43,846 nt of DNA from Candidatus Zhuqueibacterota bacterium. Lineage in GTDB: Bacteria; Zhuqueibacterota; Zhuqueibacteria; Residuimicrobiales; Krinioviventaceae. Positions 1 to 43,846 of the stretch are shown one piece after another. The position numbers were made by a program, and so were the translations under genes. The notes under the pieces were generated by a model. It saw only the letters and a program-made list of their open reading frames with translations. It had not been told where the DNA came from and did no database searches. The DNA lies in NCBI GenBank assembly GCA_016934825.1, contig JAFGSB010000034.1, positions 1-43,846 of the forward strand. Direction: 5' to 3'. Position 1 is the first letter of the stretch. The number at the start of each line of letters is the position of its first letter.

Positions 1-100
1 GAGTTTTTAATAAAAAATTATAATATTTAGGTCTTTAATAAATAAATTTTCTTCAAAAGAAACTTTTAAAAACCTTTAACTCTAATTGTTGAGGTGGAAC

Positions 101-622
101 ATGCGTAGCCAAATGCTTTTTATCGTATTTTTAACCGGTTTATTACTGTTAGACGTATTTGCCGGGGACCAGCTTGATTTTTCAGGAGAATGGGTTTTAA
201 ATGAAAACAAGAGTATGCTTGATGAGAATGGAACGAATTTCCTGCCATCAAAACTGATGGTGACGCAAAAAGGAAATGATATAACAATTGTCAAGACTTT
301 CCAGAGAGAATATGAGGATGATTTTGTTATTGAAGAAAAACTAACCCTGGATGGGAAAGAATGCAAGTCGGAATTCTGGAATTCCCCGCGGACTACGACG
401 GCAACATGGTCTGCAAAAGGCGATACGTTGACCATAGCGTCAAAAATTTTTTTTGAAGGAGGAGGCCAATCCTCGGAAATGATTTTAAATGAGGCGTGGA
501 GTATCAAAGACCGGAATCTATCAATAAAACACTTTTCCAGTTCCTCATGGGGCGAGCGAAAAATCACCATCATTTTCGATAAGCAAAAAACACAGGCAGG
601 GCCGAAAAAAGAAAGCAAATAA
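101..622 (+). CDS. Secreted lipocalin-like hypothetical protein
   Basis: The product is 173 aa. It opens with a hydrophobic signal peptide (residues about 3-20, ending near FAGDQ). A single beta-rich domain follows, starting FSGEWVLNENKS and continuing with a run of short strand-like segments, which is the look of exported lipocalin-like or DUF domains. I chose ATG 101 because GAGGTGG lies 3-4 bases before it; the upstream in-frame TTG at 86 has no ribosome-binding site. There are no catalytic motifs. The C-terminus is lysine-rich (KKESK). It probably binds a small ligand or acts as a structural periplasmic protein, but that is inferred from fold-like features only. The gene stands alone and is followed by a small winged-helix gene on the same strand. 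Confidence 0.65.
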   Translation: MRSQMLFIVFLTGLLLLDVFAGDQLDFSGEWVLNENKSMLDENGTNFLPSKLMVTQKGNDITIVKTFQREYEDDFVIEEKLTLDGKECKSEFWNSPRTTTATWSAKGDTLTIASKIFFEGGGQSSEMILNEAWSIKDRNLSIKHFSSSSWGERKITIIFDKQKTQAGPKKESK

Positions 623-705
623 ACTATTAATTACCTTGTTGAAATGTTACGGTTGCCTTCGGCATACTTAAACAAGGGATAAAAGAAAAATTAAATGGAG
701 CGTGT

Positions 706-882
706 ATGGACGCAAAAGAAACAATCATAAAAGTAATGAAAAGCGAGGGCAAACCCCTGAGCGCCGGCCAAATTGCCGAACTGGCCGGACTAGACCGTAA
801 AGAAGTGGATAAGGCTATGAAAGTTCTCAAGGAAGAAGAGAAAATCGTTTCACCTAAGCGCTGTTACTGGGAACCAAAATAA
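706..882 (+). CDS. Small winged-helix (HTH) protein, 58 aa
   Basis: This short ORF reads [20 protein letters not shown] and ends CYWEPK. The pattern (helix, '[33 protein letters not shown]' spread over residues 16-47, then a short beta wing '[10 protein letters not shown]') is that of a minimal winged helix, as in MarR-like or ArsR-like DNA-binding modules. The start is supported by GGAG five bases upstream of ATG 706. No effector domain is present, so it may act alone as a small DNA-binding protein or modulate a partner. It lies 83 bp after the secreted lipocalin-like gene and may be co-transcribed with it. The function is inferred from the fold pattern only. Confidence 0.7.
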
Positions 883-1278
883 TTTAAAATGTAAATCAAT
901 TATTTATAGTATAATCACTGCCGATACCGGCTGTGAAAGAATAATTTTTATGTCCGGTTATTTTTCATTGTGGTTTCCTAAAGCTTTTAATATAGGCTTT
1001 TAATTTATTGCCTTTTTTAGCGCATTTATTCATGTTTTCCCGATTCTGATGTGCCTGCGGGATTTGCGACTTTAAAAGGGACTGAAAAATTGATTCACGG
1101 GGGTCTATATAAGTGTATTCTTTTTTTTCAAGATAAAAAGATTGCTTTTTAGCCTTATAAATTAGTCATTGTTGTTTTAAAAGAAAATATTTAATTTAAG
1201 TAAGAGCATAGCAAAAATTCCGGAGATTGCCGGACAATTTAATAAATAAATTTTATATTATATATGTTAGAGGAAAAA
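883..1278. other. Intergenic spacer upstream of glnS
   Basis: The spacer is AT-rich and no ORF, RNA gene or strong terminator is evident. A short hairpin (TCCGG-agattg-CCGGA, 1219-1234) lies about 45 bp before the glnS start and could sit in its leader. I see no T-box or other recognisable riboswitch. Confidence 0.4.
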
Positions 1279-3015
1279 ATGTCGGACGATAAAAAGGAAG
1301 AAAATATAAAAGCAAATAATACCGGTGAAAAAGGTACCACCATCCCACCTCATTTTATACGATATATCATACAACAGGATATGAAAACCAATAAATGGGC
1401 CGGAAGAGTGGAAACACGGTTTCCCCCGGAACCCAACGGTTATCTGCATATTGGCCACGCCAAAGCGATATGCCTGAGTTTTGGTATGGCGGAAGAATTT
1501 GGCGGCGTCTGCCATTTGCGATTTGACGACACCAATCCGACAAAAGAAGAAACGGAATATGTCGAATCCATCAAAAAAGATGTGAAATGGCTCGGTTTTA
1601 ACTGGGGGAAACACGAATATTATGCTTCCGATTATTTCGATCAATTATACGCTTTTAGTCTGCAATTAATTAAAATGGGCAAGGCATACGTTTGCGATTT
1701 AACCCCTGAGCAGATACGCGAATACCGGGGAACCTTGACCGAACCCGGCAGGGAAAGTCCCTATCGAAACCGATCAATGCAGGAAAACCTGACACTGTTC
1801 AACCGCATGAAAAGGGGTCATTTCAAGGACGGCGAGAAAGTACTGCGGGCCAAGATCGATATGGCTTCCCCGAATATTAACATGCGCGATCCGGTCATCT
1901 ACCGGATTCTGCACGCGAAACATCATCGCACCGGGGACAAATGGTGCATTTACCCGATGTATGATTTCACCCACTGTTTGTCCGATTCCATTGAGCAGAT
2001 CACACATTCGCTTTGCACATTGGAATTTGAAGACCACAGGCCTTTATACGACTGGTTCCTGGACGCGCTTGGCGTCTACCATCCCCAGCAGATCGAGTTT
2101 GCGCGCCTGAACCTGACCTATACGGTGATGAGCAAACGCAAACTGTTACAGCTTGTAAAAGAAGGACATGTGCGGGGCTGGGACGATCCGCGAATGCCCA
2201 CCATTTCCGGATTCCGCAGACGGGGATATACGCCGACATCGATACGCACATTCGCCGACCGGATCGGCGTGGCCAAACGTGACAGCATGGTCGATTACGG
2301 CCTGCTGGAACACTGCATCCGGGAAGAACTGAACAAAACGGCGCCGCGTGTTATGGGCGTACTGCGGCCGCTCAAGGTCATTATCGATAATTATCCGGAT
2401 GATCTGGTGGAGGAGATGGAAGCCGTAAATAATCCCGAGGATGAATCCATGGGCGCCCGAAAGGTACCGTTCTCCAAAGTAATCTATATCGAGGAAACGG
2501 ATTTTATGGAAAATCCGCCGAAGAAATTTTTCCGGCTGTCACCGGGTCAGGAAGTGCGGTTACGGTACGCGTATTACATCACCTGTACGGATGTGATCAA
2601 AGACGCGAGCGGCAAGGTGATCGAGCTGCATTGCACTTATGATCCGGAATCCAAAGGCGGCGGCACCCCGGACGGCCGCAGGGTCAAGGGCACGATTCAC
2701 TGGGTTTCGGCCGTTCACGCGATCCGGGCCGAAGTGAGATTGTATGAACATTTACTAACCGTACCGGACCCGTCGGATGAGGAGGAAGACAAACATTTTC
2801 TGGAATATCTGAATCCCGAATCCCTTGAAGTGATTGAAAACGCCCTGCTGGAACCGTCGCTGGCGAACGTCAAAGAGGGTCAGCGCTTCCAGTTTGAGCG
2901 GCACGGGTATTTTTATGTTGACCCGGACAGTACTGAGGGGAAACCGGTGTTTAACCGGACCGTCACCCTGCGCGATACCTGGGGCAAAATGGTGCAGCAG
3001 AATAAACACGATTGA
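1279..3015 (+). CDS. glnS: Glutaminyl-tRNA synthetase
   Basis: A class Ib aminoacyl-tRNA synthetase that charges tRNA-Gln with glutamine in the cytoplasm, using ATP. The HIGH signature is in [16 protein letters not shown] (about residues 50-65). The KMSKS loop appears as VMSKRKL (about residue 283). The RFDDTNP and [13 protein letters not shown] stretches are typical of GlnRS rather than GluRS, and the C-terminal half is the beta-barrel anticodon-binding region. The length of 578 aa is close to the E. coli enzyme (about 554), with a short lysine-rich N-terminal extension. I prefer ATG 1279, since AGAGGA lies 4-5 bases upstream; an in-frame ATG at 1264 has no such site. A direct GlnRS suggests Gln-tRNA need not be made by amidation, although GatCAB may still exist elsewhere. 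Confidence 0.96.
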
Positions 3016-3021
3016 GATAAT

Positions 3022-3059
3022 TAACCTCCTGGAGGTCAACACAGACCTCCCGGAGGTTA
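3022..3059. terminator. Strong inverted repeat after glnS
   Basis: The arms TAACCTCCTGGAGGTC (3022-3037) and GACCTCCCGGAGGTTA (3044-3059) pair over 16 positions with one mismatch and a 6-base loop. Each arm is itself a near-palindrome (ACCTCC/GGAGGT). It begins 6 bp after the glnS stop, so it may end transcription or stabilise the mRNA. There is no T-run after it, so factor-independent termination is uncertain. Confidence 0.5.
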
Positions 3060-3168
3060 TAAAGTATTCTGTGTTACCGGGGCTTGTTATTCGATGACCG
3101 GTGTGCCGGTCCCGTACCGAGGGGACGGTTCTTCCGAACTCAACAGATATTTCCGCTCCGATGGTCAT

Positions 3169-3217
3169 CTCGATACAGTCTGTCTCGCTTCGCTCGACAG
3201 CCCTACTCGATGACCGG
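3169..3217. repeat. Interspersed repeat copy 1 (CTCGAT...GACCGG family)
   Basis: A 49-bp unit starting CTCGAT and ending CTACTCGATGACCGG recurs at 3510-3558 with about 43 of 49 identical positions. It contains internal complementary pieces (TCGCT/GCTCGA). A degenerate partial relative is visible at 17636-17670 (CGTCTCGTTCTCGCTTTGCG, CTACTCGACGACCG). Confidence 0.6.
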
Positions 3218-3339
3218 ATATGTAAAAATTCAGATCATGATATTTGAGACTACGCTCTGGAGTTTCCTCTATATAGATCACGAAAAAATGAAAAAGATAA
3301 TTTTTTACAAATATTACACCCCCGGGCGTCTGTGGCACT

Positions 3340-3439
3340 CTCATTTCGATGAGCGCAGCAAAGAGGAAACCTGCTTCTTAATGAGGTATCAGTTCATGTA
3401 AAACAAAAAAAGATTTCTCCCTGCGGTCGAAATGACAGA
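3340..3439. repeat. Imperfect inverted repeat of the CATTTCGA...GAAATCT type
   Basis: The left arm, CTCATTTCGATGAGCGCAGC, continues into AAAGAGGAAACC. The right arm, AGATTTCTCCCTGCGG, continues into TCGAAATGACAG. The right arm is roughly the reverse complement of the left. From general knowledge this resembles a type of intergenic repeat seen in many bacterial genomes (CATTTCGA...GAGAAATCT). It is non-coding. Confidence 0.5.
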
Positions 3440-3509
3440 GGTTGTGTTTTTATTTTATCTGCGACATCCGCGATATCTGAGAGAGACATTTTCCAACATC
3501 AAAGTTCGT

Positions 3510-3558
3510 CTCGATTCAACCCGTCTCGCTATGCTCGACAGCCCTACTCGATGACCGG
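3510..3558. repeat. Interspersed repeat copy 2 (CTCGAT...GACCGG family)
   Basis: This is the second copy of the unit at 3169-3217, in the same orientation. Its last 25 bases are the most conserved part. It ends 26 bp before the stop end of the minus-strand Nramp-like gene, so it lies in that gene's 3' flank. Confidence 0.6.
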
Positions 3559-3583
3559 GAGGATTGGTTATGAGTTTTTGCTT

Positions 3584-4807
3584 TTATAATGAAGAAATCA
3601 AATTGACCAAACCCGTAACGGCCTGGTATGCCATAAACAGGGAAAAAATAAAAGTAATAATACTCATCACGTTTATGATTTTAGAGTTTTTATACTGACC
3701 AACCACTTTTTTATTATTGAGCAGCAGGGTGATAAACAAAACCAGCAGCGGTAAAAAGATTGCTTGTATGGCCAGCGACACAATTTGTAACAGTACAGGT
3801 TTGCCGCCAAAGATTGGCGATATGAGCCCGGCGCCGACAAAAAACAAGGCCATCAACCGGAAATGCAGCGATTTGGGATTTCTTGAGATGCCGAAATAAT
3901 CGGTAATACACCAGATGGAAACCAGTGCGTTGGGAAAGGCCGACGACATACCGGCGGCCATGATGCCGATCACAAAAAGCGTGGCGGCAAACCGGCCCAT
4001 CAGCGGCACCAGCGTATAGGCCATATCGATGGCGCTGTCGACGTGTTTGCCCATGACGTGCAGGGTCGCGGCGGCGCAGGCCATGACTACTCCCGAGATG
4101 ATGAATACAAGCGCGCCCGTCAGCAAAGCGTCTTTGTCGGCGTGTTTCAGGTCCTTGATCGTCCAGCCTTTGTCGGTGATGACAAAGGAACGCATCACCA
4201 CTACACTGCCCGCCAGGGTTGTGCCGACCATGGCCCCGACAATCAGCGCGCCGCCTTTCGGAACGACCGGAATGAAACCGGCGAGCGTCTGCCCGGCGGA
4301 CGGGTGCGCCAGAAATAAATTGACGATAAAACTGACCCCGAATACCGTTACGAAAATAATCAATATCCGTTCAAATGCGGAATATTTCCCCATAAACACC
4401 ATCAGATAAACAAAGGTGCACCAGATAATTGCGGACAGTAAAAAGTCCATGCCGGTCCATTTTGCGAACGCCTCGGAGACGATCCCCATAACACCGATAT
4501 TGGAGGTGAACTGACTGACCGTCACCGCGAGGACAATATAAAATCCGGCAACTTTGCCGTAATGTTCTTTGGTCAGCGCGACAAACGTTTTTCCGGTCGC
4601 AAACGTAAGCCGGCTGACGCAGCCGATCAGTATCCAGAAAAACAGGCAGGACAAAAACAGCGCCCACAATAAACTCATGCCGTGTTCGGCGCCGGAAACC
4701 ACCAGCGATGAGACGCTGCCGGTGCCGATCACCGCCCCGATCATAAATATCGCCGGGCCGTAGGACGATATTCCGGCGGATATTTTTTTCAATAAATTTT
4801 GTGCCAT
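3584..4807 (-). CDS. Nramp-related membrane transporter with altered metal-site motifs
   Basis: A 407-aa inner-membrane protein with about 11 hydrophobic segments. It shows the N-terminal GPAIFMIGAVIGTGS stretch and the later VGAMVGTTLAGSVVVMRS stretch that align with TM1 and TM6 of Nramp divalent-metal transporters. Classical Nramps carry DPGN in TM1 and MPHN in TM6. Here the equivalents are GTGS (residues 28-31) and LAGS (198-201), so the usual Asp, Asn and Met ligands are missing. The fold assignment is reasonable; transport of Mn or Fe is doubtful. A GGAAGGAA ribosome-binding site precedes the ATG at 4807. Downstream lies the repeat-rich spacer; upstream, 61 bp away, is the polymerase gene on the same strand. 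Confidence 0.75.
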   Translation of the reverse strand: MAQNLLKKISAGISSYGPAIFMIGAVIGTGSVSSLVVSGAEHGMSLLWALFLSCLFFWILIGCVSRLTFATGKTFVALTKEHYGKVAGFYIVLAVTVSQFTSNIGVMGIVSEAFAKWTGMDFLLSAIIWCTFVYLMVFMGKYSAFERILIIFVTVFGVSFIVNLFLAHPSAGQTLAGFIPVVPKGGALIVGAMVGTTLAGSVVVMRSFVITDKGWTIKDLKHADKDALLTGALVFIISGVVMACAAATLHVMGKHVDSAIDMAYTLVPLMGRFAATLFVIGIMAAGMSSAFPNALVSIWCITDYFGISRNPKSLHFRLMALFFVGAGLISPIFGGKPVLLQIVSLAIQAIFLPLLVLFITLLLNNKKVVGQYKNSKIINVMSIITFIFSLFMAYQAVTGLVNLISSL

Positions 4808-4868
4808 AGCAGTTCCTTCCCTGTAATGTCGGATGAATCATATAATATGGAAAATAATCAAGGATGAT

Positions 4869-6185
4869 TTATGAAAGATATTTCATTAATATGCTGTCCG
4901 GGAAACCCGCCCTGACCACCGGCAGTTCGTTCCAGTCCGTGGTATAATGCGGGGATTTCATGTCGCGTTTCATGTTCCACATTTTCCGGTAACCGGATGC
5001 GGCGATGTTGATTGTTTTGGTGCCGTAGCGGCGGTTGATCCGGTCCATCACTTTCATCAGCTTGTCGGCTTTGGGATCGTATTTGTTGTTGCCGAACAGG
5101 CTGGTCTGCACCTGGTCGGCGGGGCAAATATCTGTCAAGAGTACGCCGCATTTTTTATAGCGGTAGCCGGTTTTGAAAATTTTCTCCAGACCGAACAGGG
5201 CATGCTGCACCAGGTCGAAGGAACTGGACGTGGGAGACGGCAGGTTCACCTGGATATAGTTGGTATATTGCGGTTCGTCCTTGAACCGGTTGGTGGTGAT
5301 AAAGACCAGGATATTTCCGGCAACCGAGCGCTGTTTGCGCAGTTTTTCGGCGGCGCGGCTGGTATAGTCCGCCACGGCCTCGCGCATTTCGGAAATGGTT
5401 TCCACGGGCTTGCCGAAACTTCTGGAGGTGCAGATCTCTTTTTTCGGCGGCGGCGCCTGCTCCAGTTGAATGCAGGATATCCCCCGCAGTTCCCATACGG
5501 TCCTCAGCCCGACCACCGTCATGTGTTTGCGGACCCAGTTGTCGTCGGCGTATTTGAGCTGCCGGGCGTTTTTGATGTTGTATCTGTTCAGGAATTTTGT
5601 GTACTGCCGGCCGACGCCCCAGACGTCGAATTTTTCCAGCACCGCGTCAATATCCGGGTGACCGAGCAGGTTATACGTTCCGCCGTTTTTTTTGGCCAGT
5701 TTATTGGCGACTTTGGCCAGCGTCTTGGTCTGCGCGATGCCGACAGATACCGGGATGCCCGTCCCCCGCATGACGGTTTCCCTGATGTTCAGGCCGTATT
5801 CGTCCAGGTTGAAACGCTCAAAGCCGTTCAGGCGCAGGAACGCCTCGTCGATGGAATAAACCTCGAGCCGGTCCGCGAATCCTTCCAGTATTTCCATGAC
5901 GCGCTGCGACATGTCGCCGTACAGGGTATAGTTGGACGAGAATACGGCGGTGTTGTTTTTTTCCAGCACCTCGCGGTACTTGAAATACGGCGCGCCGTTG
6001 GGAATGCCCATGTCTTTTACCTCCTGGGAACGGGCGACGATACAGCCGTCATTATTGGACAGCACGGCAACGGGACGGGTCCAAAGTTTGGGGTTGAAGA
6101 CCCGTTCGCAGGAGGCGTAAAAGTTGTTGCAATCCACCAGCGCGTAAATTTTGTTGATTGAATATGTGGGTGTATTAAAGAGCAT
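4869..6185 (-). CDS. umuC: Y-family DNA polymerase, UmuC type
   Basis: A 438-aa translesion polymerase that copies past damaged bases. The palm catalytic acids are visible: Asp18 in YALVDCNNFYASCE and Asp113-Glu114 in YSIDEAF. The thumb/HhH region follows (GIAQTKTLAKVANKLAKK, then a DVWGVG helix-hairpin), then the little-finger domain. The C-terminal segment (GTKTINIAASGYRKMWNMKR) matches the UmuC-associated DUF4113 tail, which separates it from DinB/Pol IV. No umuD-like protease gene adjoins it. A TATAAT is present on the minus strand at 6207-6212, and a GCCATTATGGC palindrome (6221-6231) lies just upstream of it. I saw no classical LexA box. Confidence 0.92.
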   Translation of the reverse strand: MLFNTPTYSINKIYALVDCNNFYASCERVFNPKLWTRPVAVLSNNDGCIVARSQEVKDMGIPNGAPYFKYREVLEKNNTAVFSSNYTLYGDMSQRVMEILEGFADRLEVYSIDEAFLRLNGFERFNLDEYGLNIRETVMRGTGIPVSVGIAQTKTLAKVANKLAKKNGGTYNLLGHPDIDAVLEKFDVWGVGRQYTKFLNRYNIKNARQLKYADDNWVRKHMTVVGLRTVWELRGISCIQLEQAPPPKKEICTSRSFGKPVETISEMREAVADYTSRAAEKLRKQRSVAGNILVFITTNRFKDEPQYTNYIQVNLPSPTSSSFDLVQHALFGLEKIFKTGYRYKKCGVLLTDICPADQVQTSLFGNNKYDPKADKLMKVMDRINRRYGTKTINIAASGYRKMWNMKRDMKSPHYTTDWNELPVVRAGFPDSILMKYLS

Positions 6186-6206
6186 TTTCGGTCAAAAGGA
6201 TGTAAA

Positions 6207-6231
6207 ATTATATTGGCGCCGCCATTATGGC
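6207..6231 (-). promoter_or_regulatory. Putative umuC promoter -10 with adjacent palindrome
   Basis: TATAAT on the minus strand (6207-6212) is 21 bp upstream of the umuC start codon. The 11-base palindrome GCCATTATGGC (6221-6231) sits between the -10 and -35 positions, where a repressor would block polymerase. The operator role is inferred; the sequence does not fit the common LexA consensus sites. Confidence 0.35.
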
Positions 6232-6292
6232 TGACGGGTGCAATATATATAGTTTTCGGGATTAGAGCAAAAGAAAAAGTTGGTTTTTTACT

Positions 6293-7189
6293 TTACCACT
6301 GGTCCGCCAGCGCGATCCGCCTCGCGGCGGTCATCTCGTCTTCGGCCGGTGAGCATTCCAGGCCGACATAACCGGTGTAACCCAGTTCCTTCAGCTCTTT
6401 CAGGACACGCGAATAGTTGATTTCGCCGGTGCCGGGTTCGTGCCGTCCGGGGTGATCGGCAAGCTGGATATAACCGACCTGGTCGAAACCTTCGCGCAGG
6501 TGTCCGCACAGGTCGCCTTCGGAAATGTGCATGTGGTACAGGTCCCAGTTGATCTTGACATGCGATGAATTCACCTCCCGGCAGATGCGCACGGCCGGGG
6601 CGCTGCCGTAAAGACAGTGGCCCTTGTGGTCGACCCGGATGTTCATCGGTTCCAGGATGAGCGTTAAATCGTTCTGTTCTGCGACTGGCGCGACGCGTTT
6701 CAACGCGGTAATGATATTGGCATGCATCTGCTCCTGCGTCATGCCGGGCTGGTCGTCGCCGCCGACCACCGTTGCCAGTTTGCAGCCCAGTTTTTTCGCC
6801 GCTTCACAGGATTCGCGGATCTTTTCCTCGAACAGATCATGGTTAACGGGATCGTTCATGCCCGGTGTGAATCCCCAGGCCGTGAACTGGGTGATTTCCA
6901 GTCCCAGATCATCGCAGGCGCTTTTAACGGCGTCCAGGTCTTTGTTGCCGTAATCCCAGAACTCGATTGCCGGGAATCCCAGCTCTGCGGCTTTCTGAAA
7001 GCGTTCGGAAAACGGTAAATCCGTCCACCACATTTCCACATTGACCGCAAATTTGGTGTTGGGCGTTTTCCCGAGTGAACCGACAGGGGGTTGCTTTTTA
7101 CACATCGCATAACCTTTCCCGAATAAAACGTTTAAAGTGACTGCTGCGGCGCCCGTGCCGATAAAATTTCTTCTGCTGACGTTTTTCAT
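6293..7189 (-). CDS. Tat-exported sugar isomerase/epimerase (hydroxypyruvate isomerase-like TIM barrel)
   Basis: A 298-aa protein. The N-terminus MKNVSRRNFIGTGAAA carries a twin-arginine export motif, so the folded enzyme is probably moved to the periplasm. The remainder is a xylose-isomerase-like TIM barrel of the Hyi/AP-endonuclease-2 superfamily. Likely metal and substrate ligands are in ILEPMN, INWDLYHMHISEGDL, QLADHPGRHEPGTGEINY and GLECSP. The GRHEPGTGEI segment is typical of hydroxypyruvate isomerase-like proteins. The true substrate is unknown. The gene begins 27 bp after the stop of the acyl-CoA ligase and is probably co-transcribed with it, although no shared pathway is apparent. 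Confidence 0.83.
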   Translation of the reverse strand: MKNVSRRNFIGTGAAAVTLNVLFGKGYAMCKKQPPVGSLGKTPNTKFAVNVEMWWTDLPFSERFQKAAELGFPAIEFWDYGNKDLDAVKSACDDLGLEITQFTAWGFTPGMNDPVNHDLFEEKIRESCEAAKKLGCKLATVVGGDDQPGMTQEQMHANIITALKRVAPVAEQNDLTLILEPMNIRVDHKGHCLYGSAPAVRICREVNSSHVKINWDLYHMHISEGDLCGHLREGFDQVGYIQLADHPGRHEPGTGEINYSRVLKELKELGYTGYVGLECSPAEDEMTAARRIALADQW

Positions 7190-7216
7190 GCTGTCCTCTG
7201 TTGTTCAAGAACAATG

Positions 7217-8905
7217 TTAACTTGTATATAAAAAGCGTTTGATTTTTTTTGTCGGCGTTTTTTCGAATGGTTCGGTTTGTTCAATAATTTTATTGATCCG
7301 CGCGAACGAGGCCACGCTTTTATTGACCTGCTGCTGGACTTTTTTTAAAATTTCACCGATCCTTCTTTTTAATTCGAGCTCACTCAGGATTTTCAGGTTT
7401 TTGTCAAGGGCTTCGTAATTGAGGTGAACGCGCGCGGTCAGTTTATCATTGTCCTGGAATACAATCGATTCCAGCACGTAATCGCATTCGTTTATTTTTG
7501 TTTCAATCTCTTCGGGATAAATATTCTCGCCGCTGGGACCAATGATAACGTTTTTGATTCTGCCGATGATATAGAGATAATCATCCCTGTCCAGGATACC
7601 CAGGTCTCCGGTTTTAAACCAGCCGTCGGGCGTAAATACGTTTGCGGTTAATTCAGGGTCATTATAGTAACCCTTCATCACATTGGGTCCTTTGGCCAGG
7701 ACTTCCCCTTCCCTGGTATACGGGTCGGATGAAGCGATCTTGATCTGCACGCTCTGAATGGCCCGTCCCGTTGACTGAAATTTTGTTTCGGCGGGATTGG
7801 TCCCGGCCAGCAGGGGGGCCGTTTCGGTCAATCCGTAACCGACGGCGTAGGGGAATTTGGCATCCCTTAGAAAGGTTTCGACATCAGCGGAAAGTTTCGA
7901 CCCGCCGATACCAAAAAAGTGTAATTCTCCGCCAAATGAAGCCAGTAATTTTTTACCCGCTATTTTATGTAACTTTTTGCGTATCGCATCAGAGCTGTAA
8001 AGTTTTTTTACGAAAGCATTTTTTTGGAACTGGGGCAGAATTCTATTTTTATAAATTTTTTCGATAATTAGTGGTACACTGAGCATGACGGTTGGTTTGA
8101 TTTTTTGAAAAGCCTCGAGTAAATTTTTTGGAGAAGGCGGCTTTTCAAAATAATAAGTGCAGGCGCCTCCGTGCAGGGCCACCAGCATCCCGACCGTGCA
8201 TTCCAGCGTATGCGACAGCGGTAATATGGACAGAAACCTGTCGTTCACGGTTATTGGCTGCAGCAGAGACGCGGCAAGAACGTTGGACACAAGGTTTTTA
8301 TGTGTCAGCATCACGCCTTTGGAATGACCGGTCGTGCCCGACGTATAAATGATTGAGGCCAGATCGTTTTCTTTGACGTCGGAATCAATTTTTCCGGTCA
8401 GGCGTAACGCGGCGCTTTTTAACCGGGAAATTTCTTTTCCGCCTTCGTTAAGAAGTTCTTTAATTCGTTCCCGGGTTGTCGTTTTGTGGATTTTGGAAAA
8501 AGTTTCAATTAAAATAATTGAATAAGGCGTGTCCTGTTCATCATCATCCTGAATTTTATCGTATTGTCTCTCCGAAATAAAAATGGCTTTACTTGAGGAA
8601 TGTCGAAGAATATGCTGAACCTGGTCGGGAAGAAAATCGGGCAGAATGGGAACGACCACAGCGCCCATTGTCGTAACGGCAAAAAAAGCGATCACCCAGT
8701 TGGGGCTGTTTTCACTGAGAATGGCAACGCGGTCTCCGGCTTTAATTCCCAATTTATTTAGAAAGAGTGATGTTTTGTTTATATTTTCCGACAATTTTTC
8801 ATAATCAATGGGACTGCCGTCGACCAGCGACAACGCGGATTCATTCTTGAATTGAGTCGCGCAATGTTCCATAAAAGATTTTAATGTCAGTTTAGGTAGT
8901 GTCAA
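7217..8905 (-). CDS. Long-chain fatty-acid--CoA ligase (AMP-forming)
   Basis: A 562-aa enzyme of the ANL superfamily that activates carboxylic acids, probably fatty acids, to acyl-AMP and then acyl-CoA. The P-loop is YTSGTTGHSKGVML (187-200). A GYGLTETAP motif (A5), a GWFKTGDLG motif (A7) and an IGRIKNVI hinge follow. The C-terminal Lys motif appears as FEKTPTKKIKR. The TTG at 8905 is preceded by AGGAG at a 7-base gap, which supports it over the internal ATG (MEHCATQF). Upstream lie a 183-bp mobile repeat (8947-9129) and a structured RNA with terminator (9207-9381) that could act as its leader. The substrate chain length cannot be told from the sequence. Confidence 0.9.
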   Translation of the reverse strand: MTLPKLTLKSFMEHCATQFKNESALSLVDGSPIDYEKLSENINKTSLFLNKLGIKAGDRVAILSENSPNWVIAFFAVTTMGAVVVPILPDFLPDQVQHILRHSSSKAIFISERQYDKIQDDDEQDTPYSIILIETFSKIHKTTTRERIKELLNEGGKEISRLKSAALRLTGKIDSDVKENDLASIIYTSGTTGHSKGVMLTHKNLVSNVLAASLLQPITVNDRFLSILPLSHTLECTVGMLVALHGGACTYYFEKPPSPKNLLEAFQKIKPTVMLSVPLIIEKIYKNRILPQFQKNAFVKKLYSSDAIRKKLHKIAGKKLLASFGGELHFFGIGGSKLSADVETFLRDAKFPYAVGYGLTETAPLLAGTNPAETKFQSTGRAIQSVQIKIASSDPYTREGEVLAKGPNVMKGYYNDPELTANVFTPDGWFKTGDLGILDRDDYLYIIGRIKNVIIGPSGENIYPEEIETKINECDYVLESIVFQDNDKLTARVHLNYEALDKNLKILSELELKRRIGEILKKVQQQVNKSVASFARINKIIEQTEPFEKTPTKKIKRFLYTS

Positions 8906-8946
8906 TAAAGTACTCCTGTATTTTTTAATATAATTATAATCATAAT

Positions 8947-9129
8947 CATTGATGTCTGGCTAACGGACACCGCAACCTGATCCGGCTTACAAGTTAAATA
9001 AAATCAGGTTATATAATTATAAAAAATTATTGTTTTATAAACAAATCAATTAATGAAAACATATCCGAAAACGTTAATAATATAAATATGTTAAGAGTGT
9101 CGCGTCCGGTTTTAACCGCATACAGTTGA
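8947..9129 (-). mobile_element. Mobile repeat copy 1 (183 bp, palindromic ends, 8-bp duplication)
   Basis: End A (CATTGATGTCTGGCTAACGG...) is at the left, facing the ligase start 41 bp away. End B (...CGCGTCCGGTTTTAACCG, then CATACAGTTGA) is at the right. The element is flanked by ATCATAAT (8939-8946) and ATAATAAT (9130-9137), which match at 7 of 8 positions. Near end A it shares the conserved TTTTATTGAACTTGTAA-like stretch (on the minus strand) with the other copies. It has no coding capacity, so it must be non-autonomous. Confidence 0.8.
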
Positions 9130-9206
9130 ATAATAATATCAATATTAATTAAATAAAGCAAGTTTATTGTAAAACAAAAAAAACAATTGCATAAAAAATC
9201 AAAACA

Positions 9207-9234
9207 AAAAAAAAGCCCCGCAAAAAGCGGGGCT
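9207..9234 (-). terminator. Rho-independent terminator
   Basis: On the minus strand an 8-bp GC-rich stem (AGCCCCGC/GCGGGGCT, 9227-9234 with 9214-9221) has a 5-base loop and is followed by a T-run. It ends the structured RNA upstream of the acyl-CoA ligase, and would also stop read-through from oligopeptidase B. Confidence 0.85.
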
Positions 9235-9381
9235 AAATATCAAGAGTCCAGAGTACCTGGTGCTAACAAGTATCACCGGAGGCCCTTATTATAGATTGAT
9301 TACTAATAAGATCACCTCCCTTCCACAGGGCATCCGTATTCACACCGGAATATTCCCTGTTAATATCCCGGTGCAGCGTGA
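9207..9381 (-). ncRNA. Candidate structured RNA or leader with predicted pseudoknot
   Basis: The minus strand carries TATAAT (9388-9393) followed by about 170 nt of dense complementarity and a strong terminator. Hairpin 1 pairs 9362-9373 with 9343-9354 (12 bp, one G-T). Its 7-base loop (9355-9361) contains ACAGGG, which is fully complementary to CCCTGT at 9330-9325 and would form a pseudoknot. Hairpin 2 pairs GGAGG (9319-9315) with CCTCC (9282-9278) and CTTATTA with TAATAAG inside it. A GGTG/CACC or a CCAG/CTGG hairpin follows. GGAGGTGATC in hairpin 2 is a perfect complement of the usual 16S rRNA 3' tail. I recognise no known RNA class. It may be an independent RNA or an attenuating leader for the acyl-CoA ligase. 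Confidence 0.5.
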
Positions 9382-9427
9382 ATTCATATTATAAACACCC
9401 GTCATGAATGTTTTGTTCCCAAAAAAA

Positions 9428-11557
9428 TTATTTTTGGATTCCTTCCAGACCCAGAATAAAAGCGTAATTCAGGACCGTTTCTTTAAGGCTTTCAAAACGG
9501 CCTGACGCGCCGGAATGTCCGGCCTGGAAATCTGTTTTTAACAGTAAAACGGTGTCGTTAGTTTTCATGTCCCTTAGCCTGGCGGCCCATTTTGCCGGTT
9601 CCCAGTACTGAACCTGGGAATCGTGTAACCCGGTAGTGACAAGCAGATGCGGGTAGTCTTTTTTCCCCACATTATCGTAGGGTGAATAGGACAGCATATA
9701 GTCATAATATTCTTTATTGTTTGGATTACCCCACTCGTTATATTCGTATGTCGTCAATGGAATCGATGAATCCAGCATAGTGGTAATCACATCCACAAAC
9801 GGGACCTCCGCGATCACACCGTGAAAAAGATCGGGTCTCATGTTTATTACGGCGCCCATAAGCAACCCGCCGGCGCTGCCGCCGATTGCGTATAAATGTT
9901 CTTTGGCCGTGTATTTTTTTTGGATCAGGAGCTCCGCGCAGGCAATAAAATCCGTAAAGGAGTTTTTCTTTTTTAATTGTCTGCCCTGTTCGTACCATTG
10001 CCGGCCCATTTCCGAACCGCCCCGAATGTGGGCTATGGCAAATATAAAACCCCTGTCGAGAAGACTTAACCGCGCCGAACTGAAGAACGGATCCTCGCTG
10101 TGGCCGTAAGAACCGTAAGCATGTAACAGCAGGGGATTCTTTCCGTCCCGTTCCAGTCCTTTTTTAAAAACCATTGAGATTGGTATCCCGGCGCCGTCCC
10201 GGGCGCGGGCAAAAATTCGTTTCGAGCGATAGTTTTGCGGATCAAAATCACCCAGAACCGGCTGACTTTTTTTCAGCACTTTGGTTTTGGTATTAATGTG
10301 ATAATCATAAACTGACCGTGGAAAAGTCAGGGATTCATATCCGAATCGCAGAATGTCGGTCTTGTATTCCGGGTTGGTGCCGATATAGGCCGTATAGGTT
10401 TCTTCAGTAAAATCCAGATACGTTTGTTTTTTGTCCGATCTGTTAATAATCCGGATGGACGTCAAACCGTTCTTCTTTTCCTGTAGAACGATGTGGTTTT
10501 GAAACACCGCCATCCGTTGAATAAAAATATTTTTGTTTTGCGGAACCACTTCTTTCCAGTTTTTTCTGTCGATTTTGTCGACCGGCGTTTTTTTTAATTT
10601 GAAATTGACCGCGCCGTCATTGGTGAGGATGAAAAATGTGTCCCCTCCATGATCGATATAGTATTCATGTTCGGCTTTCCTGGGATAAAAGACTTTAAAA
10701 TCTCCGTCGGGAGAATTCGCATCAAGATAGCGAAATTCCGATGCCAGCGTACTGAACGAACCGATCAGCAGATATTTTTGTGACCGGGTTTTATAAATTT
10801 TTGTGATAAACGTTTCGTCACTCTCAAAATAAACCAGAGTGTTTTTTTTGACGCCTAACTCGTGTTTGAAAATTTTTTCAAATCTCAGGGTTTGCGGATT
10901 TTGTTTCATATAAAACAGGGTTTTGTTGTCGTTCGCCCATTCAAAAAACGGCGACACTTTATCGATTTTATCTTTCAGGAACCGGCCGGTTTGCAGATCT
11001 ATAAAGTATATGGTATAGAGTCTGCGACCCACGGAATCTGCCGCGAATGCCGCGGTTTTATGATCCGGCGAAACGTTAAAATTCATTACCTTATAATAGC
11101 GGTGATGTTCCGCCGGTATATTCACGTCCAGCAGAAGCTGTTCTTTCGCGCGGAGAGAACCTTTTTTCCTGCAATATATCGGGTACTCCCTGCCTTCTTC
11201 ATACCGGGTATAATAATTATAGGGCCCCAGTTTATAAGGAACCGTTGTTTCGTCTTCTTTGATCCTGAGTTTCATTTCCTGAAAAAGTTTCCGCCGCAAT
11301 CCTTTTAAAGGCGCAAGTACTGTTTCGGCGTACTCGTTTTCTTTATGTAAATAGTCCAGCACCTGCGGATTTTCTCTGTCCCGCATCCAGTAATAATTGT
11401 CGATTCTTTCATGCCCGTGAATTTTATGTTTATGTGGTTTTTTTTCTGCCCTGGGCGGTTTTATTTTTTGAGTTGCACTGACGAATAACGGAAACAATGC
11501 CAGACTAAAAAAAACAAAATGAATAACGTTCGGAATTTCTATATGGTCCAACAACAT
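9428..11557 (-). CDS. ptrB: Oligopeptidase B (S9A prolyl-oligopeptidase family)
   Basis: A 709-aa serine peptidase that cleaves short peptides, typically after Arg or Lys in oligopeptidase B. The N-terminal region has the family's HERIDNYYWMRDRENPQVLDYL entry and a beta-propeller (about 90-440). The C-terminal alpha/beta-hydrolase domain carries Ser in GGSAGG (about 561), Asp in GLHDSQVQYWEPAKW (about 645) and His in DFQAGHSGASGR (about 680). Residues about 12-28 are hydrophobic and may be a signal peptide, which would place it in the periplasm. AAAGGA precedes the ATG by a suitable gap. It is a single gene between two unusual spacers that hold mobile repeats and RNA-like hairpins. Confidence 0.92.
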   Translation of the reverse strand: MLLDHIEIPNVIHFVFFSLALFPLFVSATQKIKPPRAEKKPHKHKIHGHERIDNYYWMRDRENPQVLDYLHKENEYAETVLAPLKGLRRKLFQEMKLRIKEDETTVPYKLGPYNYYTRYEEGREYPIYCRKKGSLRAKEQLLLDVNIPAEHHRYYKVMNFNVSPDHKTAAFAADSVGRRLYTIYFIDLQTGRFLKDKIDKVSPFFEWANDNKTLFYMKQNPQTLRFEKIFKHELGVKKNTLVYFESDETFITKIYKTRSQKYLLIGSFSTLASEFRYLDANSPDGDFKVFYPRKAEHEYYIDHGGDTFFILTNDGAVNFKLKKTPVDKIDRKNWKEVVPQNKNIFIQRMAVFQNHIVLQEKKNGLTSIRIINRSDKKQTYLDFTEETYTAYIGTNPEYKTDILRFGYESLTFPRSVYDYHINTKTKVLKKSQPVLGDFDPQNYRSKRIFARARDGAGIPISMVFKKGLERDGKNPLLLHAYGSYGHSEDPFFSSARLSLLDRGFIFAIAHIRGGSEMGRQWYEQGRQLKKKNSFTDFIACAELLIQKKYTAKEHLYAIGGSAGGLLMGAVINMRPDLFHGVIAEVPFVDVITTMLDSSIPLTTYEYNEWGNPNNKEYYDYMLSYSPYDNVGKKDYPHLLVTTGLHDSQVQYWEPAKWAARLRDMKTNDTVLLLKTDFQAGHSGASGRFESLKETVLNYAFILGLEGIQK

Positions 11558-11650
11558 TGGATTGTCCTTTCATATTGAACGGTTGAATTTATCCATATAA
11601 AACAACAATAATTTGATACTTATTTAATAAATTATTCTGTATTCCAAAAG

Positions 11651-11811
11651 TCGGGGTAGCCCTGATCCGGGGCCGGCTATGAATCAGGGAGGAAGGACAG
11701 GAGACAGCAGCATTTATATTTAATTGTTATAAAGGATAAGAATATATTCGATGAAAGATCAGTTGTCGAAAACAAGACGTATACATCCGGATGGACCTGA
11801 TCTTTTTTTGG
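11651..11811 (+). ncRNA. Candidate small RNA or leader ending in a T-tract hairpin
   Basis: On the plus strand CCCTGAT (11660-11666) pairs with ATCAGGG (11683-11689), and GTAGCC/GGCTAT offers a competing stem. Further on AAAGATCAG (11754-11762) pairs with CTGATCTTT (11797-11805), with a small TTGT/ACAA hairpin inside, and a T-run follows. The T-tract argues for termination on this strand. Promoter elements are unclear. A 28-codon frame inside it lacks a properly spaced ribosome-binding site. Confidence 0.3.
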
Positions 11812-11865
11812 TTTGTTCATGTTCCCGCTTTGATTGAAAAGTTATTATTTCATGTTTTGTGATTT

Positions 11866-11874
11866 TTATCCACA
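11866..11874 (+). promoter_or_regulatory. Isolated DnaA-box-like 9-mer
   Basis: TTATCCACA is a perfect match to the strong DnaA box consensus. It stands alone about 14 kb from the origin cluster, so it is more likely chance or a titration site than an origin element. Confidence 0.35.
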
Positions 11875-11909
11875 AAAAGCAATTCGAACGTTTAACGATA
11901 CAATTTTTG

Positions 11910-11946
11910 GCCGGTTCCGGAATTTTATCCGAATTCTGGAACCGGC
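11910..11946. repeat. 15-bp inverted repeat
   Basis: GCCGGTTCCGGAATT (11910-11924) pairs with AATTCTGGAACCGGC (11932-11946) across a 7-base loop, with one G-T pair. There is no T-tract on either side, so it is not a typical terminator. It lies between the candidate RNA at 11651-11811 and the mobile repeat at 12010. Confidence 0.6.
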
Positions 11947-12009
11947 TTATTGAAAAATCGTATAATATGTTAATAAAATTAATGATTAAATGTCAAATAA
12001 TAATTTAAT

Positions 12010-12190
12010 ACACTAGTGTCCGGTTAAACCCGGACGCGACACTCTTAATATATTATTTTATTAAGGTTTTAGGATATGTTTTCATTAATTGATATGTTTG
12101 AAAAAATTAAAATTTTCCAGTTTTATGGTTTGATTTTATTGAACTTGTAAACCGGATCAGGCAGCGGTGTCCGTTAACCGGACACCAGTG
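12010..12190 (+). mobile_element. Mobile repeat copy 2 (181 bp, palindromic ends, 8-bp duplication)
   Basis: End B is at the left (ACACTAGTGTCCGGTTAAAC). End A is at the right (GGTGTCCGTTAACCGGACAC followed by CAGTG) and faces the carboxypeptidase start 24 bp away. Flanks are AATTTAAT (12002-12009) and AATTTAAA (12191-12198), matching at 7 of 8. The end-A interior shares TTTGATTTTATTGAACTTGT with the copy at 39937-40075. It is close to the reverse complement of copy 1. Confidence 0.85.
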
Positions 12191-12214
12191 AATTTAAAAT
12201 ATAGATAAATATAT

Positions 12215-13240
12215 ATGAAGGACAAAATATTCGATCAAATTATTTCATCTCCGCATCTTCCGCCAAACGAAGGGGAGATTATCGGTTATTCGAGAAACGG
12301 ACTGGCGATCCGGGCATTCAAGTTTGGCCGCGGTCTCGTCTCGATCAGTCTGATTGGCGGTTGTCATGCCGATGAACCCGTCGGTCCCAGATTTTTACGG
12401 CACTTTGTTTCCTATCTTACCGCTCTCCCGGATAAAAATCCATTTTTAACTCAATATCAATGGTGGATTATCCCTCATGCCAACCCGGACGGAGAAAAAA
12501 ATAATTCAAGATGGACTATGGATGGTAACGGTGTTTATAATTTGTTCAATTATTTGTCATATTATATCCGTGAGCTTCCGGTTGATGATATGGAATTCGG
12601 GTTTCCGGTTAATGACAATGATAAAGGCGCGCGGCCCGAGAACAAAGCGATTTACAGGTGGTGGCAAAAAGCGGAAACCTCGTTTCAACTGCATGTTTCC
12701 CTGCACGGTATCGCTTTCGGCAAGGGGCCATGGTTTTTGATCGACAGCGCCTGGATTTCACGTTGTAAACCGCTTATCGATTCCTGCACCAAATTAATTA
12801 ATGGAATGGGTTACGCCTTGCATGATGTGAACCGTAAAGGAGAAAAAGGTTTTTTCAGAATAGCTCCGGGATTCAGCACCAGACCGGATTCGAAATATTT
12901 AAAGGAATATTTTCTGGATCTGGGTGATAAAAAAACGGCGGACGTTATCCGGCCCAGTTCGATGGAAACGATACGTAAAATAAGCGGTGATGTGTTGACC
13001 CTTGTCAGTAATATGCCGTTATTTATTGTGCCCGAATCCAAAAACGAGACGGAACCGGCGCATTTTGATCTGAAAAAATGGCAACATCGTTTCGAAATTT
13101 GGAAAAACGACGGCAATCCGGAGAGGGTGTTACAGGAGGCCTGGCAGTCAGGATTAAAACCGATGTCCGTATATGACCAGATGAAAATGCAGTACTGTTT
13201 TATCGATGCCGGTATTAAACGGATCAGTACGTTAAAATAA
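12215..13240 (+). CDS. Zinc carboxypeptidase-like protein (peptidase M14 family)
   Basis: A 341-aa protein with the M14 zinc site: His51 and Glu54 in GGCHADEP, and His164 in HVSLHG. NPDGEKNNSRW (about 90-100) supplies the substrate-binding Asn-Arg pair, and a late Glu in LFIVPE (about 271) fits the catalytic base. M14 enzymes trim C-terminal residues from peptides or cell-wall peptides. No signal peptide is seen, so it may be cytoplasmic. The start has no clear ribosome-binding site, and the mobile repeat ends only 24 bp upstream, so the original leader has probably been displaced. A bidirectional terminator follows the stop codon. Confidence 0.85.
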   Translation: MKDKIFDQIISSPHLPPNEGEIIGYSRNGLAIRAFKFGRGLVSISLIGGCHADEPVGPRFLRHFVSYLTALPDKNPFLTQYQWWIIPHANPDGEKNNSRWTMDGNGVYNLFNYLSYYIRELPVDDMEFGFPVNDNDKGARPENKAIYRWWQKAETSFQLHVSLHGIAFGKGPWFLIDSAWISRCKPLIDSCTKLINGMGYALHDVNRKGEKGFFRIAPGFSTRPDSKYLKEYFLDLGDKKTADVIRPSSMETIRKISGDVLTLVSNMPLFIVPESKNETEPAHFDLKKWQHRFEIWKNDGNPERVLQEAWQSGLKPMSVYDQMKMQYCFIDAGIKRISTLK

Positions 13241-13243
13241 TAA

Positions 13244-13271
13244 AAAATCCCGGGTTGTTTCCCGGGATTTT
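13244..13271. terminator. Bidirectional terminator
   Basis: AAAATCCCGGG (13244-13254) pairs with CCCGGGATTTT (13261-13271) around a TTGTTT loop. A and T runs on both sides let it serve the M14 gene on the plus strand and the convergent deacetylase on the minus strand. Confidence 0.9.
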
Positions 13272-13285
13272 GAAAGTTTTCATTA

Positions 13286-14758
13286 CTATAAAATTAAAGC
13301 GGGTTTCAAAGTCCACAATTGCAGTCTGGTCAATTCAGCCAGGTTTGTCATATCCAGATCCGGGCGATGCACCCTCCAGCCTGCGCAACCGTTAACCTCC
13401 GTTATAATTTCCTTTTCATTTGTTTTGGGGTATGTCTCAAAGGCGGGAACCAAATAATTGTCTTTTATGCTTTGACTGCTGATGTCCAGATAGAACCGAC
13501 TCAATACGGCCAATATCGAACCGGCGCCTATATTTTGTTCATCAATGGGCACGACGGCGGGAACCATGTTTTGACCGGAAATGTACTCCCGGCATTTTTG
13601 CGCCAGGTCGAATATCCGGGTCCGGGTCAGCGTTTTTATACCGGGCGTCTCTTCAGGCATGGATTCCGGGCCAAACGGACTTTTTCTTTTCACTTTGTCC
13701 GGAAGTTTTCCGGTTTGCTGATACTGGTTGATAGAAACAGAGAGCGCCGAAAAAAGTTCGGCGGGTGTAAAATAGTCATTCAGTGGAATGGTTTGTTCTT
13801 TGAGCAGTTGCCGGGTATAAGCGACAAGGTCCTTTTTCAGGACAAATTCTTTCTGGGAGGAATACCGCTGCATTAAATCACGAAAGGTGGTTATTTCGAT
13901 ATCATCCCTGCTTTTCAGAAACTGCATCAGGCGGCGAAAGTTTTTTTGCGCTGTTTTCATGCTCTCCAGTGGTCGCAACGCGGGCGTTTTCCAGTCCGCG
14001 GAATCGGGATTGGCGCCGAGATAGTAATTAAAGTCCCAAAATTGTTCGGTCCGGACCTTGCAGGGATGACAGCCGAAAAATGAAATAACATCGACTTTTT
14101 GGGCCAGTTCCGGCAGCCACACCCCGGCGCTGTCGAGCAGGGGTTCGAACAGATCGTCCCGGTAATAGGAATCATCAAAGCTGCCGTATTCACCGTGAAA
14201 ATTTAACGTATTGCAAAACCAGACCGCGTTATGTCCCGGCAAATGGATCGGCGAGTACACATACCCGGCGCCCATCTGTCCCAGCGCGGTAATCAGTTGC
14301 GGGCCGTAGGACCCGCCGTGCCGGGCCAGAGTTGATACAGGGACTTTGAATATTCTTTGTAATTCATTAAAGCCGAGCGATTCATCCTCGAGCATGCGTT
14401 TCACGCCGGAGGCCTGGTCCATTTTTTCCAGCCGTTCTGTTACGGTGGGATGAATCGAGCCCATGTTGGTATGGCTGCCGATATCATGTTTAGCCATGGC
14501 CGCGATCACATCCTGACGGCCGCGTTTTTCCAGTGAACGGGCTTTTTCGCCAATGACAAAAAAAGTGCCGGTCACCCCGACCTCCGTCATGGTTTCCGCC
14601 AGCCATTTGGGGATGTCGTCAATTCCTTCCGATACCGGGGTAGTGTAATCTTCAACATCAAAACAAACCACAAGAAAAGTTTTCTTTTTCCTGGATACGC
14701 ATGTCAGCGTTACCATGCATATACTCAAGATAACAAGCCATTTTAAAATATGCTTCAT
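13286..14758 (-). CDS. Exported polysaccharide deacetylase family protein (CE4/NodB-like) with C-terminal extension
   Basis: A 490-aa protein. Residues 1-20 form a hydrophobic export signal ending at Cys20, but the lipobox is poor. The NodB-like domain has FDVED (Asp34, Asp37) and GSHTNMGSIHP (His96, His103) as metal-site candidates, then ARHGGSYG. This is the motif order of CE4 deacetylases, which remove acetyl or related groups from glycans. The H-to-H gap is longer than in standard enzymes. Residues about 300-490 form a second region with FTPAELFSALSVSINQYQQT and a later similar stretch, faintly reminiscent of cell-wall (pseudomurein-binding-like) repeats; that likeness is uncertain. It is 28 bp downstream of the double hydrolase gene, in one operon. 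Confidence 0.75.
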   Translation of the reverse strand: MKHILKWLVILSICMVTLTCVSRKKKTFLVVCFDVEDYTTPVSEGIDDIPKWLAETMTEVGVTGTFFVIGEKARSLEKRGRQDVIAAMAKHDIGSHTNMGSIHPTVTERLEKMDQASGVKRMLEDESLGFNELQRIFKVPVSTLARHGGSYGPQLITALGQMGAGYVYSPIHLPGHNAVWFCNTLNFHGEYGSFDDSYYRDDLFEPLLDSAGVWLPELAQKVDVISFFGCHPCKVRTEQFWDFNYYLGANPDSADWKTPALRPLESMKTAQKNFRRLMQFLKSRDDIEITTFRDLMQRYSSQKEFVLKKDLVAYTRQLLKEQTIPLNDYFTPAELFSALSVSINQYQQTGKLPDKVKRKSPFGPESMPEETPGIKTLTRTRIFDLAQKCREYISGQNMVPAVVPIDEQNIGAGSILAVLSRFYLDISSQSIKDNYLVPAFETYPKTNEKEIITEVNGCAGWRVHRPDLDMTNLAELTRLQLWTLKPALIL

Positions 14759-14786
14759 ATCAGGCTCCTTTTACTGAGTATAAAAT

Positions 14787-16853
14787 TTATTCTATTGTAT
14801 TACTCCATTCAGAAATGTTATTCACAACCTGAAAATTGTCTTTTTTTCCCAGAGTTTGGTATAACGATTTCGTCCAGGAATATGTGTCCGGCATAGCGCC
14901 GACGAACACGATCTTTGCCGGGAACAATAATCCCGCCACCTGCGGAAGATCCGTAATACGCAAACAATTAAGCATTTCGATTGTCTCTCCCCGCCCGTCG
15001 GGCAGGCCCGGTTTATTTTGTGTTTCCGCGGGATTTTGCAGAACAACAGCCGAAATGTGTTCGTCCAGCAAAGCGGCATAAAGCGCCGGCACACACATCT
15101 CACCCCGCGCGGCAATGGCGATCTGCTGATTTTCAATCCCGGGAAACGTACGTAAAAATTGCAGACAGCTGAGTATATCGTAAACGCGCATGGACGCGAT
15201 CGTCCTGCCGGTCCACGCGGCTGCCCGCCGGACGTGCCACTGCATCTCCGGGCTCCAGCCGTTTTCGCCGACGCCCCGGGTTTCAAAATAGGCGATATTA
15301 TAGTTTTCATCCAATCCTGAAACAAACTCTTCAGATTCCCAGCGTTGTTCATTCGGACTTTGAAGCACCAGTATTACCGGATTTTTTTGTTCCGGTGAAT
15401 TCCTGTACCGGATATCAACTTTGAGACGCCAGTCTTTCTCCGCAACAAAGCTGTATGTTTTACGGCCAAAGGCTGCTCCATCCAGAGAACGAAATTCAAG
15501 ACGCTCCGAAAACGGAATGTTTTGCTTTGCAAAACCGTGAAATGTTTTTTCCGTTAAAAAGTTCAAAACACGCGTTCTGTATGTTTTGAGTTCCTGTGCA
15601 CCGGAGATCTCCGGCGGTTCGGCGACCCGCATAAAAGTTTCCTGTATTGTTTTTGTGCGGTCATCCGGCGGCGTGCCGTTAATATATACCCGGAGTTCCT
15701 CTTCAGACAATTGAGCGTTTTCGGATTCATCTATGTCTTTGATGGATGTGTACGGAACATCCCTGTTAAACAAATGTTTCAGGAAAAAGGAGAATATTTT
15801 GGTGCGGGATGTTTTATGATAGGAATGACCGCCCGGCGTTTCGATCAGGGTGATGTTTTCCGGTTGGCCGTATAACTCGTAAATCTTTTTGATGTTTTGA
15901 AAAGATTCCCGCACGGATTCAATTGTGTTCAATCTGTCACGATCCGCGGATGCGATCAGCAGCGGTCGTGGCGCGATAAGAGCGCCAATATCATGATAAT
16001 CCCGCAGGTATGTATTGATCGGCATCATACAGTCACAATGTCCGTCTATCGTGCGATGAAATATGTGCGCCTTGACCGTACTGGTACCGCAGACCGGGGC
16101 CGCGGCCTTGACGCGCGGATCAGCGGCGGCGATATACCAGGTTTGTGACCCGCCACCGGAAATGCCGGTTACACCCAGTTGATCCCTGTTCACCTCCTGG
16201 AGTTGACACAACAGGTCCAGTCCCCGGATGGCGTTCCACAATTCAACTCCGCCGGGTGTATAGCCGCGGCTGTACCAGTGGAACCAGCCCCGGACGTAAC
16301 AGCCCCAATGCTCGCCCAAAACTTCTCCCCATTGAATGGTTTCGATAATCAGACAAACAAATCCCAGCTCGGCAAACCGGCGGGCGTGCGCCTGGTAATG
16401 CACTTTTTGTGTTCTGGCGTGACCGCAGACATATAAAATGGCCGGAACCGGCTTGTTAATTTTATCCGGGATATACAGATTCGCCGGCACGTATAGGGAT
16501 GGAAGGGATTCATAATAGAGTTTTTTAATTTTATAGCCGTTTTTTTGTATGGACCCAGTGATTTTTACGTTCAGGGGCGGCCGGTTTCCTTGTAAGGGCA
16601 CATCAGTCAGGCTCATCATATCGATAAATTCATTATAGCGTTGTGTACGCGCAGCTTGCCATTCCGTCAAAGTCGTGAATCCCGAAAGCGAATTTTCCGT
16701 CACCTCGCATGCCACGCGTGTTAAATATGCTCTTATATTATTGGACTGGTCATTCAGCGGTTCGGTCGAAAACGGGATGTTTTGCGGAAACAACAGGGAC
16801 CTGTTAAACAGAAAAAAAAAGATAAAAAGGCAGGGCAGAAAAAATTTTTTCAT
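14787..16853 (-). CDS. Secreted tandem alpha/beta-hydrolase (acetyl-xylan-esterase-like), second domain degenerate
   Basis: A 688-aa protein with a clear signal peptide (1-22). The first hydrolase domain (about 90-370) has the nucleophile elbow GVTGISGGGSQ (Ser near 233), a likely acid in SADRDRLN (near 300) and His in GGHSYH (near 339), so it should be active. Its closest family pattern is the acetyl-xylan-esterase/dienelactone-hydrolase type. A second hydrolase-like domain (about 430-688) keeps the fold pattern (PVILVLQSPNE, GLDENYNIAYFETRGVG), but the elbow reads AARGEMC and lacks the Ser, so it is probably inactive. The substrate is perhaps acetylated polysaccharide. It lies between the LytR_C gene and the deacetylase on one transcript, suggesting a shared cell-surface glycan role. 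Confidence 0.8.
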   Translation of the reverse strand: MKKFFLPCLFIFFFLFNRSLLFPQNIPFSTEPLNDQSNNIRAYLTRVACEVTENSLSGFTTLTEWQAARTQRYNEFIDMMSLTDVPLQGNRPPLNVKITGSIQKNGYKIKKLYYESLPSLYVPANLYIPDKINKPVPAILYVCGHARTQKVHYQAHARRFAELGFVCLIIETIQWGEVLGEHWGCYVRGWFHWYSRGYTPGGVELWNAIRGLDLLCQLQEVNRDQLGVTGISGGGSQTWYIAAADPRVKAAAPVCGTSTVKAHIFHRTIDGHCDCMMPINTYLRDYHDIGALIAPRPLLIASADRDRLNTIESVRESFQNIKKIYELYGQPENITLIETPGGHSYHKTSRTKIFSFFLKHLFNRDVPYTSIKDIDESENAQLSEEELRVYINGTPPDDRTKTIQETFMRVAEPPEISGAQELKTYRTRVLNFLTEKTFHGFAKQNIPFSERLEFRSLDGAAFGRKTYSFVAEKDWRLKVDIRYRNSPEQKNPVILVLQSPNEQRWESEEFVSGLDENYNIAYFETRGVGENGWSPEMQWHVRRAAAWTGRTIASMRVYDILSCLQFLRTFPGIENQQIAIAARGEMCVPALYAALLDEHISAVVLQNPAETQNKPGLPDGRGETIEMLNCLRITDLPQVAGLLFPAKIVFVGAMPDTYSWTKSLYQTLGKKDNFQVVNNISEWSNTIE

Positions 16854-16894
16854 ATAACCTCCCGGATCGTATATGTAAGATTTGAATAAAACGG

Positions 16895-17308
16895 TTACTT
16901 TTGAGTTGGAGTCGTCAATCGATTTTTCAGTGTCGGATGGTCATGTCCGACGATCAGGCTGACATCGGCGGGGTATAAATCATCTGATTTAAAGGAAATG
17001 TGATCCTGTGTTATCCCCACTGTCCGGTAAAAGGATTTTAGCTCTTTGTTTTTTCCTTTCCGCCAGACAATGATGACGGACTCTTCGTAATCGAATTGGT
17101 CCGCGTTCTCCACGGAAATGATGGTCACGTTTTTCAGATGACCGGCAATATCAGCAGCGGCTCCTTCTTTACCACAGCCGTTCAGGACCTGAACAATTAA
17201 CGGCTGGCGGTTATGTTTTTTATAGAATATGGATGAAATCAGTATAGTATTGATCACCAGCAACAAAAAAATAATCAGGTTTTTAATTTGTTTGTTGAGT
17301 TTATTCAT
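16895..17308 (-). CDS. LytR C-terminal-domain protein (LytR_C)
   Basis: A 137-aa protein with one N-terminal transmembrane segment (about 10-28) and then a LytR_C domain: VQVLNGCGKEGAAADIAGHL matches the family's V-x-V-x-NG-x-G-x(2)-G-x-A pattern, and NADQFDYEESVIIV follows. LytR_C domains are found attached to LytR-CpsA-Psr proteins and as stand-alone envelope proteins in Gram-negatives; their exact function is unclear. Here the catalytic LCP domain is absent. It precedes the hydrolase by 41 bp and is probably the first gene of the three-gene unit. Confidence 0.8.
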   Translation of the reverse strand: MNKLNKQIKNLIIFLLLVINTILISSIFYKKHNRQPLIVQVLNGCGKEGAAADIAGHLKNVTIISVENADQFDYEESVIIVWRKGKNKELKSFYRTVGITQDHISFKSDDLYPADVSLIVGHDHPTLKNRLTTPTQK

Positions 17309-17432
17309 GAGGTTTTACGGATAATTATACTGATTTAATATAACAACTCATTTTTTAAAGTCAAAATTTAATTTGGTTTCAAATCATCTTTTTAATCCGG
17401 TTTGATTTCGTTACAGGTGTTTTTTTGGTCAG

Positions 17433-17527
17433 GTATAGTCCACCTCTCAAAACAGTGGGAAGGATTGGTTTTGTCCTGAATCAATCATAATATAAAAAAT
17501 TTATCAGAGTCTTTAGGTGGACTACAC
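17433..17527. repeat. Small element with 13-bp imperfect inverted ends
   Basis: GTATAGTCCACCT (17433-17445) and AGGTGGACTACAC (17515-17527) are inverted repeats matching at 12 of 13 positions, enclosing about 70 AT-rich bases. This looks like a miniature transposable element, but I see no convincing target duplication. Confidence 0.4.
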
Positions 17528-17745
17528 GTTGCTTTATACCGGCCCACCGGTCACCGGGTAGTTCCGCTTTGCCGCCCGGGACGTATTGAGGTGACATTTT
17601 CATTTTAATCCCGTGGATAGCCATGCGCAAAGGACGTCTCGTTCTCGCTTTGCGCTACTCGACGACCGCGGTAACGGAAAGGAGCGACACACTTGAAAAG
17701 TGCGTCGCACGTTGGTTTTTTTAAAACTTAAGTTTTTAAATAAAA
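17528..17745. other. Repeat-rich spacer downstream of lemA
   Basis: No gene is visible. The spacer holds a degenerate piece of the CTCGAT...GACC repeat seen at 3169 and 3510. It also holds a hairpin, GCGACACACTT (17684-17694) with AAGTGCGTCGC (17698-17708), which pairs at 10 of 11 positions. Confidence 0.45.
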
Positions 17746-17770
17746 AAACCCCGGCTGACGACCGGGGTTT
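17746..17770 (-). terminator. Terminator of the TPM-NTase-lemA operon
   Basis: On the minus strand a 9-bp stem, AAACCCCGG/CCGGGGTTT, has a 7-base loop and is followed by a T-run. It starts 7 bp after the lemA stop codon. Confidence 0.9.
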
Positions 17771-17777
17771 GAAAAAA

Positions 17778-18377
17778 TTATTTACTGAAATCGAAATCCA
17801 CTTCCGGGGCCTGCTCCGCTTCCGGCGGCGCTTCAAAGTACGGACGCTGTTGAAAACCAAGTATGCCCGCGATAAAGTTTCTCGGGAACACCCGTATTTT
17901 GGTGTTATATTCTCTTACCGTTTCATTGAAACGTCGTCTCGCCACAGCTAACCGGTTTTCGGTTCCTTCAAGCTGCGCCTGCAGGTCCAGAAAGTTCTGG
18001 TTTGCTTTCAGCTCCGGATAGCGTTCCACCACAACCATCAAACGTCCCAATGCGGATGACAGACCGTTCTGCGCGTTCATAAACTGCTGCAGTTGCTCGG
18101 GATTATTTATCAAATCACCGGCGTTAACTTCCATTTTGGTGGCGTTGGCCCGCGCCTGGATCACACCTTCAAGGGTCTCTTTTTCAAAATTCGCATAACC
18201 CTTTACCGTGTTCACCAGATTCGGGATGAGGTCCATACGGCGTTTGAGCTGGTTATCAACCTCCGCCCAGGCGCCTTTGACCGTTTCATCCAGTTTGACC
18301 AGACCGTTGTAGGTGCTCCCGAACATCAGAGCAATCGCTACGACAATAACAATAACTACTATTAAACCTTTGGACAT
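17778..18377 (-). CDS. lemA: LemA family membrane protein
   Basis: A 199-aa protein. It has an N-terminal membrane anchor (about 3-22), then the hallmark YNGLVKLDETVKGAWAEVDNQLKRRMDLIPNLVNTVKGYANFEKETLEGVIQARA region in two long helices. The NRLAVARRRFNETVREYN and FPRNFIAGILGF motifs follow, all typical of LemA proteins. The tail is acidic. LemA is widespread and usually sits beside a TPM-domain protein; its biochemical role is not established. Here it is the last gene of a minus-strand operon, 21 bp after the nucleotidyltransferase gene, and a strong terminator follows. Confidence 0.93.
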   Translation of the reverse strand: MSKGLIVVIVIVVAIALMFGSTYNGLVKLDETVKGAWAEVDNQLKRRMDLIPNLVNTVKGYANFEKETLEGVIQARANATKMEVNAGDLINNPEQLQQFMNAQNGLSSALGRLMVVVERYPELKANQNFLDLQAQLEGTENRLAVARRRFNETVREYNTKIRVFPRNFIAGILGFQQRPYFEAPPEAEQAPEVDFDFSK

Positions 18378-18398
18378 ATATTCCTCCTGATAAATGAT

Positions 18399-19124
18399 TT
18401 ACCATTTGTCAACGATGTTTGCCAATTTTCGAATTTCTTCGATATAATCCTGTGTTAATTGGATCAATTCCTCTTTTGACAGTTTTAAAGTCTTTTCTCT
18501 AACAGCAAGCACCCTGTCAAATATTTCTTTGTTGAGCGAAAAAGATTCCGCAGTTTGTATAATGGTGTCCCTTTTTAATTCCGGGACGTCTAAATCTTTA
18601 TATTCCAGTAACGCCGTGAACAATGAGGCAAACGCCGGTATGGTCACGGCAAGCAGCGAACCCAGCGGTCTTTTGTTGCCCAATGTTCTTAAAAAATCTT
18701 CCCGCAGGTGCAGCAATTTCCCTTTGATCTGTTCTTCGCATCTTAACCGTAAATGATCCTTTGAAATTTGCAAACCGGAGAGAATATCTTCTCCATAAAC
18801 CAGTTTATGAAATTTTTTCATATTCAAAAATTCGATCGGGAAACTGTCAAGTGACGATTCGATATAATCACGGGTCAGGAAAAGAGGAACGGCAACATTT
18901 CTTTTTTTCCATTTTTTGACCAGTGTAAAAGCGCCGGATAGTTTTTTGATGCCGTCCTCGGTCAGCACCACCAAAAAATTGATATCGGATTTTTTACGGA
19001 CATATTCGCCCTTGGCGCCGCTGCCGTACAAGACGATGGACACAAGGTCGGTATTGAACTGATGTTTCATATCATAAATAAATTCATTATAGAGCTCATC
19101 AGGCGATTGAGGAATTTTGGACAT
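18399..19124 (-). CDS. Nucleotidyltransferase-fold protein with altered catalytic pair
   Basis: A 241-aa cytoplasmic protein. Residues 28-52 (SIVLYGSGAKGEY..KKSDINFLVV) are the start of a Pol-beta/MNT-type nucleotidyltransferase domain: Gly34-Ser35, then Asp47-x-Asn49 where D-x-D is usual. The second metal-binding acid is therefore Asn, which may weaken or abolish transfer activity. The rest (about 120-241) is helical, resembling the HEPN-like or substrate-binding partner regions of this superfamily. It has no signal peptide although both operon neighbours are membrane proteins. Gaps are 41 bp to the TPM gene and 21 bp to lemA. The substrate is unknown. Confidence 0.7.
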   Translation of the reverse strand: MSKIPQSPDELYNEFIYDMKHQFNTDLVSIVLYGSGAKGEYVRKKSDINFLVVLTEDGIKKLSGAFTLVKKWKKRNVAVPLFLTRDYIESSLDSFPIEFLNMKKFHKLVYGEDILSGLQISKDHLRLRCEEQIKGKLLHLREDFLRTLGNKRPLGSLLAVTIPAFASLFTALLEYKDLDVPELKRDTIIQTAESFSLNKEIFDRVLAVREKTLKLSKEELIQLTQDYIEEIRKLANIVDKW

Positions 19125-19165
19125 TTTCTCCTCCCAATAATTTATGTAAAATAGTTGATTATGAA

Positions 19166-19942
19166 TTAATAACCGCCGCCGGCGCCTCCGCCTCCGCTCA
19201 TGCCGCCGCCGAATCCCCCAAAACCGCCGCCAAAGCCGCCTCCGCCGCCGAATCCCCCGCCAAAGCCGCCTCCCGAACTTCTACCGCCGCCCATCATGGA
19301 TCCCAGTAATAACCAGGGGAGAATTCCGCCGCGTTTTCCGCCGCCAAGGATACTCATCAGGATCAGAAAAGCGATAAATATACACAACCCGTTGCCGGAT
19401 TTTGATTTTTGTCGCTGAACCTGCATCCCTGCCGATCCGGTCAGGGTGATATTATAATGTTTCGCGACAATGTCCGTAATCGCCAGGTACCCGGCCAGAA
19501 ATCCCTGGTCGAAATTATCCTCTTTAAAGTAGGGCAGCATGATATTGCGCCATATCCGCGACGCCCTGGCGTCCGGCAGATAGCCCTCCGAACCGTAACC
19601 AACTTCGATGCGGACCTTGCGCTGATCGACCACATGAAAGATCAATACACCCTGGTCGTCGCCCTTTTTACCGACACCCCATGCCTCGTACATGCGGTTG
19701 GCGTAATCCGCGTAATCTTCGTCCCCTATACTCGGCATGGAGGCGATAACAATCGCAACTCCGGTTTTGTTAAAGACTTCCCTGCCCAGCGCTTCGATTT
19801 TATTTTTTGTTTCTGCGGAAATGGATCCGGAAAAATCATTGACAACCGTGCCCATATTTTGCGGGATATTAACCTGAGCAAAGACGATACTCAATGATAA
19901 CACAAAAAATATTAAAATGGATACAAATACTGCTTTTTTCAT
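19166..19942 (-). CDS. TPM-domain (YgcG-like) membrane protein with glycine-rich tail
   Basis: A 258-aa protein. It has a signal peptide (1-22), then a TPM domain (about 30-170) with the family landmarks GTVVNDFSGSIS, YANRMYEAWGVGKKGDDQGVLIFHVVDQRKVRIEVGYG and a YLPDARASRIW segment. A transmembrane helix follows (about 187-212). The C-terminus (215-258) is almost pure Gly with Phe and Ser. This layout is standard for the partner of LemA. The TPM domain has been linked to phosphatase activity in plants, but the bacterial role is uncertain. The long GC-rich glycine tract is repetitive at DNA level and may vary in length. Confidence 0.9.
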   Translation of the reverse strand: MKKAVFVSILIFFVLSLSIVFAQVNIPQNMGTVVNDFSGSISAETKNKIEALGREVFNKTGVAIVIASMPSIGDEDYADYANRMYEAWGVGKKGDDQGVLIFHVVDQRKVRIEVGYGSEGYLPDARASRIWRNIMLPYFKEDNFDQGFLAGYLAITDIVAKHYNITLTGSAGMQVQRQKSKSGNGLCIFIAFLILMSILGGGKRGGILPWLLLGSMMGGGRSSGGGFGGGFGGGGGFGGGFGGFGGGMSGGGGAGGGY

Positions 19943-19999
19943 AAGTCGCTCTCGATTTGATTTTCACATCTGTTTAAAATAACAGGTTAAAAGACAGAA

Positions 20000-20452
20000 T
20001 TAATCCTGTATGTTTTGATAAGCGGTCACTTTATCAATAAAAGATTGCGGAATACGTTTTATCCGGTGTTGTTTATAATCAAATCCGGCCAGAACGGTAT
20101 AACCCGTACCGATGAGTTTTTCATCGCTCCTGCGGGTAATTTGAAAAGACACCCTGAACCTAACTTTGGAAATATCATCAATGATAACGCCGATAGTTAG
20201 TTCGTCGCCATAAAACGATTCATTTTTATACGTAATAAAAGCCTCGATTTGCGTCAGAGAAACGCCGTCGCCGATGTTCATTTCCGACGCACCCAATTCT
20301 TTTAAATAACGTAATCTGGCTTCCTGAAAGTACACCAGGGACTTTTCGTTTCCGAGGTGTCCGCCGTAATTAATATCACCGATTTGTACGGTAATATTGG
20401 TTTTAAAAGGATAGCTTTTCATATAATACCCATTAACCGGGAAATTATTCAT
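20000..20452 (-). CDS. Acyl-CoA thioesterase, hotdog fold (4HBT/FadM-like)
   Basis: A protein of up to 150 aa with a single hotdog domain: VQIGDINYGGHLGNEKSLVYFQEARLRYL is the 4-hydroxybenzoyl-CoA-thioesterase-type active-site segment, where Asp (in GDIN) is the usual catalytic or base residue. It hydrolyses acyl-CoA thioesters; the chain length is unknown. Two starts are possible: ATG 20452, or ATG 20422 (MKSYPFKTNITV). The second fits family N-termini better. It is 57 bp upstream of the TPM gene on the same strand and could be co-transcribed. Confidence 0.85.
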   Translation of the reverse strand: MNNFPVNGYYMKSYPFKTNITVQIGDINYGGHLGNEKSLVYFQEARLRYLKELGASEMNIGDGVSLTQIEAFITYKNESFYGDELTIGVIIDDISKVRFRVSFQITRRSDEKLIGTGYTVLAGFDYKQHRIKRIPQSFIDKVTAYQNIQD

Positions 20453-20600
20453 GATTTATTGAGTATAAAACTGCTGTCTGCGCCCGTTTGGTTATCCGTT
20501 CTCATGTTAAGTTATATAATTTAGGGCAAAAATCAAACAGTTTTAGACTGTGGGATCTTAAATAGAACAGAAGAAAATATTTTTTTGGAACAAAAAAATT

Positions 20601-20693
20601 ATTATATTTGTTTAAGATTTAGCAGACAGTCAATCCCCTCCTTTGAATGCTGACCCCCCTAGGCGTTCAAAAACTTGACTGTCTGCTTTTTTT
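20601..20693 (+). ncRNA. Candidate small hairpin RNA with C-rich loops
   Basis: A perfect 13-bp outer stem (20621-20633 with 20675-20687) is followed at once by six T. Inside it is a 9-bp stem (TTTGAATGC 20642-20650 with GCGTTCAAA 20663-20671). The internal loop has TCCCCTCC on the 5' side and the terminal loop has TGACCCCCCTAG, so unpaired C-runs face outward. TATATTTG (20603-20610) upstream fits a TAnnTTTG-type -7 element. The RNA would be about 70 nt, and its terminator is its own outer stem. C-rich loops resembling CCUCC suggest pairing with ribosome-binding sites, but that is inference. Confidence 0.5.
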
Positions 20694-20699
20694 ATTTGC

Positions 20700-20705
20700 T
20701 ATAGT
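20700..20705 (+). promoter_or_regulatory. Putative extended -10 of tRNA-Arg
   Basis: TGCTATAGT carries an extended -10 (TGn plus TATAGT) about 33 bp before the tRNA. The only nearby -35 candidate, TTGACT (20675), has a long 19-bp gap and belongs to the preceding terminator stem. Confidence 0.35.
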
Positions 20706-20737
20706 CGATGAAAAGGCTTATATTTTCTTTTTTAATA

Positions 20738-20811
20738 GCGCCTGTAGCTCAATTGGATAGAGCTTCTGACTTCGGATCAGAAGGTTGGGGATTCGAGTTC
20801 CTCCAGGCGCG
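20738..20811 (+). tRNA. tRNA-Arg (anticodon TCG)
   Basis: A 74-nt cloverleaf. The acceptor stem is GCGCCTG/CAGGCGC with discriminator G. The D arm is GCTC...GAGC and the anticodon stem TCTGA/TCAGA encloses the loop CTTCGGA, giving anticodon TCG, which reads CGA. The T arm is GGGGA/TCCTC with TTCGAGT. CCA is not encoded. A terminator follows 13 nt later. Confidence 0.95.
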
Positions 20812-20823
20812 CGGTAATCTGTA

Positions 20824-20847
20824 AGCCGGAGATTGGTCCGGCTTTTT
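20824..20847 (+). terminator. Terminator after tRNA-Arg
   Basis: AGCCGGA (20824-20830) pairs with TCCGGCT (20837-20843) around a 6-base loop, followed by a T-run. Confidence 0.85.
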
Positions 20848-20941
20848 GTTGTCACGGGGATGTCTTTACATGCTTTTTCAAAGAGGTGTCATAAAACGAT
20901 CCTGGTTTATACAGAGACATTTGTTATTTTATTATCCCTTT

Positions 20942-20986
20942 TGTGATTACAATCACGGCCAAAGCACTCTTTTTTTTCTATATAAT
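20942..20986 (+). promoter_or_regulatory. CRP-like site and TATAAT promoter for the small gene at 21076
   Basis: TGTGATTACAATCACG (20942-20957) fits the CRP consensus TGTGA-N6-TCACA at 9 of 10 fixed positions. A perfect TATAAT is at 20981-20986. Transcription would start near 20991-20993, which puts the centre of the site about 41-43 bp upstream, the spacing of class II CRP/FNR-activated promoters. Binding is inferred. Confidence 0.5.
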
Positions 20987-21003
20987 TGTAAAAAACAATT
21001 TTC

Positions 21004-21029
21004 AGGAACAAGGATATTTGTTCCTTTTA
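21004..21029 (+). other. Hairpin in the leader of the small gene
   Basis: AGGAACAA and TTGTTCCT form an AT-rich stem followed by TTTAT. It lies between the TATAAT and the ORF at 21076, so it could be a weak attenuator or mRNA-stabilising hairpin. Confidence 0.35.
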
Positions 21030-21075
21030 TATTTACTAAAGTAAAAAAACAAACCACTTGAAGAAAGTTGGACTA

Positions 21076-21249
21076 ATGCGTGAGAAAAGAATATTATTCG
21101 AAAATCCCTTGCGAAAAGGAGTGGATTATCGGCAAAATTTTGTCGATATGGGATTTTACCTGAATGAAAAAAGTCAGATTAACAGGGAAAATGAAAATAA
21201 GAATCAAATCCATGATCTGGTGCAGAAAGTTTTAAAAAGCTGTAATTAA
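21076..21249 (+). CDS. Small hypothetical protein, 57 aa
   Basis: The ORF starts MREKRILFENPLRKGVDYRQ and continues with a charged, Asn- and Glu-rich middle to a C-terminal helix ending VLKSCN. It has no signal peptide or membrane segment and I do not recognise its family. An in-frame TTG at 21058 could add six residues, but ATG 21076 is preferred. Support for a real gene comes from balanced amino-acid composition, a TATAAT at 20981 and a CRP-like site at the class II position. The ribosome-binding site is weak. Its terminator is not obvious. Confidence 0.45.
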   Translation: MREKRILFENPLRKGVDYRQNFVDMGFYLNEKSQINRENENKNQIHDLVQKVLKSCN

Positions 21250-21576
21250 ATAAAATGACAAATTCAAGGGGTTGTATTAGCAGATGAATAATATTTCCTG
21301 TGATGCATGCTGTTGTTTATTTGTTTAATTCAATTTCTGTAACTATAACAACGTGCCGGGTCGCAGTAACGGTTGTCAATTTTCGAGGATAAATCAATTG
21401 TTTAACATTATTGGATATGTTCTTTATCCCGCATCTGTCAGAGAGGCGTGTGATGTTGTACAAAAGTTTGATTTGAACAATGGTTTATTAGAACTTTCGT
21501 TTTCACCTGAATGATTTGTTCAGGAGCAAGAACAGTTCTTGAAAACAATCCGTACACCGGGGACCAGTTAGCGGTT
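21250..21576. other. Spacer between the small gene and the ATPase gene
   Basis: No convincing gene. A 38-codon frame from TTG 21398 to TGA 21514 follows GAGGA at a loose gap and has protein-like composition, but nothing else supports it. A CAAGAACAGTTCTTG palindrome sits at 21527-21541 with no T-tract. Confidence 0.35.
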
Positions 21577-22287
21577 TTACACCCGGTGGTTGGCAATAAG
21601 CAGCGTTTGCGGATCAAGCTTTAACCGCAATTTGTCCAAATTGTTAAAACTGTGCGCTTTCAGCAGTTTAAAATCGATATAATCTTCCTTGGGGTCTAAT
21701 ACAATAATCACGGAGAATAAATCCGTAAAGCGGTTCACCGGAGCCGGGATACCTTTCTCGTCCAGTTGCAGATTATGACGATGCATGGTGGCGGAAAACC
21801 ATATTTCCACATTTAAATCTAACGCAAACTGTTGCCATTCTTTTAATTGTTCCGGGGTTGCCTCTTCAAACGGAAAACCGTCGACAAAAATTGTTTGCGG
21901 TGTAAAAGAGGCGCTTTTTGTAATCTGGTAAAAATTATCTTTAATTTGCGAAAAGGATACGTCCTTTTGTTTAAAATGCAGTATGAGCCGCCGATGTAAG
22001 AGGTCTTCATAGATTTCATTCGCATGATCAAGTTTATTTTGTCTGGAAACTTCCTGAAAAACCTGTTTATACCAGCTACCAATATGCTGAGGATCGTCGG
22101 CAAAAGAGATGTGTATGACATTTTGTTCTCTTAGCATTTTATCTGTAGCCACATGAACCATACTTGCCGTTTTTCCGACGCCTTTTCGGGCGGTAAAAAC
22201 GCCTAAACATCCTTTGCCAAGCCCGCCGTGTATAGTCTCTTCAAGAATACGAATTGGACTTCTTTTAATCAATTCGGTTTTTAGCAT
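21577..22287 (-). CDS. RecA/KaiC-like P-loop ATPase, single domain
   Basis: A 236-aa protein. FTARKGVGKTA (31-41) is a Walker A loop placed after an N-terminal helix and LGVF strand as in RadA/KaiC-type ATPases. TIFVDGF (132-138) is a Walker B strand with Asp136. ISFADDPQHIGSWY may play the role of the Walker A' region. It ends without the oligomerisation or lon-like domains of RadA. The substrate is unknown; the fold suggests DNA- or signal-related ATP use. GAGG lies 8 bases before the ATG. A solo 33-bp mobile repeat is 44 bp upstream. Confidence 0.7.
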   Translation of the reverse strand: MLKTELIKRSPIRILEETIHGGLGKGCLGVFTARKGVGKTASMVHVATDKMLREQNVIHISFADDPQHIGSWYKQVFQEVSRQNKLDHANEIYEDLLHRRLILHFKQKDVSFSQIKDNFYQITKSASFTPQTIFVDGFPFEEATPEQLKEWQQFALDLNVEIWFSATMHRHNLQLDEKGIPAPVNRFTDLFSVIIVLDPKEDYIDFKLLKAHSFNNLDKLRLKLDPQTLLIANHRV

Positions 22288-22331
22288 GTAATTGCCTCGT
22301 TATCTTTAAAATTATTTTAATATTTCAATAT

Positions 22332-22364
22332 CACTGGTGTCCGGGTTTAACCGGACACGGGTGA
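22332..22364 (-). mobile_element. Solo 33-bp mobile repeat with exact 8-bp duplication
   Basis: The element begins CACTGGTGTCCGG (end A outer sequence) and ends AACCGGACACGGGTGA (end B outer sequence), with no interior. It is flanked by the exact direct repeats TTCAATAT at 22324-22331 and 22365-22372. It lies between the fusA stop and the ATPase start, with end A toward the ATPase. Confidence 0.8.
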
Positions 22365-22409
22365 TTCAATATATAAATGTTTTTTTAATAAACAAAAGTG
22401 AACTCTTTT

Positions 22410-24494
22410 TTATTTTTTACTTTTTTGTTTTTCTGCAAACTCTTTTTTCAATTCATCGGCAATGGATTCGGGGACTTTGGCGTAACGCGAAAATTCCATT
22501 GTAAATTCGGCTTTACCCTGTGTGGACGAGCGTAGAACAGTGGAGTATCCAAACATTTCCGATAGCGGCACCTCGGCCTCGATCACGGTAAAATTATTAT
22601 CTTCGGTCGCGCTGTGTATGATACCTCTTCGCTGATTGATTGTTCCCAAAATAGCGCCCTGAAATTCCGAGGGGCTTTCAACGCCCACCCGCATGATCGG
22701 TTCCAGAATAACGGGTTTACATTTGTTGTATACTTCACGAAATGCCGATAACGAGGCAGTTTGAAAAGCCATATCCGATGAATCAACAGGATGGTAAGCG
22801 CCGTCATTAATTGTGATTTTAATGCCGACTATTGGAAATCCAGTTAACGGGCCCTTATTCATGGCAATTTCAAATCCCTTTTTACACGAGGGTATATACT
22901 CATTGGGGATAACGCCGCCTTTGATCTCATCGACAAATTCAAAATCGCCCTCATGTAACGGTTCCATAATACCGGCAACCCGGCCGAATTGCCCCGCACC
23001 GCCCGTTTGTTTTTTGTGAGTATAATTAAATGTTCCCGACAATGCAATACTTTCTCTGTATGCAACCTGAGGGGGGCCGGTTTCCAGTTCAACGTTGTAT
23101 TCGCGGCGCATTCGTTCCAGGTAAACGTCAAGGTGCAGTTCGCCCATACCCCTGATAATGGTATCATTGGTTTCCGGATCGACAAAAGACTGGAAGGTCG
23201 GATCTTCCTTGCTGAACCGGTTGATCGCTTTGGCCATGTTTTCAGATGATTTATTGTCCTTTGTTAAAATGGACAGGGAAATAACAGGTGTGGGTACAAA
23301 CATGGACGTCATTGAATAATTGATATTAGGCGATGTAAAGGTGTCTCCGGAAGCACAATCAATACCGAACATGGCGACAATATCACCAGGGCCGGCGGTT
23401 GTAATATCTTCCATTTCATCCGCGTGCATTCTGATCAACCGGCCAACCCGTACTTTCCTGCCGGTGCGTCGGTTGAAAATTTCGTCTCCCTTTTTTATAC
23501 CGCCCTGATAAATTCTGACATAGGTCAATTGCCCGAACCGGGTGTCATCCAGTTTAAAAGCCAATAACACCATAGGCAGATCGTTTTTGGCTTTTAATAT
23601 GACTTCGGTTTCATTTTCATCCAGATCGAGGGCCGAATTGGATACATCCAGCGGAGAAGGCAAATATTTTACAACAGCATCCAAAAGCGGCTGTACACCT
23701 TTGTTCTTGAAAGCCGAACCCATAAATACCGGCGTCAGTTCCAGTGAAAGAGTGCCTTTTCGAATCGCGGGATATATCAAATCTTCCGTCACCCTGTCCT
23801 CAAGATAAGCCTCCATTAATTCGTCGCTGAACATGGAAACCGCATCCAGCATTATATCCCTTTTTTCCAATGCTTTTTCAATCAGGTGAGCGGGGATTTC
23901 CTCCTCGCGGATCATTGTGCCGCCTTCACCTTCAAAATAAATTGCTTTCATTTTAATCAGATCAATGATACCCTGATGATTTTCCTCAAGCCCGATGGGG
24001 ATTTGCATCATAACGGCATTATGGTTGAGTTTATCACGGAGCTGCCGTGTGACCTTTTCCGGATCGGCTCCCATACGGTCACATTTATTGACAAATGCAA
24101 TGCGGGGTACTTTGTAGCGTGTCATCTGCCGGTCCACCGTTATTGATTGAGACTGCACGCCGCCCACCGAACAGAGCACAAGAATAGCGCCGTCCAAAAC
24201 CCGCAGGGAGCGTTCTACTTCGACCGTAAAATCAACATGACCGGGAGTGTCAATAATATTAATGGAGTGATTTTTCCACTCGACATTGGTTGAAGCGGAC
24301 GATATTGTAATTCCACGTTCTCTTTCCAGCTCCATTGAATCCATTTTCGCGCCAACTCCATCTTTGCCTCTCACTTCGTGTATTGCGTGGATTTTTTGAG
24401 TATAATAAAGAATTCTTTCCGTTAAGGTCGTTTTACCGGAATCAATATGAGCGCTGATCCCGATATTACGCATTTTTTCAATGTCTTTTATCAT
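22410..24494 (-). CDS. fusA: Elongation factor G, mitochondrial/spirochaete EFG1 type
   Basis: A 694-aa translational GTPase that drives mRNA-tRNA translocation on the ribosome. G motifs are [25 protein letters not shown] and NKCD, followed by domains II-V. Many G-domain stretches ([65 protein letters not shown]) follow mitochondrial EF-G1 and the spirochaete/planctomycete EFG1 branch rather than the common bacterial EF-G (HIDAGKTTTTERIL). From family knowledge, that branch does translocation while a separate EFG2 does recycling, so a second EF-G is expected elsewhere. The gene is not in a str operon: no rpsL, rpsG or tuf adjoins it. Confidence 0.93.
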
Positions 24495-24555
24495 GACTTT
24501 CTCAAATAAAGATAATTTGTATTAGTGTAATAATTCTAAAAAAAGTAAAGATAAT

Positions 24556-24584
24556 AATATACAAATTTATAATATTTATTCCAA
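24556..24584 (-). promoter_or_regulatory. Putative fusA promoter
   Basis: On the minus strand TTGGAA (24579-24584) and TATATT (24556-24561) are separated by exactly 17 bp, about 60 bp before the fusA start. Confidence 0.4.
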
Positions 24585-24657
24585 GAAAAATTTTATAATT
24601 TGTTGTTATCGCATTGACTCATAAAAAAAGTAACTTTAGAGATTTGGCATAATAGTC

Positions 24658-26069
24658 GTTGCCTCATAATTTATGTAACCATATACAAATTGGAGACATA
24701 ATTTATGAGCCCAAAATCCAAAAAAGAATACATGGCCGAAATCGGAACAAGATATCATCAGGCGAAAAAAAATGAAAAAAGAACCATACTTGATGAATTT
24801 TGTGCTGTATGCAACTATAATCGTAAATACGCCATACGAAAGCTGAATTGCAAAATACGACATAAAGATACAAATAAACCGGCACAGCGCGGAAGAAAGC
24901 CCAAATATTCCGATCCTGAAATACTCAAAATTCTCACACGCCTTTGGATAATAACAAACCTGCCCTGCTCCAAAAGGTTAAAAGTCATATTGAAACTTTG
25001 GCTTCCGTATTATCCTTACTATATTTCTCCAGATAATTATCAGGCGCTTTTGCAAATTTCACCCGCTACGATTGATCGGCTTATGAAACCGGCGAGAGCG
25101 AAACACACAAAACGCGGGCTGGCCACGACCAAACCCGGCGCTTTACTCAAAAAACGAATACCGATTAAAACAAATCAATGGGACGAAACCAGGCCCGGCT
25201 TTATTGAAGCCGATACCGTTGCACACTGCGGTTCATCCACTGAAGGTATGTTTGTCTATACGATCAACTGTGTTGACATTGCCACCTCCTGGACCGAACA
25301 GCGCGCCGTTTGGGGAAAAGGCGAACGCGGCGTCCTTAAAGAAATTGATAATATTGAATTTACCCTGCCTTTCCCGCTCTTAGGTTTCGATTGCGATAAT
25401 GGTTCGGAATTCTTAAATTGGCATCTGTATAGACATTTTGTTGACAGAAAAAATCCGATCCGCTTTACCCGTGCTCGTTCTTATCATAAAAATGACAATG
25501 CGCACGTTGAAGAAAAAAACTGGACTCATGTCCGGCAATTCTTAGGTTATCTGCGTTTTGATAAAATCGAACTCGTCGGGTTGTTAAATGATCTCTATAC
25601 TACGGAATGGCGTTTGTACTTTAACTTTTTTTATCCTTCGGTTAAGCTTGTTGAAAAATACCGTAACGGATCTCATATTATTAAAAAATATGATCAACCC
25701 AAAACGCCATTTCAACGATTACTGGAATCAAATTCTGTCAGCTCTCATACAAAAGCCGAATTACGTGAATTTTTTAAATCTCTGAATCCATTTGATTTGC
25801 AAAAACGTATGTCGTTAAAAATAAGAAATATTCAAAGAACAGCTATTAATAATTAAATTAACTAATGTTTTTTATGATCCCTGTTAATTCAAAATTCCTC
25901 TTTTCATTTACACAAAATATATCTTTTATATCTTTTAGATTATTCCGCTTTCCTGATCAGGGAACGTCGGTCCGAGACGCTTACAATAAATCCGGAATAA
26001 TTTGTATTTATATTCGTCGTTTCTGTTTACTATATAATTATTTATGGTTACCTTTTATTTTGAGGCAAC
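24658..26069 (+). mobile_element. Insertion sequence, about 1.41 kb
   Basis: Imperfect terminal inverted repeats frame one transposase gene: GTTGCCTCATAATTTATG then TAACCAT at the left (24658-24682), and the inverted equivalent with GTTGCCTCAAAATAAAAGG at the right (26044-26069). I cannot identify a clear target duplication. It sits between fusA and the DnaA boxes. An 11-bp direct repeat CATAATTTATG occurs at 24665-24675 and 24697-24707; the second copy overlaps the transposase start codon. Confidence 0.8.
24705..25856 (+). CDS. DDE (rve-type) transposase
   Basis: A full-length 383-aa integrase-fold transposase. The N-terminal part has helix-turn-helix-like sequence (ILDEFCAVCNYNRKYAIRKL). 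The catalytic triad is visible: Asp in FIEADTVAHCG, Asp in LGFDCDNGSEF, and Glu in NDNAHVEEKNWTHVRQ. The sequence follows the widespread group of bacterial integrase-catalytic-region proteins loosely related to IS481/IS3-type enzymes; I cannot name the exact IS. GGAG lies 9 bases before the ATG. The frame is intact, so the element may still be active. Its C-terminal LNPFDLQKRM tail is complete. Confidence 0.92.
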   Translation: MSPKSKKEYMAEIGTRYHQAKKNEKRTILDEFCAVCNYNRKYAIRKLNCKIRHKDTNKPAQRGRKPKYSDPEILKILTRLWIITNLPCSKRLKVILKLWLPYYPYYISPDNYQALLQISPATIDRLMKPARAKHTKRGLATTKPGALLKKRIPIKTNQWDETRPGFIEADTVAHCGSSTEGMFVYTINCVDIATSWTEQRAVWGKGERGVLKEIDNIEFTLPFPLLGFDCDNGSEFLNWHLYRHFVDRKNPIRFTRARSYHKNDNAHVEEKNWTHVRQFLGYLRFDKIELVGLLNDLYTTEWRLYFNFFYPSVKLVEKYRNGSHIIKKYDQPKTPFQRLLESNSVSSHTKAELREFFKSLNPFDLQKRMSLKIRNIQRTAINN

Positions 26070-26224
26070 ACGGTTATCACCTGTTTTATTACCCGGAATA
26101 ATAAACTGTGTTTTCAAGCATTGTATTATGATTATCTTGATTAATATTTTTAAAAAAATATTTTTAATCTTGATATTACCGTCAGATATGATTAAGTTAA
26201 ATAAAGGGTGGGGAAAATATAACA

Positions 26225-26233
26225 TGTGGATAA
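26225..26233 (-). promoter_or_regulatory. DnaA box 1 (TTATCCACA)
   Basis: TGTGGATAA on the plus strand is a perfect DnaA box on the minus strand. Confidence 0.75.
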
Positions 26234-26285
26234 CTTTATTGAGTGAGTGGTGGAAATAAATCATAAACCCCGGCAAAAATAAAAA

Positions 26286-26294
26286 TGTGGACAA
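26286..26294 (-). promoter_or_regulatory. DnaA box 2 (TTGTCCACA)
   Basis: TGTGGACAA on the plus strand, in the same orientation as box 1, with one difference from the consensus. Confidence 0.7.
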
Positions 26295-26361
26295 CTACAC
26301 TGCCTGGATTGCTAAATATTTGTTTTTTATGGAGAAAAATTTTTGTCAAAGATTGCGGAAT

Positions 26362-26370
26362 TGTGGATAA
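26362..26370 (-). promoter_or_regulatory. DnaA box 3 (TTATCCACA)
   Basis: TGTGGATAA on the plus strand is a perfect box in the same orientation. Confidence 0.75.
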
Positions 26371-26381
26371 CTTTTTAAAAA

Positions 26382-26390
26382 TGTGGACAA
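26382..26390 (-). promoter_or_regulatory. DnaA box 4 (TTGTCCACA)
   Basis: TGTGGACAA lies 11 bp after box 3, so these two form a close pair. Confidence 0.7.
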
Positions 26391-26528
26391 GTTGAATATT
26401 ATACATTTTTAGTCAGTTTCTGTGATCTTTATGCTATATATTGATATTCAGTCTGTTTAATGGTTTTCAAATACCGAAATTAATCAACACAAAGTATTAC
26501 ATTTTAAAATTAAATGGCAGGAAGTAGT

Positions 26529-27878
26529 ATGCACGGACATATACATGAAACCTGGGAAAAAATATTAAAGCTTGTTAAGGAAAATGTCAATTCAAACAGC
26601 TTTGCAACCTGGTTTAAACCGATCAAGCCTTTCAAGTTGGAAAATCATACTCTCACGATACAGGTTCCCAGTCAATTTTTTTATGAATGGCTGGAACAGC
26701 ACTACAGTAAGGTGATCAACCGCGCCGTTAACCAGATACTTGGACCCGATTATAAACTTGTTTATTCCGTTATTATGGATTCGACCACACAGGCTGTGCA
26801 ATTGCCGTCAATGAAAAAACCTGCTCCCGCAAAAAGGTCAAATGGTCAGGACAATTTGAGTGACCGTTTTACTTTTGACAGTTTTGTGGAAGGGGATTGT
26901 AATAAATTTGCCAAAGCCGCCTCGCTGGCAGTCAGTAAATCACCGGGGAAAACCACTTTTAATCCGCTGGTCGTATATGGTGGAGTAGGCCTCGGTAAAA
27001 CCCATCTCATTCAGGCCATTGGGAATTATTGCAAGTATAATACTTCGACCAGCAGGGTATTGTATGTTGACAGCGAACGGTTTACCATGGATTTTATCAA
27101 TTCAATACAGAAAAACAAAACCACCGAATTCAGCAGTTTATATCGTAACGTTGATCTGTTAATCGTTGATGATATTCAATTTTTCGGAAATAAAGAAAGA
27201 ACCCAGGAGGAGTTTTTTCATACTTTTAACACCCTGCACCAGAGAGGCAAACAAATTGTCCTTTCTTCCGATAAGCCGCCAAAAGAGTTAAAAGGGATAG
27301 AAGAAAGGTTGATATCCCGGTTTCAGTGGGGACTGGTTGTAGATATCCAGTTGCCGGAACTTGAAACCAGACAGGCCATTTTACAGAAAAAGGCGGAAGA
27401 AAACGGTCTGGATTTACCGGCGGAAATATATCATTTTATTGCCACGCATATCACTTCAAATGTCAGGGAGCTTGAGGGCGCCCTGATCCGGCTGCTTGCC
27501 TATTCATCGCTTAACGGCAAGGATATTACGCTTGATCTGGCCAAAAGTCTTCTTAAAGATGTTTGCATTCCCAGGATAAAGGCGATCAGCATTGAATTTA
27601 TCCAGCAGGCCACCGCCGAGTATTTTGGTTTCCCGGATGATATGCTGAGAGCGAAAACCAGGAAAAAGGAGATCGTCCAGGCAAGACAACTCGCCATGTA
27701 TTTGTGTAAAAGGTTAACCGACAGCTCTTTAAAAACGATCGGACTGCATTTCGGCGGCAGGGATCACAGTACGGTTATCCATGCCATAAACAGCACGGAA
27801 GTAATGATACAAACGGACAATAAATTACGTGATACCGTTGATATCATCAAAAATAAAATAGAGATCGCCCAACTATAG
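26529..27878 (+). CDS. dnaA: Chromosomal replication initiator protein DnaA
   Basis: Binds DnaA boxes and opens oriC with ATP. Domain I is at the N-terminus (ETWEKILKLVKENVNSNSFATWFKPI) and a short linker follows. The AAA+ domain has Walker A GGVGLGKTH (about 151-159) and Walker B LLIVDDIQFF. Domain IV carries the DnaA signature GGRDHSTVIHA. At 449 aa it is normal for the family. I chose ATG 26529 because AGGAAG lies 4 bases upstream; ATG 26514 would add five residues but has no ribosome-binding site. It lies directly right of the predicted origin. Confidence 0.96.
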   Translation: MHGHIHETWEKILKLVKENVNSNSFATWFKPIKPFKLENHTLTIQVPSQFFYEWLEQHYSKVINRAVNQILGPDYKLVYSVIMDSTTQAVQLPSMKKPAPAKRSNGQDNLSDRFTFDSFVEGDCNKFAKAASLAVSKSPGKTTFNPLVVYGGVGLGKTHLIQAIGNYCKYNTSTSRVLYVDSERFTMDFINSIQKNKTTEFSSLYRNVDLLIVDDIQFFGNKERTQEEFFHTFNTLHQRGKQIVLSSDKPPKELKGIEERLISRFQWGLVVDIQLPELETRQAILQKKAEENGLDLPAEIYHFIATHITSNVRELEGALIRLLAYSSLNGKDITLDLAKSLLKDVCIPRIKAISIEFIQQATAEYFGFPDDMLRAKTRKKEIVQARQLAMYLCKRLTDSSLKTIGLHFGGRDHSTVIHAINSTEVMIQTDNKLRDTVDIIKNKIEIAQL

Positions 27879-27916
27879 CCGGGCCTTTAATACGATAAAT
27901 ACCCAATATAATTTTC

Positions 27917-27945
27917 TTGAAAATTATACAATATTTATCTATCTT
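27917..27945 (+). promoter_or_regulatory. Putative dnaN promoter
   Basis: TTGAAA (27917-27922) and TATCTT (27940-27945) are 17 bp apart. The -10 reads TATCTTTG, which also fits the TAnnTTTG form used by Bacteroidetes-type sigma factors. Confidence 0.4.
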
Positions 27946-27984
27946 TGTGATTATTAATTATAAAAATTTGTTAAGGAGGCACTA

Positions 27985-29145
27985 ATGAACTTTACCATCT
28001 CAAAATCAGAGTTTTACGAAGCTCTTCATAAAGTGGTTGGTGTAGTTCCACAAAAAACAACGATTTCTGTTCTAACCTGTATTTTATTGGAATTGGAAGA
28101 TAATCAGCTTCGTTTAACCGGAACGGATTTGGAAGTTTCCGTTACTATATCCCTGAACGTGAATGGTGAGGAAAATGGGTCTGTCGCCATTCCTGCCAAA
28201 CTGTTACTTGAAATCGTTCGTGAATTGCCTGATGTGCCTTTAAACATATTTTCAGGAGTTGGAGATAAAATTGTTATAAAGACCGAAAAGGGTGAATATA
28301 AAATTTCTTCCCAGCCGAAAGAAGATTTTCCCAGAATCAATATTGAGGAAGGAGAAGTTTCTTTTGAGATCGACAGCCAGTTGCTGTCCAGAATGACCAA
28401 TAAAACTATTTTCGCCGTTTCAAATGACGAATTGCGGCCCGCGCTGACGGGGATAAACGTTGAATTATCGCCGACGGAGATCACATTTGTCGGTACTGAC
28501 GGACACAGGTTGTCGCGAATTATATCCAGAAAATTTAAGGCGTCTAACGATGTGCAATTGAACATTATCGTTCCGACCAAAGCCTTAAATCTGATGTTGA
28601 GAATATTAAACTCCGATGAAAAAGTTAAAGTCCAGGTCGGAGAAGATCATATACAATTTGAATTTGTAGAAGCGATTATTTATTCCAAATTAATTGCCGG
28701 CACATACCCCAATTATGAGCGGGTGATCCCTAAAGATAATGATAAAAAAATGCAGGCCCAGCGGGAGTTGCTCGTTTCAACCTTAAGAAGGGTGTCAATA
28801 TTTTCCAGCACCTTGACGTACCAGGTTCGTTTTGTTTTGGAACCCAAAGAAATAACGATCCATTCCGAGGATATTGAATTTGGAGCGGAAGGAAAAGAAT
28901 CCATGCCCGCATCTTTTTCCGACGAATGGATGCAGATCGGCTACAATTCCAACTATTTGATGGATATACTTCGACATATCGATGATGAAAATGTGGTATT
29001 TGAAGTAAAAGACAGCTCAAGCGCGGCAATTATTTATCCTGAAAAACAGGAAAAGGATGAAGATCTGTTAATGCTGATTATGCCTATCCGAATCAATGAA
29101 GAAACCGAGGAAAGCGAAGAGGCAGCTGAGGATGAGACCGATTAA
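27985..29145 (+). CDS. dnaN: DNA polymerase III beta subunit (sliding clamp)
   Basis: A 386-aa ring-forming clamp that tethers DNA polymerase to DNA. The three clamp repeats are visible in order (MNFTISKSEFYEALHKVVGVVPQKT, GTDGHRLSR in the second, and the C-terminal LMLIMPIRI that normally ends the protein). A Glu/Asp-rich tail of about 15 residues (NEETEESEEAAEDETD) extends past that usual end. The start follows TAAGGAGGCACTA, a strong ribosome-binding site. It is 106 bp after dnaA with its own likely promoter, and recF begins 9 bp after its stop. Confidence 0.96.
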   Translation: MNFTISKSEFYEALHKVVGVVPQKTTISVLTCILLELEDNQLRLTGTDLEVSVTISLNVNGEENGSVAIPAKLLLEIVRELPDVPLNIFSGVGDKIVIKTEKGEYKISSQPKEDFPRINIEEGEVSFEIDSQLLSRMTNKTIFAVSNDELRPALTGINVELSPTEITFVGTDGHRLSRIISRKFKASNDVQLNIIVPTKALNLMLRILNSDEKVKVQVGEDHIQFEFVEAIIYSKLIAGTYPNYERVIPKDNDKKMQAQRELLVSTLRRVSIFSSTLTYQVRFVLEPKEITIHSEDIEFGAEGKESMPASFSDEWMQIGYNSNYLMDILRHIDDENVVFEVKDSSSAAIIYPEKQEKDEDLLMLIMPIRINEETEESEEAAEDETD

Positions 29146-29154
29146 GAGAAGTAA

Positions 29155-30276
29155 ATGTATATTGAAAAACTGGATATTTTTAGTTTTCGAAATTTAAAAA
29201 ACGTTAAACTCGAATTTTCAAGAGCAATTAATTTTATTTTTGGAGATAACGCCCAAGGTAAAACGAATTTAATCGAAACCATATATATATTATGCCTTGC
29301 AAAAAGTTTCCGCAGCAGAGATGATTCGGAATTAATCCCATTCAAAAGTGATTTTTATTCCTTTGACGGTTATTTTATTGACGAGACTGCAATTTCAAGC
29401 AAAGTTGCTGTTTATTATACGGTAACCCAGGGGAAAAAAATTAAAATAGATGGGAAAAATATCAATCAATATTCCACACTGGTGGGCAGGTTTCCTATAG
29501 TTGTCTTGTCGACAGAGGATCATATCATCACAACCGGACCTCCAGCGCAGCGACGCAAGTTTTTCAACATATTATTATCTCAAGGCTCTTCCCGTTATTT
29601 GGATGATTTAAAAAAATATGAACGGATTTTAAAACAAAAAAACAAGATTTTAAATTATTCTGGCGACAGGAGTCACTTAAAAGAGCAAGTGGATATATGG
29701 AACGCTCAGCTTGTTCAAACAGGGACAAATTTGATGTTGGACCGTGCTAAAATGGTTGAGGAAATAAACGGGTGTTTGGCGGAATATTACAAAGTAATTA
29801 CCAGATCCGATCACACATTAAAAATTACCTACCAACCTTGTGTCCCAATAAAAGAATCACAAACTATTCCGGATACTTTTAAGGCTTTGCTGTCAAAAGT
29901 ATATAATAAAGAAGTAAAACGGGGCCTGTCGCTTATCGGTCCGCATCGTGATGAGTTTAAAATTTCAGTTGCCGGAAATGAATTAAGAAAATATGGGTCA
30001 CGTGGCGAACATAAAAGCGCGCTTGTTAGTTTAAAAGCGGCGGAAGCTGAGTTTTTGCAAAAAAAAACCGATACGAATCCAATATTATTGCTGGATGACC
30101 TGTATTCGGAACTGGATATCGAACGCGGTAAAAGAGTTTTGGAATTGTTTACGAAATCCTGCCAGATATTTATTACCGGAACATCACTGGATTTTGAAGC
30201 GATAAAAAAAACAGGATTTACCGAAAAAGATCATACGACTTTTATCGTAAAATCCGGCAATATTGCGCGAGCCTGA
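29155..30276 (+). CDS. recF: DNA replication and repair protein RecF
   Basis: A 373-aa SMC-like ATPase that helps load RecA at single-stranded gaps. Walker A is FGDNAQGKTNL (29-39). The ABC signature region is YGSRGEHKSALVSLKAAE, and the Walker B/D-loop is PILLLDDLYSELD. GAGAAG precedes the ATG. It lies in the standard position between dnaN and gyrB, and its stop codon is one base before the DUF721 start, so the two are translationally coupled. Confidence 0.95.
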   Translation: MYIEKLDIFSFRNLKNVKLEFSRAINFIFGDNAQGKTNLIETIYILCLAKSFRSRDDSELIPFKSDFYSFDGYFIDETAISSKVAVYYTVTQGKKIKIDGKNINQYSTLVGRFPIVVLSTEDHIITTGPPAQRRKFFNILLSQGSSRYLDDLKKYERILKQKNKILNYSGDRSHLKEQVDIWNAQLVQTGTNLMLDRAKMVEEINGCLAEYYKVITRSDHTLKITYQPCVPIKESQTIPDTFKALLSKVYNKEVKRGLSLIGPHRDEFKISVAGNELRKYGSRGEHKSALVSLKAAEAEFLQKKTDTNPILLLDDLYSELDIERGKRVLELFTKSCQIFITGTSLDFEAIKKTGFTEKDHTTFIVKSGNIARA

Positions 30277-30277
30277 T

Positions 30278-30565
30278 ATGAAAAATAAACCTAAAGTGAT
30301 CGGCGATACCCTGCAATCATTGTTGCAGCAAATGGGTATAGAACAGAAGATCAACCAATATCAAGTCCTCGATTTATGGCCTGAATTGGTCGGGGAAAAA
30401 ATAGCGGATATTGCACACGCCGATAGAGTACGGGATAAAATTTTGTATGTGAAAGTGAAAAGCATGACCTGGCGCACAGAATTATTGTTTCAAAAACCGC
30501 ATATTTTAAAGAAAATTGAAAACAGATTTGGGAAAAATATTATAACCGATATACGATTTTTTTAA
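30278..30565 (+). CDS. DUF721/DciA-like protein
   Basis: A 95-aa protein with the DUF721 pattern: an N-terminal GDTLQSLLQQMGIEQKINQYQVLDLWPELVGEKIADIAHADRV, then a strand-rich part (ILYVKVKSMTWRTELLFQK). DUF721 includes DciA, which loads or regulates the replicative helicase in many bacteria; that role here is inferred from family and position. The start ATG 30278 is just after the recF stop; an upstream TTG at 30263 would overlap recF. gyrB starts 12 bp after its stop. Confidence 0.85.
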   Translation: MKNKPKVIGDTLQSLLQQMGIEQKINQYQVLDLWPELVGEKIADIAHADRVRDKILYVKVKSMTWRTELLFQKPHILKKIENRFGKNIITDIRFF

Positions 30566-32497
<1,932 letters not shown>

Positions 32498-32521
32498 AGA
32501 TTTTAGAGGAAATGATGTACT

Positions 32522-34951
32522 ATGCCTAAATTGAGCGAAAATATTTTACCGGTTTATATCGAAGAAGAAATGCGAAATTCATACATTGATTATTCAATGT
32601 CGGTAATTGTCTCCCGAGCTTTACCGGATGTGCGGGACGGCTTAAAACCGGTTCACAGGCGAGTTTTATACGGTATGCTTGATTTGGGATTGCGGCCGAC
32701 TTCGGCGTATAAAAAGAGCGCGCGTATTGTTGGAGAAGTTCTTGGAAAGTACCATCCTCACGGCGATAAAGCCGTTTATGATACCATGGTGAGAATGGTG
32801 CAGGATTTTTCATTACGCTATCCGCTGGTGGACGGCCAGGGTAATTTTGGCTCGATAGATGGCGATTCTCCGGCCGCGATGCGGTATACCGAAGCCCGGC
32901 TGGCCCAGATTGCGGAAGAGGTCCTTCGTGATATTGACAAGGACACGGTGGATTTTGTTCCCAATTTTGATGAGTCTTTAAAAGAGCCTGCAATTTTGCC
33001 TTCCCTGCTGCCCTCGCTTGTTGTAAACGGGGCATCCGGGATTGCCGTGGGAATGGCGACAAATATTCCACCGCATAATTTAAATGAAGTTGTCAACGCG
33101 TTAGCGGCTTTAATTGATAATCCCGCATTAAAACCAATTGCGCTTAAAGAATATATCAAAGGGCCTGATTTTCCGACCGGGGCGGTCATTATCGGCGATG
33201 AGGAAATAAATGCATATTTTAAAACCGGCCGGGGCAGATTGACCGTTCGCGCAAAAGTACATGTCGAGGATATGGGCTCCTCAAGGCAGCGAATTGTGAT
33301 TACCGAAATTCCATATCAGGTCAATAAAACAACCCTGCTGGAAAAAGTGGCATCTTTGGTTCGGGAAAAAAAGATTGAAGGTATTCAGGAAATTCGTGAC
33401 GAGTCCGACCGGGAAGGAATGCGGGTAGTTTTTGAATTGCGCAAGGAGGCATCTTCTGATAAAATTTTAAATAATTTATTCAAGCATACCCAAATGCAGG
33501 CCACATTTGGCGTCATTCTGCTGGCGCTCGTGGACGGACAACCCAGAATACTCAATTTAAAGGAAATGCTCACCGAGTTTCTGCAGTTCCGGCATGATGT
33601 GGTTTTAAGACGAACAAAATATGAATTAGATAAAGCTGAAAAACGGGCCCATATTTTAGAAGGATTAAAAATAGCCCTGGATAATATTGATGCGGTGATC
33701 GCGTTAATAAAAAAATCCCGTGATGTCGATACCGCACGCCGCGGGTTGATGAAAACTTTTAAACTCTCGGAAATTCAGGCCCAGGCCATTCTGGATATGA
33801 GGCTGCAGCGGTTGACCGGACTGGAACGAAAGAAAATAGAGCAGGAATACCTTGAACTCATCAAACTGATTGAAAAATTAAAGTCTTTATTGGCCAGTAA
33901 ACCCAGAAGGATGCAGCTCGTAAAAGAGGAATTATTATCTCTCCGGGAACGTTACGGAGATGCCAGAAGAACCCAGATCCTTGGCAAGGCGGGGAAAAGC
34001 ACGTTACAGGAATTAATGAAAGAGGATGAAACATTAGTTGCCGTAACCAACACCGGGGTAATAAAACGTATTCCCCTGACCGATGAACAAGCCGTTCGGG
34101 AAACCCTTTCCTTTTCCGGTCCCGGGGAATTTACCGAATACGCATTCAAATCGGCAAACAGTCACTATTTATTGATTTTTACAAACAGCGGGCACGTTTA
34201 TAGTTTACGAACAAGTTTTATCCCGACGGACAACAATGGGGGTGATAACGGGACGACATGTCAGCGTCTGCTCCGAATGGGGACGGATGAAAAGATATTA
34301 AATATTTTCGAAATCGATAAATTCGAAGACAGTCAATACATATTTATAACAACAAAAGAAGGATTGATAAAAAAATCTTCCCTGTCAGTCTTTTCCAAAC
34401 TGCGGGAAGGCGCAATGCCGGCTTTGACCCTGAAGGAGAAAGATGAGGTTGTTTCCGTAACACTTGCCAATAAGGACGCGGAAATTATCATTGCAACGAG
34501 GTACGGTCAGGCGATCAGGTTCTCGGGGACAACACTGAGAGATGATATGGGAATAACGGCCGGGGGCGTGAGAGGTATTTCATTGGCTAAAAATGATCAG
34601 GTTGTCGGTATGATTACGCTTGAGGATCCCAAAGCCTGTTTACTGTCCATGACCAATTTGGGTTATGGAAAAAAGACCGATTTATCGGAATACAGTTTGA
34701 TCGGAAGGGGGGGGAAAGGTATGAAAAATTACAATATTTCTGATAAAGTGGGGAAAATTGTGACAATATTGGAAGTAAATGACAGGGAACAATTGTTATT
34801 TATTACAAAAAAGGGAAGAATTAAAAAACAAAAAATAAAACTGATCAAGAAAATGGGACGGGCAACACAAGGAATACCGGTAATAAACTTGGCACAAAAA
34901 GATGAAATTGAAAAAGTAGTATTAATAAGGCCAGATAAAAAAGTAGTATAA
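32522..34951 (+). CDS. gyrA: DNA gyrase subunit A
   Basis: An 809-aa subunit that cleaves and rejoins DNA. The winged-helix domain holds the catalytic Tyr122 in [10 protein letters not shown]. The quinolone-determining stretch is [20 protein letters not shown]. The C-terminal beta-pinwheel has several blades, including a GyrA-box-like RGGKGMK (QRRGGKG in the reference form) in LIGRGGKG, supporting gyrase over topoisomerase IV. An eight-G run (34707-34714) encodes that GyrA-box. A weak AGAGGAAATG lies upstream of the ATG. Confidence 0.96.
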
Positions 34952-34974
34952 ATTTATTAATAAGGAGAAGGGGT

Positions 34975-35736
34975 ATGTTAAAAAATAAAATTACTAATAA
35001 AGCGTATTTGGCTGTTTTGGTTTTTATCTTTTTATTTATCGGCCTGGGGCTTTCGGTCGATAATAAGGAACAAAAAGGGCTGGTGACTTATGTTGACGGA
35101 TCGGCCAAAAAGCAGAAATTGGCCGATGTTCAATGGACCAATGTTGAATTGAATACGGAAGTTACAGGCGGCGAAAGAGTGAGAACATTTGTAAAATCCC
35201 GGGCGGAACTGGAACTGGCCGAGCTTGATAAAATTCGTATGGCGCCGAAAACGACAATTGATATTTTAAAATTATATGAAGAAACCAAAGAACAACAAAG
35301 AGAAACCCAGGTACTTTTACAGGAAGGTGATCTGTGGGCCAATGTAGCAAAAAAGTCTGAAAATATGTCGTTTGCAATCGGTACACCTATAGCGGCCGCC
35401 GCAATAACCGGGACAACATTACGTATGAACGTTGCGCAGGATTCCACCTCCGAATTAAAAGTATATAAAGGGGAAGTGATTATTACAAACGCCCCCGAAT
35501 CAAAGGATGTTGTGCCGAAAAGCATTGTTCCTTATGAAATTGAAGGTCCCCACGAAATACCGGGACCGCGTGAAGTGACCCTTGAAGAATGGGCTCTTAT
35601 TGTCAAGAGTATGCAAAAAGTCAAAATAAATAACAAGGGACAGGTAACCTCTTCCGGTAATTTTGCCTCGACAGATTCGGATGAAAATTCAGATTGGGTG
35701 CGCTGGAACCTGGAATTAGACAAAGAACAGAAATAA
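34975..35736 (+). CDS. FecR-domain exported protein
   Basis: A 253-aa protein. It has a signal anchor (about 10-28), then the FecR pattern: LVTYVDGSAKKQK, TEVTGGERVRTFVKSRAELELAELDKIRMAPKTTIDI, LLQEGDLWANVAKKSENMSFAIGTPIAAAAITGTTLRM and a following VYKGEVII strand. FecR domains form beta-rich periplasmic modules, originally known from iron signalling but very common in exported proteins without a sigma factor partner, as here. AAGGAGAAGG gives a strong ribosome-binding site. It is 23 bp after gyrA and ends 1 bp from the convergent patatin gene, so transcripts would collide; no terminator is visible. Confidence 0.85.
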   Translation: MLKNKITNKAYLAVLVFIFLFIGLGLSVDNKEQKGLVTYVDGSAKKQKLADVQWTNVELNTEVTGGERVRTFVKSRAELELAELDKIRMAPKTTIDILKLYEETKEQQRETQVLLQEGDLWANVAKKSENMSFAIGTPIAAAAITGTTLRMNVAQDSTSELKVYKGEVIITNAPESKDVVPKSIVPYEIEGPHEIPGPREVTLEEWALIVKSMQKVKINNKGQVTSSGNFASTDSDENSDWVRWNLELDKEQK

Positions 35737-35737
35737 A

Positions 35738-38425
35738 CTAAAAATTATATCCTGCTGAAATATAGAGTCTTTCGTCACGGGCGCTTGTTTGACCATAAGC
35801 AATGGAAAAGGGGCCAAGAGGAGTTTTGAGGCTTAATGCCAGGCCCCTTCCATTTATAAAATCCTTTTCCTGAATGTATAGCTCACCTTCCCAGATTGCT
35901 CCGATATCCCATCGTAACGATATATATGTATCGAACAGCCATATTTTTCGAAATAAATACCTGTATTCCAAACTGCCCAGAAATACATGCCTGCCCTGCA
36001 GCTCACATTCCCTTAATCCGTAAAATGAGTCCCGGCCGCCTAATTTAAACTGCTCTGAGAATGGCGTGGTGAGGTCTGAAGTGCCCCAGAATAATTTCGG
36101 GCAAAAAGTGTGTCGTTTATAAAATGTCATGTACGTGGATAGGGAATTTTGTACTTTGAAATAAGATATGTCGGCGCCTAAAAAATCGCCCGAAGAAATT
36201 TCATATTCAAATATGTGATATTTGCCGTTTGTGGGAAATGGCACCTGGTCGCGGGTGTCCACGATCGATCTGAGACCGATTGTGTTAATGGTCAACGCCC
36301 CTTCATCATAGCCGTGACCGAATATTTTTTTGATATTGATCTCTTCAATTCTCATAACACCCGAGATGGTGCCGAATCTTTCAATGTGTTGGCCTACACT
36401 GAAAACCATTCCGGTTGCCAGACGATTATATTCCCCTAATTGGTTATAATTCCTGTAAGAAAAGTAATCATTATCGTTATGATGTATGTTTATTTGTACC
36501 GTTAAATAGGTTTTAAAAATTCTGTCCCACCTGTAATCCGCCGAAAGAATACGGTCTTTTTCGCCGTATTGCGCATGCAGTGTCAGGTCGTTACCCATTC
36601 CCAACAGGTTTTCATCCGCAAACTCTATAAAGGACCGGCCCCACCGTTCATCATCATACCGGATGCCGAAACGGACAACATTCGAGGGTTTTTCCTGTAA
36701 ATTGATTTTCAGGTCATATCCGTTCGGATTTTGGGAAAGATTTAAGGAAACCGAGTTGAAAAGACCTGTCCCAAAAATGTTATGAATACCGGCCTGGACA
36801 AGATCGTTTCTAAAGGTAGTTAACGGTTTGAGCGGAAATTCATTAAAAAGAACAAATTTTCTGGTTTTATAATGACCGGTAAAGGAGATCGAATTGATTT
36901 TCCCTTCGGATATATATACTATTGCTCTGTTTAGATATTTGGAATAGGTAATACTGTTAATTTCGGCAAGGGAATAGCCTCTGTCCCGAAATAATTTGAG
37001 TACTTTTTCGACGGCGTTATGGGACTCATAAAAGTTGATTGGTTTACCGAAAAGCGGTTTAAATATATTTTGCAGTACGGAATCCGGGAAAACCGTCTGG
37101 CCGATAAAAATGATGTTATCAAGGGATGGATTTAAATCAAAAATGTAGTGTAAAGATAATCGATCCCCTTTTTTATAGAGTTTAGCACTGGCATTTTCAA
37201 AATTTCCCGAAGAATATATTTTTTTTAATGTCAGGTCTATTTCTTTTCCGGTAATTTTTCTGTTTCCCGTGGTATCTATGATATGTGCGTAATCATCATA
37301 AATAGTTTTTTCTACATAGATATCATTGACAAAATAGCTCTCATTTTTATTATACTGACCCGGATTATTATCAAAAAGGTTTTTGATTTTTGGTAATTGT
37401 TGTTTTGTTCGTTTTAATCCTTCGTTGTATAACGAATCGATATTATTTTGATTTGAGGAACTGCTTAATACATCCGCGAGAGTGATTACAATATCAGCTT
37501 TTTCGAGTTGTTCCTGATTTTTTTGCTGCTGCATAATTGTTGTTACCTGGTCGGCAACTTCCCATGGTAATTGTAATTCTTCTTTTTTTCTCAATGGAGA
37601 AGTCGTGTTCACGCCGATGGTTACATCGGCGCCGAAATTTTTCACCTCATCAACAGGAATATTATCCAAAACACCGCCGTCGATCAGCATCAGCGTACTG
37701 TCTGCCACCGGGTTAAATAATAATGGAATAGCGATGGAGGCCCGCATCATTTCGGCCAGATCACCCTTGTCCATGACGATTTTTTGACCCGATAATATAT
37801 CGGTAGCAACAATCCGAATGGGCGTTTTTAATTTGTTAAAATCCTGAGAATGATATGGCGCTTCAAGTACCAGGTTGGTTAAAAAATCTCCCAGATTTTG
37901 TCCGGGTGTCAATGCTTCGGGGAAAACCGGTTTGAAATTCTCCATGCGGAATTGAATGATAGCCCGTCCTCTTTTTTGTTTTTCTCCAAGGAAAAGGGTT
38001 GATCTTTCAGGGGCGTCATTTAATGCGTTACCCCAATTAAAGGATCTTGTAATGTCCCATATTTCATCCGGGGTATATCCGGAGGCGTAAAGTCCGCCGA
38101 TTACGGCGCCTATACTTGTGCCGACAATGTAATCTACCGGGATGTTATTCTCTTCGAGGACTTTTAATACACCGATCTGCGCAACACCGCGTAACCCGCC
38201 GCCGCTAAGCGCCAGGCCGATTGTCGGCCGTTCTATTTCTTTGTGCGGAATTATACAACAGGGTGACTTTTGCGTGTCCTGTTTAAAATGGAGCGAAAAT
38301 GTTTTAATAACCTCTGTTTGCACCGGTTGGGATAAACAGGGATAAACCATACAGAATATGAACAGGAATGTTAATAATATACAAATTAAAATTCCGTGTG
38401 TGTTTGGGCAAATGGTTTTTTTCAA
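35738..38425 (-). CDS. Outer-membrane patatin-like phospholipase with POTRA and BamA-like barrel (PlpD/type Vd-like)
   Basis: An 895-aa protein: signal peptide (about 10-33), then a patatin domain (about 70-270) with the oxyanion loop GGGLRG, nucleophile GTSIGAV and catalytic Asp in LIDGGVLDN. Middle regions follow: about 275-400 is unassigned, then POTRA-like segments (IIFIGQTVFPDSVLQ; INSISFTGHYKTRKFVLF). A C-terminal barrel of the BamA/Omp85 superfamily has GGRDSFYGLRE near the conserved lid motif and a terminal Phe (AGYNF). This is the type Vd autotransporter layout, in which a phospholipase is exported by its own barrel. It starts with TTG at 38425; no nearby ATG competes. It is longer than PlpD (about 728 aa) because of the middle region. 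Confidence 0.88.
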   Translation of the reverse strand: MKKTICPNTHGILICILLTFLFIFCMVYPCLSQPVQTEVIKTFSLHFKQDTQKSPCCIIPHKEIERPTIGLALSGGGLRGVAQIGVLKVLEENNIPVDYIVGTSIGAVIGGLYASGYTPDEIWDITRSFNWGNALNDAPERSTLFLGEKQKRGRAIIQFRMENFKPVFPEALTPGQNLGDFLTNLVLEAPYHSQDFNKLKTPIRIVATDILSGQKIVMDKGDLAEMMRASIAIPLLFNPVADSTLMLIDGGVLDNIPVDEVKNFGADVTIGVNTTSPLRKKEELQLPWEVADQVTTIMQQQKNQEQLEKADIVITLADVLSSSSNQNNIDSLYNEGLKRTKQQLPKIKNLFDNNPGQYNKNESYFVNDIYVEKTIYDDYAHIIDTTGNRKITGKEIDLTLKKIYSSGNFENASAKLYKKGDRLSLHYIFDLNPSLDNIIFIGQTVFPDSVLQNIFKPLFGKPINFYESHNAVEKVLKLFRDRGYSLAEINSITYSKYLNRAIVYISEGKINSISFTGHYKTRKFVLFNEFPLKPLTTFRNDLVQAGIHNIFGTGLFNSVSLNLSQNPNGYDLKINLQEKPSNVVRFGIRYDDERWGRSFIEFADENLLGMGNDLTLHAQYGEKDRILSADYRWDRIFKTYLTVQINIHHNDNDYFSYRNYNQLGEYNRLATGMVFSVGQHIERFGTISGVMRIEEINIKKIFGHGYDEGALTINTIGLRSIVDTRDQVPFPTNGKYHIFEYEISSGDFLGADISYFKVQNSLSTYMTFYKRHTFCPKLFWGTSDLTTPFSEQFKLGGRDSFYGLRECELQGRHVFLGSLEYRYLFRKIWLFDTYISLRWDIGAIWEGELYIQEKDFINGRGLALSLKTPLGPFSIAYGQTSARDERLYISAGYNF

Positions 38426-38530
38426 TTTACTCTTGCAGATAAATATGAATAACGGATCACATTTTAATAAAGCAACATAATAACAACGAATTTATACAGT
38501 GATGATTGAAAATGCAAGTTTAAAATTGTA

Positions 38531-38559
38531 TTGATTAAAGTAAAACTTTTTATTATTAT
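38531..38559 (+). promoter_or_regulatory. Putative bioY promoter
   Basis: TTGATT (38531-38536) and TATTAT (38554-38559) are 17 bp apart, about 60 bp before the bioY start. I saw no BirA-type operator. Confidence 0.4.
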
Positions 38560-38618
38560 GTTTTTGTTCGTGTAATTTCCGGTGACAAACTTATTTTGAA
38601 AATAAAGGTAAACAGCAG

Positions 38619-39179
38619 ATGAAAAATGATCCTACACGAGAAACGATATATGCCGGAATTTTTACCGCATTAACCGTCTTTGGCGCCTTGATTAAAATAC
38701 CCTTCCCATTGGCGCCGCTCACTTTGCAGACATTATTCACTTTACTGGCCGGCTCGATCTTGTCTCCACGTTACGCGGCATTGAGCCAGGCGGTTTACTT
38801 GTTGCTTGGTCTGGCAGGGCTGCCGGTTTTCGCCCAGGGCGGGGGTATTAGTTACATCTTACAACCCTCTTTTGGTTTTCTGTTGAGCCTCCCTTTTGCG
38901 GCATTTTTTATTTCTTTATTGAACCGTAAATATAATAAAATGCGGTCTTTTTTATCATTTGTCTGGATTAGTTTGTCCGCGGCCGCCGGGATATTATTCA
39001 TCGGCTCTTTATGGTTGTTTTTTGCCGTAAATACTTTTGTGGGCAAACCGGTCAGTTTTGAAAACGCCATGTTGTCAGGTTTGGTTATTTTTTTACCCGG
39101 TGAAACCGCCAAATCCTTTGTTGTTTCTTACCTTGCGGTTCATTTTTTTAAACGTTATCCCGAATTCAACAAAGTATAA
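38619..39179 (+). CDS. bioY: Biotin transporter BioY
   Basis: A 186-aa integral membrane S-component that captures biotin. It has about six hydrophobic segments and the BioY landmarks KIPFPLAPLTLQTLFTLLAG, SQAVYLLLGLAGLPVFAQGGG and PSFGFLLSLPFAAF. No ATPase or EcfT gene is adjacent, so it may act alone, as some BioY proteins do, or with shared components. It ends 6 bp from the convergent DUF72 gene. Confidence 0.92.
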   Translation: MKNDPTRETIYAGIFTALTVFGALIKIPFPLAPLTLQTLFTLLAGSILSPRYAALSQAVYLLLGLAGLPVFAQGGGISYILQPSFGFLLSLPFAAFFISLLNRKYNKMRSFLSFVWISLSAAAGILFIGSLWLFFAVNTFVGKPVSFENAMLSGLVIFLPGETAKSFVVSYLAVHFFKRYPEFNKV

Positions 39180-39185
39180 TTTTTT

Positions 39186-39944
39186 TCATAACTGTTGAAG
39201 CAGATCAATTAGAGTTAAGGCGTTTTTTGGCGCGCAGGCATTGTAATCATTATTAAAAAAGATATATACTTTTTCGGCGCCATTAGATTTTAACTGACAC
39301 GCCATTTCCGCTATTTCTTTTAAATCATTGTCTGTATAGTTATAGGCGTACCACTTTGAGCGGCCGTGACACCGGATATAGGCATTTCCAGACGTGAGCC
39401 AGTCCATAAGCGGTAAATTGGGCGAATCCACAATACAAAATACGGAACCCGTTTCAGTTAGCAGGGCTTTGGTTTCGGCGGTCATCCATTTTTTATGTCT
39501 GAATTCGACGGCAACTTTTTGGGGATCTTTAAACGCCAGCAGCGCTTTCTTCAGGCGTTCCGGCTCGTAAGGCGTTGCCGGGGCAAGTTGTAACAGGATC
39601 ATCCCGAATTTGTTTTTAAGAATGGCCGCCGAATCACAAAATCTTTTAATGTCATCTTCCACATCCTTAAGATACTTGCGATGTGTTATCAGTTTCGGCG
39701 CCTTTAGAACATAGGAAAATTCCGGGGGGGAATTACGATACCACTTTTCATAAGTTTGATCCTTGAAGAAGCGATAAAATGTGGCGTTAATTTCTACGGT
39801 AGTAAATTTTTGACAGTAATATTCAAACCACCGGCTTTTTGGCTGATCTTCCGGATAAAACAATTTTTTCCAGTGATCATAGGTCCAACCCGAGGTCCCG
39901 ACAAAATAACTGGGATATTGGTTATTCATTGTTATATTACCCAT
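39186..39944 (-). CDS. DUF72 family TIM-barrel protein
   Basis: A 247- to 252-aa protein of the DUF72 (YecE-like) family. Markers are VGTSGWTYDHWKKLFYP, FTTVEINATFYRF, KAPKLITH, VAVEFRHKKW and YIFFNNDYNACAPKNAL. The biochemical function is not established. Two starts are possible: ATG 39944, whose codons come from the mobile repeat end, or ATG 39929, just inside the 8-bp duplication. Family proteins start close to the SYFVGTSGW stretch, so 39929 fits better. GGGTAA from the repeat end could act as its ribosome-binding site. Confidence 0.88.
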   Translation of the reverse strand: MGNITMNNQYPSYFVGTSGWTYDHWKKLFYPEDQPKSRWFEYYCQKFTTVEINATFYRFFKDQTYEKWYRNSPPEFSYVLKAPKLITHRKYLKDVEDDIKRFCDSAAILKNKFGMILLQLAPATPYEPERLKKALLAFKDPQKVAVEFRHKKWMTAETKALLTETGSVFCIVDSPNLPLMDWLTSGNAYIRCHGRSKWYAYNYTDNDLKEIAEMACQLKSNGAEKVYIFFNNDYNACAPKNALTLIDLLQQL

Positions 39945-40075
39945 GTCCGGTTAAACCCGGACACGACGCTCTAAACAAAACATATAAATAAGTTATTTAA
40001 AACGAAACAGTTGTTTGATTTTATTGAACTTATAATCTGTTTCAGGTTGCTATGTCCGTTAACCGGACACCGGTG
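39937..40075 (-). mobile_element. Mobile repeat copy 3 (139 bp, exact 8-bp duplication)
   Basis: End B (TTACCCATGTCCGGTTAAAC...) is at the left and end A (...GTTAACCGGACACCGGTG) at the right. It is flanked by exact TTGTTATA repeats at 39929-39936 and 40076-40083. It shares TTTGATTTTATTGAACTT with copy 2. It lies across the junction of the Gfo/Idh gene and the DUF72 gene. Confidence 0.9.
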
Positions 40076-41037
40076 TTGTTATAAATAAAGTCTTCAATTA
40101 TTGTTACATTTTTACCCGTATTCCCGTCGACAATAACCGGCGTATTGTTTAAAACGGAATCGGAAAAACTCTCGATCAACGGTTGATGCAGATTTGGGTG
40201 CGGTGGTAAAGCCTCTTTTTCTTCTCCCGCCGCCGTTCTAACCGTTATATCGCCGTGATTCAGGATCCGCACATGGATCGAGCCGTCCGTGCCGAAAATA
40301 TCCAGGGTGTCCTGAGATTCAAAAGCCGCATGAGTCACATTGAGGATAGCTGTTGCCCCGCTTTCGAATTCAAAAAAAGCGGCGGCGGTATCTTCAACCT
40401 CCCGGTCATAAATGACATTATGATTAAATCCGGTGGTTTTTCTTATGGGACCAAATAAATTTAAAAACACTTCAATACGATGGCAGCCAACATCCATCAT
40501 GGGACCGCCGCCGGCCTGCTCTTTTAACAGCAGCCAGTATCTCGGTTCACCCGCTTTTATTTGAAATTTTTCAAAGGCGTTAATCTGGGACAAAACAACC
40601 GTGCCGATTTTTTTTTGAGCGATTATTTCTTTAATTCTGTTTATGACCGGGTAAAAATGCCGGTAATAAGCTACTCCCAATTTTACGTGATTTGCTGTGC
40701 AGGCCCGGATCATTTTATCGCATTGTTTTGCGTTTAAAGCCATCGGTTTTTCACACAGAACATGTTTACCGGCTTCGGCGGCTGCGATTGTTATTTCCAT
40801 GTGCAGATTAACCGGGGTCGCGACATACACCGCGTCAATTTCATCATCGGCCAGCAGGTCCTGCCATTTATTATACCACTTTTTTGCCCCGAATTGTTTT
40901 GCGAAAAATTCCGCCAGGGAGTCATTTTTTCGGGCTACCCCGATCAGGTCACAATTATCAAGATTTCTTAACGCCGGCGCCACACGTTTTTGTGCAATAT
41001 CCCCGCAGCCGATTAATCCCCATCCAAGTCTGTTCAA
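40042..41037 (-). CDS. Gfo/Idh/MocA family oxidoreductase, C-terminus rewritten by a mobile repeat
   Basis: A 331-aa NAD(P)-dependent dehydrogenase, probably acting on a sugar or sugar derivative. The Rossmann fold starts GWGLIGCGDIAQKRVAPAL. The family signature CEKPMALN holds the conserved Lys. GGPMMDVGCHRIEVFL is the C-terminal-domain active-site motif with His. The last ten codons (TGVRLTDIAT) and the TGA stop lie inside the mobile repeat at 39937-40075, so the original C-terminus has been replaced. The enzyme core is intact and may still work. A further repeat copy starts 31 bp upstream of the ATG. Confidence 0.9.
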   Translation of the reverse strand: MNRLGWGLIGCGDIAQKRVAPALRNLDNCDLIGVARKNDSLAEFFAKQFGAKKWYNKWQDLLADDEIDAVYVATPVNLHMEITIAAAEAGKHVLCEKPMALNAKQCDKMIRACTANHVKLGVAYYRHFYPVINRIKEIIAQKKIGTVVLSQINAFEKFQIKAGEPRYWLLLKEQAGGGPMMDVGCHRIEVFLNLFGPIRKTTGFNHNVIYDREVEDTAAAFFEFESGATAILNVTHAAFESQDTLDIFGTDGSIHVRILNHGDITVRTAAGEEKEALPPHPNLHQPLIESFSDSVLNNTPVIVDGNTGKNVTIIEDFIYNNTGVRLTDIAT

Positions 41038-41068
41038 ATTAATAACCTCAATATTTGATGTGTTTTAG

Positions 41069-41247
41069 CAGTGATACCCGGTTAACAGGCACCGCCATCG
41101 ATCCGCTTTAAATGTTCAATAAAATCAATTCATATAATTATAACAATTTTATTTCTACATACAAATCAAATAATGATTTTATATCTGAAAACTTTTATAA
41201 CATAATATGTAAGAGTATCGTGTCCTGGTTTAACTGGACACGGGTGA
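41069..41247 (-). mobile_element. Mobile repeat copy 4 (179 bp, 8-bp duplication)
   Basis: End A (CAGTGATACCCGGTTAAC) is at the left, facing the Gfo/Idh start 31 bp away. End B (TTTAACTGGACACGGGTGA) is at the right. It is flanked by TGTTTTAG (41061-41068) and TGATTTAG (41248-41255), matching at 7 of 8 positions. Confidence 0.85.
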
Positions 41248-41411
41248 TGATTTAGAATAATAAAATTGAAGGGAAATATTAACAAGTTACGGCGTAATTA
41301 TTTAATAAAAATGTTTTTACCATATATTTAAGTGTTTTATAATGATATAAAATTAAAATTTCTTGATGATTCCCTTTATTTTTATTATTTTAAACAAATT
41401 TTATAATAGTT

Positions 41412-41510
41412 GACGGTAAATCCCGGACTATTATCCTGAATTTTATCTGTTGATTATATTGAACATATAATCCAAACCAATCAGAGGTGACCGTAACCCG
41501 GACACCAGTG
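41412..41510 (+). mobile_element. Mobile repeat copy 5, degenerate (about 100 bp)
   Basis: End A at the right (GTAACCCGGACACCAGTG) and the TTGATTATATTGAACATATA interior match the family. End B at the left (GGTAAATCCCGGAC) is decayed and the outer boundary is not certain. No clear target duplication is visible. It ends 35 bp before the phosphatidyltransferase start. Confidence 0.55.
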
Positions 41511-41545
41511 AAAATCACAATTAATAAAAAAAAGAAACAAATTAA

Positions 41546-42133
41546 ATGATTAAACCAAATACTTTAACACTGATAAGAATTGCCGCAACGCCCCCGTTTT
41601 TACTTTTTTATTGGCTTGATACGACATGGTCGCTCTTTGTATGTCTGTTGCTTTATATTGTATTTGAAATAACCGATTTTCTTGACGGAAACATAGCCCG
41701 CAGAAGTAATATGGTTAGCGATTTCGGCAAATTGATGGACCCGTTCGCCGACAGTATTTCCCGGTTTACGGTATTTTTGTGTTTTCTCAGTTCCCATCTC
41801 GCGCCTGTATGGATCATTGCCATTTTCTTTTACCGGGATGTTTTCGTTTCGGTGGTGCGGGTTTTTTCCATGAAGGAGGGAGTCGTTGTTGCGGCCCGTA
41901 AAAGCGGTAAAACTAAAGCATGGGTCCAGGCAATCGCCATTTTTGGAGTTCTGTTTATTCTCATTTTCCAAAAAATGGATATTTTGCCAAAACCCTTTAT
42001 TGTTTTATTTAATATCCCCCTGGCAACCGAACTGATCTTTTTAGCTTCAATCGTTACACTGTGGTCGGCCATCGATTATTGGATTGGCAATAAATCGATA
42101 GTCATTAATTCGATGAATTTTGAAAACAAATAA
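41546..42133 (+). CDS. CDP-alcohol phosphatidyltransferase (PgsA-like)
   Basis: A 195-aa membrane enzyme with several hydrophobic helices and the CDP-alcohol phosphatidyltransferase signature: DGNIARRSNMVSDFGKLMDPFAD gives D-G-x2-A-R-x8-G-x3-D-x3-D. The most likely reaction makes phosphatidylglycerophosphate from CDP-diacylglycerol, though other polar head groups are possible. No ribosome-binding site precedes the ATG, and a mobile repeat ends 35 bp upstream. It abuts the convergent HAD gene with no gap. Confidence 0.85.
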   Translation: MIKPNTLTLIRIAATPPFLLFYWLDTTWSLFVCLLLYIVFEITDFLDGNIARRSNMVSDFGKLMDPFADSISRFTVFLCFLSSHLAPVWIIAIFFYRDVFVSVVRVFSMKEGVVVAARKSGKTKAWVQAIAIFGVLFILIFQKMDILPKPFIVLFNIPLATELIFLASIVTLWSAIDYWIGNKSIVINSMNFENK

Positions 42134-42949
42134 TTACAGAGAATCCATCAGTTCGGCAACGTTATTTACGACAATTTTAGGTTGATCAGGAGATTGCGCA
42201 AGCATTTCCCTGGTCGTTTCGCCGCTGAGTACCAGAACGCCTGTCATATTAAAGTTTTGGGCCATTCGAATATCTGTATACAGGCGGTCGCCGACAAAAG
42301 CAATCTTTTGCGGGGGACATTCGGCCCTTTCACTAATGGCCTCAACTGCTTCTTTGTTCGGTTTTCCAACCACTTTGGGCGTTTTCCCGCCTGTGGCCGT
42401 TTCAAACATAGAAATGAATGATCCGACATCCGGTTTGAAAGTCCCTTTCGCAACCGGGCACAACAAATCGGCGTGGGTCGCTATATAAGGAATATCCCGG
42501 AGTATTAAATCATAACATGTGTTGATTTTCTGATAAGTCAGTTCCGTATCAAAGCCCAACACAACCGCGGCAGGCTGGCCGTTCAATGCATCTTTATCCG
42601 AAAGACAATTAAAGTCTCTGTTTTCAAAATCTTTGACCAGGTCGCGGTTTCCGACCAGATAAATATCCGGGAATAATGAATGCCGCTTTAAATAACTGTC
42701 CGCGCAATCCGTTGATGTGATCAGATATTCGTCTTTGGAAGGGAAACCGATTTTTTTTAGCTTCTCGATATAAGTCTCTCTTGAACGCGAGCTGTTATTT
42801 GTAAAATAAAAAAGCTTTCGGCCGGAAGCCAAAATTTTTTCTAAAAAATCAAAAGAATACGAAAAAGGGATGTTATCAAGGTAAAGGGTACCGTCAAGAT
42901 CACATACAACCGCTTCGCATTGTGAAAAGAGTTCAAATTTATGATTCAT
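42134..42949 (-). CDS. HAD-superfamily IIA phosphatase (NagD-like)
   Basis: A 271-aa sugar- or phosphoglycolate-phosphatase-like protein. The nucleophile Asp is in VVCDLDGTLYL, the Thr/Ser motif is YFTNNSSRSRETY, the cap domain is the IIA type (about 85-185), and the final acidic pair is in KIAFVGDRLYTDIRMA after the KPNKEAVE Lys. This is the NagD/PGP pattern. The substrate is unknown. It probably forms its own unit; the FG-GAP-like gene upstream ends 64 bp before it. Confidence 0.9.
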   Translation of the reverse strand: MNHKFELFSQCEAVVCDLDGTLYLDNIPFSYSFDFLEKILASGRKLFYFTNNSSRSRETYIEKLKKIGFPSKDEYLITSTDCADSYLKRHSLFPDIYLVGNRDLVKDFENRDFNCLSDKDALNGQPAAVVLGFDTELTYQKINTCYDLILRDIPYIATHADLLCPVAKGTFKPDVGSFISMFETATGGKTPKVVGKPNKEAVEAISERAECPPQKIAFVGDRLYTDIRMAQNFNMTGVLVLSGETTREMLAQSPDQPKIVVNNVAELMDSL

Positions 42950-43013
42950 AAAAGTTCCGTTAAAAAGTTATAAAAATTGGAAAAGCGGTTATATTATTAT
43001 CCGCCATTTCAGA

Positions 43014-43685
43014 TCAATCACCAAAGTTTCCGGAAAGAGTGTTAACAATATTTTTAGCGGGATAACCTTTAACGGCCCACCAGCCTCTTGATCCTTCATA
43101 GTTAAACTGGCTGCTGCCGTTGCTGAGCCATACGTGTATGCGGGTCTCATCATTGCCGTAATCGTAAAAGGCGGCAATATCATCGTAACCATCGCCGTTA
43201 TAATCGCCCGCCGAAATGCTGACGATATTTTTAGCGTCATAACCGCGGGTGCTCTCCCACCAGCCGGCGGACCTTTGATAATTAAAACTGGTTCCGCCGT
43301 TATTAAGCCACACATGAATTCTCGTTACACCCTGACCATAGTCGTAAAAACCGGCAATGTCCGTATAACCGTCAGCGTTCCAGTCACCGGACACGCTGTG
43401 CAGCAGCTTGTTCCCTTCGTATCCGCCTTTTTTGGTGCTGAACCAACCGTTAGATCCCGAATATTTGAACGATTTGTTTCCCGAGTTAATCCAGGTATGT
43501 ATTCTGGTATCGCCGTTGCCGTAATAAAATATGGATGCTATATCTTCAAACACCTGAACTTCATTATAATCCGTATCTGTTTCATCGGAGATGACTTCCT
43601 GGGAATTTATTTTCACCGGACGGATAATGAGCAGCATGAATAGAATTATCATAAAGACCGGTAATAAAATTTTATATAGTTTCAT
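43014..43685 (-). CDS. Exported FG-GAP/VCBS-like repeat protein, three units, ends mid-repeat
   Basis: A 223-aa protein with a signal anchor (about 5-23) and about three tandem units of 60 residues. Each has the pattern DIAxFYDYGxGxTRIHVWLNNGxxxFxYxxSxGWW. Calcium-loop-like stretches follow in two of them (Asp101-x-Asn-x-Asp105-Gly and Asp161-x-Asn-x-Asp165-Gly). Such units form beta-propeller blades in secreted or surface proteins. The protein ends at residue 223 (LSGNFGD) just where the next calcium loop should begin. Three units are too few for a full propeller. AGGAGGATC is a near-perfect ribosome-binding site before the ATG at 43685. Confidence 0.8.
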   Translation of the reverse strand: MKLYKILLPVFMIILFMLLIIRPVKINSQEVISDETDTDYNEVQVFEDIASIFYYGNGDTRIHTWINSGNKSFKYSGSNGWFSTKKGGYEGNKLLHSVSGDWNADGYTDIAGFYDYGQGVTRIHVWLNNGGTSFNYQRSAGWWESTRGYDAKNIVSISAGDYNGDGYDDIAAFYDYGNDETRIHVWLSNGSSQFNYEGSRGWWAVKGYPAKNIVNTLSGNFGD

Positions 43686-43846
43686 AGATCCTCCTGATTT
43701 TTATGGAACTATTTTAATAATTGTTCAATAAAAGTATTGAATTAATGAATAAACTTCAAGGACTTTATGTTTGTCCCATATAAAATAAGCAAGCGGACCT
43801 GTTCATGCTCGCAGCAGAATGGCAGGGACTTTTTTACTTGTGAATA

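Follow-up and report, generated by a model that had tools for sequence, protein, structure and literature searches.

We analyzed a window of 43,846 nt from a Candidatus Zhuqueibacterota genome, whose minus strand carries a structured RNA at positions 9393-9206. The RNA is flanked by a gene for an oligopeptidase B-like S9 peptidase and a gene for an AMP-binding acyl-CoA ligase, and its elements run in the order TATAAT, P1, loop pseudoknot, P2, P3, and terminator (Table 1). TATAAT, first hairpin with its loop pseudoknot, second hairpin masking GGAGGTGATC, and strong terminator all lie where the original prediction had placed them, except that the first hairpin, given there as 12 bp, is 13 bp long in the minimum free energy (MFE) structure. 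Six loop bases of P1, ACAGGG (9360-9355), complement CCCTGT (9330-9325), and GGAGGTGATC (9319-9310) pairs with GCCTCC (9283-9278) within P2. The window fold was more stable than 200 of 200 dinucleotide shuffles (z = -3.0). The -35 region is weak, with the best promoter-like site in the window scoring 8/12. A repeat with at least 40 genome copies, in a segment of up to ~175 nt, separates the RNA from the ligase gene, in agreement with the mobile repeat proposed earlier. This repeat is found at window positions 8945-9118 and 12021-12191; its copies share 74-88% identity, and several lie at contig ends.

Table 1. Features of the RNA locus, in window coordinates
Feature	Position	Strand	Basis or remark
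-10 box TATAAT	9388..9393	-	Sequence; transcription start expected ~9381-9382
Conserved RNA core	9242..9381	-	Match to models R1-R3; cmsearch 140 bits; about 42 homologs
P1 hairpin	9342..9374	-	MFE 13 bp (9374-9362 with 9354-9342); loop carries CAGGG
Pseudoknot 5' strand CAGGG in P1 loop	9355..9359	-	Pairs with 9326-9330
Pseudoknot 3' strand CCCTG	9326..9330	-	Few nt upstream of Shine-Dalgarno
Extended Shine-Dalgarno AAGGGAGGTGATCT	9309..9322	-	Homolog alignments
P2 hairpin	9278..9319	-	GGAGGT/GCCTCC and CTTATT/AATAAG; masks Shine-Dalgarno and start codon
Mini-ORF	9263..9307	-	Initiator 7 nt past GGAGG; initiator and in-frame stop kept in 40/40 aligned homologs
P3 hairpin	9255..9271	-	Stop codon in loop; 88% of cells paired
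P4 candidate partner GGACTCTT	9242..9249	-	Possible pairing with 9281-9287, in competition with P2, that would leave Shine-Dalgarno exposed
Intrinsic terminator	9206..9234	-	Hairpin 9234-9214 and T run

Covariance models detected about 42 homologs in Calditrichota/KSB1, Ignavibacteria-class, and Fibrobacterota genomes, nearly always one per genome. A DNA search of 99 genomes returned relatives at 68-84% identity, and 10 of these were used to build model R1, which had a single match in each of 18 out of 82 genomes from the window's phylum, a patchy distribution. Named genome contigs were also scanned with a pattern, which yielded 32 records, 21 of them matching R1 (titles include Calditrichaeota, candidate division KSB1, Ignavibacteriae MAG, and Chitinivibrionales MAG); the other 11 were discarded for lack of a model match at E ≤ 1. 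Models R2 and R3 matched 9 of 294 genomes in the class of the Ignavibacteriae MAG and 7 of 168 in the phylum of the Chitinivibrionales MAG, one of these genomes with two copies. Two further homologs, L112 and L113, were found later in a sample of the Ignavibacteriae MAG's phylum and were used in no model, whereas a match at L114 was judged false, as it lacks both Shine-Dalgarno and mini-ORF. All search models described structure and sequence only, with no reading-frame rule. Within the Fibrobacterota phylum, genome G416 carries two copies, and L103-L105 have diverged over much of P1 and the pseudoknot but retain the Shine-Dalgarno, start codon, reading frame, and stop. In G067, a genome of the window's phylum, a 20-nt stretch identical to the P2 region (window 9294-9313, minus strand) occurs at seven places, perhaps by chance or as a repeat.

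In line with the original prediction, the RNA falls in no Rfam family: Rfam 15 gave no match to this RNA at the gathering threshold, either in the window or in 11 homolog loci. Sub-threshold matches to RyhB, GcvB, and PrrF were rejected because they mainly cover the terminator. A plasmid and viral-contig search gave no match, the phage matches being terminator-like 33-nt stretches only, and no published description of the RNA was found in the open-access literature or Rfam. These homologs represent an RNA family absent from Rfam 15 and present in at least three phyla of uncultured bacteria.

Alignment statistics were drawn from 40 distinct homologs, which are related to one another, and the counts below are not independent events. 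Standard pairs occupied 92.2% of cells, compared with 38-52% for slid partners; changes on both sides were seen in 21 of 34 pairs, and the covariation score was 0.376 versus 0.192 for shuffles. Because pairing is conserved across the 40 homologs, a chance origin of the structure is ruled out. P1, P2, and P3 covary strongly. In the P1 consensus helix, all 10 pairs show changes on both sides, as do 4 of 5 pairs in P3. The lower helix of P2 is paired in 98.5% of cells, with 4 such pairs, and the upper helix in 80%, with 2. Pairing in the pseudoknot reaches 99.5% of cells (slid controls, 31-75%). Most of its pairs hardly vary, and the alignment holds one clear compensatory change, not many: in L100 and L101, A-U became G-C (CAGGG/CCCUG to CGGGG/CCCCG). 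Judged by this covariance comparison of homologs, the check suggested with the original prediction, the loop-strand pseudoknot first proposed from the window is real.

The original prediction described GGAGGTGATC as a masked complement of the 16S rRNA 3' end. It is both masked and complementary, yet more than a complement: on the comparative evidence it is the extended Shine-Dalgarno of a conserved 12- to 15-codon ORF, a short reading frame that the prediction had missed. The family form of this Shine-Dalgarno (AAAGGAGGTGATCC / AAAGGAGGUGAUCC) is perfectly complementary to the 16S 3' end GGATCACCTCCTTT, which was taken from a genome of the same family as the window; the window's own genome gave no match to the 16S 3'-end pattern. 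In the window, the mini-ORF reads ATT AGT AAT CAA TCT ATA ATA AGG GCC TCC GGT GAT ACT TGT TAG and would encode the peptide (M)ISNQSIIRASGDTC, its first codon probably being read as Met.

All 40 aligned homologs have an initiator codon followed by an in-frame UAG or UAA, with no stop between. The initiators are AUU (26), AUC (6), AUA (4), AUG (2), GUG (1), and UUG (1), located 5-8 nt past the Shine-Dalgarno core and at 7 nt in 36 of 40; the exceptional spacings are those of L025 and L026 (AUU at 8 nt) and of L104 and L105 (6 and 5 nt). The stops occupy the same alignment position and are UAG in 29 homologs and UAA in 11. UGA, which closes about a third of the long ORFs in the same loci, never closes the mini-ORF (0/40), and its absence hints at RF1-dependent termination or at a UAR-containing P3 loop. 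ORF lengths are 12, 13, 14, or 15 codons, internal indels are all multiples of 3, and L097 differs from L098 by exactly one codon. The 1-nt insertion of L025/L026 falls between the Shine-Dalgarno and the AUU, and starts further upstream in frame were rejected on this ground.

Selection on the peptide was assessed with a permutation test that left out the fixed GGA-GCC-UCC codons. Conservative amino-acid change reached a combined z of 3.8 in frame 0, and the two remaining frames gave -1.2 and -0.7. Serine persists where codons switch between UCN and AGY, as does a C-terminal Arg where they switch between AGR and CGN. The family peptide follows the pattern M-S-S-x-x-x-I-G-A-S-G-E-A-C, and its conservation is partly explained by the RNA, because GGA GCC UCC is fixed by pairing. 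L112 and L113 start with AUG UCU GAU, continue AUG CAG AAG, and finish GGA GCC UCU GGC (GAC or GUA) GCC UG(C/U) UAG, giving peptides that end in GASG(D/V)AC*. Two caveats apply to the start codon: the AU of AUU is base-paired within P2, and any AUN counts as an initiator. Taken alone it is moderate evidence, and the case for the reading frame draws its strength from the combination of features. The conserved RNA structure and the conserved ~13-codon frame are both demonstrable by comparison, as are the terminators, initiator, stop, and frame-specific amino-acid selection. The conservation pattern of the frame is compatible with coding, and the frame has no consistent placement from which to control a main ORF; in comparative terms, the RNA would qualify as an sORF as defined in PMC11109978. 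Peptides this short are missed by gene finders.

The homologs also carry their own transcription signals. Each of the 40 is followed by a terminator-like hairpin and its T-rich tail. Upstream, at a fairly consistent position ~11 nt before the conserved core, are promoter-like sites (often TTGACT/TTGACA-17-TATATT), scoring at least 9/12 in 20 of 40 homologs (mean best, 8.6 of 12 versus 6.8 shuffled). In clade f10 (L045-L048, L050), the terminator is 38-58 nt further downstream. Neighboring genes are unrelated between families, lie on either strand, and are often convergent; shared neighbors are kept within clades only, with none across families. Since all 40 homologs have terminators and their neighbors are unrelated, we regard the element as a free RNA, one of two options in the original prediction, rather than a leader separated from the gene it once served. 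The other option, a riboswitch-like attenuator of the acyl-CoA ligase displaced by insertion of the repeat, would account for the same ligase lying downstream in the window and in a genus mate, for the ferritin-like and phosphoglycerate-mutase-like genes (named from sequence only) downstream in clade f10, and for the riboswitch-like layout of a pseudoknot beside a Shine-Dalgarno. However, another gene intervenes before the ligase in the genus mate, every copy has its own terminator, and the RNA does not form the 5' untranslated region of a consistent gene set. Comparison thus largely refutes such a cis-acting leader, which we consider highly improbable. Size and autonomous transcription would also suit a diverged housekeeping RNA (6S, tmRNA, SRP, and similar), the least likely of all the readings weighed here: besides the lack of an Rfam gathering match, RF00013 was not matched and a separate 6S candidate lies on another contig (C135) of the window's own genome, ARAGORN detected neither tRNA nor tmRNA in the 40 homolog-bearing loci, where tRNA neighbors were likewise lacking, and presence is patchy.

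Two further alternatives were weighed. In one, a dual-function or switch RNA, the RNA itself would be the effector and the peptide secondary: ribosomes on the mini-ORF would melt P2 and P3 and shift the RNA to a further helix, P4, altering stability or target pairing. In P4, GGAGCCUCC of the ORF pairs with an element resembling GGAGGCUCC upstream of the terminator, and outside clade f10 this helix is paired in 78% of cells (slid partners, 38-62%). P2 and P4 share the ORF strand, and in 18 of the 33 homologs outside f10 they lie within 3 kcal/mol of each other (median difference 0.6, against 8.6 in the slid control). The stop codon in the P3 loop and the strong conservation of P1 and the pseudoknot, both outside the ORF, would also fit this account. 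On the other hand, P4 is absent in clade f10, the window favors P2 over P4 by ~5 kcal/mol, and P4 covariation is not clearly above shuffles, for which reason we downgraded P4 from a proven helix and treat it as a hypothesis; a P2/P4 switch is weakly supported. Nor was a conserved unpaired target seed identified, and the amino-acid-level selection suggests that the peptide matters, which makes a dual-function RNA unlikely. The second alternative is a noncoding titrator, whose 10- to 14-nt complement would capture ribosomes or the 16S 3' end and whose frame would be accidental. Along with the exactness of AAAGGAGGUGAUCC, it could appeal to the core variants, most of which still form wobble pairs or better with 16S (R at A, U for C), and to the purine-rich bases that precede GGAGG though unpaired in P2. 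A titrator leaves unexplained the in-frame stop, the multiple-of-3 indels, the AUG, GUG, and UUG codons at the same position, and the frame-specific similarity, and we rate it very unlikely.

The reading that we favor, and consider probable, is an autonomous structured mini-mRNA in which a hairpin and a pseudoknot gate the translation of a micropeptide. A promoter would drive an RNA of about 175 nt that ends at the intrinsic terminator and whose 5' part is an H-type pseudoknot, made of P1 and the CAGGG/CCCUG pairing. A few nt downstream, hairpin P2 encloses an unusually long Shine-Dalgarno together with a start codon that in most homologs is not AUG (AUU in the window); the second strand of P2 comes from codons of the ORF itself, GCC UCC. 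Both P2 and the neighboring pseudoknot would limit ribosome access to an unusually strong Shine-Dalgarno with a weak start codon. Once P2 opens, ribosomes would translate 12-15 codons and stop at the UAG or UAA in the P3 loop; candidate openers are a ligand, a protein, initiation-factor or ribosome status, and the competing helix P4. Three steps of this reading are inferred: that cells translate the frame, that this translation is gated by P2 and the pseudoknot, and that the functional output is the peptide or its synthesis. The masked, mostly non-AUG start suggests tight translation control. A more specific and more speculative version takes the pseudoknot, over-long Shine-Dalgarno, and deliberately weak start codon as a sensing device: a stand-alone switch that would respond to a ligand, or to the status of ribosomes or initiation factors, by releasing the conserved micropeptide, and would control nothing else in cis. 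We hold this version as a tentative possibility.

The proposed mini-mRNA shares parts of its architecture with several known systems. SgrS/SgrT and SR1 are dual-function sRNAs, each an independent small RNA with a terminator and a small ORF. The mini-mRNA resembles them in these respects and differs in that its ORF has only 12-15 codons, with Shine-Dalgarno and start enclosed by a conserved hairpin next to a pseudoknot, and in that it has no known pairing targets. Starts of the infC type use AUU, a near-cognate start codon against which IF3 discriminates. The sigR GTC start is under IF3 control (PMC5472188). Both infC and sigR share the near-cognate start with the mini-mRNA but are long protein genes. 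The nearest architectural relative in the open-access literature is the odc1 motif, a pseudoknot leader with a sequestered ribosome-binding site, a UUG start, and a conserved 11-residue peptide (PMC8632094). Pseudoknot, masked ribosome-binding site, non-AUG start, and short conserved peptide are thus common to both; in contrast to the odc1 short ORF, which directly precedes a main ORF, the mini-mRNA stands alone, is terminator-ended, and has no associated gene. The fthC and ilvB uORF motifs, attenuators of one consistent downstream gene (PMC11109978), likewise combine hairpins, Shine-Dalgarno, short ORF, and intrinsic terminator, the fthC stop often falling in P2, whereas no consistent gene follows the mini-mRNA. 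As outlined in PMC13009471, extended Shine-Dalgarno starts in Staphylococcus aureus share with it a long 16S 3'-end complement and small ORFs; relative to that outline, the extended Shine-Dalgarno of the mini-mRNA differs in being a feature of a single conserved RNA family and masked by structure.
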